A stretch of DNA of 64,000 bases, taken from the NCBI RefSeq assembly GCF_026015625.1, contig NZ_JAPDVG010000001.1, forward strand, positions 1,302,001 to 1,366,000, written 5' to 3'. Below the pieces are notes generated by a model. The model had not been told where the DNA came from and made no database searches. It worked only from the letters and a program-made list of their open reading frames with translations. The stretch's first letter is position 1, and each line of letters begins with the position of its first letter. Positions 1 to 64,000 of this stretch are shown piece by piece. The translations under genes and the position numbers were made by a program. Origin of the DNA: Segatella copri. Its GTDB lineage: Bacteria; Bacteroidota; Bacteroidia; Bacteroidales; Bacteroidaceae.

Positions 1-112
1 TCCATCTTTCCGAAGATTGCAACCCTTTTTCTTTTATCCTTATCTAATGACTATCATCTATAGTCAACATCATAACGTGGCATTAATGAGAAAAGAAACA
101 AAAAATAAATTT

Positions 113-262
113 CTAATCTCTCAAGCACCCTACCGGCACAACATATACGCCGTCCTGCGGACGCTGGTAGGCATATTTACCGACACCAGTCAACACCATT
201 TTGAAAGAAGGAGACTTCATCTTATCGGTATCTATTTTACTTAATTCTTGCTTTATATTCTT
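113..262 (-). pseudogene. C-terminal remnant of an unidentified protein
   Basis: On the minus strand an open frame of about 49 codons follows an in-frame TGA (263-265) and ends at TAG (113-115). It reads like the end of a protein (..MKSPSFKMVLTGVGKYAY.. ..DGVYVVPVGCLRD), with ordinary codon use but no upstream body. My recollection is that similar tails end large ATPases of this group, but I cannot verify this. It is most likely a gene end left by a rearrangement; the overlapping plus-strand frame (17-244) has no gene-like features. Confidence 0.3.
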
Positions 263-358
263 TCATAAAATCTCATTTTTAATTCTTGATACAAAAATAA
301 CATATTTTGCTGAATATCAAGCAAATAAAACAGTTTAACCTTGTTATTTTCCTATTCC

Positions 359-443
359 GTTGTGGCAGTTGGCGCTTTTTCGTTGTGGCAGTTGACCCAA
401 TTCTGTTGTGGCAGTTGACCCAAATTTGTTGTGGCAGTTGGCG
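359..443. repeat. Four-copy 23-bp direct tandem repeat
   Basis: The core GTTGTGGCAGTTG(G/A)C starts at 359, 382, 405 and 428, exactly 23 bp apart. The outer copies read ..TTGGCG and the two inner ones ..TTGACCC. The array sits between two broken gene ends, and the AraC-type remnant begins only about 20 bp after it. Reiterated terminal repeats of this sort are known at ends of some insertion sequences (for example the IS21 family) and as binding-site arrays. Neither assignment is proven here. Confidence 0.7.
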
Positions 444-462
444 AAATTATTGCTTCTGATAC

Positions 463-627
463 ATGTTTTATCCTGTTTCATGGGCCATCACCGGCAACAT
501 AAAGAGCCGCAGCTACGGCACCTGCAGAGAAGTAGGCTTCAGCTATCCCAACCATTTCGCCCGCCTCTTCAAACAAAAGACGGGAATGTCTCCTAGTGCT
601 TTCAGAAAACAGCTGTTAAAAGAATAA
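463..627 (+). pseudogene. AraC-family regulator, C-terminal stub
   Basis: This frame encodes the last helix-turn-helix of an AraC/XylS activator, with the family signature GFSYPNHFARLFKQKTGMSP followed by SAFRKQLLKE and TAA at 625. The usual 100-residue double HTH and the whole effector domain are missing. Coding similarity starts around residue 10 (..ITGNIKSRSYGTCREV..), just after the tandem repeat, so an insertion or deletion has replaced the 5' part. The stub is convergent with the MATE gene, only 12 bp away. It probably has no function. Confidence 0.7.
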
Positions 628-638
628 TCATGCCTGTA

Positions 639-1994
639 TCAGGAAGCAACGATGGAATGACTGAACTTATGATGCTTGACCATCCAGCGGTATACAACCA
701 CACAGATGATAACAGAGAACAGCGAACCGAACCACGTCGTGATACCCATAGGATAGAGCGTATCCGGATACATCTCTGAGGCAAGATAAGCCAACGGAAT
801 TCTTACCAGGATGACCGACAGGAAATTATAAACAAAAGAGATGATGGAATAGCCGCAGGCTGTAAACAAGCCTGAGAAGCAGAAGTGAATGCCGGCAAAA
901 AGACAATCATAAATATATCCCTGCAGATAAACAGCTCCTTTTTCTACAACAACAGGATCATCGGTAAAGATACCCACTGCCACCTCCGGGAAAATCTCCC
1001 AAACGGCAATCATCAGCATGCCATAACCCAAGATGATGACAAGAGAACAGCGCAAAGTTTTAAGCACACGTTCTAAATTACCTGCACCATAGTTTTGGGA
1101 ACAGATGGCAGATACGGTAGACAGCATGGCAGAAGGAAGAATAAAAACCAGACCGATAAACTTCTCTACGATACCCACAGCACCGGCATCATACACACCT
1201 CGTCCATTGGCAATTACGGCAATGGCAAGAAAGCCCAACTGGATGAAACCATCCTGCATAGCTATCGGGAAGCCTATCTTCAGAATACTTTTTACCGTCT
1301 GACGGTTTGGACGGAAATCATGTCTGTGAACATCAAATACTTCTCGGTGACGCCTGATAGCAATGAGGGCTACTATCACACTGAACATCTGCGACAAGGT
1401 AGTACCCAATGCCGCACCTCGGGCTCCCCACCCCAGATATCCGATAAAGAAAAAGTCGAGAAGGATGTTCACCACACAGGCTACAGCAACGAAATACATC
1501 GGACTCTTCGAATCACCCAACCCACGAAAGATTGAAGCTATCACATTATATGCCATGATGAACGGAATGCCGATAAAGCATACCATGAGATAATCACGGG
1601 TACCTTCCACAGCCTCTGGTGGCGTATCCATCAATCGGACAATACCATCACGGCAACAAAGCAACACCAGCGCCAACAATATACTCAAGATAAAGAACAT
1701 GGTAGCAGTATTACCAATAACCCGGGAAGCCCGGCGCTGATCCTTTGCACCGATGGCATGAGCCGTATTCACAGTAGTACCCATAGCTAGACCGATGACT
1801 ACGCAAGTAACAAAATACATTACCTGCGCACCATTAGATACAGCCGTAGTACTATCTACATTACAATATCTACCTATCACGAAAAGATCGGCCAAACCAT
1901 AGAGAATCTGTAGGAAATAAGCCAGAATATAAGGTAACAAAAAGGTCGTGATATTCCCCCAAATGCTACCTTGTGTCAAGTCTGTTCTATTCAT
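639..1994 (-). CDS. MATE-family multidrug/cation antiporter
   Basis: An inner-membrane protein of about 451 residues made of a dozen hydrophobic segments. The start MNRTDLTQGSIWGNITTFLLPYI and the repeated two-half architecture are typical of NorM/DinF-type MATE exporters, which expel cationic drugs using a Na+ or H+ gradient. The frame can be extended three codons to a TTG, but that TTG lies inside a TATCTTTG promoter box, so the ATG at 1994 is the credible start. Only six bases separate the box from this ATG, implying a leaderless or nearly leaderless mRNA. The substrate cannot be read from the sequence. Confidence 0.9.
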   Translation of the reverse strand: MNRTDLTQGSIWGNITTFLLPYILAYFLQILYGLADLFVIGRYCNVDSTTAVSNGAQVMYFVTCVVIGLAMGTTVNTAHAIGAKDQRRASRVIGNTATMFFILSILLALVLLCCRDGIVRLMDTPPEAVEGTRDYLMVCFIGIPFIMAYNVIASIFRGLGDSKSPMYFVAVACVVNILLDFFFIGYLGWGARGAALGTTLSQMFSVIVALIAIRRHREVFDVHRHDFRPNRQTVKSILKIGFPIAMQDGFIQLGFLAIAVIANGRGVYDAGAVGIVEKFIGLVFILPSAMLSTVSAICSQNYGAGNLERVLKTLRCSLVIILGYGMLMIAVWEIFPEVAVGIFTDDPVVVEKGAVYLQGYIYDCLFAGIHFCFSGLFTACGYSIISFVYNFLSVILVRIPLAYLASEMYPDTLYPMGITTWFGSLFSVIICVVVYRWMVKHHKFSHSIVAS

Positions 1995-2000
1995 CGGTTG

Positions 2001-2008
2001 CAAAGATA
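2001..2008 (-). promoter_or_regulatory. -7 promoter box (TATCTTTG) of the MATE gene
   Basis: The minus strand reads TATCTTTG, the Bacteroidota -7 consensus TAnnTTTG, ending 6 nt before the ATG. Transcription should start at or within a few bases of the start codon. Confidence 0.65.
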
Positions 2009-2120
2009 CTATAAAAAACAGAAATAGCGAGACAATCTTACTTATTTTTTCTCAAATTCTGCAAATTTGTGATATATCACCAACATTCACGGAGCCGTGG
2101 TTACCTCATACCGGACATAC

Positions 2121-2165
2121 AAAAAAAAACTCCGAAGAATCAAGATTGATTCTTCGGAGTTTTTT
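2121..2165 (-). terminator. Rho-independent terminator after tRNA-Lys
   Basis: A perfect 14-bp stem (ACTCCGAAGAATCA, 2129-2142, with its complement 2147-2160) has a 4-nt loop and is flanked by A-runs on one side and T-runs on the other, so it can work in both directions. It lies directly 3' of the tRNA on the minus strand. Confidence 0.85.
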
Positions 2166-2166
2166 G

Positions 2167-2239
2167 TACACCCTTAGGGATTCGAACCCTAGACCCACTG
2201 ATTAAGAGTCAGTTGCTCTACCAACTGAGCTAAGGGTGC
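2167..2239 (-). tRNA. tRNA-Lys (anticodon CTT)
   Basis: A complete 73-nt cloverleaf. The acceptor stem GCACCCT pairs with AGGGTGT (first pair G-U), the D arm is GCTC/GAGC, and the anticodon stem ACTGA/TCAGT encloses the loop CTCTTAA with anticodon CTT. The T arm is TAGGG-TTCGAAT-CCCTA and the discriminator is A. CCA is not encoded. Transcription is followed at once by the 2121-2165 hairpin. Confidence 0.95.
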
Positions 2240-2367
2240 CTCTGCTAAAAGCTTTGTTTTCAAAAGCGAGTGCAAAGGTAATACATTTTTCTGAAACCAC
2301 CAAACTTTTATGGATATTTTTTGAAAAAATCTTTCATTTTATCCATTATGATTGGTTCATGGAAGCA

Positions 2368-3672
2368 TTATTCCTTCAGCCAACTACCTATCAGACTGAT
2401 GATTTCCTGTCTTATAGGCTCTGGGAACGACAAGATGCGAGTTTTGTGCGAACCGCCATGACACATATAAACATGCAGGTTCTTCTTGTTCTTGGTGAAA
2501 GGCAAGCCGTAAATGCCCGAAGCTCCCCATGGGTCGATATCACCATAAATATAAACCATCTTCGGATCATTCTTGGTCAGGAACTCTACCGTATGATTAT
2601 AGAGTGCTGGCGAGAACTTCACGTTTTCTGCCCCCTTTGGCACCATCAGTTTCTTCAGATAGCCCTTAGCTGTCTTGATACTGAGATATTTCTTGAATGG
2701 TTTGGTATAATAGCCGTAATAACCCAACTCCCGGGCTGCCTGCACATCAAATGAGGCTGTGGCATTATAGTTGGTGAAATAGTCTGGTTCACACATGTTG
2801 ATCCAGTAATCAAACACCGTCTTGTCATCTGCCTCTCTTGCAGGAATCTTGTTGATGTCTTCTCCCCACTGCCAGAAAGCAAAGGCGTATTCGAATACAG
2901 AGTAATCAAAAATCTCTGCCAGCGGAGCATTGAATACATATTTCTTATCGTTGCAATATTTCTCGAACATTGGCAGCAACGCAGCCTTTCGCTTGAAGAG
3001 GAGCAACTGGAAATCGAGCACCTTCTGTCGGTTTTCCTTGGTTGATACCTGATATTGCAGGAACTTCTCATGTCGTCCATCCTCCACACCCTTGTTGAGC
3101 GGAGCTACGTATGGCACAGAAATATCTACATCATCAGGGAAGTAAGAACGGTAGAACATCGTAGTCTGTCCACCCTTGCTGATGCCGGTAGCAATCCATT
3201 TTCCCTTGTACATCGCATGCAGGGTCTGGTTTACATGATGCAGATCATAGAGCGAATTCTCAACGGTAAGATAATCCCAGTTGCAAGGACTAGGCATCGA
3301 CTTGTCGAAATAACGGTACTCTACGGTAATGATATTCGTATCGAAGAGTTTGGAAAGTTCTTCAATATATCCTTCACGCAGCGCATAGTTGGCATTATAT
3401 CCTTCTGTCACGAGCACGGTAGGACGGTCGAATCCTCTATGGCAGAGCACCACCCTCTGTTCGAAATAGCCCTTGGATGCATCCTTGGCATCGAGCTGTT
3501 GCTTGATAAAGAACACATACTTTTCCGGGAAATGCGTACTTTTCAGCGTTTCCACGTTACTTACTCCAGGCAATGCAGCCAGTTGCTTACCAGCCACGCC
3601 CAGTTCTGCCGCCAGCATCTGCAAAGGCAGGATGAAGAGCAGCAGCATCAATTTCAAAAATCTCAGTTTCAT
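2368..3672 (-). CDS. Secreted S37/PS-10 family serine peptidase
   Basis: The protein has 434 residues, with an N-terminal signal peptide (MKLRFLKLMLLLFILPLQML, cleavage near AA-E) and an alpha/beta-hydrolase type peptidase domain. The nucleophile elbow G-I-S-K-G is at residues 163-167 (Ser165), with a late Asp region (YGDIDPWGASG) and His (CHGGSHK). This arrangement and length fit the PS-10/S37 family, related to S28 prolyl tri-/aminopeptidases. It is probably a periplasmic or lipid-anchored peptidase that trims peptides for uptake. The gene is monocistronic, preceded by an AGAGAGA purine stretch, and lies downstream of the patatin gene in the same direction (72 bp apart). Confidence 0.85.
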   Translation of the reverse strand: MKLRFLKLMLLLFILPLQMLAAELGVAGKQLAALPGVSNVETLKSTHFPEKYVFFIKQQLDAKDASKGYFEQRVVLCHRGFDRPTVLVTEGYNANYALREGYIEELSKLFDTNIITVEYRYFDKSMPSPCNWDYLTVENSLYDLHHVNQTLHAMYKGKWIATGISKGGQTTMFYRSYFPDDVDISVPYVAPLNKGVEDGRHEKFLQYQVSTKENRQKVLDFQLLLFKRKAALLPMFEKYCNDKKYVFNAPLAEIFDYSVFEYAFAFWQWGEDINKIPAREADDKTVFDYWINMCEPDYFTNYNATASFDVQAARELGYYGYYTKPFKKYLSIKTAKGYLKKLMVPKGAENVKFSPALYNHTVEFLTKNDPKMVYIYGDIDPWGASGIYGLPFTKNKKNLHVYMCHGGSHKTRILSFPEPIRQEIISLIGSWLKE

Positions 3673-3744
3673 CTGATTCTCTCTTTTTATTTATTATATT
3701 CTAAAATTCAAGATTGCAAAATACATTCTATATGTTTTCTAAAA

Positions 3745-5982
3745 TCAGAACAAGAATCCTGCATTGATATAGAATCCTACATTCTTACCCAAGCTAGAAT
3801 AATTAGCCTGAATGCTTACCGGACCCAATACGAAATCATAGGATGCTCTCAAGGCTCCTCCCCACAAATCATCACCGATGAGAATATGGGAAAACTTGCG
3901 GGCTTCCTTGCCATACTCTCCCAGAGCGGTAAGATAGAACTTTCCTTTCACCCGATAGCGGAAACCAAGCTGACCTGTCACCACATTGCGCTCCAGCAGA
4001 TGAACATGCTGCGCACTCTCCCATGCCACTTGCCAAGGCAGATAGTAACCGTCAGCTACTCCACCTGCATAATTCTGATAAATGGCTGGTACGGAACTGC
4101 CAAACAAGAAGCGGCTCTTGAGCTTAGGAAGCAGATAGAATCTGGAATTGAGACGTACGGCACATTCTCCTTGAAAAACAGCTTCACCGAAAGGATTACC
4201 ATCAGCATAATGTATTCCATCATCCGTATGCAGAATGCCCTGAACCTGAATGCGGCTACCACGGGTCGGGAAATAGCGGCGGTCGTAAGTATCCATCACA
4301 ACAGATGCAAAGTAGTTCAGAAAATGGTCTGACGAACGTGTCTGTATGCTTCCGTCGCGTTCGAACATATCAGAATGATAATGATAATAATCAAACTGCA
4401 CTCCCGATTTCAATCTGAAATTACCGATATCGCGGGTATAGAATCCAGCGAAAGAATGCGAAAGAAACTCCAGGGCATCCAACTTATGCTTATCAGCATA
4501 AAGGTCGAAATCATAATGAGCCATACGATAGGAAATGCCAATTTTCGCTCCGAAAAGGTTGCCATAGGCATATTTCATTTCCAGATATGGATTACGGGAA
4601 ATGCGTCCTGTAAAGGCATAATGATGACGGGTAGAAAACTGCTGGTTATTGGATATCTGAGCTATGACGCTCGCCAGATCCTGCGTATCAAAACGTGCAC
4701 CTACACTGATTCTTCTGGATTCGTTGGGTTCCAGCATGAATACCAGGTCATAAGGTTCCTCGTTAGACTGTCTGTATTCTACACGCGAAAAGATATTCAG
4801 TCCCCTGAGCATAGCAAGTGTGCCATCTATCTCCTCAGGACTGACTTCCGAATTCTCCCGTAAAGCAATTTTCTTTCTAATCCACTTTTCCTCCTCTCCG
4901 CTGATGCCTTCTATCCGGATGCTTCCTATATGATAAGCTTCCGTCTGAGAAGGTTTCGGCTGTTTGAGGCGTTTATCCTGTAATGTATCATCAGAGGCTA
5001 CAGAATCACAAGCATCAGCATAGATATACTTTCTCAGAGCTATCAGCTCATCCCATTTCTGGCGGGCAGCCTGTTCTCCCCGCTGTATCATGGTATCAAT
5101 GGCTTCAGACTGGAAGCTGGCTGCCGAATAACCTTTCAGAGAAGGATTGATATAAAGATCGGCTTCAGCCATATTCTTCCGGTATTTGTTCTGCCCCATC
5201 ATACTTATGAGCTGTTCAACAACAGAAGAAGCCGATTTCAGTTCTTCCTTCTTCTTCCAACCGGTACTCAAATCTACACAGATAATCACATCCGCTCCCA
5301 TTTCCTTTGCCACATCAACCGGCAGATTGTTCAAGGCGCCTCCATCCACCAGCATCTTCCCTTTCCATTCTACCGGAGCAAACACGCCCGGTATCGACAT
5401 GCTGGCACGCATCGCCAATGGCAACGAGCCCGATGAAAACACGACCTCCTTGCCTTCTACCAGATCTACCGCCACGCAACGGTAAGGAATAGGCAGGTTG
5501 GAGAAATCATCCACCTGATGATACCCCACGGTAAGTTTAGAGAAAAGGTTAAAGATATTCTGCCCCTTCACATAACCGGTTGGCAACGAGACCTTTCTCT
5601 CTTTGGAAAGAGGAATATGAACGATATATTTCTCCCTTTCTTCTTTAGAAAGAAAAGTCTCCGATTCACGTTTCACCTGGTCGCTCAAAAGGAAAAGCCA
5701 GTTCTGGTTACGGTAGAGGCTATCAATATCAGCAGCATCGTAGCCGATGGCATAGAGTCCGCCCACGATGGCACCGATACTGGTTCCGGCAATATAATCT
5801 ACAGGAATATCAGCCTCTTCCAGCACCTTGAGCACACCTACTTCAGCCGCGCCCTTGGCACCACCTCCACCCAACACGAGCCCCACCTTCTTGCGTGGCT
5901 GCTGGGCTTGCAGAGGAGTATATGCAAAGAAGAAGCAGAATAAAACCAAAAAACATAATATCTTATCTCGATGTACCATCAT
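3745..5982 (-). CDS. Patatin-like phospholipase with POTRA and outer-membrane barrel
   Basis: From the ATG at 5982 (AAGGAG located 6 nt upstream) the protein has 745 residues. A signal peptide is followed by a patatin domain: oxyanion loop GGGGAKG (38-44), nucleophile G-T-S-I-G with Ser68, and the catalytic Asp in DGG (Asp213). A POTRA-like segment follows (about 340-420) and then a BamA/Omp85-like 16-strand barrel ending in ..GFLF. The family (PlpD-like, RssA/NTE relatives) cleaves phospholipids, and the barrel puts the enzyme in or across the outer membrane. The longer frame to 6039 would place 19 residues before the ribosome-binding site and is rejected. Confidence 0.9.
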   Translation of the reverse strand: MMVHRDKILCFLVLFCFFFAYTPLQAQQPRKKVGLVLGGGGAKGAAEVGVLKVLEEADIPVDYIAGTSIGAIVGGLYAIGYDAADIDSLYRNQNWLFLLSDQVKRESETFLSKEEREKYIVHIPLSKERKVSLPTGYVKGQNIFNLFSKLTVGYHQVDDFSNLPIPYRCVAVDLVEGKEVVFSSGSLPLAMRASMSIPGVFAPVEWKGKMLVDGGALNNLPVDVAKEMGADVIICVDLSTGWKKKEELKSASSVVEQLISMMGQNKYRKNMAEADLYINPSLKGYSAASFQSEAIDTMIQRGEQAARQKWDELIALRKYIYADACDSVASDDTLQDKRLKQPKPSQTEAYHIGSIRIEGISGEEEKWIRKKIALRENSEVSPEEIDGTLAMLRGLNIFSRVEYRQSNEEPYDLVFMLEPNESRRISVGARFDTQDLASVIAQISNNQQFSTRHHYAFTGRISRNPYLEMKYAYGNLFGAKIGISYRMAHYDFDLYADKHKLDALEFLSHSFAGFYTRDIGNFRLKSGVQFDYYHYHSDMFERDGSIQTRSSDHFLNYFASVVMDTYDRRYFPTRGSRIQVQGILHTDDGIHYADGNPFGEAVFQGECAVRLNSRFYLLPKLKSRFLFGSSVPAIYQNYAGGVADGYYLPWQVAWESAQHVHLLERNVVTGQLGFRYRVKGKFYLTALGEYGKEARKFSHILIGDDLWGGALRASYDFVLGPVSIQANYSSLGKNVGFYINAGFLF

Positions 5983-6008
5983 ATTGCTCCTTATTAAAAT
6001 GAATAACT

Positions 6009-6160
6009 GACACGGCAAATACTCTTCACTCTTCACCAACCCCTCTGAAATACCGATAAACAGGGCGGTTGGCGAAGGTGAAGAGTTCTCTGAAACTCTT
6101 CACCAACTCTTCACCACTCTTCACCTAAATACTTTTTCAAGAATCCGACAGAAAAGAGAA
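6009..6160. repeat. Dispersed GGTGAAGAG-rich repeat, copy 1
   Basis: A block of about 150 bp full of CTCTTCACC and its complement GGTGAAGAG, including CCGATAAACAGGGCGGTTGG. It recurs almost intact at 14540-14695 and partly at 16502-16656. The motifs form nested inverted repeats. This copy replaces the body of an antitoxin gene copy (see 6121-6183). Confidence 0.8.
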
Positions 6161-6183
6161 GAATGATATTTCTTTTCCTCCAT
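6121..6183 (-). pseudogene. Antitoxin stub (first seven codons only)
   Basis: An ATG at 6183, with the same upstream bases as the two antitoxin genes (6812-6834 and 8220-8233), starts MEEKKYH and then runs into the dispersed repeat, giving a meaningless 20-residue frame. It is a third, truncated copy of the antitoxin 5' end. Confidence 0.55.
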
Positions 6184-6212
6184 ATTTCTTTTGTTTTTAA
6201 AGTTATATAAAA

Positions 6213-6536
6213 TCACTTGTATTTTGAGACAGAGAACCTTTTTGGATTCTGTCTCATATCCCAAATGTCAACAATATGCACCACATCCAAGGATTCATCA
6301 TAATAATAAACCAACTTGAAATTACGCATAAAATTAGCACCCCGAAGCAAATAGCTAAACTTTGGTGCACCAAGAAAAGGGGGCTTACCTTCAGGATATT
6401 TTCTCAGGAAGTTCTGGATTTTCATCAGTTCCTCTTTCCATCTTCGAGCTGTTTTCTTACCAAAATTCTCATAAGCATCGATAATATACTGGCGTTCCTT
6501 TTCTTCATACAGTTTGTGAACAACTATTTCAGCCAT
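6213..6536 (-). CDS. RelE/ParE-family toxin
   Basis: The product has 107 residues. It has the ParE/RelE pattern: helices rich in charged residues at the N-terminus (ARRWKEELMKIQNFLRK), then a beta-sheet core with LLRGANFMRNFKLVYYYDE and the end VHIVDIWDMRQNPKRF. Members either cleave mRNA on the ribosome (RelE) or poison gyrase (ParE); the sequence alone does not decide. The start overlaps the end of the upstream antitoxin gene by 13 bp, a typical toxin-antitoxin arrangement. The target is unknown. Confidence 0.8.
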   Translation of the reverse strand: MAEIVVHKLYEEKERQYIIDAYENFGKKTARRWKEELMKIQNFLRKYPEGKPPFLGAPKFSYLLRGANFMRNFKLVYYYDESLDVVHIVDIWDMRQNPKRFSVSKYK

Positions 6537-6811
6537 GGGAATTCCTCATATAAACGTTCGTTAAAGGCATCAACAGATTCCCATTTAGAAGGATCATCCT
6601 TAATGGTTTCACAATAATCGATACTATCCAAAAGACCCTCATAACTAAAATGATTTTTAAGAACAGGTATTTCATCTTCCTGCTCTATCCCAGAATCAAT
6701 CACATGATGAGACACAGACTCTGATGCAACAGATGCATAAGCAGGCGATGGCTCGCAGACCTTATCCCCTGCTACCTTAGATTCATCGATATGATATTTC
6801 CTTTCCTCCAT
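6524..6811 (-). CDS. Probable antitoxin of the RelE/ParE pair
   Basis: A small acidic protein (95 residues) directly upstream of, and overlapping, the toxin gene. The N-terminus (MEERKYHIDESKVAGDKVCE) is shared with the gene at 7950-8219, while the C-terminal half, probably the toxin-binding part, differs (..SKWESVDAFNERLYEEFPWL). No classical DNA-binding fold is evident. Its antitoxin role is inferred from position, size and charge. The promoter region is also duplicated at 8220-8342. Confidence 0.65.
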   Translation of the reverse strand: MEERKYHIDESKVAGDKVCEPSPAYASVASESVSHHVIDSGIEQEDEIPVLKNHFSYEGLLDSIDYCETIKDDPSKWESVDAFNERLYEEFPWLK

Positions 6812-6948
6812 ATTTCTTTTGTTTTTAAAGTTCCACGTTACTTATTGGTGCAAAAGTACGAAGAAAGATTGGTATTCGCAAGAAAAATACTATAAAATTG
6901 CGGAGAACACTGAAATTTAACGGATTATGCGGATTAAGTTGGATAAAA
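6812..6948 (-). repeat. Duplicated upstream region of antitoxin gene (copy A)
   Basis: This stretch is almost identical to 8220-8342 (TTATTGGTGCAAAA, ACGAAGAAAGATTGG, TATTCGCAAGAAAAATACTA). The similarity continues into the first 28 codons of both genes, so each direct repeat totals about 215-230 bp and the pair flanks the gene at 7080-7814. Confidence 0.8.
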
Positions 6949-6981
6949 AACGACCCGGTATATTTTTTTCTTCTTAAAATC

Positions 6982-7012
6982 TTTGGAGTATCAATAATTA
7001 TCTGTATCTTTG
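6982..7012 (+). promoter_or_regulatory. Promoter of the 7080 gene
   Basis: TTTG (6982-6985) and TATCTTTG (7005-7012) are separated by 19 bp, a full Bacteroidota sigma-ABfr type promoter. The 40 bp around it recur base for base in front of the PIN toxin-antitoxin operon (13760-13790). A leader of about 65 nt with an imperfect hairpin (AGCCGAGCCT / AGGCTGAGCT then T6) follows and could attenuate transcription. Confidence 0.75.
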
Positions 7013-7079
7013 CAGCGTTAGTTCCAGCCGAGCCTCTTGACAAAGCTTAAATAGGCTGAGCTTTTTTCATTTATAAATT

Positions 7080-7814
7080 ATGACTATGAGTAAGGTAAAC
7101 TTCTATGATATATATATTCATTTCAATGATGATATAATGCTGGAGCCATCCTTTTCCGTCAACTATAAGGATGAGAGCGCATCATATAATTTCAAGAAAT
7201 TAAAGTTTGATTATGCATTTATTCCCAAGGATCAACAACGTCTGGTGAATTATTGGGCACACCTTCATCAGCGTGAGCTGATGGACCACTATCACTATAT
7301 CAAAAAAGTGAAACCCCTTGCCAAAATTGAGAATTTAAGCAAGATAAGGGAAATCCACATAAAGCCATTAGATACAAAAGACAAACTGGGAATCATATTT
7401 GTATGGTATCAGGAGGATTACAAGCTGATTATCTGGTTTAGCAATATGGAACGTAAACTTATAGACATCAAGAAACTCATGCTTTCTGATGAAGAAAAGT
7501 TCAAGCGTTTTTATGACATAGATTACTACGAAAGCTACAAAGTAAATCCATATAGCATAATATGGGATACAGAAATCAAACTGACTGCAAAAGAACTCTA
7601 TAACATCGCTGAGCCACTTCCGAACAACGTAGATTTCAAGGAATTGGACAAAGGAATCTTGGATGAGATTGCCGAAGAGCAAGAAAGATTAAAACGGGAG
7701 AACCATTCTTTCACCTCAGACGTAGGATCCTGCTTTTGGGGCTGTCTCGCCTTTCCTATCACACTTCCTGCACGCATCCTCTGGTTTATTTTGAGAAAAG
7801 CTAGAATTCGCTAG
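7080..7814 (+). CDS. Uncharacterised protein, C-terminal hydrophobic segment
   Basis: I do not recognise this 244-residue protein. The body is soluble-looking, rich in Lys, Asp, Tyr and Trp, with segments such as GIIFVWYQEDYKLIIWFSNM, and ends in one hydrophobic stretch (CFWGCLAFPITLPARILWF) followed by a basic tail, suggesting a tail anchor or membrane association. It lies between the two direct repeats that carry antitoxin 5' ends and uses the same promoter module as the PIN toxin-antitoxin operon. An accessory or defence role is possible but unproven. A second ATG at 7086 is an alternative start. Confidence 0.7.
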   Translation: MTMSKVNFYDIYIHFNDDIMLEPSFSVNYKDESASYNFKKLKFDYAFIPKDQQRLVNYWAHLHQRELMDHYHYIKKVKPLAKIENLSKIREIHIKPLDTKDKLGIIFVWYQEDYKLIIWFSNMERKLIDIKKLMLSDEEKFKRFYDIDYYESYKVNPYSIIWDTEIKLTAKELYNIAEPLPNNVDFKELDKGILDEIAEEQERLKRENHSFTSDVGSCFWGCLAFPITLPARILWFILRKARIR

Positions 7815-7833
7815 ATTGCAATACTTATTCCTA

Positions 7834-7878
7834 CCCAATACACTTTGGCTAACGTTCAAAGTGTATTGGGCAGTTTTT
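7834..7878 (+). terminator. Rho-independent terminator
   Basis: A perfect 14-bp stem CCCAATACACTTTG (7834-7847) pairs with 7857-7870 across a 9-nt loop and is followed by CAGTTTTTT. It ends the 7080 transcript. Confidence 0.85.
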
Positions 7879-7949
7879 TATATTACCGAAAATCATAAAA
7901 TCTATTTTTTGAAATTCTGCAAGAAAAAGCCTTTCAACTTTTATTTCTA

Positions 7950-8219
7950 CTATTTCCATCCCGGTATTGCCTTTCGCATCTGCTCTTCAAATTCATCTAT
8001 GGAAATCCAATAGTCAGGATCATCCAAGTATTTCTCTACCTCTTCACAATGCTCCATCACCTGCTCCAGCGAGCGCCCCATAGGATAGGAATCGGTATCA
8101 TAAGCCTCATCCCATGATACGGATGATGCTGATGTTGCCGAACGATAAGCAGGTGATGGCTCACAAACCTTATCCCCCGCAATCTCCGATTCATCGATAT
8201 GATATTTCTTTTCCTCCAT
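7950..8219 (-). CDS. Orphan paralogue of the antitoxin
   Basis: Starting at the ATG at 8219 this gives an 89-residue acidic protein. Its first 25 residues match the antitoxin at 6524-6811 (MEEKKYHIDESEIAGDKVCE), and its C-terminal part is distinct (..YWISIDEFEEQMRKAIPGW). The longer frame reaching 8387 translates the duplicated promoter region and is rejected. No toxin gene follows: a terminator for the opposite gene lies within 75 bp. It may neutralise a toxin elsewhere or be a relic of duplication. Confidence 0.65.
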   Translation of the reverse strand: MEEKKYHIDESEIAGDKVCEPSPAYRSATSASSVSWDEAYDTDSYPMGRSLEQVMEHCEEVEKYLDDPDYWISIDEFEEQMRKAIPGWK

Positions 8220-8342
8220 ATTTCTTTCGCTTTTAAATTCTACATTGCTTATTGGTGCAAAAATACGAAGAAAGATTGGTATTCGCAAGAAAAATACTAG
8301 AAAATTGCAGAGAAAGCTGAAATATAATGGATTATGCAGATA
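8220..8342 (-). repeat. Duplicated upstream region of antitoxin gene (copy B)
   Basis: Partner of 6812-6948 with only scattered substitutions. It is likely the promoter region of the orphan antitoxin gene. Confidence 0.8.
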
Positions 8343-8362
8343 AATTCCCCACGCAAAGAACA

Positions 8363-8404
8363 AAATAAAGCCAGCCTTCTCCTGCAAAAAGACTGGCTTT
8401 ATTT
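8363..8404 (-). terminator. Terminator after res
   Basis: The 12-bp stem AAATAAAGCCAG (8363-8374) pairs with CTGGCTTTATTT (8393-8404). It lies 41 bp beyond the res stop codon and has A/T runs on both sides. Confidence 0.75.
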
Positions 8405-8444
8405 ATCATTATTGCAGCATTTGCTTCATTTGTAGCAAATGCTC

Positions 8445-11351
8445 TTACATATCAAACAGATTTCCCGTTGCCACAGAATACGATACCTTGCACTGGTTGC
8501 AGATATCAGTAATCGTAGCGCCACTTCCACTCAACGAGTAGAACACGCTCTCGCCTATCAAAACATACTCCCAGGTGCGGTTCATTCTATCCTCAGGCTC
8601 CAAAGCGTTGATTTTCTTTATCCACTCAATGGTTGCCGTCTGTTTCTGACGCACATTCACGTCATCTACCTTGTCGTCGCCCTTGGTTTCAATCAGATAA
8701 ACCTTATCAGCCGTAGCCACGATGAAATCAGGATGATACGTTGCCATCAAGCCATCCTTCCTTACATAGAAGATGATGGCGAAGGAATGGCCACTCTCAT
8801 TAATCTTCAGAAATCTTTCTACCTCGGCATCCCTATCCAGAAACTTAATGAATGCCTTTTCCAAACCTCCGCCATGAGAAGGATAACCCAGTCGGGGATA
8901 GATACATTTCTGCACATCTAACGAGTAAGACTCTCTCATCTTGATAGCTTTGAGCGAAGAGAAATCCGTATGGCTCACCTCTGCATCTACCATAGTCAGG
9001 CGGTTCTGCATTTTATAGATTGCCACCGCAAACTGCTCCACGATGTGCTTCGTCACGATGCCATCCTTCGCCAGCAAAATCTTCCAGTCGCTTCCCTGGA
9101 ACGGGTCGAAAGGTATTGCGAAAAGTTTCACCCTGATGTACCAGTCCATCACCTGCACCGTTTGAGCCCCATTGATCTGAATGGTAGGGAAACCCTGACG
9201 GCGACAGTTCTCAAAGCGCAGGGTTACTACCCTTAGCAACTTCTGCAGATACTCATTATATCCATTGGCATTGAAGAGATTAGCCGTTACCTTATACTTG
9301 CCAAAGGTTGTCTTGGTCAAAGATTCCTGCGATACGAAGGTCTCCCCCTCCTTTGCCAGGAACTTACGGAGCAAAGACAGCGGATACATCGTGAATGGCT
9401 GTAAATCATCTAAATCTATTTCTGCATCTTCCAACTCTTCTAAGGAATCATGCAGAATAACCGGCCATTGGAAATCATACTTTTCGTAATCCTCACGAAG
9501 TCCCACGGTCAGGATATCGCCAGTGGCTCCTCCTGTACCCACGTCGCCTTCATCCACTGCAACCAAGCCTTGATCCTGCAAGTCATCATAGAACTTGATG
9601 AAAGCCGGATGCTCAACGATGGACAAGGTATCGATATAAGTGCGAGGAGGTTGATGATTCTTCAATACCCTGAGGCGGTCTTCACGCTTGATGTCGATGT
9701 AGTCAGGCTCTCGCCACATCAGTCGCAAACCTCTACCAACCAACTGCTCCAGCAGGATTGGCGCCTGCGAAGAACGCAGCGGTACGAGCACACAGATGTT
9801 GTTGACATCGAAGCCCTCACGGAGCATCAGCACCGAGATGACCACCTTCGGACTCTTATACCTATCTATATCGAAGAGCTTCTTCTTGATTTCCTGCCAT
9901 TCCTCATCCTTCACCTCGCCCTGCTTGTTGCTGTCGATGGTAACGATGTCTTCATCTTCCAGACCTTCCGACTTCAGAAACTCTTCTACAAAAGGAGATA
10001 CGGTGGTATCCTGGCAGACGATGAGCATCTTCGGGTTCTTAGACGCATCATTTTTCAGGAATTCCTCTTCCAGTTTGTTCAGCTTGGTCAATCCGGCACG
10101 GAGCATCATGCGCTGGCCCTCGCTCAGCCCTACTACCTTTCCCTGCTCATCACGCTCGGCGTTGTAATCCAGGTTCTCCAGGTCGGTGAGTTCCTGGCGG
10201 CGGTCGAGCAACAACAGTTTCACCAGTCCCTGCTTCATCGCCATAGGCAAGTCGAAGTCAACAATGATATGCGGGAAGAAGAGTTTCACCTGCTTCTCTC
10301 CGGCACCCTTTGTATCAAAAGGAGTAGCAGAGAAGTCCACCTGTATGAATCTTGTACCCTTGGTGGCACTGATGGCATTCAGGCCTCTTTGCCATTCCAC
10401 CTCCTCGGTTTCGCCATTACGCTTGATTTCGTGAATATGATGAGCCTCATCATTGATTACCATCAAATCCTTTAAACCAGCCAGATATTCCAGTTCGGTG
10501 CCACCCAGAGCACGGCGGTCGAGCATGCTGAGGTCGTTGCCAGCCGATTTGCCCGGACGGATAGGCAGCAGGTCGCTGATGATTTCTGCGGGTGTCACCG
10601 TGCTGGAATCGTCCACCTCCTCATCCTGCTCCTTCTCTTCCATCTGATTTTCAAACAGATGCCAGTTGGTCAGGGCAATCAGTCCCTCGCCGGTGGTCTT
10701 CCTGCCGATGCCATCCTCCTTGGTCACTACATTGTTCTGTATAAACGAAAACACCTCGTCACGATAACGCTCGGGGATGAACACCTCCTGGTTCATGTAG
10801 TAGTCGTTGGTCTGAGGGTCACGATATTCCTCATCTCGCTTCTTTCTGCCGCAGAAGGCATCCAGCAGACGGTCGTAAACAATCAGACCCGGAGCCACTA
10901 TCAGGAACTTCTGCGTAAATCGTCCACTCTCCACATCCTCGTGCCGGGCATTCAGCATCTGCCAGATTATCAGGGCATGCATCACCCATGTCTTTCCCGT
11001 GCCCGTAGCCATCTTCACTGCATACTTAGGCATCTGATATTTAGGTTTGGCAAGCTGAGCCAGGTCGGCCCTATCCATCAGTTCCGGAATGATGCCCTGA
11101 TAGGCATCCATCACGCAGTTTTCTCCCATCACTTCGTGCAGATAGATGATGTTGAGGATAGCCTGTCGCTGACCCTCATGGAAATTTCTCACACGCTCGT
11201 TGCAGAAACCCTCTCCAAACCAATAGTTCAAGAGCGAGGCGGTGGTTGGGGTCACCTTCTCCAGCATCTCCCCACTCTTCCAGGCGGCATTGACCACATC
11301 GGTGAGTCGATGCGCCAATTCCAAAGATATATTACTTGAATTGATAGCCAT
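8445..11351 (-). CDS. res: Type III restriction enzyme, Res subunit
   Basis: The protein has 968 residues, the usual size for Res. It is a superfamily 2 helicase/translocase: Walker A ATGTGKT (115-121) and DEAH box (301-304), with the late helicase motif LVGRGLRL near residue 540. It is fused to a C-terminal PD-(D/E)XK endonuclease domain, with PD at 874-875 and the E-T-K at 888-890. With Mod it cleaves DNA when two inversely oriented unmodified sites are present. The start ATG is preceded by AGGAG and lies 28 bp after the mod stop, so the two are co-transcribed. All key motifs are intact, so the enzyme should be active. Confidence 0.95.
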   Translation of the reverse strand: MAINSSNISLELAHRLTDVVNAAWKSGEMLEKVTPTTASLLNYWFGEGFCNERVRNFHEGQRQAILNIIYLHEVMGENCVMDAYQGIIPELMDRADLAQLAKPKYQMPKYAVKMATGTGKTWVMHALIIWQMLNARHEDVESGRFTQKFLIVAPGLIVYDRLLDAFCGRKKRDEEYRDPQTNDYYMNQEVFIPERYRDEVFSFIQNNVVTKEDGIGRKTTGEGLIALTNWHLFENQMEEKEQDEEVDDSSTVTPAEIISDLLPIRPGKSAGNDLSMLDRRALGGTELEYLAGLKDLMVINDEAHHIHEIKRNGETEEVEWQRGLNAISATKGTRFIQVDFSATPFDTKGAGEKQVKLFFPHIIVDFDLPMAMKQGLVKLLLLDRRQELTDLENLDYNAERDEQGKVVGLSEGQRMMLRAGLTKLNKLEEEFLKNDASKNPKMLIVCQDTTVSPFVEEFLKSEGLEDEDIVTIDSNKQGEVKDEEWQEIKKKLFDIDRYKSPKVVISVLMLREGFDVNNICVLVPLRSSQAPILLEQLVGRGLRLMWREPDYIDIKREDRLRVLKNHQPPRTYIDTLSIVEHPAFIKFYDDLQDQGLVAVDEGDVGTGGATGDILTVGLREDYEKYDFQWPVILHDSLEELEDAEIDLDDLQPFTMYPLSLLRKFLAKEGETFVSQESLTKTTFGKYKVTANLFNANGYNEYLQKLLRVVTLRFENCRRQGFPTIQINGAQTVQVMDWYIRVKLFAIPFDPFQGSDWKILLAKDGIVTKHIVEQFAVAIYKMQNRLTMVDAEVSHTDFSSLKAIKMRESYSLDVQKCIYPRLGYPSHGGGLEKAFIKFLDRDAEVERFLKINESGHSFAIIFYVRKDGLMATYHPDFIVATADKVYLIETKGDDKVDDVNVRQKQTATIEWIKKINALEPEDRMNRTWEYVLIGESVFYSLSGSGATITDICNQCKVSYSVATGNLFDM

Positions 11352-11379
11352 AGTCGTAATCTCCTATTCGTTCTTAACA

Positions 11380-13290
11380 CTAACACTTCACATCCAGGAT
11401 AACCTGACTCTCGAATCCGAACACATCCACCGCCTTGACGCAGACTTTTCGCTCGTCCTTATGCGGCATAGCAATTCGCGTGGAATATACGCAGTGCAGC
11501 GGGTCGCTGTCGTTATCCACGTTCTCACGATAATCCTGCCAGGTGCTGCGGAAGGTATCGCCGTCATAATCAGGGTCGATGCTCCAATATTCTATCAACG
11601 AGAGAGGGTCCTGCTCCATCACCTGCTGCAGCTTCTCCTTGTCCTTATCGTCCAGCGGAATATTATCAGGCGAGAGCAGCACATAGTTGTTGAGACTGAT
11701 ATCGAGTTCATCCTCGCCATTGCCGTTCACGGTTACCTCCACAGGGTTCACCACCAGATATTGCAAAGAAGAGAAGCGGACGGTTTTGTCGGCGATGAGC
11801 TTCTTGAAACCTTTCTTGGATAGCTTGTCGAGCAGATCGGGCGGAATCACCAGCACCTCTACATTGCTGTTCTTATATTTCTCGATGGCTTGCGAGATGT
11901 CGAAGGCGAAGTTCCAGCCGAGCACGATGACTTTATCCCAGTCGCCACCAAGCAGAGAAGCCTTTGCTTCCACGGCACGGCGAACGGTAGCGGCAGTGGT
12001 CAGGCGGTTTGGACTATCCACCATCACCAGATTTCGTGTGCCTTTTACGTAACCGAAGTTTCTGTCGCTCACCTGCTCTGGAGAGAATGGCAAGGCACCG
12101 AAGAGGCCTAATACGACCTGAGAGAGATCGCCCACTCTGCGAAGCTTCTTGTTGTTATGGAAAGCTTCTTTCTGATAGTCGCCGATGCTCTGATAGAGGA
12201 ACGGATTTACTTCCTGGTCGATGAAACGCTTGCGCATGACGAGGGATGCCGGCTTGCCGATGTCGCAGGTAATCCAGCGACGACCCAGCTTTTCGGCTAC
12301 CGCTGCCGTGGTGCCGCTGCCGCCAAAGAAATCGCAGACAAGGTCGCCTTCGTTGGAAGAGGCCTTGATGATACGTTCGAGGAGGGCTTCGGGTTTTTGG
12401 GTGGCGTAATTCAAGCGCTCTTTCGCCATTCCATTGATTGTTGCAATATACCATACATCAGAAGGTAAAGCTAATTCCGAATCACCTCTTCCCTTGTTAC
12501 CATCCTTAATTAAGGCACCTTTATATTTTAAGCGATTTGCTGTTGACTCACTAACTTGACGTTCTTCGAGAACTTCATTAGCATTAAATTTTATATTCTC
12601 TGCAGATTTACTATACATATAAATTGTATCATGCTTTCTATTCCATCTACTATCTGTTCTAATTCCCCATGAGTAACTCCAAACTATCTCATTTACAAAG
12701 TTTTCTTTTCCAAATATATCATCTAATATAGTTTTTACATAAGGTCCAACATGCCAATCTATATGAACATAAATACAGCCATTAGATGATAGTAACTCTT
12801 TCATCAACACTAATCGCTTATAAATCATTTTCAGATAAGAGATTGTTCCTTCTTCCCATGTATCAGCATAGGCAAATTGTTCTACTACCGTTGGCTTCTG
12901 TTGCAAATCAACTCCTGGCAACTTAACCTTCGTTCTATAATCCGCCTTAGAATCAAACGGCGGGTCGATGTATATCAAATCCACTTTGCCTCTTAATGAA
13001 GGCAAGCCCGTCTGAGGGTCTCCGGCTAGCAGCGCCTGCATGGTCAGGAGATTATCACCATACACCAGACGGTTCATCCAACTCCCCCCATCCAGGGCGG
13101 CATTGAATGCATTAGGGATATTGGGAACTTGTCCACGGAAGAATCCGGAGACATCCTTACGAGGCAACACCAGCTCATTGGTCTGCAATCCAATGCGTGT
13201 ACCACTGCTCAATCGCTCAATGATGCGCTGAGCCTCTTGCCTACCTTCGCTTGCAATGCGAGGTAGTTCTTCAATCAATGATTTTGCCAT
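11380..13290 (-). CDS. mod: Type III DNA methyltransferase, Mod subunit
   Basis: An adenine-N6 methyltransferase of 636 residues with beta-class motif order: DPPF (109-112) comes first, the target-recognition region follows, then FGGSGT (322-327) for AdoMet binding. TQKP (297-300) precedes the AdoMet motif, as usual. Mod both methylates and recognises the site for the partner Res. The DNA encoding about residues 200-285 (roughly 12440-12700) is visibly more AT-rich than the rest, as expected for a target-recognition domain exchanged between lineages. No homopolymer or tandem-repeat tract suggesting phase variation is seen near the start. Confidence 0.95.
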
Positions 13291-13370
13291 AGCATTAAAG
13301 CTTAAATATAGTTTTAATGCGTAGCATGCTATTCTTTAAAACGAAGACTCCACCAAATACCCAAACGCAA

Positions 13371-13515
13371 GAACGTGGACAGTTCAACTCATCCACGTTC
13401 AGAGGTACTTGGCGGAAACCTATGTATACAGACAAGTCGAACGCCCACGTATATCGCAGGCGCTCGCACATTTATTCATGTATACATTCTTTCCACCGCC
13501 AAGTTTCCTGAACGT
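13371..13515. other. Long imperfect palindrome with alternative hairpins
   Basis: The intergenic space between mod and the PIN operon (13291-13818) has no convincing gene. It holds a long inverted repeat: 13395-13430 (ACGTTCAG..CTTGGCGG..TGTATACA) pairs with 13479-13515 (TGTATACA..CCGCCAAG..CTGAACGT). A smaller inner hairpin CGCC..GGCG lies in the loop. A second hairpin, GAACGTGGA (13371-13379) with TCCACGTTC (13392-13400), uses the same bases as the outer left arm, so the two folds exclude each other. This could be a structured RNA, an attenuator of one of the flanking operons, or a palindromic mobile remnant. Confidence 0.6.
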
Positions 13516-13665
13516 TTATCGAATAAACAGCAAACGCTATTATTTTAACCCACAAAAACAGACGTCATCGCCTTAGGGCGAATCAATCCGAATGCAAAGT
13601 AAATGCAAACGAGCGCAATGAAAGCTTGCTTTCAAATTGCCGAGTGCAGCTTTGCTTCTGCAAAG

Positions 13666-13748
13666 ATACTGCAAAAATCAGAGATAACAAAAAGAATCAC
13701 CACTTTTTTATATTATCCCCCATTTTTTCTTGCGAAATCAAAATATTC
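13666..13748. repeat. 83-bp direct repeat, left copy
   Basis: The stretch from ATACTGCAAAAATCAGAG to AATCAAAATATTC recurs at 14745-14827 with a handful of changes. The two copies flank the PIN toxin-antitoxin operon. Confidence 0.85.
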
Positions 13749-13759
13749 TTCTCAAAATC

Positions 13760-13790
13760 TTTGGAGTATCAATAATTATCTGTATCTTTG
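13760..13790 (+). promoter_or_regulatory. Promoter of the PIN toxin-antitoxin operon
   Basis: TTTG (13760-13763), a 19-bp spacer, then TATCTTTG (13783-13790). The block from AAAATCTTTGG to TTTGCAG is identical to the promoter at 6982-7012. Confidence 0.75.
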
Positions 13791-13818
13791 CAGAGTGAAA
13801 TGTTTAAAAATTACAATT

Positions 13819-14043
13819 ATGGCAACACAAGTATTACAATTCAATCAGGCTCAACAGGCGGTGCTCAATGTTATCTCTTGTTTACAGTCAGAACAGGACT
13901 TGGCAGACTTGAAACGAACATTAGTTAAGTTCATGAATGATCGCTTGCAGCGAGAAATGGATAAGCTTTGGGAATCTGGCGAAATGAGCAATGAAAAGTT
14001 GCAGGAAATGCAGTCAGAACATTTGCGCACGGCTTATAAATAA
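13819..14043 (+). CDS. Probable antitoxin of the PIN toxin
   Basis: A 74-residue, mainly helical and acidic protein (MATQVLQFNQAQQAVLNVIS..). It lies 7 bp upstream of the PIN-domain gene and is driven by the promoter at 13760-13790. Small helical partners of this sort commonly precede PIN toxins in Bacteroidales; they block the nuclease and often repress the operon. I cannot see a defined DNA-binding motif. The identification rests on context and general appearance. Confidence 0.7.
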   Translation: MATQVLQFNQAQQAVLNVISCLQSEQDLADLKRTLVKFMNDRLQREMDKLWESGEMSNEKLQEMQSEHLRTAYK

Positions 14044-14050
14044 ACTGACT

Positions 14051-14476
14051 ATGCAGAGAAACATCGTCTTAGATACCAACTGTCTCTTGCAGATAATTGC
14101 AAGGAAAAGCAAGAATTATTTCTTATGGGAAGGATTCTTGAATGGTGACTATTGTCTTTGCTATACAACTGAAATTCTAGAAGAATACGAAGAAATACTT
14201 TGTTTAAAAACGAATCGATTAATAGCAACTATGGTATTGGAGATTATAACTCAAGCTCCGAATACCCAAAGAGTTGATGCTCATTATCATTGGAATCTTA
14301 TCACACAGGATCCCGATGATAATAAGTTTGTGGATTGTGCAGTCTTTGCCAATGCCGATTTCATTGTATCTGATGATAAACATTTCAAAGAATTAGAAAA
14401 TATCGATTTTCCAAGAGTACTTGTAGTTCGATTAGAAGAGTTTGCCAGATTATACCGAAATCTTGGTGCCAATTAA
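14051..14476 (+). CDS. PIN-domain ribonuclease toxin (COG1569 type)
   Basis: A 141-residue protein starting MQRNIVLDTNCLLQ. The acidic residues of a PIN-domain active site are visible: Asp in VLDTN, Glu in TEILEEYEE, and the Asp cluster QDPDDNKFVDCAVFANADFIVSDD. This pattern fits the 'toxin-antitoxin system toxin component, PIN family'. Such toxins are Mg2+-dependent RNases, often cutting tRNA or rRNA. The ATG at 14051 follows the antitoxin stop by 7 bp. The longer frame starting at 13991 overlaps the antitoxin in another frame and is not chosen. Confidence 0.85.
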   Translation: MQRNIVLDTNCLLQIIARKSKNYFLWEGFLNGDYCLCYTTEILEEYEEILCLKTNRLIATMVLEIITQAPNTQRVDAHYHWNLITQDPDDNKFVDCAVFANADFIVSDDKHFKELENIDFPRVLVVRLEEFARLYRNLGAN

Positions 14477-14539
14477 TTAAAACTCTTTTCATCATTGACA
14501 CATATTTCGAGAGATAATATTAAAATGAGCAAAAGCAAA

Positions 14540-14695
14540 CACGGAAATACTCTTCACTCTTCCCCAACCCCTCCGAAACACCGATAAACAGGGCGGTTGG
14601 AAGAGGTGAAGAGTTCTCTGAAACTCTTCACCCACTCTTCACCACTCTTCACCTGAATACCTTTTCAAGAAACCTACTGAAAAGAATACAGTTGG
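14540..14695. repeat. Dispersed GGTGAAGAG-rich repeat, copy 2
   Basis: Nearly the same as 6009-6160, from ACACGG.AAATACTCTTCAC through GATAAACAGGGCGGTTGG to CTGAAAAGAA. It fills most of the PIN-to-ATPase intergenic space (14477-14906); the rest holds the right 83-bp direct repeat and a promoter. Confidence 0.8.
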
Positions 14696-14744
14696 CTACC
14701 TCCATCATAAATAAAACGCCCCGCCATTTTACGAATTGACAAGA

Positions 14745-14827
14745 ATACTGCAAAAATCAGAGATAACAAAAAGATTCGCCACCTTTTTTATATTATCCCC
14801 CATTTTTCTTGCAAAATCAAAATATTC
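14745..14827. repeat. 83-bp direct repeat, right copy
   Basis: Matches 13666-13748. Here it leads straight into the promoter of the AAA-ATPase/nuclease gene. Confidence 0.85.
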
Positions 14828-14831
14828 ATCG

Positions 14832-14839
14832 TATCTTTG
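14832..14839 (+). promoter_or_regulatory. -7 promoter box of the ATPase/nuclease gene
   Basis: TATCTTTG lies 68 nt before the ATG. The leader contains ATAGCT..AGCTAT (a short hairpin) and an AGGAG ribosome-binding site at 14894-14898, 8 nt before the start. Confidence 0.6.
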
Positions 14840-14906
14840 CAAATAGAATTTGTAGTAAGGCGAATAGCTCGCAAAAAGCTATCCTGAAAACATAGGAGAT
14901 TAGATT

Positions 14907-16493
14907 ATGACAGAAATGAACGATAGAAAATTGCCTGTAGGCATCCAGTCTTTTGCAGAAATAAGAAGAGAAGGATATCTGTATGTTGACAAGACTGATA
15001 TAATCTGGAGACTTGCCAACAGGGGAAAAAAGTATAATTACCTGAGCCGCCCACGCCGCTTCGGTAAGTCCATTCTCGTGGATACACTCCAGGCTTACTT
15101 CGAGGGGAAAAAGGAACTCTTCGAAGGATTGAAGGTGATGAAACTGGAGAAAGAATGGACCTGCTATCCCGTCATTCGACTCGACATGAGTTGCGGAGGT
15201 GCTGCACCAGAAGAACTCAACTCCTATCTCGACGATGCCTTCTATAAATACGAACAGAAGTATGAAGTAGCTGTACGCCCGGAGGCTTCCCTTGCCGTCC
15301 GCTTCCAGAACATCATCGAAACGATGTTTCAAAAGACCGGAAAACAGGCGGTTATCCTCATCGATGAGTATGATTCTCCATTGCAGCATTCCTGGAAGAC
15401 TCCAGAGCATGATGCCTGTACAGCCATCTATAAATCCGTGTTTGCTGTTCTGAAAAAAGAAGACGAACACGAGCGTTTCGTCTTCATCACGGGCATCACC
15501 AAGTTCACTCAAATTTCTCTCTTCTCCGTGCTCAACAACCTGAGCAACATCAGTTTTGATGCACCCTACGCCACCATCTGCGGTATTTCAAAGCAGGAAG
15601 CTGCCGAAAACTTCATACCTGAGATTGAGGCAATGGGAGAAGAAAATGGATGGACTCCAGAGGAGACTCTGAAGCAGCTCACGGCGTTTTACGACGGATA
15701 TCATTTCTGCCGCAAAAATATGGTGGATATTTTCAATCCGTTCAGCCTCATCAATGCCCTGGATGATAGGGAATTGAGAAATTACTGGGCTTCATCAGGG
15801 GCCACTTCCCTATTGCCAAAGTTCGTGGATGACATGGAGATGAAGATGGAATATTTTGACCATTGCTTCATCGAGCGCGATACCCTGGAAACATCGGATG
15901 TAGTGAATGGCGGAGCCGAGCTCTTCCTCTATCAGTCGGGTTATCTCACCATCAAGGGTTACGACGATGGCGTTTACATCCTGGGCTTCCCTAACTTTGA
16001 AGTTCGCAAGGCATTATACCGGGTAGTGGTTCCTGCCTTGACCATGAAGTCGAATTCGGAAGTGGTTTCTGCGCAGAGCTTCCTCAGAAAAATGATGCAG
16101 GACGGAAATACCGCTGAAGCCAAGAAGGCATTAAAGGCTCTTATCGCCGATGTTCCATACAGCAACAAGAAGATGGCAAGTATGGATATGGAGGAACGTT
16201 ACCGACTGATAATGAGTACGATATTCAGAGCCTTGGGCTTTAGGGTGGAAGTAGAAAGGATGCTGGCCACTGGCAGGATTGATATGATTGTAGAGGTTCC
16301 ATCCTTCATCTACGTCATGGAGCTGAAGCTATCGAACAATGGCGGCATTTCTGCTGCCGAGAGCCAGATAAATGAAAAGAGCTACACAGAACCATTCAAG
16401 GCAGACAAACGCAAAGTTATCGCCCTGGCAGTGGAACTCGATGAAACAGGCAAGGGATTGATAGATTGGAAAGAAGTGGATGAGTCTTTGTAA
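14907..16493 (+). CDS. AAA-ATPase-like / PD-(D/E)XK nuclease protein (DUF1703 type)
   Basis: The protein has 528 residues. The N-terminal AAA-ATPase-like domain (pfam09820 type) has the family's P-loop variant RPRRFGKS (48-55) and Walker B VILIDEYDSPL near 150. The C-terminal DUF1703/PD-(D/E)XK nuclease domain has Asp459 and E472-L-K474 in the sequence GRIDMI..YVMELK. The family is very common in gut Bacteroidales and Clostridia, often in many copies per genome. Its function is not established; defence or DNA-processing roles are suspected. A truncated relative lies at 58250-59452. It is flanked by dispersed repeats on both sides. Confidence 0.9.
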   Translation: MTEMNDRKLPVGIQSFAEIRREGYLYVDKTDIIWRLANRGKKYNYLSRPRRFGKSILVDTLQAYFEGKKELFEGLKVMKLEKEWTCYPVIRLDMSCGGAAPEELNSYLDDAFYKYEQKYEVAVRPEASLAVRFQNIIETMFQKTGKQAVILIDEYDSPLQHSWKTPEHDACTAIYKSVFAVLKKEDEHERFVFITGITKFTQISLFSVLNNLSNISFDAPYATICGISKQEAAENFIPEIEAMGEENGWTPEETLKQLTAFYDGYHFCRKNMVDIFNPFSLINALDDRELRNYWASSGATSLLPKFVDDMEMKMEYFDHCFIERDTLETSDVVNGGAELFLYQSGYLTIKGYDDGVYILGFPNFEVRKALYRVVVPALTMKSNSEVVSAQSFLRKMMQDGNTAEAKKALKALIADVPYSNKKMASMDMEERYRLIMSTIFRALGFRVEVERMLATGRIDMIVEVPSFIYVMELKLSNNGGISAAESQINEKSYTEPFKADKRKVIALAVELDETGKGLIDWKEVDESL

Positions 16494-16501
16494 TCAAGAT
16501 A

Positions 16502-16656
16502 AAGCTCTTCACCCTACCCCAGATAAACAGGGAGGTTGACGGAGGTGAAGAGTGGTGAAGAGCGGGTGAAGAGTTGCTGATGACTCTTCACCTCCCGAAA
16601 TGCCGATAAACACAGGGGATTTGGGAAGAAAGGTGAAGAGTGAAGAGATTTTTGCA
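16502..16656. repeat. Dispersed GGTGAAGAG-rich repeat, copy 3 (rearranged)
   Basis: It contains the same words (CTCTTCACC, GATAAACAGG, GGTGAAGAGTGG) but in a different order from copies 1 and 2, with long inverted matches. It directly follows the ATPase/nuclease stop codon. Confidence 0.65.
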
Positions 16657-16727
16657 GAAAGCTAAACATAAATCATATTGATAGGATTGGGAAATCTGGT
16701 TTCCCCGTCTGCGATGACTGTCTTATA

Positions 16728-16822
16728 GGAACAGCCGACTGTTCCCTATTCCGCCAGTAGGCTGTTCGCACCAAACAGCCTACTGGCCATACGCAAACAG
16801 CACATTTATCTTTCGGAGATAA
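16728..16822. other. Row of three perfect small hairpins
   Basis: GGAACAG/CTGTTCC (16728-16745), CCAGTAGGCTGTT with its complement AACAGCCTACTGG (16754-16786), and ATTTATC/GATAAAT close behind (about 16803-16822). None is followed by a T-run, so a simple terminator is unlikely. No open frame covers the region 16494-16950. Confidence 0.5.
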
Positions 16823-16896
16823 ATATCAGAACATCGGAGATTTATCTGCCAAAAACAGCCATATCAAAACAAAAACGAAATGAAACTTCCCTGAAA

Positions 16897-16928
16897 TTTG
16901 GAGGGTTAAAAAAAATATATTACCTTTG
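16897..16928 (+). promoter_or_regulatory. Promoter of the DUF486 gene
   Basis: TTTG (16897-16900), a 20-bp spacer, then TACCTTTG (16921-16928); the ATG is 22 nt further on. Confidence 0.75.
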
Positions 16929-16950
16929 CACCCGCAAAAAAGATAAGATT

Positions 16951-17319
16951 ATGAACGGATTGTATACTATATTATTATTGGTGCTGAGCAACATCTTCAT
17001 GACGCTGGCTTGGTACGGACACCTCAAGTTGCAACAAACGGGCGTGAGCAGCAACTGGCCTCTTATCGGTGTCATCGCCTTCAGTTGGGCCATCGCCTTC
17101 TTCGAATATTGCTGTCAGGTACCAGCCAACCGCATCGGTTTCGTAGATAATGGCGGACCGTTTAATCTGGTCCAGCTCAAAGTGATTCAGGAATGCGTAT
17201 CGCTTATCGTCTTCGCCATCATCGCCAATATCCTCTTTCAGGGACAGGGATTGCACTGGAATCATTTCGCAGCCTTCTGCTGCCTGATTGCAGCCGTTTA
17301 TTTCGTATTCATGAAATAG
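16951..17319 (+). CDS. DMT-family (DUF486) membrane protein
   Basis: A 122-residue integral inner-membrane protein with four hydrophobic helices. Diagnostic stretches are NIFMTLAWYGHLK near the start, EYCCQVPANRIG in the middle and VYFVFMK at the end. It has the half-size fold of small multidrug-resistance-like transporters, but its substrate is unknown. It is a single-gene transcription unit with its own promoter and a strong terminator that begins inside its TAG stop codon. Confidence 0.85.
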   Translation: MNGLYTILLLVLSNIFMTLAWYGHLKLQQTGVSSNWPLIGVIAFSWAIAFFEYCCQVPANRIGFVDNGGPFNLVQLKVIQECVSLIVFAIIANILFQGQGLHWNHFAAFCCLIAAVYFVFMK

Positions 17320-17368
17320 CCGGATAAGGAGTTAACTCAATATAACTCCTTATCCGGCTACCTTTTTA
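17317..17368. terminator. Bidirectional terminator
   Basis: A perfect 18-bp stem, TAGCCGGATAAGGAGTTA (17317-17334) with its complement (17343-17360), is followed by CCTTTTT. It separates two convergent genes, 14 bp before the MBL gene stop on the other strand. Confidence 0.85.
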
Positions 17369-17382
17369 GTTTTATACCTGCC

Positions 17383-18186
17383 CTACACCAGCTTATAGAT
17401 TTCGCTCGGCGTCTTGCGCTTCAATACTTCCAGCTGGAAATCCTTGCCGGCTATGATGCCTTTGCTGCGCAGGATCTGCTCCACGGTTTTGCGTGCCAGC
17501 TCAGGATGGTTGTTCTCCTCGCTGAGATGACAGAGCCAGACGTGATGAAGCTCCGGTGTAGCATAATTGGCAAGCGCCTCGCCACAATCATCGTTGCTCA
17601 GATGACCGTTATCTCCCAGAATGCGCTCCTTCAGATACTGGGGATAATGACCCTGCTGGAGCATCTCTACACTATGGTTCGCCTCGAGCACAAGATAGTT
17701 GGCACGGCCGATAAAGTCGTGCATCTCTTCAGTAATATGCCCCACATCGGTGATGAGGCAGAAGTTCACACCTCCACACTCCACGAAATAGCCAACATTG
17801 TCGGTACTGTCATGGGGTACGCCGAACGGAGTAATCTTAAACTCGCCCAGTGTAAAAGTTACGTTCTTCTCTATCACATGAGCATGGTTAGGCTCTATCT
17901 TCTTTCGAACACAATAGTTGCGCTCGATGCCTTGATGTACTTTACGGGTCGTATATACCGGTAGATGATAGTCAGTACTCAGACTCCCCACCGACTTTAC
18001 ATGGTCGGCGTGGTCATGGGTGATGAGGACGTGATGCACATCCTCGAAGCGAAGTCCATAGTTATGGAAATGCTTCTTCAATATTCTTATTCCTACTCCT
18101 ACGTCTATCAGTATCGAATCCGTATCAGTGTAAAGATAATAGCAATTGCCACTACTTCCACTGCCAAAGGATATAAATTTCAGCAT
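17383..18186 (-). CDS. MBL-fold metallohydrolase (YycJ/WalJ-like)
   Basis: From the ATG at 18186 the protein has 267 residues and starts MLKFISFGSGSSGNCY, the typical beginning of the YycJ/WalJ group. The metal-binding motif THDHADH (56-62) and later histidines (VPHDS, EANHS, GHLS) are present. Family members are cytoplasmic metallo-beta-lactamase-fold nucleases or hydrolases; WalJ is linked to DNA replication and cell-wall coordination in Firmicutes, but the role here is unknown. The upstream extension to 18270 crosses the divergent promoter region and lacks similarity, so it is rejected. Confidence 0.9.
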   Translation of the reverse strand: MLKFISFGSGSSGNCYYLYTDTDSILIDVGVGIRILKKHFHNYGLRFEDVHHVLITHDHADHVKSVGSLSTDYHLPVYTTRKVHQGIERNYCVRKKIEPNHAHVIEKNVTFTLGEFKITPFGVPHDSTDNVGYFVECGGVNFCLITDVGHITEEMHDFIGRANYLVLEANHSVEMLQQGHYPQYLKERILGDNGHLSNDDCGEALANYATPELHHVWLCHLSEENNHPELARKTVEQILRSKGIIAGKDFQLEVLKRKTPSEIYKLV

Positions 18187-18246
18187 TTTAATTGTTATTT
18201 TCCATGCAAAGTTAGCAAAAAAGATTCTTATTACAAAGTTTTTTAC

Positions 18247-18254
18247 TATCTTTG
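18247..18254 (+). promoter_or_regulatory. -7 promoter box of the lipoprotein gene
   Basis: TATCTTTG lies 45 nt before the ATG at 18300, in the short space shared with the divergent MBL gene. Confidence 0.6.
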
Positions 18255-18299
18255 TGCCGAAATATCGCAAAAAAATAGAATTTTTAAGATTTGAGAATC

Positions 18300-18755
18300 A
18301 TGATGAAGAAGTCGATGATAGGTTTATGCATAGCTGTGGCATGCATGAGCGCAAGTATATTCAGCCTTTCGGGATGTGAACCTCACGAAGGCAGCGAGGA
18401 CCAGCTGAAGGCTGATGTTGATTCGTTTGCCAACAATTATTTCAACTGGCATTTCCCGAAAGCCGTGAAGTATTGCACCCAGGAATCGGAGCGCTGGCTG
18501 CGCTATGCTGCAAGTAATGTGAACGAGACCGACGTGGAACTGCTGCGCCAGAAATCGGAGGATGCCAGCATCGAGATTACGGATATTGATTTCGGTGACG
18601 ATGAAACAAGTGCCACCATAACCCTTACGGTTCATAATTTTCTGCAGATGGACAGCATCGGGCAGGATCCGCAGCTCATAGAACAGGCCGATTTCCAACT
18701 GCCGATGTGTATGGAAAAGGGGCTCTGGAAGATTAAGTTGGAAAAATTGCCTTGA
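18300..18755 (+). CDS. Small lipoprotein of unknown function
   Basis: The product has about 151 residues, with a lipoprotein signal peptide whose lipobox is SLSGC. The mature part is an alpha+beta domain (DQLKADVDSFANNYFNWHF..) resembling the DUF4878/NTF2-like lipoproteins that follow the Cys with a short cone-shaped domain. This is a tentative impression. It is probably exported and anchored in the outer or inner membrane. The frame can extend to a TTG at 18291, but tandem ATGs at 18300 and 18303 are better starts. Confidence 0.75.
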   Translation: MMKKSMIGLCIAVACMSASIFSLSGCEPHEGSEDQLKADVDSFANNYFNWHFPKAVKYCTQESERWLRYAASNVNETDVELLRQKSEDASIEITDIDFGDDETSATITLTVHNFLQMDSIGQDPQLIEQADFQLPMCMEKGLWKIKLEKLP

Positions 18756-18757
18756 AA

Positions 18758-18815
18758 AAAGCAAGGAGTTTCTGAGGGACATCATGATCAAAAAGATGCC
18801 CTACAGAAACTCCTG
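18758..18815 (-). terminator. Terminator of tamL
   Basis: An almost perfect 20-bp stem (AGGAGTTTCTG..AGGG.CATC, 18764-18783, with GATGCCCT..CAGAAACTCCT ending at 18814) is followed on the minus strand by TGCTTTTTT. It therefore terminates the leftward tamL transcript. Confidence 0.8.
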
Positions 18816-18845
18816 GCTATAAACTATTAACTATAAAAGCTGCAT

Positions 18846-21026
18846 TTAGAACGGCAGACCAACTGCGAAATGGAAGGCGAAATCGCGGTCTAGTTTCGGG
18901 TGGATAATCGCCCAATGCTCTTCCTTCGTTCCGTAGGCTGGATTGATTGCCTTCATACCCATATCCAGACGGAGGATGAAGTAATCGAAATTCAACCTGA
19001 GACCTAAGCCATAGGCTACAGCTATCTGTTTGTAGAATTCATCTATCTTGAACTGGCCGCCAGGCTGATCCTGATAATTGCGAAGTGTCCAGATATTACC
19101 GGCATCGATAAACGCTGCACCCTCAAACTTCCAGAAGAGCGAAGTGCGATATTCGGCATTCAAGTCGAGCTTCACATCACCCGTCTGGTTGATGAAATCT
19201 ATTCTGCCGTCAGTTCCTTTAAACTTGCCCGGACCTAATTCTCTTACGCCCCAACCTCTTACCGAGTTGGCACCACCCGAGAAATAACGCTTTTCGAAAG
19301 GTAGCACCGTACTGTTGCCGTAAGGATAAGCCACACCGATGCCCGCATGCAGCGCCAGAGCATTGCGCTTATCAAACTGCATCAGATGGGTATAATCTAC
19401 ATCAAACTTGGCATACTGGGCATAAGCTATATTAAATAATGTTCGCTGCCCCTGGCTATTCACCTTGAAACCGAATGTCTTGGAAACACCGCTCAGCAGA
19501 TTGCCCGAAGTCTCTACATTCACTCGCACAGCATCTACCCCATCGCTATAACTCAAACCGAAACCCATCTTCATGATAAACAGGTCTTCGTAATTGTAGC
19601 GGAGGATGGCATTTCTGTTTTCTGCATTATCGAGATAGTCTCTCTTGAAAGTCTCGGATATCCATGGCATATACACATAGTTGAGATCGAGCAGGTCGAA
19701 ACGCCAGGCCAGGTGATGACGCGGTTCTGTCCAGCGATAACGCCAGGCAGTAGAGAATACGCGGCGATGAAACTCCGGACGGTTCTGAAGATTCCAACTT
19801 GCCGACAACTCGCTGTTTGCCGTCTGTCTTCTTCTGAAATTTCTTGAAAGGAAAGGCGCCAAGAAACGAGGGAAAACCAGTTTGCCTTCAACCGAATATT
19901 CAGTATAGTTCTGGTCCTGATACCCCTCCAGACCGGTAATAGCCTCGTAAGCTCCACGAAGTTCGATGCTCAGCTGCTCACTACCCCTGAAGAGATTTCG
20001 GTTGGTATAAGTGAGCGAAGCAGCAGCTCCCAAGTCGCCCGCCGTATTGGTTCCTTCCGGCTGGAAGGCAATGGTAGAAGGCTTGTTGGTACTGATCTGG
20101 ATATTGCAATCCATCTGCCGGCTGATGCTGTCCCTCTCCATTCCGTTCTCCGTAACCTGGTTGCTGTCAGGAACTTCAGAGAAACTGATATTGGTATACT
20201 TCACCGCCTGCAGACGGGCAAAGTTGTTATAGGTGCGCTGCAAGGCAGCAGCGCTGTAGGGACGGCCTTCGCTGAGGGCAGTGGCATTGAGCAAAACCTG
20301 ATGGCGCAGATGGATTCGGTCGCTGTCATTACTCAGATAGTTGATGTTTCTGATTTCATATCGGGTATGATCAACCTCAGGAGCATTACTGTTTGCCTTA
20401 TACTTCATCAGGTGGAGCGTCAGGGCGATATCCTTCTGTCCCGCAATCGTATCGGCAGAAAACTGGATAAAATCTTTATGAAAGCGGAAATAGCCATCAT
20501 TGGTCAGAAGGCTGGAGATACGTCTGCGTTCATTATCCAATGTTTCTACCGTAAATCTCATACCCGGCTTAATCTGCTGATTATCGGGATTATCGAGATG
20601 CAGAAGTTGCTGGATATGTTCATCTTCCACTTCATATTTCACCTTACCTATCATAAAAGGTTCTCCGGGATGCAACAGATAGGTAGCATCCAGTTTCTTT
20701 CCTTTCTTGGTGGTATAGAGCGACACCCCGGCATGCATGAAGCCCTGGTTCTGCATGGCGGTAAGCAGATCCTGACAGGAGAGCCGCGCCTGCAAAGTAT
20801 CGTAGATGACAGGCTTCTTGCTGAAAGGATTCTTGAAGAGCGAGAAGAGTTTCGGTTTCTCTTTCTGGCGCACATACTGCTTGAGCGCCCCGGCATTATA
20901 CCCTGCCGAGTCGCTCTTCACTTCCACCTTATTTAATATATACTCCCCTTCCGGCACCATTTTGCTTGAAGAACAAGATGCTATGAGCAGCGGCAAGGCA
21001 AGTAATGAAATCGTTTCTTTTTTCAA
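18846..21026 (-). CDS. tamL: TamL: lipoprotein member of the TamA/BamA (Omp85) family
   Basis: The product has about 726 residues. A signal peptide with lipobox LLIASC (the acylated Cys) is followed by POTRA-like domains (roughly 30-320) and a C-terminal 16-strand Omp85 barrel with the lid-lock motif region GGANSVRGW and the end FHFAVGLPF. In Bacteroidota the lipid-anchored TamA homologue is called TamL and works with TamB in inserting envelope proteins or lipids. The frame reaches a TTG at 21062, but that codon lies upstream of the TATCTTTG promoter. The first start downstream of the box is the TTG at 21026 (..LKKETISLLALPLL), which gives a normal lipoprotein signal. Confidence 0.85.
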   Translation of the reverse strand: MKKETISLLALPLLIASCSSSKMVPEGEYILNKVEVKSDSAGYNAGALKQYVRQKEKPKLFSLFKNPFSKKPVIYDTLQARLSCQDLLTAMQNQGFMHAGVSLYTTKKGKKLDATYLLHPGEPFMIGKVKYEVEDEHIQQLLHLDNPDNQQIKPGMRFTVETLDNERRRISSLLTNDGYFRFHKDFIQFSADTIAGQKDIALTLHLMKYKANSNAPEVDHTRYEIRNINYLSNDSDRIHLRHQVLLNATALSEGRPYSAAALQRTYNNFARLQAVKYTNISFSEVPDSNQVTENGMERDSISRQMDCNIQISTNKPSTIAFQPEGTNTAGDLGAAASLTYTNRNLFRGSEQLSIELRGAYEAITGLEGYQDQNYTEYSVEGKLVFPRFLAPFLSRNFRRRQTANSELSASWNLQNRPEFHRRVFSTAWRYRWTEPRHHLAWRFDLLDLNYVYMPWISETFKRDYLDNAENRNAILRYNYEDLFIMKMGFGLSYSDGVDAVRVNVETSGNLLSGVSKTFGFKVNSQGQRTLFNIAYAQYAKFDVDYTHLMQFDKRNALALHAGIGVAYPYGNSTVLPFEKRYFSGGANSVRGWGVRELGPGKFKGTDGRIDFINQTGDVKLDLNAEYRTSLFWKFEGAAFIDAGNIWTLRNYQDQPGGQFKIDEFYKQIAVAYGLGLRLNFDYFILRLDMGMKAINPAYGTKEEHWAIIHPKLDRDFAFHFAVGLPF

Positions 21027-21048
21027 AATATCTATCGTTTTTGATATG

Positions 21049-21056
21049 CAAAGATA
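21049..21056 (-). promoter_or_regulatory. -7 promoter box of tamL
   Basis: The minus strand reads TATCTTTG 22 nt upstream of the proposed TTG start. Its position rules out the longer reading frame. Confidence 0.6.
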
Positions 21057-21097
21057 ATGCAAAACAAATTAAATACAAAATATTTAGCACTTTTTAT

Positions 21098-21128
21098 TTT
21101 GAAATGTCTATATTTTATGTTACCTTTG
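21098..21128 (+). promoter_or_regulatory. Promoter of the RNA methyltransferase gene
   Basis: TTTG (21098-21101), 19 bp, TACCTTTG (21121-21128); the ATG follows at 21151. Confidence 0.75.
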
Positions 21129-21150
21129 CACACATATAGACAAAAAATAA

Positions 21151-21900
21151 ATGATTAGCAAGAATAAAATAAAGTACATACGTTCGCTCGAACTGAAGAA
21201 GAACAGAAATAAAGAAGGAAAGTTCGTGGCAGAAGGTTTCAAGGTGGTAGACGATCTGCTTGCTCTGCAACCTGCCGACCTGATTGTGGCTACCGGCGAA
21301 TGGCTCCGGGGCAAACACTTCGGGGCTGAAACCGAAGTGATAGAGGTTACTGATGAAGAACTGAAGAAGGTAAGTTTCCTGCAGCATCCGCAGCAGGTGC
21401 TTGCCGTATTCAGACAGGAAACATCAGGAGATTACTCTATTAATACCAGCGAACTGAGTCTGGCGCTCGACGGCGTTCAGGACCCGGGCAACCTGGGCAC
21501 CATCATCCGCATCGCCGACTGGTTTGGCATCACCCATATCTACTGCAGTCAGGATACTGCCGACGTATACAATCCGAAGGTGGTTCAGGCTACGATGGGC
21601 AGCATAGCAAGAGTGAAGGTAGAATACGGCGACCTGCTGGGACTGGTAGAATCACTTCCTGCTGATGTTCCCGTTTACGGCACCCTGCTCGATGGCGACA
21701 ACATCTATCAGCAAAAGCTCGAAAATCGTGGACTCATCGTGATGGGAAACGAAGGAAAAGGCATCTCGCCAGACCTGGCAAAGAAGGTAAATCACAAGTT
21801 GCTCATCCCTAACTTTCCGGAAGGTAGAGCTACCGCCGACAGTCTGAATGTGGCTATCGCTACCGCCATTACCTGCTCAGAATTCAGAAGAAACTTTTAA
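21151..21900 (+). CDS. SpoU/TrmH-family RNA 2'-O-ribose methyltransferase
   Basis: The protein has 249 residues. The N-terminal substrate-binding domain (KNRNKEGKFVAEGFKVVDDL) precedes a SPOUT domain with the usual motifs: LDGVQDPGNLGTIIRIADWFG (motif 1), GNEGKGISPDLA (motif 2) and IPNFPEGRATADSLNVAIAT (motif 3). It methylates a ribose in rRNA or tRNA using AdoMet; the exact target is not shown by the sequence. It is transcribed from its own promoter just after the divergent tamL. Confidence 0.93.
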   Translation: MISKNKIKYIRSLELKKNRNKEGKFVAEGFKVVDDLLALQPADLIVATGEWLRGKHFGAETEVIEVTDEELKKVSFLQHPQQVLAVFRQETSGDYSINTSELSLALDGVQDPGNLGTIIRIADWFGITHIYCSQDTADVYNPKVVQATMGSIARVKVEYGDLLGLVESLPADVPVYGTLLDGDNIYQQKLENRGLIVMGNEGKGISPDLAKKVNHKLLIPNFPEGRATADSLNVAIATAITCSEFRRNF

Positions 21901-21973
21901 AGGTAAAAAAGTAAAAGGGTAAAAAGGTAAAAAACTTTTAAAGGGTAAAAAGTAAAAGAGTAAAAAAACAAAA
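21901..21973. repeat. A-rich simple repeat (GGTAAAAAAGTAAAAG type)
   Basis: Imperfect reiteration of GTAAAA(A/G)GG units between the methyltransferase stop and the next gene. It is probably a slippage-prone spacer and no coding is seen. Confidence 0.6.
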
Positions 21974-22003
21974 GCGATAATTAGAAATTAAAACAAGATA
22001 GTT

Positions 22004-22681
22004 ATGGAAGTAAATGAATTATTTAAGCACCGAAGTATAACTTCCTGCATGAGAGCATCATACGATACCATAACAAGTGACTTCAGATCACTCGTAAAAC
22101 AGACATGGACTACCCATGTTCCATTTGCTGTATTGCTGGCTATCGTACTCTATTTCCTCCTCCCCAACAAACCACTTCACGATTGGGGAGCCGTGAATCC
22201 GATGGCTTCGTTCATTCTGCAAACCATCATTTACGGAGCCACTATCGTGATGGCTATCGTATCATTCTGGCATCTTCTGCCAAGAAAACAACTGTGTCCT
22301 AAGGGCGAAAAGCGCAAAATAGGAAAATCTCTCCTCCGCATTCTCCGCCACTTCGGAGGTTTCTTTCTGACCAGTTTTCTCGGCATGATTATCGTAGGCA
22401 TCGCTACCTTTATCGCAGCCCTACCTTCCATCATCCTCATCATCGCACAGATCTATTCACAGCTCGGTGCACTTGATGGCGACCCGCTCGGTGTGCCGGG
22501 TTATTTCACCCCACTCCTCTTCCTAGTGTTCACCATCACCTTCCTGCTCATCATATACGCCTTGAGCTGGCTTGGCATTTCGCTTGCCTATCAATTCGGC
22601 TCTTACAAGGTACAAGACGAAGAGAAACAGAGAATGAAGGAAAGTCAGAAAATGGCAACTACAGAGATAGAAAAATATTAA
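22004..22681 (+). CDS. Uncharacterised multi-pass membrane protein
   Basis: The protein has 225 residues with about five hydrophobic segments (VPFAVLLAIVLYFLLP, FILQTIIYGATIVMAIVSFW, FLTSFLGMIIVGIATFIAAL/PSIILIIAQIYSQL, LLFLVFTITFLLIIYALSWLG) and a charged C-terminal tail. The family is unknown to me, though similar small proteins sit beside SpoU methyltransferases or his genes in related genomes as far as I recall. It lies 26 bp before hisB in the same direction and may be co-transcribed with it. Confidence 0.75.
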   Translation: MEVNELFKHRSITSCMRASYDTITSDFRSLVKQTWTTHVPFAVLLAIVLYFLLPNKPLHDWGAVNPMASFILQTIIYGATIVMAIVSFWHLLPRKQLCPKGEKRKIGKSLLRILRHFGGFFLTSFLGMIIVGIATFIAALPSIILIIAQIYSQLGALDGDPLGVPGYFTPLLFLVFTITFLLIIYALSWLGISLAYQFGSYKVQDEEKQRMKESQKMATTEIEKY

Positions 22682-22707
22682 TCGTATTAACATAATATAT
22701 AAGAGAA

Positions 22708-23784
22708 ATGAAACAGACAAGATTACTCTTCATCGACCGCGATGGAACTCTGATTCAGGAACCAGAGGACGAACAGATTGACAGCTTCGAGAAGCTGGTA
22801 TTCACCAAGGGCGTGTTCCGCAATCTCGCCTTCATTGCCCAGCACACCGACTACGAGCTGGTGATGGTGAGCAACCAGGACGGCTTGGGTACCGACTCCT
22901 TTCCGGAAAATACCTTCTGGCCAGTCCACAACTTCATCATCCAGACCCTGGAGAGCGAAGGCATCCACTTCAGCAAACAGCACATCGACCGCCACTTCCC
23001 TGAGGATAACTCGCCGATGAGAAAGCCGGGCACAGGCATGCTGACCGAATACATCGATAATCCTGCCTACGATATGGCAAACAGTTATGTAATCGGTGAC
23101 CGTGAAACCGATGCCCAGCTTGCAGAAAACCTGGGTTGCAAGAGTCTGATTCTTGGAAAGGATGGCATGGACTGGGACAAGATAGCCGAGATTCTCTTTG
23201 CCGGCGACCGCATCGCAGAGGTGAAGCGCACCACCAAGGAAACGGATATCTACATCAAGGTAAATCTCGATGGTTCAGGAAAATGCGACATTTCTACCGG
23301 TCTCGGTTTCTTCGACCACATGCTGGAACAGATAGGCAAGCACGGCATGATGGATCTCACCATCCATACCAAGGGCGACCTCTATGTGGATGAGCATCAT
23401 ACCATTGAGGATACGGGTATTGCACTGGGCGAATGCCTGCTGCAGGCTTTAGGTGACAAGCGCGGAATAGAAAGATACGGCTATAGTCTGCCGATGGACG
23501 ACTGTCTCTGTCAGGTGGCATTGGATTTCGGTGGCCGTCCATGGCTGATCTGGGATGCCGAATTTCACAGAGAAAAGGTGGGCGAAATGCCAACCGAGAT
23601 GTTCAAGCATTTCTTCAAGAGTCTGAGTGATGCGGCAAAGATGAACCTCAACATCAAGGCTGAGGGCGAGAACGAGCATCATAAGATAGAAGGCATCTTC
23701 AAGGCGCTTGCCCGTTCGCTGAAAATGGCGGTAAAGAGAGACATCTACCACTTCGAACTTCCTAGCTCTAAGGGAATGCTGTAA
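22708..23784 (+). CDS. hisB: Bifunctional histidinol-phosphatase / imidazoleglycerol-phosphate dehydratase
   Basis: The protein has 358 residues, the size of the fused HisB. The N-terminal HAD phosphatase carries the nucleophile motif DRDGT (Asp10, Asp12) and VIGDRETD. The C-terminal IGPD domain starts near 170, with [14 protein letters not shown], the metal-binding DEHHTIEDT and later [15 protein letters not shown]. It catalyses the dehydration of IGP and the dephosphorylation of histidinol-phosphate in histidine synthesis. No other his gene is in the window, so hisB is either at the end of a his operon whose other genes are absent here, or isolated. Confidence 0.95.
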
Positions 23785-23788
23785 CTTC

Positions 23789-23869
23789 TAGGCACGGATT
23801 ACACGGAGGCTGGCGTTATGAGTTTTTTTAAAGTTACGCAAGTCAAAAAATCCGTGTAATCCGTGCCTA
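23789..23869. terminator. Bidirectional terminator / GGCACGGATTACACGGA palindrome
   Basis: A perfect 19-bp stem (TAGGCACGGATTACACGGA, 23789-23807, with its complement 23851-23869) has a 43-nt loop and T/A runs, between convergent hisB and porin genes. The ACGGATTACACGGA word is a common interspersed sequence in Bacteroidales. Confidence 0.75.
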
Positions 23870-23875
23870 AAAAAA

Positions 23876-24937
23876 TTAGAACTTTGTCATGAACTCCACA
23901 ACAATCTTATCTTTTTCTGAAACTTTAGCTATACCACCTTTACGATAGAAATATTTCTCGTAGTTGATACGGATATCAGAGATGAATGGCTTGGCAAGAC
24001 TCAGGGTTACACCGCCCGTAACACGATGGCGCTTATAATCATTAATCTTCAAGGCACCAAGCTCTGTATCAGAACCGCCATATCTTGTACCATCACTGTG
24101 GTCGCTCATGAAATCATATCTTGCCAAAGGAGAAACCTTCCTGATGATGCTCTTGGGATTAGCCACCGGAATATCATAGCATACGAATCCATCGAAAGCA
24201 TGCACATCGTGAAAGGCATTCTTGCTGTAATGCTTGTAAAGATACTCAGCCTCAGCAATGAAACCGCCCTTGTGGAAGGTGATACCACCATCATACATCG
24301 TTACCGTAACATCAGATGGCTTGATCTTCTGGGTACTCAACACCAGGTTCACATTCGGAAAGAGGAACTGAGCCTTGGCTGAATAGTTAACGCCCTTGGT
24401 CCAGTAATCCTTCTGGTTGGTCAAGCCCGAACCGTTGAAGATACCGGCATTCACCACGATAGGGAAACCTACATTCCAGGTGTATCCGATTTCAGCACCC
24501 ACGTCACGCACGTTGCCCACCTGCTTGGCGATGAACGAACGGTTGGCGAAGTACTGCTGATGAGGAGAACGGTGAGCATCAATAGTGAATGGCACACGCT
24601 CCTGACCGATGGTAAGCTGCAGTGTCTTCCAAGGCTTGATGCGGGTATAAGCATCAAGCATCTTGATCTTACCCTCATCACAGAGATCAATCTCAGCCTT
24701 ATAACTAACCTCCTTTGTTACATTTCCTGCTACATTGATACGGGCCGTACGCACCTCAAATCGTCCCTCCCCCTCTTCGGTCTGGTACTCATACTTAGAG
24801 CGGATGGTTCCACCAAAGGTCATCGACTTGGCGAAATTCTCAATGCCCTTCTCTACAGAGCTTTTTTCTGTATTCTGAGCATTCATTCCCATCGACACCA
24901 TCGTGAGTGCCATCAACAAATACGTTTTCTTCTTCAT
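23876..24937 (-). CDS. Outer-membrane porin, phosphate-selective (OprO/OprP) type
   Basis: The protein has 353 residues. A signal peptide (MKKKTYLLMALTMVSMGMNAQ) precedes a 16-stranded beta-barrel of alternating residues, ending in the terminal Phe typical of outer-membrane proteins (..KIVVEFMTKF). The segments LTIGQERVPFTIDAHRSPHQ and FAKSMTFGGTIRSKYEYQ match the porin O/P family. It probably takes up anions or small solutes; specificity cannot be read. It has a 98-nt leader from the promoter at 25036-25043. Confidence 0.85.
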   Translation of the reverse strand: MKKKTYLLMALTMVSMGMNAQNTEKSSVEKGIENFAKSMTFGGTIRSKYEYQTEEGEGRFEVRTARINVAGNVTKEVSYKAEIDLCDEGKIKMLDAYTRIKPWKTLQLTIGQERVPFTIDAHRSPHQQYFANRSFIAKQVGNVRDVGAEIGYTWNVGFPIVVNAGIFNGSGLTNQKDYWTKGVNYSAKAQFLFPNVNLVLSTQKIKPSDVTVTMYDGGITFHKGGFIAEAEYLYKHYSKNAFHDVHAFDGFVCYDIPVANPKSIIRKVSPLARYDFMSDHSDGTRYGGSDTELGALKINDYKRHRVTGGVTLSLAKPFISDIRINYEKYFYRKGGIAKVSEKDKIVVEFMTKF

Positions 24938-25035
24938 TTCTTACCTTAATTATATATACACGTAAATCTGATTTTCTTTATTCCGAATGAAATCTTTTCC
25001 GATGATGCGGAAAGACATCTTCTTCATTTCGACTG

Positions 25036-25043
25036 CAAAGGTA
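25036..25043 (-). promoter_or_regulatory. -7 promoter box of the porin gene
   Basis: The minus strand reads TACCTTTG, 98 nt before the porin ATG. The intergenic span 24938-25288 holds this box, the sigma-gene promoter and nothing else I can identify. Confidence 0.6.
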
Positions 25044-25204
25044 AGGAGAAGATATTTCTACCGTAAAACATAAGTATTACAAAGCTGTTACATCACTGAT
25101 TTTCTGCACCTGTAATATCATTGTAATGATGGCAAAAACAGAGGAATAAGCCACTTCATCCACAAATAAAATAAAAGAGATGTCTATATCTCAAATTTTT
25201 ATGC

Positions 25205-25212
25205 TATCTTTG
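25205..25212 (+). promoter_or_regulatory. -7 promoter box of the sigma operon
   Basis: TATCTTTG lies 77 nt before the sigma-factor ATG at 25289. No clear TTTG -33 element is present, so this promoter may be weak or activator-dependent. Confidence 0.55.
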
Positions 25213-25288
25213 CACGGAAATGTGCGAAGGTAGCATTTTTTTGTTTACCTTTCGCCTCTTCTTGCGTCATACACATAAAAAGGAACAA

Positions 25289-25795
25289 ATGGAAGAAACA
25301 GAATTTGAACATATCGCCCAGAAAATGCGCCCCAGGTTGACGGCACATTGTCAACGCTATCTCTCGGCAGGAACCCTTGCCGAAGAAGCTGATGACATCG
25401 TGCAGGAAACCCTGGTGAAGCTCTGGAAGATGCACGAAAGGCTCTCGGAATACCAGAGCATCGAGGCCTTAGGTATGACGATAGCCAGGAATCTCTGCAT
25501 CGACCATCTGAGACGCAACAAAGCCCAGACGGCATCGCTGGAACAGATGAAGCATCCCGCAGAAATCTGTACGGCAACAGAGCGTACCGACCAGACCATC
25601 ATCGGCGAGGATACGCAAAGGCGACTCAACAGGGCGATGGACAGGCTTCCGGATACGCAGAGAAGAATGCTGCTATTGAGAAGCGAGGGAAAGAGCCTCG
25701 ATGAGATTGCCGAAATCTGCGGAGCCAACAAGACGAGCACCAAGACGATGATTTCTGCAGCAAGAAGATCATTGCTGAAAATGATGAAGTCATAA
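25289..25795 (+). CDS. ECF-type sigma-70 factor
   Basis: The protein has 168 residues. Sigma region 2 is seen in ADDIVQETLVKLWKMHERL and LGMTIARNLCIDHLRRNK, and region 4 in RLPDTQRRMLLLRSEGKSLDEIAE with the recognition helix NKTSTKTMISAARRSL. The preferred start is ATG 25289; the frame continues 23 codons upstream, over the promoter. It heads a three-gene operon with a membrane protein and a small secreted plug-like protein. The membrane protein is the obvious candidate anti-sigma factor. Confidence 0.9.
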   Translation: MEETEFEHIAQKMRPRLTAHCQRYLSAGTLAEEADDIVQETLVKLWKMHERLSEYQSIEALGMTIARNLCIDHLRRNKAQTASLEQMKHPAEICTATERTDQTIIGEDTQRRLNRAMDRLPDTQRRMLLLRSEGKSLDEIAEICGANKTSTKTMISAARRSLLKMMKS

Positions 25796-25871
25796 AAGGT
25801 TGGTGCTCAAATTGAGCTCTAAATTAAACTTCAAATTGAATTCTAAAAAAGGAACTCTAAAAAGGAAAGAA

Positions 25872-26696
25872 ATGAAGAAACTAGAAGATATAACCTATCG
25901 CCACGAGCTGATAGAGCGCTACCTCGATGCTGATACCAGCGTGGAGGAAGAACAGGCATTGGCTGATTTCTATCGCCATTGCGAGAATAAGGATTTAACG
26001 GATGAGGATCTCGACATCAGAAACCTGATGCTGGGAATGGAGAACTATACTCCGAATATTCTTCAACCAACTTCTAAGAAGCACGAAACAAGATGGGTAC
26101 GCCTCTCAGCCATTCTTCTCGCTACGGCGATGCTGGCAGGACTCATCTTCCTGCTCTTCCCTATCAAGGATTATTTCTCATCCTCTTCTGAACAACAACC
26201 TGGCCTTGCCAACCTGGTTCCTACAGAACAGGTGGTTCGCTCGCAGCCTTCTTCCGAGGATGAAGACGGGAACCTGAACGCATACGAAAAGATGGAACGT
26301 GCCGACTCCCTCTTCCTGGCTGCAACCCAGGATATCGTGACCCAGCAGGAAATGAAGTCAAGCAAGATGGCCCTTGCCAAAAGAAAGAATATCGCAGAAA
26401 GAAGCGAGAAAGATGCTGGGAAGACTGCAGAAAATACAGAAGAAACCTCTTCCGGCAATGCCGGGAAGACTTCATCTGAAGCAGAAAGAAGCATTCATGA
26501 AGATTTCAATCAGATTTATGAAGTAGCCTCTGCCGCCCTGCCTTCTGCCGAGCAGCTGACCATCAACCGCCAAGGCGATAACATCGTTATCTCAACCCTG
26601 GACAACGACGGCAACATGCAGCATTACACCATCAATATCGCAGAAACGCAAGATGGTAGCTATCAGCTACTTCCTTTGGCACAGTTAAACGAATAA
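25872..26696 (+). CDS. Membrane protein, probable anti-sigma factor
   Basis: The protein has 274 residues from the ATG at 25872 (AAAGGAAAG upstream). It has a cytoplasmic acidic N-terminus of about 70 residues (EDITYRHELIERYLDADTSV EEEQ.., which resembles the start of many Bacteroidales anti-sigma proteins), one transmembrane helix (LSAILLATAMLAGLIFLLF) and a periplasmic Ser/Glu/Lys-rich domain. The order sigma, membrane protein and topology suggest an anti-sigma factor that senses an envelope signal. No FecR or zinc-binding signature is visible, so this is inferred from context. Confidence 0.65.
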   Translation: MKKLEDITYRHELIERYLDADTSVEEEQALADFYRHCENKDLTDEDLDIRNLMLGMENYTPNILQPTSKKHETRWVRLSAILLATAMLAGLIFLLFPIKDYFSSSSEQQPGLANLVPTEQVVRSQPSSEDEDGNLNAYEKMERADSLFLAATQDIVTQQEMKSSKMALAKRKNIAERSEKDAGKTAENTEETSSGNAGKTSSEAERSIHEDFNQIYEVASAALPSAEQLTINRQGDNIVISTLDNDGNMQHYTINIAETQDGSYQLLPLAQLNE

Positions 26697-26734
26697 TAAA
26701 ACATTTCACGCTGAATTATAAACATTTCACGCTT

Positions 26735-27157
26735 ATGAAAAAGTATATTTTCACCATTGCATTTGCCCTGCTGGGCATAACCAGCAGTATGGCATCCAAG
26801 GCAGATACCCTGCGTATCTACAGCATCGACGGCGAGCGCATTCCGAACTTCACCGGCAAGGAACTCATCGGTAAAACCATCAAGAATTACCAGGTAAACA
26901 CCAACGTCCTGCCGGCACCCAAAAGAGATGTGATAGAGATTCATATCATCACCACTACCACACCTCCTGCCGCCAAGCCAGCCCCTCACTATCTGATCAA
27001 GGGCAGAGAGCAGGAGCTGACTAAAGAGGAATTCTACAAGATTTCTCCCAGCAAAATCAAAGCCATCGAGGTCTTGAAAGAGGGCACCAAAGCCATTCAG
27101 GAAAGAGGTCTGAAAGAGGATGGCAGAAGCTACATCATCGTTACTCTGGAGAAATAA
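26735..27157 (+). CDS. Small secreted protein with TonB-plug-like C-terminus
   Basis: The protein has 140 residues with a signal peptide (MKKYIFTIAFALLGITSSMA). The C-terminus, ISPSKIKAIEVLKEGTKAIQ..GRSYIIVTLEK, resembles the plug-domain motif (..IESIEVLKDA..GVIIVTT) of TonB-dependent receptors, here without any barrel. It could be a decoy or a signalling module for the upstream sigma/anti-sigma pair. The last 17 bp overlap the convergent response-regulator gene. Confidence 0.65.
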   Translation: MKKYIFTIAFALLGITSSMASKADTLRIYSIDGERIPNFTGKELIGKTIKNYQVNTNVLPAPKRDVIEIHIITTTTPPAAKPAPHYLIKGREQELTKEEFYKISPSKIKAIEVLKEGTKAIQERGLKEDGRSYIIVTLEK

Positions 27158-27827
27158 CAGATAAGACGTATCCCTTTTTCTTCAGCGACTCAATCTTAAC
27201 GGTCGCATCATGCTGAAGAGCATGGCGAAGATACGTCATCTGCACATTCACAGCCAGGGAGTTGGCATAGCTCACGGTACCCCACACCGCCTCCTGTATC
27301 ATCTCCTTGCTTACTACATTGCCGATATTCTTCGCCAGCAGACGGAGGATGTCGGCTTGTCGGCTGGTAATGAGCACACGAGAGGAACGGGTACGAAGCT
27401 CATTGTTATTATAGCAGAAGGTGGTTTCACCGAAATGATACACCTCCTCTTCTATCGTCTCACTCTCATTCATAGAGAACCGCTCCTCTATTCTTGCCAG
27501 CAACTCTTCCGGATAGAAGGGTTTGGCAAGATAATCGTTTGCCTTCAGGGAGAAACCTTTCAGTCGATCGTTCTTCTCCGTACGGTCGGTGAGAAAGAAG
27601 ATAAGCACCTTCGGGTCGATGGCTCTGATGCGTTCTGCCACCTCATAGCCATCCATCTCCGGCATATTGATGTCGAGCAATACCAGGTCGGGCTTCACTT
27701 CCGGGAACTGCTCCCATGCCTTCTTGCCATTGCCGGCATAAGTCACATCGTAGCCATGCTGCTGCAGGAAACTCTTCAGCAACATGGAATACTTCAAGTC
27801 ATCGTCTGCAAATAATATCTTGATCAT
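27141..27827 (-). CDS. OmpR-family response regulator
   Basis: The protein has 228 residues. The receiver domain has the acidic pocket (ADDD, residues 7-10), phospho-acceptor Asp52 in LLDINMPEMDG, and the KPF lysine. The C-terminal winged helix (ITSRQADILRLLAKN..VNVQMTYLRHAL..KGYVLSV) is of OmpR/PhoB type. With the histidine kinase directly upstream (27862-29280, 34 bp apart) it forms a two-component system. It probably controls the divergent outer-membrane barrel at 29443-31659, as adjacent pairs usually do. Confidence 0.92.
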   Translation of the reverse strand: MIKILFADDDLKYSMLLKSFLQQHGYDVTYAGNGKKAWEQFPEVKPDLVLLDINMPEMDGYEVAERIRAIDPKVLIFFLTDRTEKNDRLKGFSLKANDYLAKPFYPEELLARIEERFSMNESETIEEEVYHFGETTFCYNNNELRTRSSRVLITSRQADILRLLAKNIGNVVSKEMIQEAVWGTVSYANSLAVNVQMTYLRHALQHDATVKIESLKKKGYVLSVISPE

Positions 27828-27861
27828 TTTTTCTATTGTTTATAGCGTTAAACCGGATGCA

Positions 27862-29280
27862 TCAGGAATGCTGCGGGATGACGATTGAAATTCTGGTTCC
27901 CTTGCCCACTTCGCTCTGCATCATTTTTCTGCCCCCATGGGCCTTCACAATCATATCCACAAAACTCAAGCCCAAGCCGATGCCCGGCTGCATCATATCC
28001 GGGTAAGCATTGCTGCGATAGAACTTCGTCCAGACTCTCTGCTGCTCGTCGGGCGAAATTCCGATACCATTATCTGATACAGAAATCATGACTTCCTCCT
28101 TCTCGGTATCTCGGCAGGCAACATGGATATTGACAATGTCGCCGGAATACTTCACCGAGTTCTCCATCAGGTTGCTGACCACATTCAGAAGCTGGTCTCT
28201 ATCTCCCATCAGCCGGTCGGAAGTGCGTTGGTAATCGAGCGAAACATTCACCTCCTTCTGTCTGTTCTTTCGATACATAGCCACCAGATTCAGCAAAGCG
28301 GCATGGATATCGAAAGAAGTTATCTGGAGCGGGATATGTTCCTCTGCCCTGATTACTTCACGAAGTTTGGCGAGATAGGCGGTCAGGTTATCGCTCTCCT
28401 CTCTTACGGTCTCCATGATGAGGGCATTCTCATCCTTCTCATCTGTCTTTTGAGCAGAGAATACAGATACACACATCTTCAGCGTCTGCACGGGGCGCTT
28501 CAACTCGTGAATCATCGTATGCACAAAGTCGCTTCGCATCTTATCCACCTTCTTCTGCAGGAGCATCACCTTGATGAGATAAGCTATGCTCAGGAGAAGC
28601 ATGATGGTAACCAACAGACTTCCTATCATCTGCCACATCATTCCCTTCAGGATGGGCAGCATCAGCACCTGCATCCTCATCTGCATCGACTGATACTGGA
28701 TAGGATTGAAAGGCACTTCTACCAGCATTTCGTGATGAAACAAGGTAGGAGGCTCTACGATTCTTGTCTGCCACAGACGATGCTTTCCCGTCTTCATCTC
28801 TGCCCCGATGAAATCATTGCCCAGTTTCCTACTGATGAAACGGTCAAAATGCGCCTTGTCAAAGTGGGTAAGCTGGTAAGTGATGTAAGTATTCAGGCAA
28901 TCAAAAGAATTGTTGGAATCCGTCTCACGCAAATCGAAAGTATCTCTCTTCTCCATCACGTTACCGAATCCCGGCTTGCGATACACCACTCCACCAATGA
29001 TTGTATCCGTATCCAGCGGAGAGCAAACCGTAGTACAGGGACCCTTGAAGTCTGAAAAATATGCCGAGACGACATAACCGATATGTGATTTTTCTTTTAC
29101 CGCCGCTCCGATATTTGTCAGATAGGCAATAATCGCCTGTTCCGCCTTTTCGGCGTTTTTCTTCCCCATCTCTCCCATCGAATAGGTCACGCTATTGTAG
29201 AGCCAATAGGTCTGCAAGCCTATCAGCAGGAAAGAGGAAAGGATGGCGAGCAGCCAGACTTGTTTGATTCTTCTATTCAT
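27862..29280 (-). CDS. Membrane sensor histidine kinase
   Basis: From ATG 29280 the protein has 472 residues. TM1 is at about 8-26, a periplasmic sensor domain runs from about 30 to 210, and TM2 is at about 214-238. The DHp helix carries His258 in MIHELKRPVQTLK, and the HATPase domain shows N-box NLMENSVKYS, DNGIGI and GIGLGLSFV. The periplasmic domain has paired cysteines near residue 80 (PCTTVC). The longer frame (to 29346) overlaps the promoter and is rejected. It is the partner of the 27141-27827 regulator. Confidence 0.93.
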   Translation of the reverse strand: MNRRIKQVWLLAILSSFLLIGLQTYWLYNSVTYSMGEMGKKNAEKAEQAIIAYLTNIGAAVKEKSHIGYVVSAYFSDFKGPCTTVCSPLDTDTIIGGVVYRKPGFGNVMEKRDTFDLRETDSNNSFDCLNTYITYQLTHFDKAHFDRFISRKLGNDFIGAEMKTGKHRLWQTRIVEPPTLFHHEMLVEVPFNPIQYQSMQMRMQVLMLPILKGMMWQMIGSLLVTIMLLLSIAYLIKVMLLQKKVDKMRSDFVHTMIHELKRPVQTLKMCVSVFSAQKTDEKDENALIMETVREESDNLTAYLAKLREVIRAEEHIPLQITSFDIHAALLNLVAMYRKNRQKEVNVSLDYQRTSDRLMGDRDQLLNVVSNLMENSVKYSGDIVNIHVACRDTEKEEVMISVSDNGIGISPDEQQRVWTKFYRSNAYPDMMQPGIGLGLSFVDMIVKAHGGRKMMQSEVGKGTRISIVIPQHS

Positions 29281-29302
29281 ATCATTTTTTCTTTTTTCGA
29301 TG

Positions 29303-29310
29303 CAAAGGTA
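29303..29310 (-). promoter_or_regulatory. -7 promoter box of the two-component operon
   Basis: The minus strand reads TACCTTTG 22 nt upstream of the kinase ATG, in the divergent region shared with the barrel gene. Confidence 0.6.
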
Positions 29311-29442
29311 CGAAGATTTCACTATATATAATAAGGTGAAGTCCAATTATTTTGCCAGCGTAATGTTTCAGTAATGATTATTTGCGATTTTAAGCCCGAA
29401 AAGCTGTTCCTTTGCAGACGAAAACAAAAAGCAAGGAAGAAA

Positions 29443-31659
29443 ATGAAGAAAGAAACAGTTATATGTGCGATGCTAGCCACCGCCACCTGTGCAACAGCAC
29501 AAAACGGGAAATTCCCGACATCCGGAGTTTCCGCGGACTCGGTACAGACTGAAAAAGATTCGATCAAAGCTAACCAAGAAGCTGAGATCAAAGCAGACAA
29601 GGAAGCCGAGATTCAAGCCGTAACCGTAACAGGTCATCGCCCGATGTACAAGATGAGAAACGATGCCTTGGTTACCCGTGTCCGTAATACTCCTTTAGCA
29701 AAGGAGCCAACGCTGGATGATGTATTGAAGCACATACCCGGCATGAAACAAACCGCCGATGGAACTCTGGAAGTAAACGGACTGGGAGCACCCATCATCT
29801 ATCTCAACGACAAGAAGGCGACTTCTGCCGAACTCTCTCATCTCGATGTGAAGCTGATAGATGAAATAGAACTCATTACCACTCCTGGTGCAAAATTTGA
29901 TGCAACGACGGGAGCCGTACTGAGAATCCTGACGAGAAGAACAGACGAGGGTATATTCGGCAAGATGCAGGTGTATGATAAGTTGAGCGAGGTGAACACC
30001 AACCACGAGGAATTGACTCTGGGTTGGGTAACGAAGAAGATTTCGCTCACAGGATTTTACGGCTACACAGACAACCGATACAATGTGCATCAGCCACAGG
30101 AAGCGCTCGTAAGAGCCAAAGATGGCGAATATCTCTTCGGAACCGACCGCCATGGCAAGAACAAGGCAAATTATAACGCTACAGAACTCAACTTCGACTG
30201 GTTGCTCAGCAAGCAACACGAAGTGGGAATACAATGGGAAGGGCTTTGGCTGAATGGCGGCAGAAGCGAGAAACAGCAGCAGTACTATCGCTATCCTAAC
30301 CCAGCAGGAGAAGATACAAATAGAGAGATGAAGCTTTCTGATGCGGATGGCGAGATGAAGTATTTTGATGCGGAGAGCCAGCAATGGGGACACCAGCGCA
30401 GTCACCACTTCAACCTCTTCCATCTGGCTAAATGGTCGAAGCATTTCTCATCACAGATTTATCTGGACTATGCAAGGAACAAGAATTCTGACAGCCAGCC
30501 TATCACGGAGAAAGAAGGTAGCGAGATGCAGGAAACCCTCAACCGTTCCAATTCCAACTACGATATCTATAGTGGAAGATTCGAAGTCAAGCAACTCATC
30601 TCTGACAAACATTCCATCAACTTCGGTGGCGAATGGAGCCTGATGGAAGGCAAGGGAAAAACCGAAAGTTCTGCCGATATGCTTGGAACTACGGAATACA
30701 AAAACCACGATACCAAGACGGCAGCTTACCTGCAATATCAGGGTGAAGCTGGCAGATGGAGCTGGTGGGCAGGCATCCGATACGAGCATCTCACCTCCCG
30801 ATACACCAATCTGTCGGAGAAATCTCCCGACAATATGGAGCGTCATTACGACCAATGGTTTCCATCGTTCGGTATCACTATCAAAGAACCATCATGGCAT
30901 CACTCGCTCAGCTTCCGCACTACCACCGCCCGACCTTCTTTCAGTCAGCTCAGTGGGAACATCTACTATACCTCGCGCTTTCAGTATCAGATCAGCAATC
31001 CGAAGCTACAGCCTGTCAACACCTATCGTCTGACCTACTCGGTGCAGTGGAAAGATTTCATGGGAATGCTGAGATACACCCGTACCGACCACTCCATCAT
31101 GTACATTCATGAAGTGCCGGAAGACAAGCCCGTAAGATACGTGAGTACATTCATGAACTTCAACAAGATTCAGAAATACATGGCATATCTCAACTGGGGT
31201 CACGTCTTCGGCTGCTGGCGCCCAAATGTAAATGCAAGCATCACTTACCAGCGCTTCTCCGTAAATGATCATGGAGAGCTAATCAGCTATAACGGAGCAA
31301 CTTGGAATGCATCGTTTGACAATTACTTCACGCTACCAAACGACTATCAGCTGTCGCTCTCCTACAGTTTTGACAACGGAGGACAAGTGGGCAAAATGAA
31401 GTTCAGCCCCACTCAGAACTGGAGTCTTGGTGCCAACAAATCGTGGATGGACGGCAGATTACAGGTTGCCTTCAGTGCCAACGACCTCTTCCATCAGCAG
31501 CTCTTCAAGGAGCGAACCCACGAGCATGCCGTTGACTTCTCCCAGACTGAGGATTACAAGCTATGGAGCTACAAGTTGACCGTAACCTGGAAATTCAACA
31601 AGCGCAAGGGAAGATACAACGGCATGAACAGTGCGGAAGATGAATTGAACCGACTATAG
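29443..31659 (+). CDS. TonB-dependent-receptor-like outer-membrane barrel (OMP_b-brl_3 type)
   Basis: The protein has 738 residues from the ATG at 29443. A signal peptide is followed by a Lys/Glu/Ala-rich linker, then a plug domain (EPTLDDVLKHIPGMKQTADGTLEVNG..IEL ITTPG AKFD) and a long beta-barrel. It ends in a short polar tail after the last strand (..KFNKRKGRYNGMNSAEDELNRL) similar to the tails of three other barrels here. No N-terminal carboxypeptidase-like domain is present. It lies divergent from the two-component pair; the likely signal or substrate is unknown. The 23-codon upstream extension would be translated through the promoter. Confidence 0.85.
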   Translation: MKKETVICAMLATATCATAQNGKFPTSGVSADSVQTEKDSIKANQEAEIKADKEAEIQAVTVTGHRPMYKMRNDALVTRVRNTPLAKEPTLDDVLKHIPGMKQTADGTLEVNGLGAPIIYLNDKKATSAELSHLDVKLIDEIELITTPGAKFDATTGAVLRILTRRTDEGIFGKMQVYDKLSEVNTNHEELTLGWVTKKISLTGFYGYTDNRYNVHQPQEALVRAKDGEYLFGTDRHGKNKANYNATELNFDWLLSKQHEVGIQWEGLWLNGGRSEKQQQYYRYPNPAGEDTNREMKLSDADGEMKYFDAESQQWGHQRSHHFNLFHLAKWSKHFSSQIYLDYARNKNSDSQPITEKEGSEMQETLNRSNSNYDIYSGRFEVKQLISDKHSINFGGEWSLMEGKGKTESSADMLGTTEYKNHDTKTAAYLQYQGEAGRWSWWAGIRYEHLTSRYTNLSEKSPDNMERHYDQWFPSFGITIKEPSWHHSLSFRTTTARPSFSQLSGNIYYTSRFQYQISNPKLQPVNTYRLTYSVQWKDFMGMLRYTRTDHSIMYIHEVPEDKPVRYVSTFMNFNKIQKYMAYLNWGHVFGCWRPNVNASITYQRFSVNDHGELISYNGATWNASFDNYFTLPNDYQLSLSYSFDNGGQVGKMKFSPTQNWSLGANKSWMDGRLQVAFSANDLFHQQLFKERTHEHAVDFSQTEDYKLWSYKLTVTWKFNKRKGRYNGMNSAEDELNRL

Positions 31660-31710
31660 CCGGACAAGACTCTCTTATCTTAATGATCTTTATAATTTCA
31701 AGTATCCGGG

Positions 31711-32109
31711 TTATCCCACTCCCAGCAGTTCTACTTCGAATATCAGGGTAGAACCGCCTGGGATGCCCGGCTGCGAGAACTTGCCGTAGCCCATCTCGGC
31801 TGGGATGTAAAGTTCCCACTGGTCGCCCACGTGCATCTGCTGCATAGCCACAATCCAGCCGTCAATCAGGTCGCTCAATCGCATAGCGAACGGCGTACCG
31901 CCACGGCTGGAATCAAACTTCTTGCCGTTGATGGTCCAACCGGTATAATGAGCCGTCACGATGCTGCGTCGGCTAGGCTGTGCTCCCTTCGGGTCGCCCT
32001 GCTTCAACACCTTATAATATATACCACGAGGCAGCGCCATAACGCCCTCCTCCTTTGCCTTTTCCTCCAGCCAACGCTTGTTGGCCTCAACATATTCTCT
32101 TTTTGCCAT
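31711..32109 (-). CDS. FKBP-type peptidyl-prolyl isomerase (cytoplasmic)
   Basis: The product has 132 residues and no signal peptide. A helical lead-in ([20 protein letters not shown]) is followed by a complete FKBP domain: [45 protein letters not shown] and [14 protein letters not shown]. These are the conserved active-site residues. Most Bacteroidales FKBPs of this shape are exported with a lipobox; this one lacks it, so it should act in the cytoplasm on nascent or stressed proteins. Confidence 0.9.
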
Positions 32110-32219
32110 AAATCTATTTGGATTCTTGATATACTATGATTTTTGCGCAAAGTTACAAAAATCTATCGTATCTGCAAAAGAAAAAGGAGAACTTTTCTTC
32201 TTTTATCAAAGAAAAGCAG

Positions 32220-32227
32220 TACCTTTG
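32220..32227 (+). promoter_or_regulatory. -7 promoter box of the collapsed oxidoreductase gene
   Basis: TACCTTTG, 25 nt before the ATG of the pseudogene at 32253; the promoter has outlived its gene. Confidence 0.55.
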
Positions 32228-32252
32228 CACCCTAATCAACCCAAAATACGAT

Positions 32253-32404
32253 ATGCCACAATCACTACATATTGCAATTATTGGTGGGGGTGCCGCAGGA
32301 TTCTTTGCGGCGAAGTGCTCGACATCGATGCCATCACCGGCGGTTTCAATCTGCAGGCCGCCTGGACCACGGGGTATGTGGTGGGACAACATATAGGAGA
32401 ATAG
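32253..32404 (+). pseudogene. NAD(P)/FAD-dependent oxidoreductase (HI0933/BaiN-like), internal deletion
   Basis: The ATG opens [21 protein letters not shown], an unmistakable FAD-binding Rossmann start. It then shifts into a second frame reading [31 protein letters not shown] and TAG, the conserved C-terminus of the same roughly 400-residue family. Everything between is missing. At the join, N-terminal TTTGCGGCGAAG and the C-terminal codons for (C)GE overlap, so the deletion used a short direct repeat and left the parts out of frame. It should be inactive. Confidence 0.85.
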
Positions 32405-32405
32405 C

Positions 32406-33443
32406 CTATTCTTCTTTAGAAACAAAATCTTTCACGATGCGGGTGTATTCCTCATGATGGTCGCGATACGCCATGGCATGAACGGAGCCCTTGGCGATGA
32501 AGATGGCTTTTCTGCCCTTCGTCTTTGCCTCGTAAAGCGGATGAAGCATAGCGTAGGGCACGAAGGCATCCTTGTCGCCATGGATAAAGAGCATCGGTTT
32601 GGTGCTCTTGCGAACCTGCTCTATCTGCTGAGCCTCGGCAAACGACCAGCCGTAACGATACCGGCAAAGGGCGGAAGTGGTATTCATCAGCGGGAAGGCA
32701 GGCAAGCCAAACTGGTCTTTGAGCTGAGCAGCAAACTCATCCCATACGCTGGTATAGCCGCAGTCCTCCACAAAGCACTTCACGTAATCGGGAGTCTTCT
32801 CTCCCGATACTGCCATCGTGGTTGCCGCACCCATCGAAATACCGTGAATCACCTGACGGGTATTCTTCACTCTTCGTTCTTCACTCTTCACTTTTCCTCC
32901 TTCACCCTTCACTCCTCGTCCTTCACTCTTCACTTTAAAAATCTCATTGGCTACTTCCGACCATCTGATGACATCCCATCTATCCTTCCATCCCATCTGG
33001 ATATGGTCGCCCTCACTCTCTCCATGTCCATACAAATCTGGCAGGAGCACATTATACCCCATATCGTGATTATAGAGATAGGCGATGTGCAGCATTCCCT
33101 CGGAGCGCACCTGATAGCCATGCACCACCACGGCAGTCTTTTCCGTAGTCTTCGGTGCATAGAGATAGATGGCATGGGCCTTGTAGCCCGACGGCATCAC
33201 GACAAAGGTATCCTTCACGCAATGGTGCTGATACACGGAGTCCATCCAGCCAATCATCCAGGGACACTCGTTCTTCATTCTGTTCTTCCAATGCTCAGCC
33301 GTCATTCTCTCCTCCTTCGGATAGTTGAGCGAATAATTGAGCATATAGTTGCTGGCACCATACAAGCCCAGCACCACAAGCACCACCAAGCCCAGAGCCG
33401 AAGCGATGCCTATCTTTCTCATCCTTTTCTGTTTCATCTTCAT
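32406..33443 (-). CDS. Alpha/beta hydrolase, membrane-anchored, with inserted KSEE-type repeat
   Basis: The protein has 345 residues. An N-terminal signal anchor (IGIASALGLVVLVVLGLYG) is followed by an alpha/beta-hydrolase fold: VVVHGYQVRS (oxyanion), LLPDLYGHGESEG, nucleophile elbow HGISMGA, then Asp in FIHGDKDAFVP and a late His in GSVHAMAY. It is probably a periplasmic esterase or peptidase-like enzyme of the YqkD/BEM46 type. Between the lid and nucleophile is an insertion of KVKSEGRGVKGEGG and KVKSEERRVKN, in frame and made of short CTTCAC repeats, in a surface loop. Confidence 0.85.
   Translation of the reverse strand: MKMKQKRMRKIGIASALGLVVLVVLGLYGASNYMLNYSLNYPKEERMTAEHWKNRMKNECPWMIGWMDSVYQHHCVKDTFVVMPSGYKAHAIYLYAPKTTEKTAVVVHGYQVRSEGMLHIAYLYNHDMGYNVLLPDLYGHGESEGDHIQMGWKDRWDVIRWSEVANEIFKVKSEGRGVKGEGGKVKSEERRVKNTRQVIHGISMGAATTMAVSGEKTPDYVKCFVEDCGYTSVWDEFAAQLKDQFGLPAFPLMNTTSALCRYRYGWSFAEAQQIEQVRKSTKPMLFIHGDKDAFVPYAMLHPLYEAKTKGRKAIFIAKGSVHAMAYRDHHEEYTRIVKDFVSKEE
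32864..32936. repeat. CTTCACTCTTCAC repeat inside the hydrolase gene
   Basis: Reiterated TTCACTCTTC / CCTTCACCCTTCAC units, the same words as the dispersed repeats at 6009, 14540 and 16502. Here they are translated (VKSEERRVK). The reading frame survives because the insert has a length divisible by three. Confidence 0.7.
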
Positions 33444-33628
33444 TCTTTTTGCTATTAAAAATATCTATTATAGAGTTTCCGCTGCAAAATTAAGGAAAAA
33501 GATGGAAATGGCAAAGAAACGGAGGAAAAAATCCAGTTAAATTGAAGCATAAAGCTGCATTTATATGGGTATATGAACTACGACAAACTATCGATAAGCA
33601 TATCCCAGAATGGATAGAGTTTAAACAG

Positions 33629-35749
33629 TTACAATCTATCCATTTCCTTTTTCCCTGCCCCTTTACCTTTATATTTTGTTTTAACTGTATTAAACTTATA
33701 TCTTACGTTACATTCCACTGCCCTTACAGACGCAGCCTTTTCAATATAGACATCATTCATTCCGCTGAAAATGGTAAAAGTATTTTTGCGGGCAGTATTA
33801 AAGATGTCATTTGCAGACAACTTGACATTCCATTTTTTAGATAAGTCCTTAGCCAAAGAAAGATTTATCTGTCCAATACTCCCCATCTTAATATTCTCAC
33901 TATTTCCCTCACTACGCCAACTGTAATTTACTGTCGCCATATAGTTGTTATGGAATTTGAAAATATTATTGAACTTAACTACAACCAAAGGATTGTCCAC
34001 GTGCTTTATATTTCCTCTGTAATCAATCTTGTAAAATTGCGAGACAACACCACATGCCAATACGGGATAATAGCATTTCCAAAGGAATCCGGGCATAAAA
34101 GAAGCCATTATCTGTAAGTTAGACAGACTGTTTCTAGAATTTTCCTTTTTGAGCAAAGCTATAGTCTTCGCATCATCATAATATGTATATGATGTTATTA
34201 TTTGGTTTTGCACCTTTTTATAATTAGCAGTTAATGCCAGCCAGCGATACCTCAAATTCAAAGAGATGTTGTCGCTATAGGATGGTTGCAAATACGGATT
34301 TCCACTTTGATAGAGATATTTGTTAACATAGTGAACCGTGTTGCTCAACTGAGAGTACAATGGACGATAGCATTGCTTAGAATAGCTCAGCTGCACCATA
34401 GTTTTTCCAATGGGCAGAGACAATGAAGCAGTCGGGAAAAACTTATCATAAACATGTGACTGTTCGTGATTTTTTCTGCCACCTATAAAATATTCACTGT
34501 TCACATGCTCATACCTGCCACCGATACGGAATGTTACATTGCCTAGATGCTGCATAGTCTCAACGTAATATGCCATGTTAAGCTCCTGTATTTTATTGTT
34601 CTCGCCTGCCATAATGCTATTTTCACTTTCTGAATTTTCCTCACGGCTACTATTGGTGAAATCTACTCCAAAGCTAAAATTACCTTTAAGAAATGGGTGT
34701 GACGCATATAATTCCGTTGCCATTAACCTAGCATGCCCAACATCTTTTATTCCGAAATCCTGATTGATGCCAGTTTGCTCTATAACATTTTGATTTTCAC
34801 GTGTTTTTTTCCACATTAAATCAAAAGTCATTTCCAAATTCCATTTTCCCCAAACCCCATGGCAATATCCATCTAACAAATGTTCCAAATCTCTTAATTT
34901 GATATCCTTGTATGCAGAAGTTTCACTTTCAATTACATCATCAGAATATAATGATGACATAATGCTAGAATTGGTCTTTATTGGAGCATAAGACACTTGG
35001 TAAAATGCGCCAAATGAGAGTTTTGGAGATGAGGAAAAATCAAATCCCCATTTACCATCAATCAAGTTTGAGTGCTGTGTCGATTTCATAGTCGTATTCT
35101 GCTGATGATGTGACGAGAGCCATGAATTCTGAACATTTTTGCTAGAGTTCGTATCCTTGCCTTTCTCAAATCCCAACGTTCCAAAAACATCCAAATTGTC
35201 AATTCTATAGTTCAAGTCCAAATTGTCTTTGCCATACAGATAATTACGATAACCAATAGTAGCGATGTTATCAAAGGAGAAACCATCCCCAACCTTTTTA
35301 ATGGTTGTTATCTTTATGATGGAACCTACGGTTGAGGCATAACGTGAACTTGGATTCGTTATAACTGTTATCTTATCTATTTGGTTAGCCTTCAATTGCT
35401 CAACTTCTATATTATTGCGGACAATATGTCCATTGATATAGAAGACTGGTTTTCCCTTGCCAAAAACTTCAATGGAACCATTATTATTCAGTACACCAGG
35501 CAACATACCCATAACGTCTTTTGCAAAACCAAGTTTTTCCAAAACGGTACCTTTGACTTCTGTCACAAAGCCTTCGCTGTTCAACTTTGCCAAAGGGCGG
35601 GTTGCTCTAACAACAACCTCCCTTAATTGCAGAGTATCCTTTCCAAAATTTTGGTTAGCGATACCAGTCTGTGCCAAACAAATTTGAGCTAAAATCAAAT
35701 GAAATATAATACCAACAAATCTTTTTACCTTAAAATCTAACATTTTCAT
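33629..35749 (-). CDS. TonB-dependent outer-membrane barrel (OMP_b-brl_3 type)
   Basis: The protein has 706 residues. A signal peptide (FVGIIFHLILAQICLAQ) precedes the plug (QLREVVVRATRPLAKLNSEGFV, GVLNNNGSIEVFGKGKPVFYINGH, KITVITNPSSRYAST) and a beta-barrel. It has no carboxypeptidase-like or STN domain at the start. It ends ..NTVKTKYKGKGAGKKEMDRL, a tail shared with three other receptors here. It lies 30 bp downstream of 35780-37825 and is presumably co-transcribed with it. Codon use is more AT-rich than in most neighbours. The ligand is unknown. Confidence 0.8.
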   Translation of the reverse strand: MKMLDFKVKRFVGIIFHLILAQICLAQTGIANQNFGKDTLQLREVVVRATRPLAKLNSEGFVTEVKGTVLEKLGFAKDVMGMLPGVLNNNGSIEVFGKGKPVFYINGHIVRNNIEVEQLKANQIDKITVITNPSSRYASTVGSIIKITTIKKVGDGFSFDNIATIGYRNYLYGKDNLDLNYRIDNLDVFGTLGFEKGKDTNSSKNVQNSWLSSHHQQNTTMKSTQHSNLIDGKWGFDFSSSPKLSFGAFYQVSYAPIKTNSSIMSSLYSDDVIESETSAYKDIKLRDLEHLLDGYCHGVWGKWNLEMTFDLMWKKTRENQNVIEQTGINQDFGIKDVGHARLMATELYASHPFLKGNFSFGVDFTNSSREENSESENSIMAGENNKIQELNMAYYVETMQHLGNVTFRIGGRYEHVNSEYFIGGRKNHEQSHVYDKFFPTASLSLPIGKTMVQLSYSKQCYRPLYSQLSNTVHYVNKYLYQSGNPYLQPSYSDNISLNLRYRWLALTANYKKVQNQIITSYTYYDDAKTIALLKKENSRNSLSNLQIMASFMPGFLWKCYYPVLACGVVSQFYKIDYRGNIKHVDNPLVVVKFNNIFKFHNNYMATVNYSWRSEGNSENIKMGSIGQINLSLAKDLSKKWNVKLSANDIFNTARKNTFTIFSGMNDVYIEKAASVRAVECNVRYKFNTVKTKYKGKGAGKKEMDRL

Positions 35750-35779
35750 CCGTTCCTATATCTTTTGTTTTATAAAACT

Positions 35780-37825
35780 CTACTCCACTCTTAACAAAGA
35801 GCTGTTTATATTCTTATTAACATCCTTCTCTACTTTTTGGGTTTTCCTGCCAAAGTCGAAGGAGTAAGCAACCTTGATGCTGGCATATTGCGAAGCCGTC
35901 TGGTCTTTGATGCTCTTACTGTAACTGTAGATAGGCAAATCCAACCAATATTGCTTCTCCTGCTTTTTGAAAGGCGATACTGCCTGAAGTTCTACATAGA
36001 GGTTGCCCCTGCTGTAAGAACACGACATTCCATAGTCGATAGGAGTCTTGTTTATCACCAAAGCAGCTTCATCCAAAGACTTCTTGCCAAAATGCAGGTA
36101 AGGCTTCAAGGCAAAATCACCCATGAACATATTCAACCCAAGATTACCCGTCAAATTGTTGTTATGCTTCGACCAGGTTGTCTTCACCTCCGCATGGTTA
36201 TATCTGATATCTCCCGACAGATTGGCAAACTTACACAGTTTGTACTGCAAGGCGAGGATAGCAGAATAATATTGAGCATTTCCACCGTTCGAGTAAGTCT
36301 TCACTATTTTCCTGTTTGCCTCATCCAGGTAATAATCATCAGTTACAGGATGATGATTGTAACGGAATTGTCCGATGGCAGAAACACTCAACCTGTTGAA
36401 ACGCCCCATATAATACAAATAGGTGTTGATGTCATGCGATTTCTTCAGTTCGGGCATTCCCTTTTCCATCATGTGGGAATTGACCTGAATCATAGCCCGG
36501 TTGATGACATCCATACCATGATTGGAGTTCACAAAGTTGAATGACCACAAGAGCATTCCCTTATTCAGCTGGTATTGCACATTCGTATTGATGCGAGGAG
36601 ACAGCTGGCTAAAACTGTTGTCTCCATGCAGATGATATTGAAGCCAATCCAATCCGATGCGGGTTTTCAGGCTCAAGCGCCTGCTAGCCTGGAAATTATA
36701 GGAGAAGAAAGCCAACGACTCCCCTTTCCACAGATGCTGCCAAAGTTCGCAATTGCCGGAATAATCGGCATTCCAGACATCGTGGTAATGAAACAGTTCC
36801 ACAGATAAGGAATGCTTTTGAGAGAAATAATTATAGATGGCAGACAGCCGGAACGACAGCGCATTCTCGTCTTCATCGGTCATTGCCTCGAAAGGCTGTT
36901 CCTGATAAAGACGATGATAGGAGTTGGCAGAATACTTGCCATGTACTCCCAAAGTAAGCGTCTGATTCTTGCTTAATGGTAAGTTGGCGTTCAGGTCAAT
37001 CTTAGGAGACAGACTCTTCTTCCGGATATTTGATAAGATGTCCGTCTCTGTGCTTTCCTTCGCAAAACCAGAAGATACATTTCTTGGAGTAGAGAGGTTG
37101 ACGAGCGTAAACTTGCCCACCCAATATCTCTTTCCCTTCTGGTTCTGATAGCGGAACTGCATATATTCCTGATGATTCCGGTAAGAATTCTTACTATAGC
37201 TCTCCCTATCAAATAGGGATTGCGGAAACTGATAGTTCTCATTGTTCCAGGTCTCAGTACCATCCACATGACTATAGTTTGCACCAGCAAACACAGTATA
37301 GGAATTGTTACCTTTTACATAATTGGTGGCAACGTTATAGTCGCCATGGTCATATCCTATCATCTGCAGTCCGTCAGCCTGCACATATCCTCCATATCGG
37401 TATTGTTTGGTGATGAAGTTGACGACAAACTTATCCTTGGCGTATTTTCCAGATGGAGCATCATGATATTCTATTTTCTCGATGTCACGAGGACGGAGCA
37501 TCTGTATTTCCCGGATGTCGCATTCCTGCCCATTCAGATACAAGGTGGCTTGCAGTCCCATCACATCCACCTGATTCGATTTTGCATCGATGATGAGTCC
37601 TGGGATATTCAGGTTTTCCAACACCCCGAATCCATTGACCGCATGTTTTCGTTGCTGGCTGTTGGGATAGATAACGAGATGATCACCCACACGACTGATA
37701 TTGGAGGCTGATACCACCACATCATCCAAAGCTTTAGTAAAGACAATAGAGTCCTTCCCAGTGTTCTGAGCGAACACGGGTACAGCAGCCATCAGCAGTC
37801 CAAAAGAGCAAAAAGCCGTCTTCAT
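35780..37825 (-). CDS. TonB-dependent-receptor-like outer-membrane barrel
   Basis: The protein has 681 residues. A signal peptide (MKTAFCSFGLLMAAVPVFAQ) is followed by a short plug (DDVVVSASNISRVGDHLVIYP, GLQATLYLNGQECDIREIQM, IEKIEYHDAPSGKYA) and a barrel. It ends SFDFGRKTQK..NINSSLLRVE, a tail type different from that of its neighbours but close to the 50721-52826 protein. The TATTTTG-class promoter box is at 37862-37869. The partner gene downstream suggests the two barrels are a matched pair; function is not known. Confidence 0.8.
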   Translation of the reverse strand: MKTAFCSFGLLMAAVPVFAQNTGKDSIVFTKALDDVVVSASNISRVGDHLVIYPNSQQRKHAVNGFGVLENLNIPGLIIDAKSNQVDVMGLQATLYLNGQECDIREIQMLRPRDIEKIEYHDAPSGKYAKDKFVVNFITKQYRYGGYVQADGLQMIGYDHGDYNVATNYVKGNNSYTVFAGANYSHVDGTETWNNENYQFPQSLFDRESYSKNSYRNHQEYMQFRYQNQKGKRYWVGKFTLVNLSTPRNVSSGFAKESTETDILSNIRKKSLSPKIDLNANLPLSKNQTLTLGVHGKYSANSYHRLYQEQPFEAMTDEDENALSFRLSAIYNYFSQKHSLSVELFHYHDVWNADYSGNCELWQHLWKGESLAFFSYNFQASRRLSLKTRIGLDWLQYHLHGDNSFSQLSPRINTNVQYQLNKGMLLWSFNFVNSNHGMDVINRAMIQVNSHMMEKGMPELKKSHDINTYLYYMGRFNRLSVSAIGQFRYNHHPVTDDYYLDEANRKIVKTYSNGGNAQYYSAILALQYKLCKFANLSGDIRYNHAEVKTTWSKHNNNLTGNLGLNMFMGDFALKPYLHFGKKSLDEAALVINKTPIDYGMSCSYSRGNLYVELQAVSPFKKQEKQYWLDLPIYSYSKSIKDQTASQYASIKVAYSFDFGRKTQKVEKDVNKNINSSLLRVE

Positions 37826-37861
37826 TCTTACAATATGTTTTTATTTCATCATTATCTAGTA

Positions 37862-37869
37862 CAAAAGTA
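37862..37869 (-). promoter_or_regulatory. -7 promoter box of the two-barrel operon
   Basis: The minus strand reads TACTTTTG, 36 nt before the start of the 35780-37825 gene. Confidence 0.5.
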
Positions 37870-38115
37870 CACATTATTATCCAAAGTCATTACATCTCTT
37901 CCGTTAAATTTGTATAACTGCATCAAATTACCAATTCCATCCAGTTCTTCATCCCTCCTAGTCTGAATGTATTCCCGTTTTTTGTCATACATCATCTCTT
38001 AAAAAAACTAACTCATAGAGTTAACATCCAAAAGTCATAGAGTTACGGGGAGAAAAGCTATAGGGAACAAAGCTGAAAAAGCCTGATTTTGACTCCAAAA
38101 CCACAGAAAAAAATA

Positions 38116-38232
38116 ACACGGACAAATTCAATTTGTCCGGTCTCTTTGTCCGTCGGTTTATAATATTCTAAATATCAACTACTTAGAATCAACCGGACAA
38201 ATTGTCCGGACAAATTCAATTTGTCCGTGTTT
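38116..38232. repeat. Nested GGACAAATT/AATTTGTCC palindromes
   Basis: The intergenic region 37826-38242 has no gene. It contains AACACGGACAAATTCAATTT..GTCCGG at 38116-38140 and the mirrored copy CCGGACAAATTCAATTTGTCC..GTGTT at 38207-38232, plus a third ACCGGACAAATTGTCCGG just before the latter. All are self-complementary, and the outer copies also pair with each other. The minus-strand end is followed by TTATTTTTTT, so it can terminate the receptor gene at 38243. The remaining part (37870-38110) shows nothing I recognise. Confidence 0.75.
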
Positions 38233-38242
38233 TAAAAAATAG

Positions 38243-40813
38243 CTATAATCTGCTCTTTTCTGCATTACCAGCACCCGTACCCTTATACTTGCTCTTGGTG
38301 GCATTGAAGTTATAAGTTACATTGACCAAGAACATGCGGGTATTATCTATACCGGTTCTGGTGAAGTGCGCATACGAATTATTATATTTCCAACTCTCGT
38401 TCTGACCATGAAGCAAATCCTCTGCTTCCAGTCTCACAACCAGTCGGTTGTTCAGGAATGACTTTGAAATAGACGCATCCAGGGAATTCCATGCATAGTT
38501 GACACCCAATTCACGATAATTACGCGACTGGTAAGAGTATTCCAATCGAGCCTTCCAATGATGTGGCAATACCCAGGTATTCTCCAAATCCAGATAGAGA
38601 GAAGGACGGTTGGCATTATAGTCGCTGACATATTTGCTGGCATCAAAGAACTGATTGACCAGACCTACCGTATAGTCAAGATGCCATAAGCCTATCACCG
38701 GAGTAGCCTCAAGATAGAACTTCAGGTTCTGAATCTTATCTACATTCTCGTAATATGACAGGGCTATATCCTTATTGCCCTGGAATGGCTTCATCATATA
38801 TACCGAAGCATTCTTGTTGTAAATATATTCAGCAGAGAAACTCAGCCAGGAATATTGCGCATCCCATTCCAGATGATAGGCATCCGTTGGTCGCAAGTTC
38901 GGATTACCGCTTTCATAGGAATGACGACTCGTATATCGGGTATAACCGGAAAGACGGAAGTAACTTGGTCGATAGGTCTTCGCCGTGAAACTCAACGAAG
39001 AATGCCACTTGCCCTTGTCATATCCCAAGGATACATTAGGAAATACATTATCATACTTTCTGCTCATATCCGGATTGAGCACTCCTTCGGCATAATAGTC
39101 TGATTTTACATGCTCATATCTCACACCGGCATTCAGAGAATAATCTCCCAACGACCATGCAGCCTCAGCAAAAGCGGCTATGTTCTGTTCCTTGATTCTG
39201 GAATCATTGGATGCAGCCACACCACCCTCGTTCTGGTTGTTGGTATGACTATCAGAATTTGTGTATTCCGAACCAAAGTCTATGTTCAACTGGTCGGTCA
39301 AAGGATAAGAAACAACCAATTTACCAGCAAGCAACTTTCCTTTGGTATGACTATCTGAACATACAATCTGGTCGCCCAACTCAGTACTGGTTTCTGTGGC
39401 TTTCTGTATCTGGTCTTTCGTCCGCCACATAGCAGATGCATTCAGGTCTATACTCCACTTGCCTATCTTACCATCATAATAAAAGTCAGCCTGATGAATA
39501 GGAGTCTGCTTGGAATCTGACTCATCGTTGAGATAATTTACATCTCCCTGGTGAACTCCATCCTGAAAGATGGAATAGTTATTCTGATCAGTAAAATACT
39601 TGGTATAGCCAGAACCAAACTTATACTTCAGACCGATGGTATGATTTTCGTTGAATTCATAATTGAAACCCAGATTGGCATCAGGTCCATAATTTCTAGC
39701 ATCTATGCGCCCTGCAGATTTTTGATATATCTGATGCTGATTTCCATTGATATATTCATCCAATCCCAACTTATCATAGAAATACGAATCTGACCACATC
39801 AATCCACCGAATACATCCAGTCCACCCACACGGTAATTGAGATTAGCCTGCTCTTGCCAGGCATTCTTCATGGCAAAGCCATATTTTGCCTGGAAATTAC
39901 CACTCCATCCATAACCTTGCTTCTTGACCGTAGTAATACGAATCACCGAATTGACCTGGGCATCATACTGAGCACCGGGAGTCGTGATAACCGTCACGTT
40001 CTTCACATCCTTTGAAGATATGGTTTGCAATTCATTTTTGTCGGTCAGCTTTCTGCCATTGACATAAATCTCCGGTGTGCCTTTTCCGAACACCGAACAG
40101 TTTCCATTCTTATCTACACGCACTCTTGGAACCTGCTTCAACAAGTCGGCAACCATACCCGCATCACTCAGTATCGTACCCTGCACCTGGGTTTGGAATC
40201 CCTCGCGAGTCAGTTTTGTCTTGGGGCGAACCGCCTTTACTATCACCTTCTGCAGGTTCAACGTAGCCTCCTTCAGGGTAATTGAACCAATCTTACCTGT
40301 ATTATATGTATTGCTTGTCGTAATATAGCCCACGCAACTTACTCTTACTATCGCCTTTCTCGCTCCGCAGGGAATCACGAACTGGCCGTTCTCATTCGTC
40401 ACACCGCCATTAATCAATGAAGAGTCACGAACATTCAGCAGGGCTACATTGGCGAAATCTACAGGGCGATGATGCGTATCCACAATGCGACCTATCATCT
40501 TGGTGGGAGTCTTCTGCGTACACTCCACAAAGATGTTTTCGCCATCTATCGTCATCTTCATCGGATAGAAGCCCATAATCTGGCGGATGGCATCCGGAGC
40601 AGTTCGCTTCACGATACTCGTGGTAACCGTGAAATCCTCCAGTTCATCATACATAAAGTTGATACGATAATCCTTGGTGCTCTTGGCAAGGATGGTGAGC
40701 GCTTCTGACATAGAACTGTTGCGGAAGCTGCGGGTGATGCGTTGGGCATAGATGGTCTGAAGAGAAAGGCTCATCAGACCTGCCAGCAGCATGATATATC
40801 TTAATCTTTTCAT
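38243..40813 (-). CDS. TonB-dependent receptor with STN and carboxypeptidase-like domains
   Basis: The protein has 856 residues. In order: signal peptide; an STN signalling domain (ITRSFRNSSMSEALTILAKS..FYPMKM); a carboxypeptidase-D-like regulatory domain (MIGRIVDTHHRPVDFANVALL..); plug (QVPRVRVDKNG..KDVKNVTVITTPGAQYDAQVN); barrel; tail SKYKGTGAGNAEKSRL. The STN domain is known to contact the periplasmic part of a cognate anti-sigma factor, and such a gene is immediately upstream (40815-41579). It is thus the outer-membrane signalling receptor of the first sigma operon. Confidence 0.9.
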   Translation of the reverse strand: MKRLRYIMLLAGLMSLSLQTIYAQRITRSFRNSSMSEALTILAKSTKDYRINFMYDELEDFTVTTSIVKRTAPDAIRQIMGFYPMKMTIDGENIFVECTQKTPTKMIGRIVDTHHRPVDFANVALLNVRDSSLINGGVTNENGQFVIPCGARKAIVRVSCVGYITTSNTYNTGKIGSITLKEATLNLQKVIVKAVRPKTKLTREGFQTQVQGTILSDAGMVADLLKQVPRVRVDKNGNCSVFGKGTPEIYVNGRKLTDKNELQTISSKDVKNVTVITTPGAQYDAQVNSVIRITTVKKQGYGWSGNFQAKYGFAMKNAWQEQANLNYRVGGLDVFGGLMWSDSYFYDKLGLDEYINGNQHQIYQKSAGRIDARNYGPDANLGFNYEFNENHTIGLKYKFGSGYTKYFTDQNNYSIFQDGVHQGDVNYLNDESDSKQTPIHQADFYYDGKIGKWSIDLNASAMWRTKDQIQKATETSTELGDQIVCSDSHTKGKLLAGKLVVSYPLTDQLNIDFGSEYTNSDSHTNNQNEGGVAASNDSRIKEQNIAAFAEAAWSLGDYSLNAGVRYEHVKSDYYAEGVLNPDMSRKYDNVFPNVSLGYDKGKWHSSLSFTAKTYRPSYFRLSGYTRYTSRHSYESGNPNLRPTDAYHLEWDAQYSWLSFSAEYIYNKNASVYMMKPFQGNKDIALSYYENVDKIQNLKFYLEATPVIGLWHLDYTVGLVNQFFDASKYVSDYNANRPSLYLDLENTWVLPHHWKARLEYSYQSRNYRELGVNYAWNSLDASISKSFLNNRLVVRLEAEDLLHGQNESWKYNNSYAHFTRTGIDNTRMFLVNVTYNFNATKSKYKGTGAGNAEKSRL

Positions 40814-40814
40814 C

Positions 40815-41579
40815 TTATTCCACGATTAAAGTTTGACCTTCATGACGAATATTCACTTTCTCGAAATGATTCAACAGTTCGATGATATCATCCAGACTCA
40901 TGTTCTTCTCCAGTTGCAGGAAGAGACGGATGTGGCGAGCCGACTCATTCTGATAAGTTACCTGGAGATGAAAATGCCCGGCAATAGGAGTCAGGATATT
41001 CTGAAGCTCAGCGTTTTCGTAAACCAATGGGAGCTGGGCAAGACTTGCAGAATCTGTCTTTTCTTCTATGTTGGATTTCTGAGGAGCAGAAACCTGCTGG
41101 ATAGAATCCTTTCGGGATGCCACGAGTTCGGTATTGTTCTTATCAGATGGCTGATGAGAACGGGTTACCAGATGAATGGCAGCAAAGGTGATACCGGAGA
41201 CGACAAGGACGGCTGCAACGGCAGCCACCTTTCTCATCGGACTCCAGAGAGGAAACAGCTTGGCAGTTTGCTGGGTTTCTGCATTCTGATTCATCTCTTC
41301 TTTCTGCTGCTTTTCTTCTTTCAGCTTCATCTCGTCTTTCAGCTTCTCCCATTCTGCATCAATCGAAGGCATCTTCATCCCTTCCTTCGACTTGCCGAAA
41401 TCCAGAGACTGTCGGGTCTCTATCAGCTGCTGATAGAGTTCGTTCACTTCCTCATCGCCCAGAAGTTCATCCTTTTGGGTTTCGGAATACTTTTCGGGAT
41501 GCTCCAGGAGATTGAGGAGCAAATCCCATTTCTGAGAATCCATCTTCTGAGGATTTATGTCAGATAATTCATGTTTCAT
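40815..41579 (-). CDS. Anti-sigma factor (FecR/DUF4974 type)
   Basis: The protein has 254 residues, with an acidic cytoplasmic N-terminus, a Lys/Gln/Glu-rich linker (EMKLKEEKQQKEEMNQNAE), one TM helix (VAAVAAVLVVSGITFAAIHLV) and a periplasmic DUF4974-like domain (YENAELQNILTPIAGHFHLQVTY..LLNHFEKVNI). Such proteins hold their sigma factor until the receptor STN domain signals. The gene lies between sigma (41606-42100, 26 bp away) and the receptor (1-bp gap), the canonical order. Confidence 0.88.
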   Translation of the reverse strand: MKHELSDINPQKMDSQKWDLLLNLLEHPEKYSETQKDELLGDEEVNELYQQLIETRQSLDFGKSKEGMKMPSIDAEWEKLKDEMKLKEEKQQKEEMNQNAETQQTAKLFPLWSPMRKVAAVAAVLVVSGITFAAIHLVTRSHQPSDKNNTELVASRKDSIQQVSAPQKSNIEEKTDSASLAQLPLVYENAELQNILTPIAGHFHLQVTYQNESARHIRLFLQLEKNMSLDDIIELLNHFEKVNIRHEGQTLIVE

Positions 41580-41605
41580 TTTCTTTTCCTTTCTTCATTT
41601 TAGGG

Positions 41606-42100
41606 TTATTGTTTTCCTTTCAACTTTTCTCTGAGCGTTCGCAAACCTTTCACGATATGCTTGTTCACTGCCGAGACGCTGATGCCCAGTTCCTCCGCCG
41701 TATCCTTATACGACATTCCTTCCCGATAGCACAATCGGATGACGGAAGCAGTCTGGTCGGTCAGGTCATGGTCGATGCAATCCACGGCAGCCTGCCATCG
41801 CTCTTCCAGACGAGAAGGTTCTTCCTCCGTCAATTTCTCTTCCGAGAGAGGGAGAAGCCGTTTCAGTCTTTCATCTCTCTTCTTTCTGGCTATAAGATTG
41901 ATGCAGGCATTCTTCACGCTCCGCATCAGGTAAGCCCGGTCTGGAAGCAGCTGTTTATCCCACAATCTGGAGAACACATCACTCACCACATCCCTCGCCT
42001 CCTCATTATCATGAAGCAAGGCAAAGGCGAAGCGATACATCTGCTCGTAATGGTCGTGGAACAGCCGTTCCATCCGCTGTTCATTTTCTTCTGTCATCAC
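41606..42100 (-). CDS. ECF sigma factor (Bacteroidales expansion family)
   Basis: The protein has 164 residues. Region 2 is FHDHYEQMYRFAFALLHDNEEARDVVSDVFSRLWD and region 4 has the recognition helix GMSYKDTAEELGISVSAVNKHIVKGL. With 40815 and 38243 it forms a complete cell-surface signalling operon. Its -7 box is at 42199-42206, nearly 100 nt upstream. Confidence 0.92.
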   Translation of the reverse strand: MMTEENEQRMERLFHDHYEQMYRFAFALLHDNEEARDVVSDVFSRLWDKQLLPDRAYLMRSVKNACINLIARKKRDERLKRLLPLSEEKLTEEEPSRLEERWQAAVDCIDHDLTDQTASVIRLCYREGMSYKDTAEELGISVSAVNKHIVKGLRTLREKLKGKQ

Positions 42101-42198
42101 GTCATTTTCTTCTTGTTTCTACTCTTATATACAAGCTTTCCGGAAATCAATTACCCCTAAAATGAAGAAATCTTCTATTTTCTTTGGAAAAACCGATG

Positions 42199-42206
42199 CA
42201 AAGGTA
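42199..42206 (-). promoter_or_regulatory. -7 promoter box of sigma operon 1
   Basis: The minus strand reads TACCTTTG. The surrounding bases (AACC.ATGCAAAGGTAATAAAAAAC on the plus strand) recur at 43142-43164 upstream of no sigma gene. Confidence 0.6.
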
Positions 42207-42290
42207 ATAAAAAACACCATAAAACCAAGTATTTTGAACTATTATTGCAAGAAAACCCTGCAAAAACTTGGAACATAAAAAATAAAATCG

Positions 42291-42298
42291 TATATTTG
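42291..42298 (+). promoter_or_regulatory. -7 promoter box of MNT-HEPN module 1
   Basis: TATATTTG, 19 nt before the ATG, with CTTG about 20 bp upstream. Confidence 0.55.
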
Positions 42299-42317
42299 TG
42301 GCAAAAATGGAAAGATA

Positions 42318-42611
42318 ATGAAAACGACAAACGATTATATTACCATACTTCGCAAATACCTGAGCACCAAAGCTGATGCTTATGGTATTACAAAGATTGG
42401 AATCTTTGGATCTGTTGCTAGAAACGAACAGACCGAAGACAGCGATGTTGATGTTTGTGTGGAAATGAAAAAGCCAGACTTATTTACAATGGTTCACATC
42501 AAGGAAGAACTGCAAGAGCTCTTTGGTAAGCCTGTAGATATTGTCCGACTTCGCAATAACATGAATCCGATGCTTTTGAAGCAAATTAAAAGAGATGGAA
42601 TCTATGCATGA
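42318..42611 (+). CDS. MNT nucleotidyltransferase antitoxin (MntA-like), module 1
   Basis: The protein has 97 residues. The minimal nucleotidyltransferase motif is complete: GSVARNEQTEDSDVDVCV (GSx..DxD). In known MntA-HepT pairs this enzyme adds AMP residues to the HEPN toxin near its RNase site and silences it. The promoter is at 42291-42298. The partner gene behind it has decayed, so this antitoxin probably acts without a local target. Confidence 0.85.
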   Translation: MKTTNDYITILRKYLSTKADAYGITKIGIFGSVARNEQTEDSDVDVCVEMKKPDLFTMVHIKEELQELFGKPVDIVRLRNNMNPMLLKQIKRDGIYA

Positions 42612-42725
42612 CGAAGAACTAATCATCACTATTTTGACATAGATGAATCTATTGTCTTTGATGTAGTCAAGAACAAACTCCCTGGAATGTTAGAAACAAT
42701 CAATAAGATGATAGAAGAATTATAA
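42605..42725 (+). pseudogene. HEPN toxin (HepT-like) remnant
   Basis: The ATG at 42605 overlaps the MNT stop (as in an intact pair) and gives MHDEEL.., then runs out of frame. Shifting one frame gives HYFDIDESIVFDVVKNKLPG MLETINKMIEEL and TAA, the C-terminal end of a HEPN protein. The middle, with the R-x4-H ribonuclease motif, is missing. This is an internal deletion with frame loss. Confidence 0.75.
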
Positions 42726-42726
42726 G

Positions 42727-42830
42727 AAACATCGGTCAAGCAAAGAGCAAACCAATATGGTTTTGCCTTCGCTTGACCGATTGTCATATATTCATTGTTT
42801 TAAGAGAGTTTCTTTCTGGAAAAAGCTACA
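42727..42830. repeat. Hairpin repeat after MNT-HEPN module 1
   Basis: Stem CGGTCAAGC (42733-42741) with GCTTGACCG (42771-42779) and an inner AAACC/GGTTT pair. The block matches 43862-43962 nearly base for base through TTGTCATATATTCATTG and AAGAGAGTTTCTT. In the second copy the receptor gene begins right after it. The stretch 42831-43086 holds no gene I can support. Confidence 0.8.
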
Positions 42831-43089
42831 TGAAGCGATTATAATCTCATAAAGAATCCGTGTAATCTCTCCCGATGTCCTTGAAATTACATGGCGACGC
42901 AGGAATATCTGTGTCGTGATGTAGGAAAGATTACGTCGCAATGTGGTAAAGTCTACATCGGGACGTAATTTTTGGGGGTATCTATAAGGTTTCATATCAG
43001 ATTCTTTTTTGATTTAACATCGAGCTTATACGCACACGAAAAAGTTTTTTTCATATACATCAGTTTTTCTTTTTTCTGTTTCTAATTCT

Positions 43090-43158
43090 CTATACAGTTG
43101 AGCCAAGCGAAAAACTAAGCAAAACATAGATTATTTTCGAAAAACCTATGCAAAGGTA
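43090..43158 (-). other. Orphan leader/promoter of a deleted sigma operon
   Basis: The 38 bases at 43090-43127 (CTATACAGTTGAGCCAAGCG..) are identical to 47760-47797, which lie just upstream of the second sigma gene. The adjoining TACCTTTG box on the minus strand (43151-43158) matches that of sigma operon 1. Just beyond, GTTTCTAATTC.. resembles the degraded first codons of a sigma gene. No sigma gene follows. Confidence 0.65.
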
Positions 43159-43200
43159 ATAAAAAACTAGAAAAAAGCTTGCTCTTTCGAATAAAAAGTG

Positions 43201-43208
43201 TATCTTTG
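43201..43208 (+). promoter_or_regulatory. -7 promoter box of MNT-HEPN module 2
   Basis: TATCTTTG, 25 nt before the ATG at 43234. Confidence 0.55.
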
Positions 43209-43233
43209 CACCAAGAAACAACATCATTATATT

Positions 43234-43530
43234 ATGGGTAAACGAGCCATCATAGAAGCTTTACGCCATTATTTCAGCACCCAACCCGTACTGAAAGCCT
43301 GGCTGTTCGGTTCTTTCTCCAGAGGGGAAGAAACGAAGGATAGCGATGTCGATATTATGGTTTCTTTGGACAAGAGCAAACCTATTGGTTTAAAATTCTT
43401 CGGCATGTGGAGTGATTTGGAAGAACTCTTAGGTAGAAAAGTTGATTTGGTATCAGAAGGAACCTTACTCCCTTTTGCACAGGAATCAGTAGAACGTGAT
43501 AAAATCTTAGTTTATGAGAGAACGAAGTAG
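43234..43530 (+). CDS. MNT nucleotidyltransferase antitoxin (MntA-like), module 2
   Basis: From the ATG at 43234 the protein has 98 residues with GSFSRGEETKDSDVDIMV, the MNT active-site pattern. The frame extends back to 43198, but that codon lies before the promoter box. The last 17 bp overlap the HEPN gene, the usual arrangement of an MntA-HepT pair in which the antitoxin AMPylates the toxin. Confidence 0.88.
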   Translation: MGKRAIIEALRHYFSTQPVLKAWLFGSFSRGEETKDSDVDIMVSLDKSKPIGLKFFGMWSDLEELLGRKVDLVSEGTLLPFAQESVERDKILVYERTK

Positions 43531-43861
43531 AGATAAAAACCGCTTAGAGCATATGCTCCAGGCGATAGAAAGAATCTGCCGATATACAAAAGGTAAAAAC
43601 TTTGAGGATTTTATCGCAGACGACATGATGTATTACGCAGTAGTCAAGAACATCGAAATTCTTGGAGAAGCTTCGAATATGCTTACCGAAGAATTTCGAC
43701 AAGCACATCCTAAGACTCCTTGGAAACAAGTGAACGGCATGAGGAACTATATCGTTCATGAATATTTTCAAGTTGATAACAACGTTGTTTGGGACGTGAT
43801 TACAAACGACCTTCCGATATTAGAGCAACAAATAAAGGAGTATCTAACTGAAGAAAAATAA
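43514..43861 (+). CDS. HEPN ribonuclease toxin (HepT-like), module 2
   Basis: The protein has 115 residues and is all-helical. The HEPN RNase motif R-x4-H-x-Y is present as RNYIVHEY (around residues 77-84), with upstream Glu/Asp residues (NIEILGEASNML). It is intact, unlike the remnant at 42605-42725. The family cuts or modifies RNA when free of its MNT partner. Confidence 0.88.
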   Translation: MRERSRDKNRLEHMLQAIERICRYTKGKNFEDFIADDMMYYAVVKNIEILGEASNMLTEEFRQAHPKTPWKQVNGMRNYIVHEYFQVDNNVVWDVITNDLPILEQQIKEYLTEEK

Positions 43862-43962
43862 AAACATCGGCCAAGCAAAGAGCAAACCAACATGGTTTTG
43901 CCTTCGCTTGACCGATTGTCATATATTCATTGTTTATTAAGAGAGTTTCTTCCTAACAAGAA
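43862..43962. repeat. Hairpin repeat after MNT-HEPN module 2
   Basis: Copy of 42727-42830. Stem CGGCCAAGC (43868-43876) with GCTTGACCG (43906-43914), one G-U-type change. It probably ends the HEPN transcript and the converging receptor transcript. Confidence 0.8.
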
Positions 43963-46551
43963 CTACAAGTGGCTCTTTTCTTCATTGCCGGCTCCTGTGC
44001 CTTTGTACTTGCTGTTAACAGAGTTGAAACGATAGCTTATAGTTAGCTTAACAGCTTGCGAATCGCTATAGTTCCATTTATCGAGCAACATACTTGTACC
44101 ATAGGTAAACATAGAGTTACGGGCTGTACGAAAGACATCCGTTGCCTGAAATTGAAAAGTCCATTGTTTAAACTTCTTTGTTATTCCCAAATTCAACTGA
44201 AAACTCGGCTTCAGGGTTGCTATCGTATTATCACCAGAAGTATGCCCTATCATATCAGCCGTCAGTATATAACCTTTTGAAATAGAGAAAGAATTAAACC
44301 AATTGGTCATCAACAACGGATTGTTCAACTTAAGCATTTGCCCATAATGAACCATTTCAAAATTCTGTCCCATCAATACCAAAGACAAGCGAGGAGACCA
44401 AATCCCTATACTTGGCGACAATGATAGAACTGCCGTATATGTATTCATGTGGGAACGATTGACATTCGTTAGAATGTTGAGCGGTTTACCTTCACCCGGC
44501 TGCAAATCTATCGTATTCACTATGAAGTCATTGATATGTTGAAAACTGAAATTTAAATATACCCATTTGTATAATCCTGCGAAGGTTATGTCATGGATAA
44601 TTTCAGGCTTCAGAAGAGGATTTCCCTTTTCATAAGTGAAGACGTCATCATATTGCATATTGCTGCTCAATTCCTGATAAGACGGACGACGAGTCTTCAT
44701 CGTATAATCCAACGAGAAATTGGCTTTGCCTATCGGAAATGATAAACTTGCATTCGGAAACAATTTATCATACCGACGACTTTGTCCATCAATCCAGATT
44801 CCTTTCTCATAATAATCAGAAACGGTATGTTCATACCTCAGACCTGCTTCTAAATCAATTTTTCCCAATGGAAGATAACAGGTCAAGAATCCAGCCAACT
44901 TATTTTCCCTGATATGGTCATCTGTAGAAGCTATTATCTGTTCCACATTGTTGTACGTTTCCTTGCGGTCTGTATAGATAAACTCACCACCACCTTCTAG
45001 CTTTCCTTTCCCAACAGGATAAGACAGCGCCAATTTAGAAGCAGCCATTACATTGTCCGCCTTGTTTGTGCTGTTAACATTACTTTCACCAGAAGCACTA
45101 CTCTGCTCCTTAATATTCTGCACAGCCTTGTTCTGGCTAACAACCAAGTCATTATCAAAAACGACATTCCATTTTCCGAATTCTCCCCGATAATAAGCAT
45201 TCACATAATGAGCAGGAGGCGTCTTGCGATTCCATTTCATATCATAGGATATGGATTCCAACTCTGTCCCATTCTTCATTACACGTTGATATGTAGGCCA
45301 TGAAGCAGTACTATTTGGTAAAAAGTTTACATTATAAGTAGCACCTATGGAATGTTTCTCATTGAAGACATAATTGAAACCTATCTTTGTGGCAATTTGG
45401 GCTTTGCTTTTGGGGAATATCCCGATGTCGCTATGCATTTGTCACATATCTCCATCTTTAATGACAGTCTTTTTATCTATCTGATGCTGATACCTTTGCG
45501 TCAAATCATAATAAAGACTTCCGAATATATCTAGTCCTCCTCTACGCCAGTTTAAATTACCACCCTCAGACAAAGATGTAGAATGTCCCTGCCGAGCCAT
45601 AGAAGTAAACCCACCGCTCAGTCCATCACCTTGTTTCTTATTCGTTCTGATCACAATGACAGCCTTTACCGTAGCATCATATTTTGCTCCAGGATTGTTG
45701 TTGAGAGTTACGGAGGCGATGTCTTTGGAACTTATTCTATCCAGTTCCCCCTCATCCGTCAACTTCCTTCCATTCACATATACCAATGCTTCACCCTTGC
45801 CATAAACACGATATTTTCCATCACTGCCATAAACACTCGGCACTTGCGCCATAACATCGTTGGCAGTACCAGCTTCGCTCAAAGGTGTTCCTTTCACCTG
45901 AGTAACAAGTCCTTCATTCGTCATCTCAAAGGTTTTACGATGTCCTTTTACAACCACCTTCTGCAGGTTCATTGTTGCCTCCTTCAGAGTTATTGTCCCT
46001 ATCTTGCCTATATTATATGTATTGCTTGTCGTAATATAGCCCACGCAACTTACTCTAACTATCGCCTTTGTGGCTCCGCAGGGAATCACGAACTGGCCGT
46101 TCTCATTCGTCACGCCACCATTAATCAAAGAAGAGTCACGAACATTCAGCAGGGCTACATTGGCGAAATCTATAGGGCGATGATGCGTATCAACAATGCG
46201 ACCTATCATCTTGGTGGGAGTTTTCTGCGCACACTCCACCATGATATTATCCTCCACCTGCGTCATCCTGATGGGATAGAATCCTATCAGCTGCATAATG
46301 GCATCGGGAACACTCTGGTTTCTGATGCTCTTGGTCACCCTGAAATCCTCCAGTTCATCATACACGAAGTTGATGGTGTACTTATGCTGGCGGGCATTCA
46401 AATCCTTCAACGCCGCAGAGAACGACACATTATTATATTGTCGGGTGATGCGCTGGGCATAAGACTGCTGAACCCCAAACAGCAGGAAGAGAAGAAGAAG
46501 CTCTCTGATAAGCTTGCCGCTAACGGGCATTGGTTTCCAAAAATCTCTCAT
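43963..46551 (-). pseudogene. TonB-dependent receptor of sigma operon 2, split by an in-frame TGA
   Basis: The N-terminal 369 residues (45442-46551) contain signal peptide, STN, carboxypeptidase-like domain and plug; the C-terminal 491 residues (43963-45438) contain most of the barrel and the tail SKYKGTGAGNEEKSHL. Both halves are in the same frame: ..KDGDM, TGA, CAA, ATG CAT AGC... The intact length would be about 861, matching the 856 of its paralogue 38243-40813, so a single nonsense change (for example TGG to TGA) explains the break. The ATG two codons later could allow re-initiation, but that product would lack a signal peptide. Confidence 0.85.
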
Positions 46552-46568
46552 AAATATATCCTCCTATC

Positions 46569-47276
46569 TTATTTCACCAACAATGTACCGTCAATATACT
46601 CTATCTGTATGCGGTCGAAAGCATTCAAAATCTCCAGGTTCTGCTCCAAAGTCTTCGTCTTGTTCCAGTTGAAGAGGAGACGGATGTGCTGGGCACCTGC
46701 ATCCACATACTCCACCTTGACATGATAGAAACCGGATAGCTGAGCCAGGATGGTTCCCAATTCAGCATCATCAAACACCACGGGTTTCATATCAAGCGAA
46801 TCCTTACTCTCTACTGTTGCAGCACGAAGACTTTCATTCGGCAGCGCCTGGGTTGTTGCCAGCTGTTCTGTCGCAGCCTTGTTATCCGCTGTCTGATCAG
46901 AAGCCGGGAACCCCAACCAACCATTGTGAATCGCAGCCAAGGCTACACCCGAAAGGAAGATGATGCCAACGATGGATGCAGCAATCTTCATCCGGTTGCG
47001 ATAAGCACCCTTGGATTTGCCGGCATCTATCTCCATCTTACCCTCGTGATGTGCCTGAACAAACTCCTTCCAAGCCCCATCCACATCCACCGCCTTCGGA
47101 TTGGCTTTCTTGCCAGCCATTCTCGCCATCGCCAGTTCATGGAAGAACTCCTTCACTTCCTCATCGGCAAGCAGGCGCTCCACCTGCTCGTCGGTATATT
47201 TCTCGGGATGCTCCTGCATGTCAAAGAGCATCATCTGCTTTTCTTCTTTACTCATGTTTGTCATTGTCTTGCTCAT
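46569..47276 (-). CDS. Anti-sigma factor (FecR/DUF4974 type), operon 2
   Basis: The protein has 235 residues: acidic N-terminus (MSKEEKQMMLFDMQEHPEKY), one TM helix (IAASIVGIIFLSGVALAAIH) and a DUF4974-like periplasmic domain (FDDAELGTILAQLSGFYHVKVEY..). The start overlaps the sigma stop by 4 bp (ATGA), so the two are translationally coupled. With its receptor broken, the pathway should be locked off unless another receptor substitutes. Confidence 0.85.
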   Translation of the reverse strand: MSKTMTNMSKEEKQMMLFDMQEHPEKYTDEQVERLLADEEVKEFFHELAMARMAGKKANPKAVDVDGAWKEFVQAHHEGKMEIDAGKSKGAYRNRMKIAASIVGIIFLSGVALAAIHNGWLGFPASDQTADNKAATEQLATTQALPNESLRAATVESKDSLDMKPVVFDDAELGTILAQLSGFYHVKVEYVDAGAQHIRLLFNWNKTKTLEQNLEILNAFDRIQIEYIDGTLLVK

Positions 47277-47752
47277 TTAAATTGTTTCTTAATCCAGTCC
47301 ATCGCCTTCGAGAGATGATTGAACACCGTCACCTTGCTCACTCCCACTTCATCAGCCACCTCCTGATAAGATTTCTCCTGAAGATAGCGCAGACGGAAAA
47401 TAAGTTGCCGGATAGGCGGTTCCAGGTCTTCGATGAGAAGCATAAGCCGATCGAGTCGCTCGTCGGTCTCTTCCGAGAGAATCACGTCGGCATCATCCAG
47501 CAGCAGCTTCGCCACCCTTTCCTTCACGCTCTTATGAGCTATCAGGTTGAGACAGCGGTTGCGTACGCTCCGCATCAAGTAACCGTCCTCACTCCCAGGC
47601 ACCAGAACCACATCATCGGCAAGAATCTGGGCGAATACTTCGCTCACCACATCCTTGCTCTCGTCATCATCCGAAAGAATGCATCTGGCCAGATTGTACA
47701 TCTTCGCATAATGCTGACGGAATAACTGTTCTATGTCCTTTTTTCTGTTCAT
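47273..47752 (-). CDS. ECF sigma factor, operon 2
   Basis: The protein has 159 residues. Region 2 is FRQHYAKMYNLARCILSDDDESKDVVSEVFAQI and region 4 ends ..SYQEVADEVGVSKVTVFNHLSKAM. The promoter box (47863-47870) and a conserved leader (47760-47797) lie upstream. It is clearly related to the 41606-42100 factor. Confidence 0.92.
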   Translation of the reverse strand: MNRKKDIEQLFRQHYAKMYNLARCILSDDDESKDVVSEVFAQILADDVVLVPGSEDGYLMRSVRNRCLNLIAHKSVKERVAKLLLDDADVILSEETDERLDRLMLLIEDLEPPIRQLIFRLRYLQEKSYQEVADEVGVSKVTVFNHLSKAMDWIKKQFK

Positions 47753-47759
47753 ATACTAT

Positions 47760-47870
47760 CTATACAGTTGAGCCAAGCGAAAAACTAAGCAAAACATCAA
47801 CTTTTTTGTTTTTTCCTTTAAATCCGAATCGAAATCACCAAGAATCTCCCCGGATTTGAATGCAAAAGTA
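47760..47870 (-). promoter_or_regulatory. Leader and promoter of sigma operon 2
   Basis: The minus-strand box TACTTTTG at 47863-47870 is followed by a leader that ends in the 38-bp sequence shared with 43090-43127. The 47753-48054 intergenic space otherwise holds the promoter at 47930-47961. Confidence 0.6.
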
Positions 47871-47929
47871 CACAATCTATCGGAGATAGAAGACAAATGG
47901 TAAGGATAAATCGATTTTCTGTTGATTTA

Positions 47930-47961
47930 TTTGTTCATTCCAACATTTTTTAGTACTTTTG
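47930..47961 (+). promoter_or_regulatory. Promoter of the radical SAM gene
   Basis: TTTG (47930-47933), 20 bp, TACTTTTG (47954-47961), giving a leader of about 90 nt before the ATG at 48055. Confidence 0.65.
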
Positions 47962-48054
47962 CCCATCAAATTACGAACAAGTAAATAAGATTGGTATAAA
48001 ATAGGTATTACCAAGATAAAATAAAGAATAGATTAGATAAAGGAGAATAAGATT

Positions 48055-48822
48055 ATGTCAACGATTATTTATCCATCACCGATATTCGGTCCGGTAAACT
48101 CCCGCCGTCTGGGAGTTTCACTGGGTATCAACCTCATGCCATCTGATGGCAAGGTCTGTTCATTCGACTGCGTTTATTGCGAATGCGGATTCAACGCCGA
48201 CTTCCGTCCTAAAAAGAAGCGCCCTACCCGCGAGGAGGTAAGAGAAGGATTGGAGAAGGTTCTGAAAGAGCGCCACGACAACAACCAGCCTCTGGATGAC
48301 ATTACCTTCGCAGGAAACGGTGAACCTACGGGACACCCAGACTTCAAGGGAATCGTAGAAGATACGATGGAACTCTGCAAGAAATATTTCCCTGAAGCAC
48401 AAGTATCCGTACTCAGCAACGCTACCTATATATATAAGGAGGAAGTGAGAGAGGCGCTGATGCTCGTGGATAACAACATCCTGAAACTGGATACCGTGGA
48501 TATGGATTACATCAAGAAGCTGGACCGCCCTCAGCAGCCTAACTACGATGTGAAGGATGTGATCAAATATCTGAAGATGTTCAAGGGGCACGTCATCATC
48601 CAGACCATGTTCCTGAGAGGTGACGGTTTGGACAATACCAGCGAGCACTTCGTAGCTCCTTGGCTGGAGGCAGTGAAAGACATCCAGCCTCAGCAGGTAA
48701 TGGTTTATACCATCGCCCGCGAAACACCAGACAAGTTGCTGGAAAAGGCGCCAAAGGAAGTTCTCGATGCCATCAAGGAGCGTGTAGAGGCATTGGGTAT
48801 CAAATGTACAGCCAGCTATTAA
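48055..48822 (+). CDS. Radical SAM protein (COG0731 type)
   Basis: The protein has 255 residues. The cluster-binding motif C-x3-C-x2-C is at Cys35, Cys39 and Cys42 (CSFDCVYC), followed by the AdoMet motif GNGEP and later LKLDTVD. The beginning YPSPIFGPVNSRRLGVSLGI is typical of small radical SAM proteins annotated COG0731, whose reactions are undefined (some are tRNA-modification-like). It leads a probable operon with pyridoxamine kinase (46 bp gap) and an EamA transporter (49 bp gap). Confidence 0.9.
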   Translation: MSTIIYPSPIFGPVNSRRLGVSLGINLMPSDGKVCSFDCVYCECGFNADFRPKKKRPTREEVREGLEKVLKERHDNNQPLDDITFAGNGEPTGHPDFKGIVEDTMELCKKYFPEAQVSVLSNATYIYKEEVREALMLVDNNILKLDTVDMDYIKKLDRPQQPNYDVKDVIKYLKMFKGHVIIQTMFLRGDGLDNTSEHFVAPWLEAVKDIQPQQVMVYTIARETPDKLLEKAPKEVLDAIKERVEALGIKCTASY

Positions 48823-48867
48823 GAGATAATCAGGATAAGAAAGAAAAGCAAGTAGAAAAAAGAAAGA

Positions 48868-49689
48868 ATGAAAGCGAAAAGTAATATCCTTATTATCAGC
48901 GATATGTGTGGTTACGGAAAGGTATCTGCTGCAGTTCAGATGCCTATCCTCTCTTATATGGGACTCGATGTGTTCAATCTACCCACCATGCTCATCAGCA
49001 ACACGTTCCCATACGGCAAGTACGCCATTCTGGAATGCACTTCGTATATCGAGGAAGCCTTGCAGAAGTGGAACGAACTGGGCATTCACTTCGATGCCAT
49101 TACCACGGGTTTCATGGCTTCAGAGCGTCAGGCGAAGCTGGTGGCACGCTATTGCAGAGAACAGGCAGCAATGGGCACCGACATCTATGTGGATCCCGTG
49201 ATGGGCGATTACGGCAAGCTCTATGGTGGAGCCAGTGAGAGTACCGTGAGATGCATGAAGGAGATGCTGAGCGTATCGCATCTCTGTTTTCCCAACTATA
49301 CCGAGGCTTGTCTGCTGACAGATTCGGAATACAAGGAAGAGGGAGTCTCGGAGAAGGAAGCCTATGAACTGATAGATAAACTGAGAGCCATCGGTTCCCA
49401 CTCCGTGCTCATCACCTCGTGCATCGTAGAGGGTCAGCATGCCGTGATAGGTTTCAATCATCTTACTGAAGAGTATTTCCTCCTGCCCTACGAAGAAATC
49501 CCCGTTCAGTTCCCGGGCACCGGCGACATCTTCTCCAGCATCATCGTGGGCAGACTGAAGGATGGCGATCATCTCCGCCATGCCACCCGCATCGCCATGG
49601 ATACCCTGCGCAACTGGATAGACATCAACAAGGATGACAAGGACAAGAACCGCGGAATTCCGATAGAAAGGCATCTGGGGGACTTGTAG
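48868..49689 (+). CDS. Pyridoxamine/pyridoxal kinase-like protein
   Basis: The protein has 273 residues with a ribokinase fold of the PdxY/PdxK group: an N-terminal SDMCGYGKVSAAVQMPIL, YVDPVMGDYGKLY and the anion-hole motif PGTGDIFSS. It would phosphorylate B6 vitamers to make pyridoxal-5'-phosphate. It lacks the usual GH..N start, but the rest is intact. It is probably co-transcribed with its neighbours. Confidence 0.9.
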   Translation: MKAKSNILIISDMCGYGKVSAAVQMPILSYMGLDVFNLPTMLISNTFPYGKYAILECTSYIEEALQKWNELGIHFDAITTGFMASERQAKLVARYCREQAAMGTDIYVDPVMGDYGKLYGGASESTVRCMKEMLSVSHLCFPNYTEACLLTDSEYKEEGVSEKEAYELIDKLRAIGSHSVLITSCIVEGQHAVIGFNHLTEEYFLLPYEEIPVQFPGTGDIFSSIIVGRLKDGDHLRHATRIAMDTLRNWIDINKDDKDKNRGIPIERHLGDL

Positions 49690-49737
49690 ATTGCCATTTA
49701 GCAAACACAGAAGCAAGGGAATATCAATTAAGTTATA

Positions 49738-50676
49738 ATGGAAAAGAAAGAAACAAATACACTCAGTATATTTCAGCGCCCAGTATGGGTAAGCCTGTTC
49801 GCCCTTACGGCTGCTATCTCGTGGGGATGGGCTTACCCATTGATAAAAATGGGAATGAAGGAATATCAGATTACAGCAGACATGACCGGAAGCAAGATGC
49901 TTTTTGCAGGCATCCGCTTCTTCATCTCCGGCATCATCATCCTTGCCATCGCCAGAAGCTCGCATCGTAAATTCGGATTCAAGAAGAAAGCTGTTCAAGA
50001 GAATGTCTGGTTCCTTCTCCTCTATGCACTCCTCAACACCACCCTTCATTATGCCTTTTTCTATTTCGGACTCTCGCATAATGCAGGAGCACGTTCGGCG
50101 ATACTCAATTCGATGAGCGTCTTCACGGTGGTTATCTTTGCCTGCATCTTCTTCAAGAGCGACAGGATGACGTGGCGAAAGGCTTTAGGCTGCATCATTG
50201 GCTTCCTGGGCATCCTTGCCTTGAACCTTGGCGGAAAGGAAAGCGGAAGTTTCACATTCCTGGGCGATGGTATGATTATCCTCAATGCCCTGTGTGGAGC
50301 CAGTGCTTCCCTGCTGACCCGAGGATTGAGCAAGAGAGTGGATGTTTTCGTAGGAACCGGTTATTCGCTGAGCATCGGTGGAGCCTTGCTGGTGATTCCT
50401 GCATTGTTAACGGGTGGCTATCTGCCAGTCATCAGCCTCTGGGGCATCACTATCCTTCTGCTGCTCATCGCCATCTCAACCATCAGTTTCGCTCTCTACA
50501 ACAAACTATTGAGCTGCAATCCCGTAGGAAAGGTAGCGATATACAATTCGCTCATCCCCGTAGTAGGAGCCATCACCTCCTGCCTCTGTCTGGGCGAAAC
50601 CTTCTACTGGAAGTATCTGATAGCAGGCGCATTGGCTACTGCCGGAATTTATATCATCAATAAAGGGAAGAAATAA
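49738..50676 (+). CDS. EamA/RhaT-family DMT transporter
   Basis: The protein has 312 residues with ten hydrophobic helices in two EamA repeats. It starts with WVSLFALTAAISWGWAYPLIKMGM; the second repeat starts near GDGMIILNALCGASASLLTRG and ends ..LIAGALATAGIYIINKGKK. It is an inner-membrane exporter or importer of small metabolites. The link to the B6-kinase gene ahead is suggestive but unproven. Confidence 0.9.
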   Translation: MEKKETNTLSIFQRPVWVSLFALTAAISWGWAYPLIKMGMKEYQITADMTGSKMLFAGIRFFISGIIILAIARSSHRKFGFKKKAVQENVWFLLLYALLNTTLHYAFFYFGLSHNAGARSAILNSMSVFTVVIFACIFFKSDRMTWRKALGCIIGFLGILALNLGGKESGSFTFLGDGMIILNALCGASASLLTRGLSKRVDVFVGTGYSLSIGGALLVIPALLTGGYLPVISLWGITILLLLIAISTISFALYNKLLSCNPVGKVAIYNSLIPVVGAITSCLCLGETFYWKYLIAGALATAGIYIINKGKK

Positions 50677-50720
50677 ATTCCGGCTGTTGCCCATGCAACC
50701 CATATAGAAAGCAAAGCCAC

Positions 50721-52826
50721 CTATTTCAAGATACCCGTTTCGCGCTCCTCATTGTTGATATTCCGCTGTATCTTACGGTAGTCCTTTCCCCGATTGATAT
50801 TCCAGGCAACACCGATACGGAACAAATTACCTTCCGAATTGTCATAACCACAAACCTGCTTACGGAGTAATGCGTTGACGATTTCTGCTGAATAGGATTT
50901 CGGATGAGCCATAAACGGATTATGCATATAGAGCGTAAAATCGAAATCACCCATATGATAACTGGCTGAGGCAGCCAAAGAAGGAGGATTATGCCCGATG
51001 TGCTCTCCCTCCATAAAGTTCCAACCGTTATCAGCATACAGTATCACAGTCCATTTTCCCCAATACCCCTGTAATGTTCCACCATAATTATAAGCGGTAT
51101 AACAATGACTGTACTCATCGCCCTTATTGAAAAAACGGTCAATACCTGCGTTCACAGATAATATAAGGTGGTCGGGGATAATGTCAAACCGGGTATCATT
51201 CGTAAGATACAACATATTACAATGGGGCTGATTCGTCTGGGAATAAAGAAACTGATCATTTTCCGTGCGGGTGTATTTTGCCAAATTACAATGACGATTG
51301 ATACGATACTCTAAGGTAAAATCAGTATTTATCCTTGGTTTACTGAAAGAGAATACCACCCAGTTCTCATATATACTGTTAGGCTTAAGCAAAGGATTAC
51401 CCACAGTCCATTCCATACTGTTTTTTCGAATACGGGTATCCGAAATCATAGCTATCTGCGAAATATGCTGTGATAATTCACTTCCCAAGCGGATCTGAAA
51501 CGAAGATGTCAAGGAATAAGCCAATGTGAGTTTCGGACGACAAAGCCAAAAACTAAAATCCTCATCTCCCTGTCGATAAGTCTGATTACTCAACCCGAAG
51601 CCAGCCACATAAGTTAAACGGGATGTTCCTTCCTTGAATTGTCCCAAACTACCCTTGATTTGTGCAAAACCATAAATACCCAATGAACGGATACCATTCT
51701 CGCTAACCACATCACCCAAATACTGATTATCCATATATTTCCAGTTCAAGTTGGTTCCTGCAGAAAAAGTAAAGGGTTTCAACCGGTTTTCATAGATAGC
51801 CTCAGCTATGAGCGAATAGGTCTTTCCATCTACCTGATATTGATAGGGTTCGCCCTCACCTTCATAATAGGCACCTTTTGTTCGAATATAAGTGCCCAAA
51901 ACATCTGCCGACAAAGACTGATGCTTGCCCAACTGATGATAGAAATACAAATCGAGAGCAGGAGTAAAATCCCTACCCTTGCTGGTTCTGTAAACAGGAT
52001 ACGCAGGCTTTCCAGATTCAGAAAACCACATCTCATTCGATGTATAAGGCTGATTGCTGAAATCCGTGGTAAGCGTTGTTTGGAATACATATAAGGCAGA
52101 ATCAGCCAGATTATACTTCAACTGCAATGTATTACCATAATTTTGAGTTGCCCCATTCATGATTTTTCGAGATATCTGATACTCAGAACCATCATGTAGA
52201 AGATACTGAGCATCCTCATTATATTCGGATGCCTTATTATCCACATAAGTCTGCTCATATAAAATATTCAATTGGCTCTTGCCCCTATTGACAGATGCAT
52301 AGACATCGTTCGAACCGAGCTTGGTAGTTAGCGCATTGGTCAAGTTGAAGCCCAAACTGCCACCCGATGAATCCCTGCGGGTATGAATATCTATCACGTA
52401 TGCAATATTCTTTCCATATCTTACGCCAGGGCTGTCGATATAATCTACACTCATAATAGAAGCTACATCCAGCATCTGCACGTCATGCATATTGGCGAGA
52501 ATGCCATTGATACGAATCTGCACTTCTCCTTTATTATCGGTAGCAGAAATGGAACGACCAGCCTCATCAACCCTGATATGAGGCAAAGCTAACTTTCCCA
52601 AAAGCGAAAAACCAGAAAAAGAACGCTGCTTCTGTATATCGCTTGGGAATATCAACTTGCCATCTTCCTTGTTGACTACTCGTGCCGCCTTCACAACAAC
52701 CTCTTGCAAGGCTATAGAATCATTCGATACCTTCTGGATCTCCTGGGCACTTATTTCTACACAAGAGATCAATGCCCACAACATCACCATAGCTGTTAAC
52801 AATTTACTTTTCTTCATTGTCATCAT
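50721..52826 (-). CDS. Outer-membrane beta-barrel of TonB-receptor-like type
   Basis: The protein has 701 residues. A signal peptide (LLTAMVMLWALISCVEISAQ) is followed by a plug (LQEVVVKAARVVNKEDGKLIF, IRVDEAGRSISATDNKGEVQIRINGI, SVDYIDSPGVRYGKN) and a barrel. It ends in ..NRGKDYRKIQRNINNEERETGILK, the same tail class as 35780-37825. It is divergent from the membrane-tethered regulator at 53021-53794, the obvious controller. Ligand unknown. Confidence 0.82.
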   Translation of the reverse strand: MMTMKKSKLLTAMVMLWALISCVEISAQEIQKVSNDSIALQEVVVKAARVVNKEDGKLIFPSDIQKQRSFSGFSLLGKLALPHIRVDEAGRSISATDNKGEVQIRINGILANMHDVQMLDVASIMSVDYIDSPGVRYGKNIAYVIDIHTRRDSSGGSLGFNLTNALTTKLGSNDVYASVNRGKSQLNILYEQTYVDNKASEYNEDAQYLLHDGSEYQISRKIMNGATQNYGNTLQLKYNLADSALYVFQTTLTTDFSNQPYTSNEMWFSESGKPAYPVYRTSKGRDFTPALDLYFYHQLGKHQSLSADVLGTYIRTKGAYYEGEGEPYQYQVDGKTYSLIAEAIYENRLKPFTFSAGTNLNWKYMDNQYLGDVVSENGIRSLGIYGFAQIKGSLGQFKEGTSRLTYVAGFGLSNQTYRQGDEDFSFWLCRPKLTLAYSLTSSFQIRLGSELSQHISQIAMISDTRIRKNSMEWTVGNPLLKPNSIYENWVVFSFSKPRINTDFTLEYRINRHCNLAKYTRTENDQFLYSQTNQPHCNMLYLTNDTRFDIIPDHLILSVNAGIDRFFNKGDEYSHCYTAYNYGGTLQGYWGKWTVILYADNGWNFMEGEHIGHNPPSLAASASYHMGDFDFTLYMHNPFMAHPKSYSAEIVNALLRKQVCGYDNSEGNLFRIGVAWNINRGKDYRKIQRNINNEERETGILK

Positions 52827-52854
52827 ATACTTTTCTAAAACTTGTTTTCAGCTG

Positions 52855-52862
52855 CAAAGGTA
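52855..52862 (-). promoter_or_regulatory. -7 promoter box of the 50721 barrel gene
   Basis: The minus strand reads TACCTTTG, 28 nt before the start. No well-spaced TTTG follows upstream, consistent with need of an activator. Confidence 0.55.
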
Positions 52863-52967
52863 TCAAAAAGAGAAGACCAAAGCGAAAAATATGACTGACA
52901 TGAGTCTGACATTTATCAATTAACGAATATTATATCGAGTTTTATACCATCTTTCATAGAATTTCTG

Positions 52968-52975
52968 TACTTTTG
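52968..52975 (+). promoter_or_regulatory. -7 promoter box of the tethered-regulator gene
   Basis: TACTTTTG, 45 nt before the ATG at 53021. Confidence 0.5.
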
Positions 52976-53020
52976 CATTTGAATCTTTAAACAGTATATC
53001 ATTTAAACAGAATAGATAAT

Positions 53021-53794
53021 ATGAAACTGAAAGCATATCATTCCATCCTCATCTTCACCATCCTTGTGATGTCTGCGGCATTCTCCAGCGTAAGCAACTA
53101 CCGCAAGGCACAGTATGCCATTGTACAAGATATGAACAAAGCTTTGGCTCTGACACTTCAGGAAAATAAATATCAATGGATTACGCCTGATACCATCCAG
53201 AGCTACCGCTCACATCTCAGCATCGACCTGCTGAAATCGACCAGTAATCTCTGCTATGTGATGGAAGACAGAAGAAGAGGCAAGAACAATTCCCAGCTGG
53301 TAAATAGCGCCAACCTGCTCAGCAGCAAAGAGATGCTTCTCAACGAGCATTCTATCCAAAGTTATGCTAACTGTTCGATGGCAGATGTTTTGAGTATGAG
53401 CAACCAGCGGACATCTTTGACGCTTACCCTCATGGCTATGATTTGGGCTATTGCATCGCTATACTATCATCGCAGAAAACAACCCTGGAATCATGAGGCT
53501 GATATGTTCGGCACCATGTGCTATTCTCAAGACGAGGATTCCTTCTACAATCAGGAAAACGGACAAGCCATCAAGTTTACTCCGATGCAGCACCAGCTGA
53601 TGCAACTCTTCTTCAACAATACGCATTATCAACTCTCCAAACAGGAGATTTGTGATGCTCTTTGGCCCAAGAAACCGGATGCCAGCGAAACGCTCTATAC
53701 CTTGATTCGCCGTATCAAACCGGTGATTGAGCAGAATAGCAACCTCATGATTGAGTCGGAAAGAGGCAAGTCTTACCGACTGATAATCAGATAA
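53021..53794 (+). CDS. Membrane-tethered regulator with C-terminal OmpR-type winged helix
   Basis: The protein has 257 residues. TM1 is at about 7-25, a periplasmic domain of about 105 residues follows, TM2 is at about 131-149 (TSLTLTLMAMIWAIASLYY), and then a basic juxtamembrane region and a cytoplasmic winged-helix domain (about 183-257: IKFTPMQHQLMQLFFNN..LSKQEICDALWPKKPDASETL YTLIRRIKPVI). There is no receiver or kinase domain. The polarity is the opposite of ToxR/CadC, which have the DNA-binding domain at the N-terminus. It is likely a one-component sensor of a periplasmic signal controlling the divergent barrel. Confidence 0.85.
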   Translation: MKLKAYHSILIFTILVMSAAFSSVSNYRKAQYAIVQDMNKALALTLQENKYQWITPDTIQSYRSHLSIDLLKSTSNLCYVMEDRRRGKNNSQLVNSANLLSSKEMLLNEHSIQSYANCSMADVLSMSNQRTSLTLTLMAMIWAIASLYYHRRKQPWNHEADMFGTMCYSQDEDSFYNQENGQAIKFTPMQHQLMQLFFNNTHYQLSKQEICDALWPKKPDASETLYTLIRRIKPVIEQNSNLMIESERGKSYRLIIR

Positions 53795-53850
53795 GTTCAG
53801 AAATGTCAGCCAAATGTCAGGCAAATAACAGTCAAATGTCATACTTGTTA

Positions 53851-53882
53851 TTTGGCAGTTTCCCATCTTCTTCATACCTTTG
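53851..53882 (+). promoter_or_regulatory. Promoter of the 53910 gene
   Basis: TTTG (53851-53854), 20 bp, TACCTTTG (53875-53882), 27 nt before the ATG. Upstream is a TGTCA-rich stretch (CAGCCAAATGTCAGGCAAATAACAGTCAAATGTCA, in pieces), with reiterated AAATGTCA words possibly bound by the tethered regulator. Confidence 0.65.
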
Positions 53883-53909
53883 CAGCTATAATACAAAAGA
53901 AGCAAAGAT

Positions 53910-54467
53910 ATGAAGAAGATTTTTTTGATAGCAGTTGTCTTGCTGATGATGATAAACTTCATCATCAACTATCACCATGAGGTAGCGAAAGAGCAGCATA
54001 CACCGATGGCGGATTTCAAAACCAAGGTAGAGATGGCACCTATGAAAGAATACAATGACCCGGACTTCGGCTACGTTGTCAAATATCCTTGCTTCTTCCA
54101 GCAGGAGGATACTTCGGTATCGGGATACCAGGGCTATGCCCGCTTCTCATTCACCAATCATGCCAACATCATCCTGGAGAGTTATGTTACCCCCAACTAT
54201 AGCAACACCCTCCAGGCTTGTGCCGATTCTCTAGCCCAAAAGCTTCATTCGGAAAGGACGATGCAGGCATCGGATAAAGCATTCATCCTCTCCGGTCCTG
54301 TCTATGAAAACGGAGTAAGAGTAGATGGCTACAGTCATTACGATAAATTCATCAAGAGTGGCAGAATACTCTTCGTTTATTCCCTCACCTATCCCGACAG
54401 CTACAAGCCAGCCATGCCCCGCCTGTTCAAACTCATAGACGACTGGAAGGTTTTAGGGGCATATTAA
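53910..54467 (+). CDS. Exported protein of unknown function
   Basis: The protein has 185 residues. A hydrophobic start (MKKIFLIAVVLLMMINFIIN) acts as signal peptide or anchor. The soluble domain (DPDFGYVVKYPCFFQQEDTSVS..FSFTNHANIILESYVTPNYS) resembles the PsbP-like or 'TPP-domain' fold of small exported proteins. I do not recognise the family securely. It is alone between two promoters or terminators, and lies just after the tethered regulator in the same direction. Confidence 0.7.
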   Translation: MKKIFLIAVVLLMMINFIINYHHEVAKEQHTPMADFKTKVEMAPMKEYNDPDFGYVVKYPCFFQQEDTSVSGYQGYARFSFTNHANIILESYVTPNYSNTLQACADSLAQKLHSERTMQASDKAFILSGPVYENGVRVDGYSHYDKFIKSGRILFVYSLTYPDSYKPAMPRLFKLIDDWKVLGAY

Positions 54468-54517
54468 TCTGCTTTGAAGATATCCTCGTAAGCCTCTTGG
54501 GATTGTATAAATACAAC

Positions 54518-54562
54518 AATCCCGAGGAAACGTTTCTTTAGAAATCTTTCCTCGGGATTTAT
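54518..54562 (+). terminator. Rho-independent terminator
   Basis: The 13-bp stem AATCCCGAGGAAA (54518-54530) pairs with TTTCCTCGGGATT (54547-54559), then ATTTATCC. It ends the 53910 transcript and may also serve the convergent lipoprotein gene. Confidence 0.75.
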
Positions 54563-54592
54563 CCACAAAAATATTACAAGAAACACTCTTAC

Positions 54593-55390
54593 TTATTTGT
54601 CCGGCTCCAATTCCTCTATTGCACAAATGGCTTGTAGCTCGACCTTTTTAATGTGAGGATAAGTCTTCTTATAATTATCTGTCACATCTTTAAAGATACT
54701 CTCACCGTCACTATAGAATGTAGCCAAGACAACTGCTCTATAATCTTTGAAAGGCAACAAATACCAAACTTCTGTATTATCAGCATTTTGTTGGATGTTA
54801 AGAACTCCCTCCATACGAGTATTTCCTTCACTGTCAGTTATGGTAAGTCTTTTGGTTATAACACCAAAAGGATTATTAGTAGGTGTACGGAAAGTATAAT
54901 ATTTATAGAACTTGTCGTTCTCTATGGCATCGGCTGCGATAGCAGCGGAATCCTCGGAAGAAACGCCTTCAACTAAACATTTTCTATTTACCACATACAT
55001 CGTTCTATATATCTTCCAACGGGCAGTCCAATTTTTTACTTCTACCTTTAAGATAGCAGAGTTTCCGTCTGAGTCGGTTACGGTTATAGTAGCATTTCCC
55101 TCAGAAACGCCACTTACGTATATCTCCTTCTCAGACTCATTTGAAGAACACGAAACCTTGGCAACACTATCATCAGAAGAAGTTGCTGATACTTTGCCTT
55201 TAGCTCTATTAACATTCACCTTGCTGCCACTATCGGTATAGGTTGTAAGAGTGTTAATAACAATCTGCTTACCAGTAATTATATCACCGGTTACTTCGTC
55301 TTCAGTGAGCTGGATTCCAGAATCATCATCGCTACAACTTGCCAAACAAAGCAAAGCTGCTAATGCCATAAGAATCATTCTAATTTTCAT
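54593..55390 (-). CDS. Lipoprotein with Ig-like (Big_2) domain
   Basis: The protein has 265 residues. A lipoprotein signal peptide with lipobox CLASC is followed by a bacterial Ig-like domain (KGKVSATSSDDSVAKVSCSSNESEKEIYVSGVSEGNATITVTDSDG). The C-terminal half (WTARWKIYRTMYVVN..) is of unknown fold. It is probably surface- or outer-membrane-anchored. It lies upstream of nothing obvious, but in the same direction as the methyltransferase and the sigma-barrel fusion. Confidence 0.78.
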   Translation of the reverse strand: MKIRMILMALAALLCLASCSDDDSGIQLTEDEVTGDIITGKQIVINTLTTYTDSGSKVNVNRAKGKVSATSSDDSVAKVSCSSNESEKEIYVSGVSEGNATITVTDSDGNSAILKVEVKNWTARWKIYRTMYVVNRKCLVEGVSSEDSAAIAADAIENDKFYKYYTFRTPTNNPFGVITKRLTITDSEGNTRMEGVLNIQQNADNTEVWYLLPFKDYRAVVLATFYSDGESIFKDVTDNYKKTYPHIKKVELQAICAIEELEPDK

Positions 55391-55490
55391 ACGCTTCTTT
55401 ATATTAAAGGATTATAACTAATTAATAAACGCAACTCGTTTTCAAAACTTGCATGAGATTTCTCTTTTTACTTTTTTATATTCTATCACT

Positions 55491-56303
55491 CTACAAGAGA
55501 GTATTACTTTCCGTATTGCTCAAATTCAATATGTACCAACAAGAAGTAGTGAAGAAATTCCTTGCATACTTAATTTTCCAAACAAAACGAGGCAACAGCG
55601 ATGGAGTAAGCTGGAACTTCTGCTTATAATGAGGATTGATAAACCAAAACTTCTTGTCAACAACAGAGAATTCACATCTTTTTATCAATTTTTCAAATAA
55701 CTCTATACTTGTTCTGCACTCTTTTATGCTCATCAGCTCGCTTATAGTACCATCTTCCTCTTTGCATAGTTTCAATAATGAATTATACATAGAGTTTGGT
55801 AGCAGATGTATGAACGGAAAGTGCGAACAGAGTTTGCTTCGGCAAATCTGTTGATGTCCACCAAACGGCATCTGCCATGCAGGGAATCCGACAAAGAGAA
55901 CGCCTGTTGACTTTAGAAAACTTTTGAGGTGTAACAGAAATTCTCCTTTCGTTGGAACATGTTCTATTACATCATGTAATAGAATCACGTCAAACTTTTC
56001 CTCTTCATTGATTGGCGCAAGGTATTTCATAAAGTCGCAACACACGAATGTGGCATTTTCGCAGATTTCCGAAAAGTATGCTTTCGCATCTATTATTCTA
56101 CATTCAGCTATGTCTATTCCAGTAACTCTACAGCCAAGTTGGGCAAAGGGAACTAAATTACCTCCTTCGCCACAACCCACCTCTAATACTCTACTTTTCG
56201 AAGTCAACTTTTTGAAAGTTGACAAGTAGCTGATGTAAAACTCTTTAGATGTAATTTCCAAATCATGGAAGTACATCCTTCTATCTGTATGTCTTTTCTG
56301 CAT
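55491..56303 (-). CDS. Class I SAM-dependent methyltransferase
   Basis: The protein has 270 residues. Motif I LEVGCGEGGN (about 40-49) and the following acidic strand end (GIDIAECRI) bind AdoMet; the post-motifs VILLHDVIEHVP match ubiE/tylF-like methyltransferases. The C-terminal part (WKIKYARNFFTTSCWYIL) is of unknown role. Its DNA is AT-rich compared with most of the window. The substrate (a small molecule or glycan) cannot be told. Confidence 0.85.
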   Translation of the reverse strand: MQKRHTDRRMYFHDLEITSKEFYISYLSTFKKLTSKSRVLEVGCGEGGNLVPFAQLGCRVTGIDIAECRIIDAKAYFSEICENATFVCCDFMKYLAPINEEEKFDVILLHDVIEHVPTKGEFLLHLKSFLKSTGVLFVGFPAWQMPFGGHQQICRSKLCSHFPFIHLLPNSMYNSLLKLCKEEDGTISELMSIKECRTSIELFEKLIKRCEFSVVDKKFWFINPHYKQKFQLTPSLLPRFVWKIKYARNFFTTSCWYILNLSNTESNTLL

Positions 56304-56376
56304 ATCTATATAATGTTTTGACCTTTATCATATAGATACAGATTTGCCAAAAAGACTGCATGCGAAAAGAGACTTT

Positions 56377-58113
56377 TTACCAAGAGAACCTTATTCCAAA
56401 CGGAACGGTAAATGTGAATGGACGTTCTGTCCAAACATTCTTAATACAGCTACCATTCGGAATGTACCAATTCATGGTTGGCTCTATAAACAGATTCAGA
56501 TTTGGTGCAAACTGATATTGGATTCCGATGTTTGCATTTACAGACCATTGTATCGGGAGCGTCAGTTTCCAATCTGTTGTGTATGCAGACTTATCTTCAA
56601 CGATATAATCTGCATCAGTTTTTCCATATATAGGAATCAGAATACCAGTGCCTACAGAACCATAAGTTGACAATCTCTTGAACTTCATAAATTGATAAGA
56701 CAGTTTGAAAGGAACACCAAGATAGTGGAGCTTTTGTTCCTTGTCAACACGATAGCTGCCAGTACCAAGAATGAGATATGATTTCAGATAAGAATATTGA
56801 AGTCCTGTCTCTAAACTCCATCTTTTACCTATGTTTTTATTTACAGCAATGCTCAATGTTATTGGCTTGTCATGATGTTCTACTTCTACTATTTCTCCAC
56901 TATTGTGGTCTGCAATATCTGCCATGGCTACATTTTCTGTAGTAGGGTCTGCCTGGGATATGCGATGTAGCTCTTTTGCATAGTCTTCCCATGTCGTGAA
57001 ATACTTCTCAGCAGGGTTGATTGGGTCTGTTGGCTGGTCCGGACCAGAAGGCAAATCATTAGTAATATCGTTACTTTTCATAAACTTACATACACTCTGT
57101 ACAAGAGTCGTACCCAAAGAACCTGCAGCCAGTAATTGCCACTTATTCCTTTTGTGAACCTCAATATTTTCTGTAATCCATGATTCCTTATAGAGATTAG
57201 GGGCGATGATAGAATCTTTTACCAAGATACTATCAGTTCTATTTACAGCAAACTGCTTTTCATCTTGCAATGTATCTGTTATATTTGCAATTATATTATG
57301 TTTTATTTCCGTTGTGTCATCACGCATTGCTGCTATTGTCTCTATGGTTAGTATCTTGTGATAATGAGTACATGGATTCTGCTTTGGGGTACAGTTTGTA
57401 GAGTCAACATCGTTCTTTGATGCTGGACTAACTGAACCTTTTATTTTACGTCTGCGTATTATATTGGTATCATTTTCTGAAATAAGCTGTTTTTTGGTTA
57501 TAAGTTGCTTATATACAGGAATAATGATGAGAACCAATACCATAATTAGTATTGTTCTCTGGCTCAATTTGTTTCTCAACAAAGCCTTAGCTCTCGCTAA
57601 TTGCGAAGAAGAACTGTGTGGAGCTATATCAAGCAACTTTGCAATTTCCTGATGAGACAAACCATCTAGCACAGAAAGCTTGAATACCTTTTTGTATCCA
57701 ACTGGTAATTTATCGATTTCAGCCATAATATCCTCGTATTGGATAGAAGATACTGTATTTCTACAATCATCACAGCTGTCAATCACACTTTCATCTATGT
57801 CTGATAAAGAAATATACCTAAATGTATTACCCTTTTCTTTGTATTTTAATGCAAGATTAGAAGTTATACTTGTAAGCCATTGACCGAATCTGTTAGGATT
57901 CTTCAAATCTTTCAAAGATACAAGCGCTAGTATAAATGCATCTTGGACAAGATCATCTATGACATCCTTGTCCTCTTTAAGAATATTGATACATATACCT
58001 TTCATTTTAGGATAATATATCTGATACAATGTGCTGAAAGCACTTTTATCTCCTTGTTTTGCTTTAAATACTAAAGTTTGTATATTTGAATCCATGAGTA
58101 TATTATTTTGCAT
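56377..58113 (-). CDS. ECF sigma factor fused to an outer-membrane beta-barrel
   Basis: A single uninterrupted frame of 578 residues. Residues 10-95 are sigma region 2 (KAKQGDKSAFSTLYQIYY..DVIDDLVQDAFILALVSL), 128-182 region 4 with helix GLSHQEIAKLLDIAPHSSSS, and 188-205 a transmembrane helix (ILIMVLVLIIIPVYKQ). A periplasmic linker of about 120 residues follows, then from about 325 a strand (WQLLAAGSLGTTLVQS) and barrel strands from 416 (DKPITLSIAVNKN.. RWSLETGLQYSYLKSYL) to ..FTFTVPFGIRFSW, with the terminal aromatic typical of outer-membrane proteins. Described Dma proteins join an anti-sigma domain to such a barrel; here the sigma factor itself is fused. It would be tethered and need release by proteolysis. 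An alternative start is Met7 (58095). Confidence 0.85.
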   Translation of the reverse strand: MQNNILMDSNIQTLVFKAKQGDKSAFSTLYQIYYPKMKGICINILKEDKDVIDDLVQDAFILALVSLKDLKNPNRFGQWLTSITSNLALKYKEKGNTFRYISLSDIDESVIDSCDDCRNTVSSIQYEDIMAEIDKLPVGYKKVFKLSVLDGLSHQEIAKLLDIAPHSSSSQLARAKALLRNKLSQRTILIMVLVLIIIPVYKQLITKKQLISENDTNIIRRRKIKGSVSPASKNDVDSTNCTPKQNPCTHYHKILTIETIAAMRDDTTEIKHNIIANITDTLQDEKQFAVNRTDSILVKDSIIAPNLYKESWITENIEVHKRNKWQLLAAGSLGTTLVQSVCKFMKSNDITNDLPSGPDQPTDPINPAEKYFTTWEDYAKELHRISQADPTTENVAMADIADHNSGEIVEVEHHDKPITLSIAVNKNIGKRWSLETGLQYSYLKSYLILGTGSYRVDKEQKLHYLGVPFKLSYQFMKFKRLSTYGSVGTGILIPIYGKTDADYIVEDKSAYTTDWKLTLPIQWSVNANIGIQYQFAPNLNLFIEPTMNWYIPNGSCIKNVWTERPFTFTVPFGIRFSW

Positions 58114-58191
58114 AATTTATCTATATATAGATATGAAACCAGCATGAATACTGCACGAAAAATTGTTAAAGAACATAAAAGCGCTTGATTA

Positions 58192-58223
58192 TTTGCATAT
58201 ATCAAATATTAATTGTATATTTG
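58192..58223 (+). promoter_or_regulatory. Promoter of the truncated AAA-ATPase gene
   Basis: TTTG (58192-58195), 20 bp, TATATTTG (58216-58223), 26 nt before the ATG. The region 58114-58249 contains only this and the start of the divergent sigma-barrel gene. Confidence 0.65.
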
Positions 58224-58249
58224 CGGTGGAAATATAAACATCGAAGATT

Positions 58250-59452
58250 ATGGCACTTAAGTTATATCCATTAGGCATACAGACTTTCGAGCGAATCCGC
58301 AAGGAAAACAAGCTCTATATCGACAAGACGGAATACGTTTACCGCCTGACTCACACCAGCGGTACCTATTTCTTCTTGGGACGTCCACGCCGCTTTGGAA
58401 AATCCCTATTTCTAACCACCCTCCAGAGTTACTTTGAAGGCAAGAAAGACTTATTCAATGGTCTTGCCATCGAAAAGCTGGAAAAGGAGTGGACAGAATA
58501 TCCTGTGCTCCACTTTGATTTAAGCGGAGGCAAACACATGAATAAAGAACAGCTGGAGAGATATCTCGCATTCATTCTGGAAACAGAAGAGAAGATATGG
58601 GGTATCACACAGCCACAAATTGATGCCAATAACCGATTGACAGAACTAATCAATACTGCATACGAGAAATCCGGAAAACAGGTAGTCGTACTTATTGATG
58701 AATATGATGCACCCATGCTGGATGTGGCTCACGAGAAAGAACAATTGGATACCTTACGCAATATCATGCGCAACTTCTTCAGTCCTTTGAAATACAGCGA
58801 AGCAAAACTGCGCTTTGTCTTCCTGACAGGCATCACCAAGTTCTCGCAAATCAGCATCTTCAGCGAACTGAACAACATCACCAACATATCCATGAATGAT
58901 GACTATGCTGGTATCTGTGGCATCACCAAAGAAGAACTTCTGATGCAGATGTCGGAAGATATTGAGGAGCTTGCCCGAAGAAGAAACATAACGAAAGAGC
59001 AAGTAATCGACAAGTTGAAAGAGAATTATGACGGCTATCATTTTACAAGATTCTCACCTGATATCTTCAATCCATATAGCCTGCTGAATTGCTTTGCTGA
59101 AAACAAGTTCGGATCCTATTGGTTTACTTCCGGCACTCCAACTTATCTCATCAATATGATGCGCAAATATCAGGTAGTTCCTACAGACTTCATCACACGA
59201 GTGGAGGCTGATGCCAGTGAGTTTGATGCTCCTACGGAGAATATGCCAACCATCATGCCGCTGCTTTACCAAAGTGGATATATCACAATCAAGGAATATC
59301 ATGAAGACTACAACTATTACGTTCTTGATGTTCCTAACAAGGAGGTAGCAGATGCTCTTCGTCATATTCTCTCTGCTTACAGACTATCGGTCGGCATCAA
59401 CTTCGACAGTAAAACTGGGAATATCGAAAATTGGATAATCAAAAAAGCATAA
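58250..59452 (+). CDS. AAA-ATPase of the DUF1703 type, nuclease core deleted
   Basis: The protein has 400 residues. The ATPase half is intact: P-loop GRPRRFGKS near 45, Walker B VVLIDEYDAPM near 150 and TGITKFSQISIFSELNNI. Compared with the 528-residue paralogue at 14907-16493, about 110-130 residues are missing after ..VLDVPNKEVADAL. The end ..SVGINFDSKTGNIENWIIKKA resembles the closing strand of the C-terminal nuclease, so an in-frame internal deletion removed the PD-(D/E)XK catalytic core. The product can be made, but it has no nuclease. Alternatively the last 30 residues are unrelated. Confidence 0.82.
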   Translation: MALKLYPLGIQTFERIRKENKLYIDKTEYVYRLTHTSGTYFFLGRPRRFGKSLFLTTLQSYFEGKKDLFNGLAIEKLEKEWTEYPVLHFDLSGGKHMNKEQLERYLAFILETEEKIWGITQPQIDANNRLTELINTAYEKSGKQVVVLIDEYDAPMLDVAHEKEQLDTLRNIMRNFFSPLKYSEAKLRFVFLTGITKFSQISIFSELNNITNISMNDDYAGICGITKEELLMQMSEDIEELARRRNITKEQVIDKLKENYDGYHFTRFSPDIFNPYSLLNCFAENKFGSYWFTSGTPTYLINMMRKYQVVPTDFITRVEADASEFDAPTENMPTIMPLLYQSGYITIKEYHEDYNYYVLDVPNKEVADALRHILSAYRLSVGINFDSKTGNIENWIIKKA

Positions 59453-59553
59453 GATAAAAATATCTGCCTGCGACATCATAGAGGAAGGTATGGTCTATGC
59501 ATAGATAAGACAGCTTTCTGATACATCTAAGAAACAAAAAAGAAACGTTTATT

Positions 59554-62500
59554 ATGTCAATATTCAGTCGCCTCTTTGAAAGGAAAAACAATCTCACCGT
59601 AAGCTCTGACATCAAGAAGAAAGATGCCAGAAGCAGGAACATTGCCTTCGTGGATACCGAAGTGGGACTGAAAGACCATAAAATACATGATATCGGAGCA
59701 TTGCGTTATGACGGAGCCAACTTTCACCAAGCATCGCAGACGGCACTGAACAAGTTCCTGCAAGAAGGAAAGGTTGACTATATCTGCGGTCATAACCTCA
59801 TTCATCACGATGCCCGCTATCTCCAACTCAACGGCATACTGATAGATACCCTCTATCTCTCCCCACTCCTCTTCCCCAAGCGCCCTTACCATCATCTGGT
59901 AAAGGACGACAAACTGATGAGCGAGCAGATGAACAATCCTGTCACCGACTGCGAGAAAGCCAAGGAGCTTTTGATGGATGAAATCGCTGCATGGAATCAA
60001 TTATCAGAAAGGAAGAGGAAAATCTTCACCTTGCTGCTCCAGAATGAAGAGGAATTCAGAGGATTCCTGATGTATGTGGGAGCCATCGAAAAGGATGATG
60101 CAATCATAGAAGTTTCAGAATTCATTCATTCTGAATACAAGAATCATATTTGCGCCCATGCCGACATTCCGGCACTTGCAGCCCAGTCGCCTTGCGGCTT
60201 GGCATACGCCTTGGCCCTCATAGGCACAGACGATTACCAATCTGTAACCCCAGGTTGGGTACTCTTCCATTATCCCGAAGTAGAACATATCATCTATATG
60301 CTCTGCCATACCCAATGCACCGATGGCTGCGAGTATTGCAACCGCATGCTCGACATTCATCACAACCTGAAACAACTCTTCGGCTATGATGCCTTCCGTA
60401 CCTATGACGGCGAACCGCTGCAAGAACAGGCATCGCAGGCTGCAGTGGATGGTAAGTCATTATTGGCGATATTCCCTACAGGTGGCGGCAAATCGCTCAC
60501 CTTCCAGTTGCCAGCCCTGATGGATGGCAGAACCATACATGGACTCACCGTGGTTATCTCGCCTCTGCAATCATTGATGAAAGACCAGGTAGATAACCTC
60601 GCAGACCGCGGTTTCACCGATGCCGTAACCATCAACGGTCTCCTCGACCCTATCTCCCGCTCCCTAGCCATCGAACGAGTGCAGAGTGGAGATGCCACCA
60701 TATTATATATAGCACCAGAGATGTTGCGCTCCAAAACCATCGAGCGCATCCTCATGGCACGGCATGTGGTGAGATTCGTCATTGACGAAGCCCACTGCTT
60801 CTCTGCATGGGGACAAGACTTCCGGGTGGATTACCTATACATCGGTAAATTTATCAAGGAATATCAGGAACGCAAGTTTGGCAAGGATGCCATGACCCGC
60901 AACCATGGTCAAACCCTGATACCCGTATCTTGCTTCACCGCCACTGCGAAACAGAAGGTGGTGCAGGACATCTGCGACTATTTCAAGCATTGGCTGGGCA
61001 CCGATCTCCAGCTCTTCGCCTCATCAGCCTCACGTACCAACCTGCACTATTCCGTTATCCACGTAGATAGTGACGGCAACAAATACAATCTCCTGCGCTC
61101 GCTGGTAGAGCAGGCTGATTGCCCTACCATCATCTACGTATCCCGCACCAAGCGAACCCGGGAACTCGCCCAGAAGCTGACACGTGACGGTATATCCGCC
61201 CTGCCCTATAATGGCAAGATGGATGCTGATGAGAAGATACACAATCAGGATGCCTTCATGAGCGATAAGGTAAGAATCATCGTTGCCACCTCCGCCTTCG
61301 GTATGGGAGTAGATAAGAGCGATGTGGGTCTGGTTATCCACTACGACATCTCCGACTCTCTGGAGAACTATGTACAGGAGGCAGGACGTGCAGGAAGAGA
61401 CCCACACCTCAATGCCAAATGCTATGTACTCTATAGCGATGAGGACTTGGACAAGCACTTCATCCTGCTCAACCAAACCAAGCTGAGCATCAGCGAGATA
61501 CAACAGGTATGGAAAGCCATTAAGGATTTTACCAAGCAGCGTCCACATGTAAGTTGTTCGGCACTGGAGATAGCCCGTCAAGCTGGTTGGGATGACTCGG
61601 TATCCGACATAGAAACCCGTGTCCGCACCGCCCTTTCTGCTCTAGAACAGAGCGGATACATAGAGCGTGGCAACAACATTCCGCACGTCTATGCCACAGG
61701 TATCACCGTCAAGAACATGGACGAGGCAAGACTGCGCCTCACCGAATCACCCCTGTTCTCTGAAGATGAGATGCAGAATGCCATACGCATCATCAAGTCG
61801 CTCATCACCCAGAAGCATATAGCCAAGGCACAGGATAGCGAGGCAGAATCCCGCATCGATTACCTCGCCGACATCCTAGGACTCAGCAAGCGAGACGTCA
61901 TCTCCTCCGTTGACCGAATGCGACAGGAAGGCATCCTTGCCGATACCCATGACATCTCTGCCTATCTGCAAGACATCAGCAACAAGCAACGCAAGCCTCA
62001 GCAGATGCTGGAAAACTTCGCCAAACTGGAAAGATACATTCTGGAACATATCCCGGATGAATCGCTGCATATCACATACAAGCAACTCAATGACAATGCC
62101 GTACACGACGGCATCAACACTTCAACAGAAAAGAAAATCCGCACACTGCTATACTTCCTGGCAGTAAAGGGATATGCGCACAAGAAGGAAGACGGCGTCC
62201 GCAATCTTATCGTGACAAGAGACAAGGATATAGAGACCATCATCAAGCGATTCGAAAGACGAATTGAGGTTTGCCGATTCATCATCGAAAGACTATACAG
62301 CCTGGCTGAAGAAAACAGTAAAACTATAACAGAAGAGAGCAACAACAGCTCTTCTGAAGAAAAGAATCCTTCTGAAGAAAAAGGTTTAGGAAAAGCCTCT
62401 GGCGCAACAGACAATAGAAAAGAGAAGCCTCTTCAATTCTCGGTAGTTGAACTTCTGAACGATCTGAAATCCAGCAACCAGTCACTCTTCTCCGACTTCT

Positions 62501-64000
62501 CTTCCCTGCAGTTGGAAGACGTGGAGGAAGCCTTGCTCTATCTCTCCAAGATAGGAGCCATGAAGCTGGAAGGAGGATTTCTGGTGCTTTACAATGCGAT
62601 GGCAATTAAACGCATCAAGGAACCTCGCCTCCACTATAAGCAGGAGGATTACCGCATGCTCAACGAATTCTACAAGCAGAAGATTCAGCAGATTCACATC
62701 GTGGGCGAATATGCCAACCTGATGGTAAGAGATTACGATGCCGCCCTGCAATATGTGCAGGATTACTTCCAGATGGACTACCATTGCTTCATCTCAAAAT
62801 ACTTCAAGGGCAACCGGGAGACTGAGATAGAGCGCAACGTAACACCTTCGAAGTATAAGAAACTCTTCGGAATACTCTCCAAGCGACAGAAGGAAATCAT
62901 CGACGACCACGAGTCCCGCTGCATCGTAGTCGCTGCCGGTCCTGGCAGCGGCAAGACACGTGTGCTCGTACATAAGCTTGCCTCTCTCCTGCTGCTGGAA
63001 GATGTAAAGCACGAACAACTTCTGATGCTTACTTTCTCTCGTGCAGCCGCTACCGAATTCAAGCAGCGACTGATGCAACTCATCGGCAATGCCGCCCATT
63101 TCGTAGAGATCAAGACCTTCCATTCCTACTGCTTCGACCTGCTGGGCAGGGTTGGCAATCTGGATGAGGCTGGAGATGTGGTTAAGCAAGCCGCCGAAAT
63201 GATCAACAATGGAGAAGTGGAGCCCAATCGCATCAGCAAGACCGTGCTCGTGATCGATGAGGCGCAAGACATGAGCAAGGATGACTATGCCCTTGTCTCT
63301 GCTCTGATGAAAGCCAACGAAGAGATGAGGGTGATTGCCGTAGGAGATGATGACCAGAACATCTATGAGTTTAGAGGTTCCAACTCGCGGTATCTCTATG
63401 AATTGACCCAGACAAAACACAGCCGTTTCATCGAGATGACCGAGAATTACCGCAGCCTTCGCCACATCGTGGATACTGCCAACGACTTTGCCCGAAACAT
63501 CCGCCAACGAATCAAATCTACCCCTATCATCTCCATGAGTCAAGAAGATGGAGAGGTAAGAATCGTGAAGCATCCATACGAGATTCAGGAGAAAAAGGCT
63601 TATATGTATCAGCCTATCCTAGAAGATGTTACGCGATTACTGGGAAGTAACACTTCAAAAGAAGCCGATGCATCTTCCCGCAAGAAGAACGAAACCATCA
63701 GCATCCTCACGCAGACCAATGAAGAGGCAGTCATCATGCTGGCTCTTCTTCACAGTCATGGCATCAAGGCCAAGCTGGTGCAATCAATGGACGGCTTGCG
63801 CTTCTGGAATCTGGCAGAGGTAAGATACCTCTTGAAGAAGATAGACCAAGGCATCAAGGAGACGAAATCCCCTATCATCCCTGATGATATTTGGGAAACA
63901 ACCAAGCAGCAGACATTCCAAAAGTATGCCACCAGCCAGGCATTGCCATATCTGCACCGCAGCCTCCAGATATTTGAGCAGACCAATCGTGCCAAGTACT
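59554..64000 (+). CDS. DEDD exonuclease - RecQ helicase - UvrD helicase fusion (partial)
   Basis: Open from ATG 59554 to the window end (1482 codons, no stop). Residues about 25-90 have DEDD-exonuclease features: D34-T-E36 and GHNLIHHD (79-86). A RecQ-type SF2 helicase follows, with Walker A PTGGGKS (308-314), DEAH (411-414), SCFTATA and ATSAFGMGVDKSDVGLVIHY, QEAGRAGRDP. A charged linker (about 925-960) leads to a UvrD-type SF1 helicase with AGPGSGKT (1128-1135) and DEAQD (1235-1239), GDDDQNIYEFRG. Large RecQ-UvrD fusions are known in Bacteroidales; they are probably DNA-repair or recombination enzymes. The stop lies outside the window. Confidence 0.9.
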   Translation, partial: MSIFSRLFERKNNLTVSSDIKKKDARSRNIAFVDTEVGLKDHKIHDIGALRYDGANFHQASQTALNKFLQEGKVDYICGHNLIHHDARYLQLNGILIDTLYLSPLLFPKRPYHHLVKDDKLMSEQMNNPVTDCEKAKELLMDEIAAWNQLSERKRKIFTLLLQNEEEFRGFLMYVGAIEKDDAIIEVSEFIHSEYKNHICAHADIPALAAQSPCGLAYALALIGTDDYQSVTPGWVLFHYPEVEHIIYMLCHTQCTDGCEYCNRMLDIHHNLKQLFGYDAFRTYDGEPLQEQASQAAVDGKSLLAIFPTGGGKSLTFQLPALMDGRTIHGLTVVISPLQSLMKDQVDNLADRGFTDAVTINGLLDPISRSLAIERVQSGDATILYIAPEMLRSKTIERILMARHVVRFVIDEAHCFSAWGQDFRVDYLYIGKFIKEYQERKFGKDAMTRNHGQTLIPVSCFTATAKQKVVQDICDYFKHWLGTDLQLFASSASRTNLHYSVIHVDSDGNKYNLLRSLVEQADCPTIIYVSRTKRTRELAQKLTRDGISALPYNGKMDADEKIHNQDAFMSDKVRIIVATSAFGMGVDKSDVGLVIHYDISDSLENYVQEAGRAGRDPHLNAKCYVLYSDEDLDKHFILLNQTKLSISEIQQVWKAIKDFTKQRPHVSCSALEIARQAGWDDSVSDIETRVRTALSALEQSGYIERGNNIPHVYATGITVKNMDEARLRLTESPLFSEDEMQNAIRIIKSLITQKHIAKAQDSEAESRIDYLADILGLSKRDVISSVDRMRQEGILADTHDISAYLQDISNKQRKPQQMLENFAKLERYILEHIPDESLHITYKQLNDNAVHDGINTSTEKKIRTLLYFLAVKGYAHKKEDGVRNLIVTRDKDIETIIKRFERRIEVCRFIIERLYSLAEENSKTITEESNNSSSEEKNPSEEKGLGKASGATDNRKEKPLQFSVVELLNDLKSSNQSLFSDFSSLQLEDVEEALLYLSKIGAMKLEGGFLVLYNAMAIKRIKEPRLHYKQEDYRMLNEFYKQKIQQIHIVGEYANLMVRDYDAALQYVQDYFQMDYHCFISKYFKGNRETEIERNVTPSKYKKLFGILSKRQKEIIDDHESRCIVVAAGPGSGKTRVLVHKLASLLLLEDVKHEQLLMLTFSRAAATEFKQRLMQLIGNAAHFVEIKTFHSYCFDLLGRVGNLDEAGDVVKQAAEMINNGEVEPNRISKTVLVIDEAQDMSKDDYALVSALMKANEEMRVIAVGDDDQNIYEFRGSNSRYLYELTQTKHSRFIEMTENYRSLRHIVDTANDFARNIRQRIKSTPIISMSQEDGEVRIVKHPYEIQEKKAYMYQPILEDVTRLLGSNTSKEADASSRKKNETISILTQTNEEAVIMLALLHSHGIKAKLVQSMDGLRFWNLAEVRYLLKKIDQGIKETKSPIIPDDIWETTKQQTFQKYATSQALPYLHRSLQIFEQTNRAKY

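Follow-up and report, generated by a model that had tools for sequence, protein, structure and literature searches.

A Dma3-type sigma factor joined to a predicted outer-membrane barrel in Segatella copri, and its promoter-like elements and likely target gene

Dma3 of Bacteroides thetaiotaomicron carries its sigma factor as its own N-terminal domain (PMC13088901, 2026). The Dma3 locus, bt_2778-2779, is induced in dma1 and dma2 mutants, and in B. thetaiotaomicron the vesicle phenotype of those mutants persisted when dma3 was deleted (PMC13088901). Dma1 and Dma2 are described as proteins with a transmembrane (TM) helix, a long tether, and a C-terminal barrel; their sigma factors (Das1 and Das2, of group ECF21) are encoded by separate genes, and the barrel proteins begin with an anti-sigma domain. 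A comparable arrangement is found in P. vulgatus, where the gene after a sigma gene encodes an anti-sigma factor that has a predicted outer-membrane barrel, and where a toxin activates the pair (PMC9308784). Under the toxin, the sigma gene rose 33-fold and the O-antigen became longer, with envelope stress as the suggested signal (PMC9308784).

Covalent control of sigma factors is also known in other forms. In IutY of Pseudomonas putida (ECF243) and in ECF52 and ECF53 of Actinobacteria, the sigma factor is joined to a membrane segment, and IutY is activated by proteolysis via Prc and RseP (PMC8999054). These proteins have an anti-sigma part or a zinc finger, and the available text mentions no outer-membrane barrel for them (PMC8999054). 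In the one-component sigma factors ECF41 and ECF42, an extension of the same chain likewise regulates the sigma factor, but the extensions are soluble (SnoaL_2 and TPR).

Here, we analyzed a 64,000-nucleotide stretch of Segatella copri DNA (the window) that encodes a sigma factor, a TM helix, a linker, and a C-terminal barrel in a single frame. As in the window, Dma3 is a Dma-family protein with an N-terminal sigma domain and no separate ECF21 sigma gene adjoining it, as far as the available part of that report describes it (PMC13088901), and the window protein, likened to Dma3 by this description, is a Dma3-type member. The fused architecture was thus already known, and the novelty implied by the initial annotation fails (PMC13088901); its account of the anatomy, the barrel, and the missing anti-sigma gene is supported below. 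The available description of Dma3 makes no mention of a promoter element, a missing anti-sigma domain, or an enzyme cassette (PMC13088901), and we found no sigma-barrel fusion besides Dma3 in the open-licence papers covered by our searches. As far as the covered papers go, the missing anti-sigma domain, the apparent single origin, the promoter-like pair, and the exchangeable putative target enzymes reported here are new.

Anatomy and conservation of the fused gene

The features of the locus are collected in Table 1. The chain is read as an extracytoplasmic function (ECF) sigma domain followed by a membrane helix, a disordered linker, and an OmpA-like barrel, with helix, tether, and barrel assigned by prediction only. 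The sigma domain scored above the cut-off of the NCBIfam sigma70-ECF superfamily and matched SigW/sigmaE by sequence. The position of the TM helix agrees in relatives of the window protein; the structure model places a helix at residues 165 to 211, with low confidence from residue 186 on. Confidence is also low through the linker (pLDDT below 50 for residues 201 to 369) and for the full-length model as a whole (pLDDT 62, pTM 0.40), so the arrangement of the domains cannot be read from the model. For the C-terminal part, models and a structural match point to an OmpA-like barrel across residues 320 to 578, in line with the barrel after residue 320 that had been proposed from the sequence. In the alignment of fused proteins, the terminal W is invariant and the barrel core is conserved, as is the first loop.

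Table 1. Features of the fused locus in the window.
Feature	Coordinates	Strand	Basis and remarks
Lipoprotein-like gene (by eye) with Big_2 domain	54593..55390	-	After the methyltransferase gene; possible further operon member
Class I SAM methyltransferase gene, predicted target	55491..56303	-	Pfam; conserved position
Promoter-like element TGCAGT-N16-TATCTA between fused and methyltransferase genes	56333..56360	-	No mismatch
Fused sigma-TM-linker-barrel gene, Dma3-type	56377..58113	-	578 aa; likely true start 58095 (residue 7), giving 572 aa
Predicted OmpA-like outer-membrane barrel	56380..57156	-	Residues 320-578, last residue W; models and structural match
Two predicted helices, first barrel loop	56908..56991	-	Residues 375-402; conserved W375, Y378, L382
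Linker, presumed periplasmic	57157..57495	-	Residues 207-319; variable in alignment, low-confidence
Transmembrane helix	57496..57552	-	Residues 188-206, immediately C-terminal to sigma region 4; hydropathy
ECF sigma domain, regions 2 and 4	57556..58089	-	Residues 9-186; Pfam, NCBIfam
Promoter-like element TGCAGT-N16-TATCTA before fused gene	58128..58155	-	No mismatch

A protein search with the window protein scored 1,518 homologues at E values up to 0.001, the best 120 of which were listed. The window closely matches S. copri: L001 (strain Indica) is 98% identical across the whole protein. From the search listings, 100 larger regions were picked and fetched, and 99 of these were analyzed; together with L002 and the window, the 99 form a set of 101 loci, of which 57 have the fused gene, 39 have separate sigma and barrel genes, and 5 were set aside. 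The latter are L174 and four interrupted fused copies (L140, L144, L150, and L151), in which the gene is divided into two frames each. Among the 57 fused genes, L145 runs off the end of its contig and does not enter the trees, and in L078 a TGA close to the start shortens the gene.

The 57 genes read in one frame extend down to about 30% identity, and the initial claim of sigma regions 2 and 4, a TM helix, a linker, and a C-terminal barrel in a single frame is borne out by them, with barrel and topology as predictions. An assembly or gene-call artefact, for which the interrupted copies and the TGA in L078 might speak, is refuted for practical purposes by the identical frame in 57 genes and many clusters, and a frameshift or misjoin in the window was rejected on the same ground.

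The distribution of the fused gene was surveyed in several genome samples. In a genus sample of 150 genomes, 57 gave a match at E values up to 1e-30, split barrels included; 41 matches in 35 of these genomes span residue 17 or earlier to residue 578, one of them with an internal TGA. In the genus around G395, 10 of 61 genomes carry the fused gene, as a single frame in all ten. An order-level sample of 295 genomes (E limit 1e-40, up to four candidates scored per genome) yielded fused frames in at least G001 and G664 and an interrupted one in G153, and a phylum-level sample of 395 genomes (E limit 1e-30, up to three candidates per genome) yielded them in at least G001 and G156, again with the interrupted G153. 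Fused genes are thus rare beyond the family level in these samples, the counts being lower bounds. Five plasmid records matched, none with 80% query coverage in one place. Three of the matches, in a plasmid-filed set from Parabacteroides, Bacteroides, and Phocaeicola, lie over a sigma gene and a porin/barrel gene, like a split das-dma pair (NZ_OY725762.1, 46071-47855; NZ_OY725958.1, 59253-61037; and the unannotated OY726030.1, 13710-15514).

Relation to split das-dma loci

The barrels and sigma factors of the split pairs are homologous to those of the fused proteins. In the split loci, the barrel gene comes immediately after a sigma gene, with an overlap or gap of at most 31 bp in 36 of 39. 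The split barrel proteins begin with an anti-sigma-like segment, followed by a TM helix and tether, which agrees with the published das-dma layout. The window protein begins with a sigma domain, not with the anti-sigma domain of the Dma1/Dma2 type, and in all 57 fused proteins the start of the helix window falls within 5 residues of where the sigma profile ends (-5 to 5). A TM helix directly after region 4 leaves no room for another cytosolic domain.

An anti-sigma profile was built from 38 split proteins, with L143 left out, and applied at an E threshold of 0.001. It gave no match in the fused or nearby genes of the 57 fused loci, where the best hit was at E 0.32 (a 473-aa frame in L067), and it found all 38 training proteins. 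Because those 38 are its own training set, and because it does not score the odd cases L143 and L174, only the zero in the fused loci is informative, within that limit, and a diverged anti-sigma domain could still lie elsewhere. The earlier statement that no anti-sigma gene adjoins the fused gene therefore holds as far as this profile reaches. Unlike the membrane-bound sigma-anti-sigma fusions of the IutY/ECF52 type, the window chain has no anti-sigma domain by this Dma-type profile, and neither the junction of region 4 with the helix nor the neighboring genes of the fused loci revealed a hidden one.

Five frames of 619 to 647 aa were candidates for fusions that retain the anti-sigma domain along with the barrel. 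They are split pairs (L195 to L199) in which the dma frame is open upstream through the das gene. A different fusion may exist in L174 (3104-4327, minus strand), where one frame of 407 aa encodes a Das-like sigma domain together with a TM helix and linker and has no barrel; by eye, the segment between sigma domain and TM helix resembles an anti-sigma domain.

Trees of both domains were computed quickly and without bootstrap, with roots for drawing only. In the sigma tree, which contains no other ECF groups, a branch with SH-aLRT 99 sets the 56 fused sigma domains apart, next to the split sigma factors of L106 and L107 (support 90). The barrel tree recovers the same fused group at 98, plus a split row on a long branch inside it (L143, 4894-6912, minus strand), a barrel protein with an unusual N terminus. 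The possibility, raised against the first reading, that sigma factor and barrel are always separate genes is thus realized only outside the fused group, in the 39 split pairs, and the fused form is one conserved group.

L106 and L107 have the split order das-dma-methyltransferase, with the same kind of methyltransferase and the promoter-like element both before das and before the methyltransferase gene. This gene order and the two elements make them look like the state before fusion, and a split arrangement of this kind appears to be the ancestral one. The simplest reading of the sequences is one fusion event with loss of the anti-sigma domain. S. copri G001, the 3.9-Mb relative to which all genome-wide statements for this species refer, also has a split sigma/Dma-like pair elsewhere (L099, 4257-6282, minus strand). 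Near-identical repeats in succession make up the tether of this pair, and no strict form of the element was found upstream of the pair.

Promoter-like elements and adjoining enzyme genes

Two copies of a promoter-like element, one before the fused gene and one before the methyltransferase gene, are present in the window. With one mismatch allowed, 0.35 elements would be expected in the window, and 5 of 100 shuffles reached two. Across the fused loci, the element takes the form TGCAGT(C)TTT...TATCTA. A first, strict version matched only 20 of 57 loci because the -10 part and the spacer differ between groups: a TATCTA-like box follows TGCAGT after about 16 to 17 bases in many loci and varies by group (e.g., GGACTAT or ACTCCTT). 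Counts were therefore made with TGCAGT alone and, coming from related loci, are not independent. On the coding strand, 48 of 56 fused genes have TGCAGT in the 120 bp upstream, 38 of 57 have it in the 90 bp downstream, and 35 have both; the corresponding controls gave 0 and 1 on the other strand and 1 and 0 for the letter-reversed word, against expectations of about 0.05 and 0.04 per window. Six of the 57 loci have TGCAGT in neither test window, and in L078 it lies 109 bp from the called start of the open reading frame (ORF). Other genes in the same loci, cassette genes included, have it upstream in 68 of 704 cases. Among split das genes, 12 of 38 are preceded by TGCAGT, a further likeness to the fused loci; the element thus in part predates the fusion.

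Genome scans place the element mainly at the fused loci. G001 has three TGCAGT-N16-WATCTA sites (control, 0): one before the fused gene, one between the fused and methyltransferase genes, and a third inside a 791-aa ORF. A stricter pattern, which misses the upstream site of the window itself, was present in 20 of 22 fused-positive genomes, with 38 sites, 32 of them at fused loci (control, 2). These genomes were hand-chosen, mainly from the window's part of the tree, which was the source of the pattern. The figure of 20 of 22 therefore does not test the pattern independently; what is informative is the placement of the sites across each genome. Among 22 genomes in which no fused gene was found, two of which (G006 and G012) carry split pairs, the pattern occurred in four, at one site each (control, 0). 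Six off-locus sites were examined for a wider regulon. Three lie inside frames longer than 100 aa with no next frame found, one lies inside a frame that is followed by a short one, and one precedes an 884-aa frame. Only the site in L180 (G220, contig 219) precedes a methyltransferase gene, a second one several hundred bases away and apart from the fused gene; the fused locus of that genome has a radical-SAM cassette instead of a methyltransferase. Taken together, the sequences suggest that this sigma family probably reads the element, a conclusion that does not extend to silencing of the sigma factor by tethering.

The genes next to the fused gene belong to recurring sets. Of the 57 loci, 21 have a homologue of the window's methyltransferase close to the fused gene, 20 of them on the same strand, and 17 of these 20 start in the interval from 37 bp inside the fused gene to 107 bp past it. 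In 20 of 57, always on the same strand, a radical SAM/SPASM enzyme is paired with a Gfo/Idh/MocA-type oxidoreductase. The two sets of loci do not overlap, and 16 of the 57 have neither (one member of each family was assigned by Pfam and the others as BLAST homologues). By sequence, the adjoining genes are exchangeable enzymes, either a methyltransferase or a radical-SAM enzyme plus oxidoreductase, and we suggest that their products modify an envelope molecule. Four fused loci have homologues of a gene whose match to the FUT8 fucosyltransferase is weak and falls below the cut-off, three of them on the same strand, and eight have a small lipoprotein-like gene. For the genus around G395, three loci were tabulated: the methyltransferase gene is next to the fused gene in L102 and L103 and not in L097.

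Within the window, no separate cognate sigma gene adjoins the fused gene. A PF09820 AAA-ATPase-like gene (58250-59452, plus strand) is divergent from it and shares its upstream region. A 257-aa protein with a C-terminal winged-helix Trans_reg_C DNA-binding domain is encoded at 53021-53794 (plus strand); by eye it has hydrophobic stretches near residues 8 to 26 and 132 to 148, and it is a possible membrane-anchored regulator near the fused gene.

Models for control of the tethered sigma domain

We consider it fairly probable that the window protein is a Dma3-type one-chain regulator whose sigma domain is likely inactive while tethered and is likely released by proteolytic cleavage, after which it would drive transcription of its own gene and of the methyltransferase gene next to it. 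Since the element precedes both genes, a surface signal would likely free the sigma domain to turn on both. The chain would be inserted via its helix, with the sigma domain inside and the barrel assembled in the outer membrane, and the tether would hold the sigma domain off, at the membrane. Upon damage to the envelope, faulty assembly of the barrel, or binding of a ligand at the surface, the linker would be exposed and cut by a periplasmic protease, and an S2P/RseP-type protease would then cut the helix. The freed domain would leave the membrane and bind RNA polymerase, the target enzyme would alter an envelope molecule, and autoregulation would provide positive feedback.

By analogy with described systems, proteolytic release is plausible. 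A gene of the S2P/RseP-type protease family was present in four of four genomes checked, which is permissive only. The 17-residue helix window contains a proline in 46 of 57 fused proteins versus 2 of 38 split proteins (in L079, it lies just outside the window), a feature that would suit intramembrane cleavage and is likewise permissive.

A bolder form of this reading, which we hold tentatively and put a little short of even chances, is that the sigma factor works without any anti-sigma factor. The bare covalent tether would be the whole switch, and the regulon would be roughly the gene itself plus one exchangeable envelope-modifying enzyme, making the locus a two-gene cassette that senses and remodels the surface. 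If the tether alone controls the sigma factor, this would be among the shortest paths from the cell surface to RNA polymerase and a case of an operon pair fusing and dropping its inhibitor; it might also supply a simple component for building surface sensors in gut commensals. With a promoter-like element, a likely target gene, and a likely ancestral split form named, the question is directly testable.

Release by proteolysis could also have a more specific trigger. It is possible, though we lean against it, that the signal is failed barrel insertion itself and not a ligand, such that chains lacking an assembled barrel would be cleaved in the periplasm and set the sigma domain free; new synthesis of the chain would then gauge outer-membrane assembly. 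The invariant terminal W and the conserved barrel core are consistent with this, as is the finding that the toxin that activates the split pair of P. vulgatus also induces many BamA-inhibition genes, with envelope stress as the suggested signal (PMC9308784). However, the first loop, which is also conserved and has predicted helices, fits a ligand site as well.

Alternatively, the membrane-bound sigma domain could be active without cleavage: it would never be cut, and barrel signals would change the reach or shape of the tethered domain at the inner membrane, as in ToxR. Region 4 runs straight into the helix with no spare cytosolic segment, and no cleavage site was identified, both of which favor this alternative. 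We nevertheless judge it unlikely, given that proteolysis activates IutY and is believed to activate ECF52 too (PMC8999054), and given the S2P gene and the proline described above.

Release of an active sigma domain, our preferred reading, presupposes that the domain still directs transcription. Residues 43, 74, and 141, invariant or nearly so in split sigma factors, vary in the fused proteins, as they would in a mere relic or anchor; these positions may instead have bound the now-lost anti-sigma domain, and a relic is very improbable because the core positions of region 2 are conserved, the region 4 segment HSSSSQL is near invariant in the fused proteins, and the matching element stays beside the gene.
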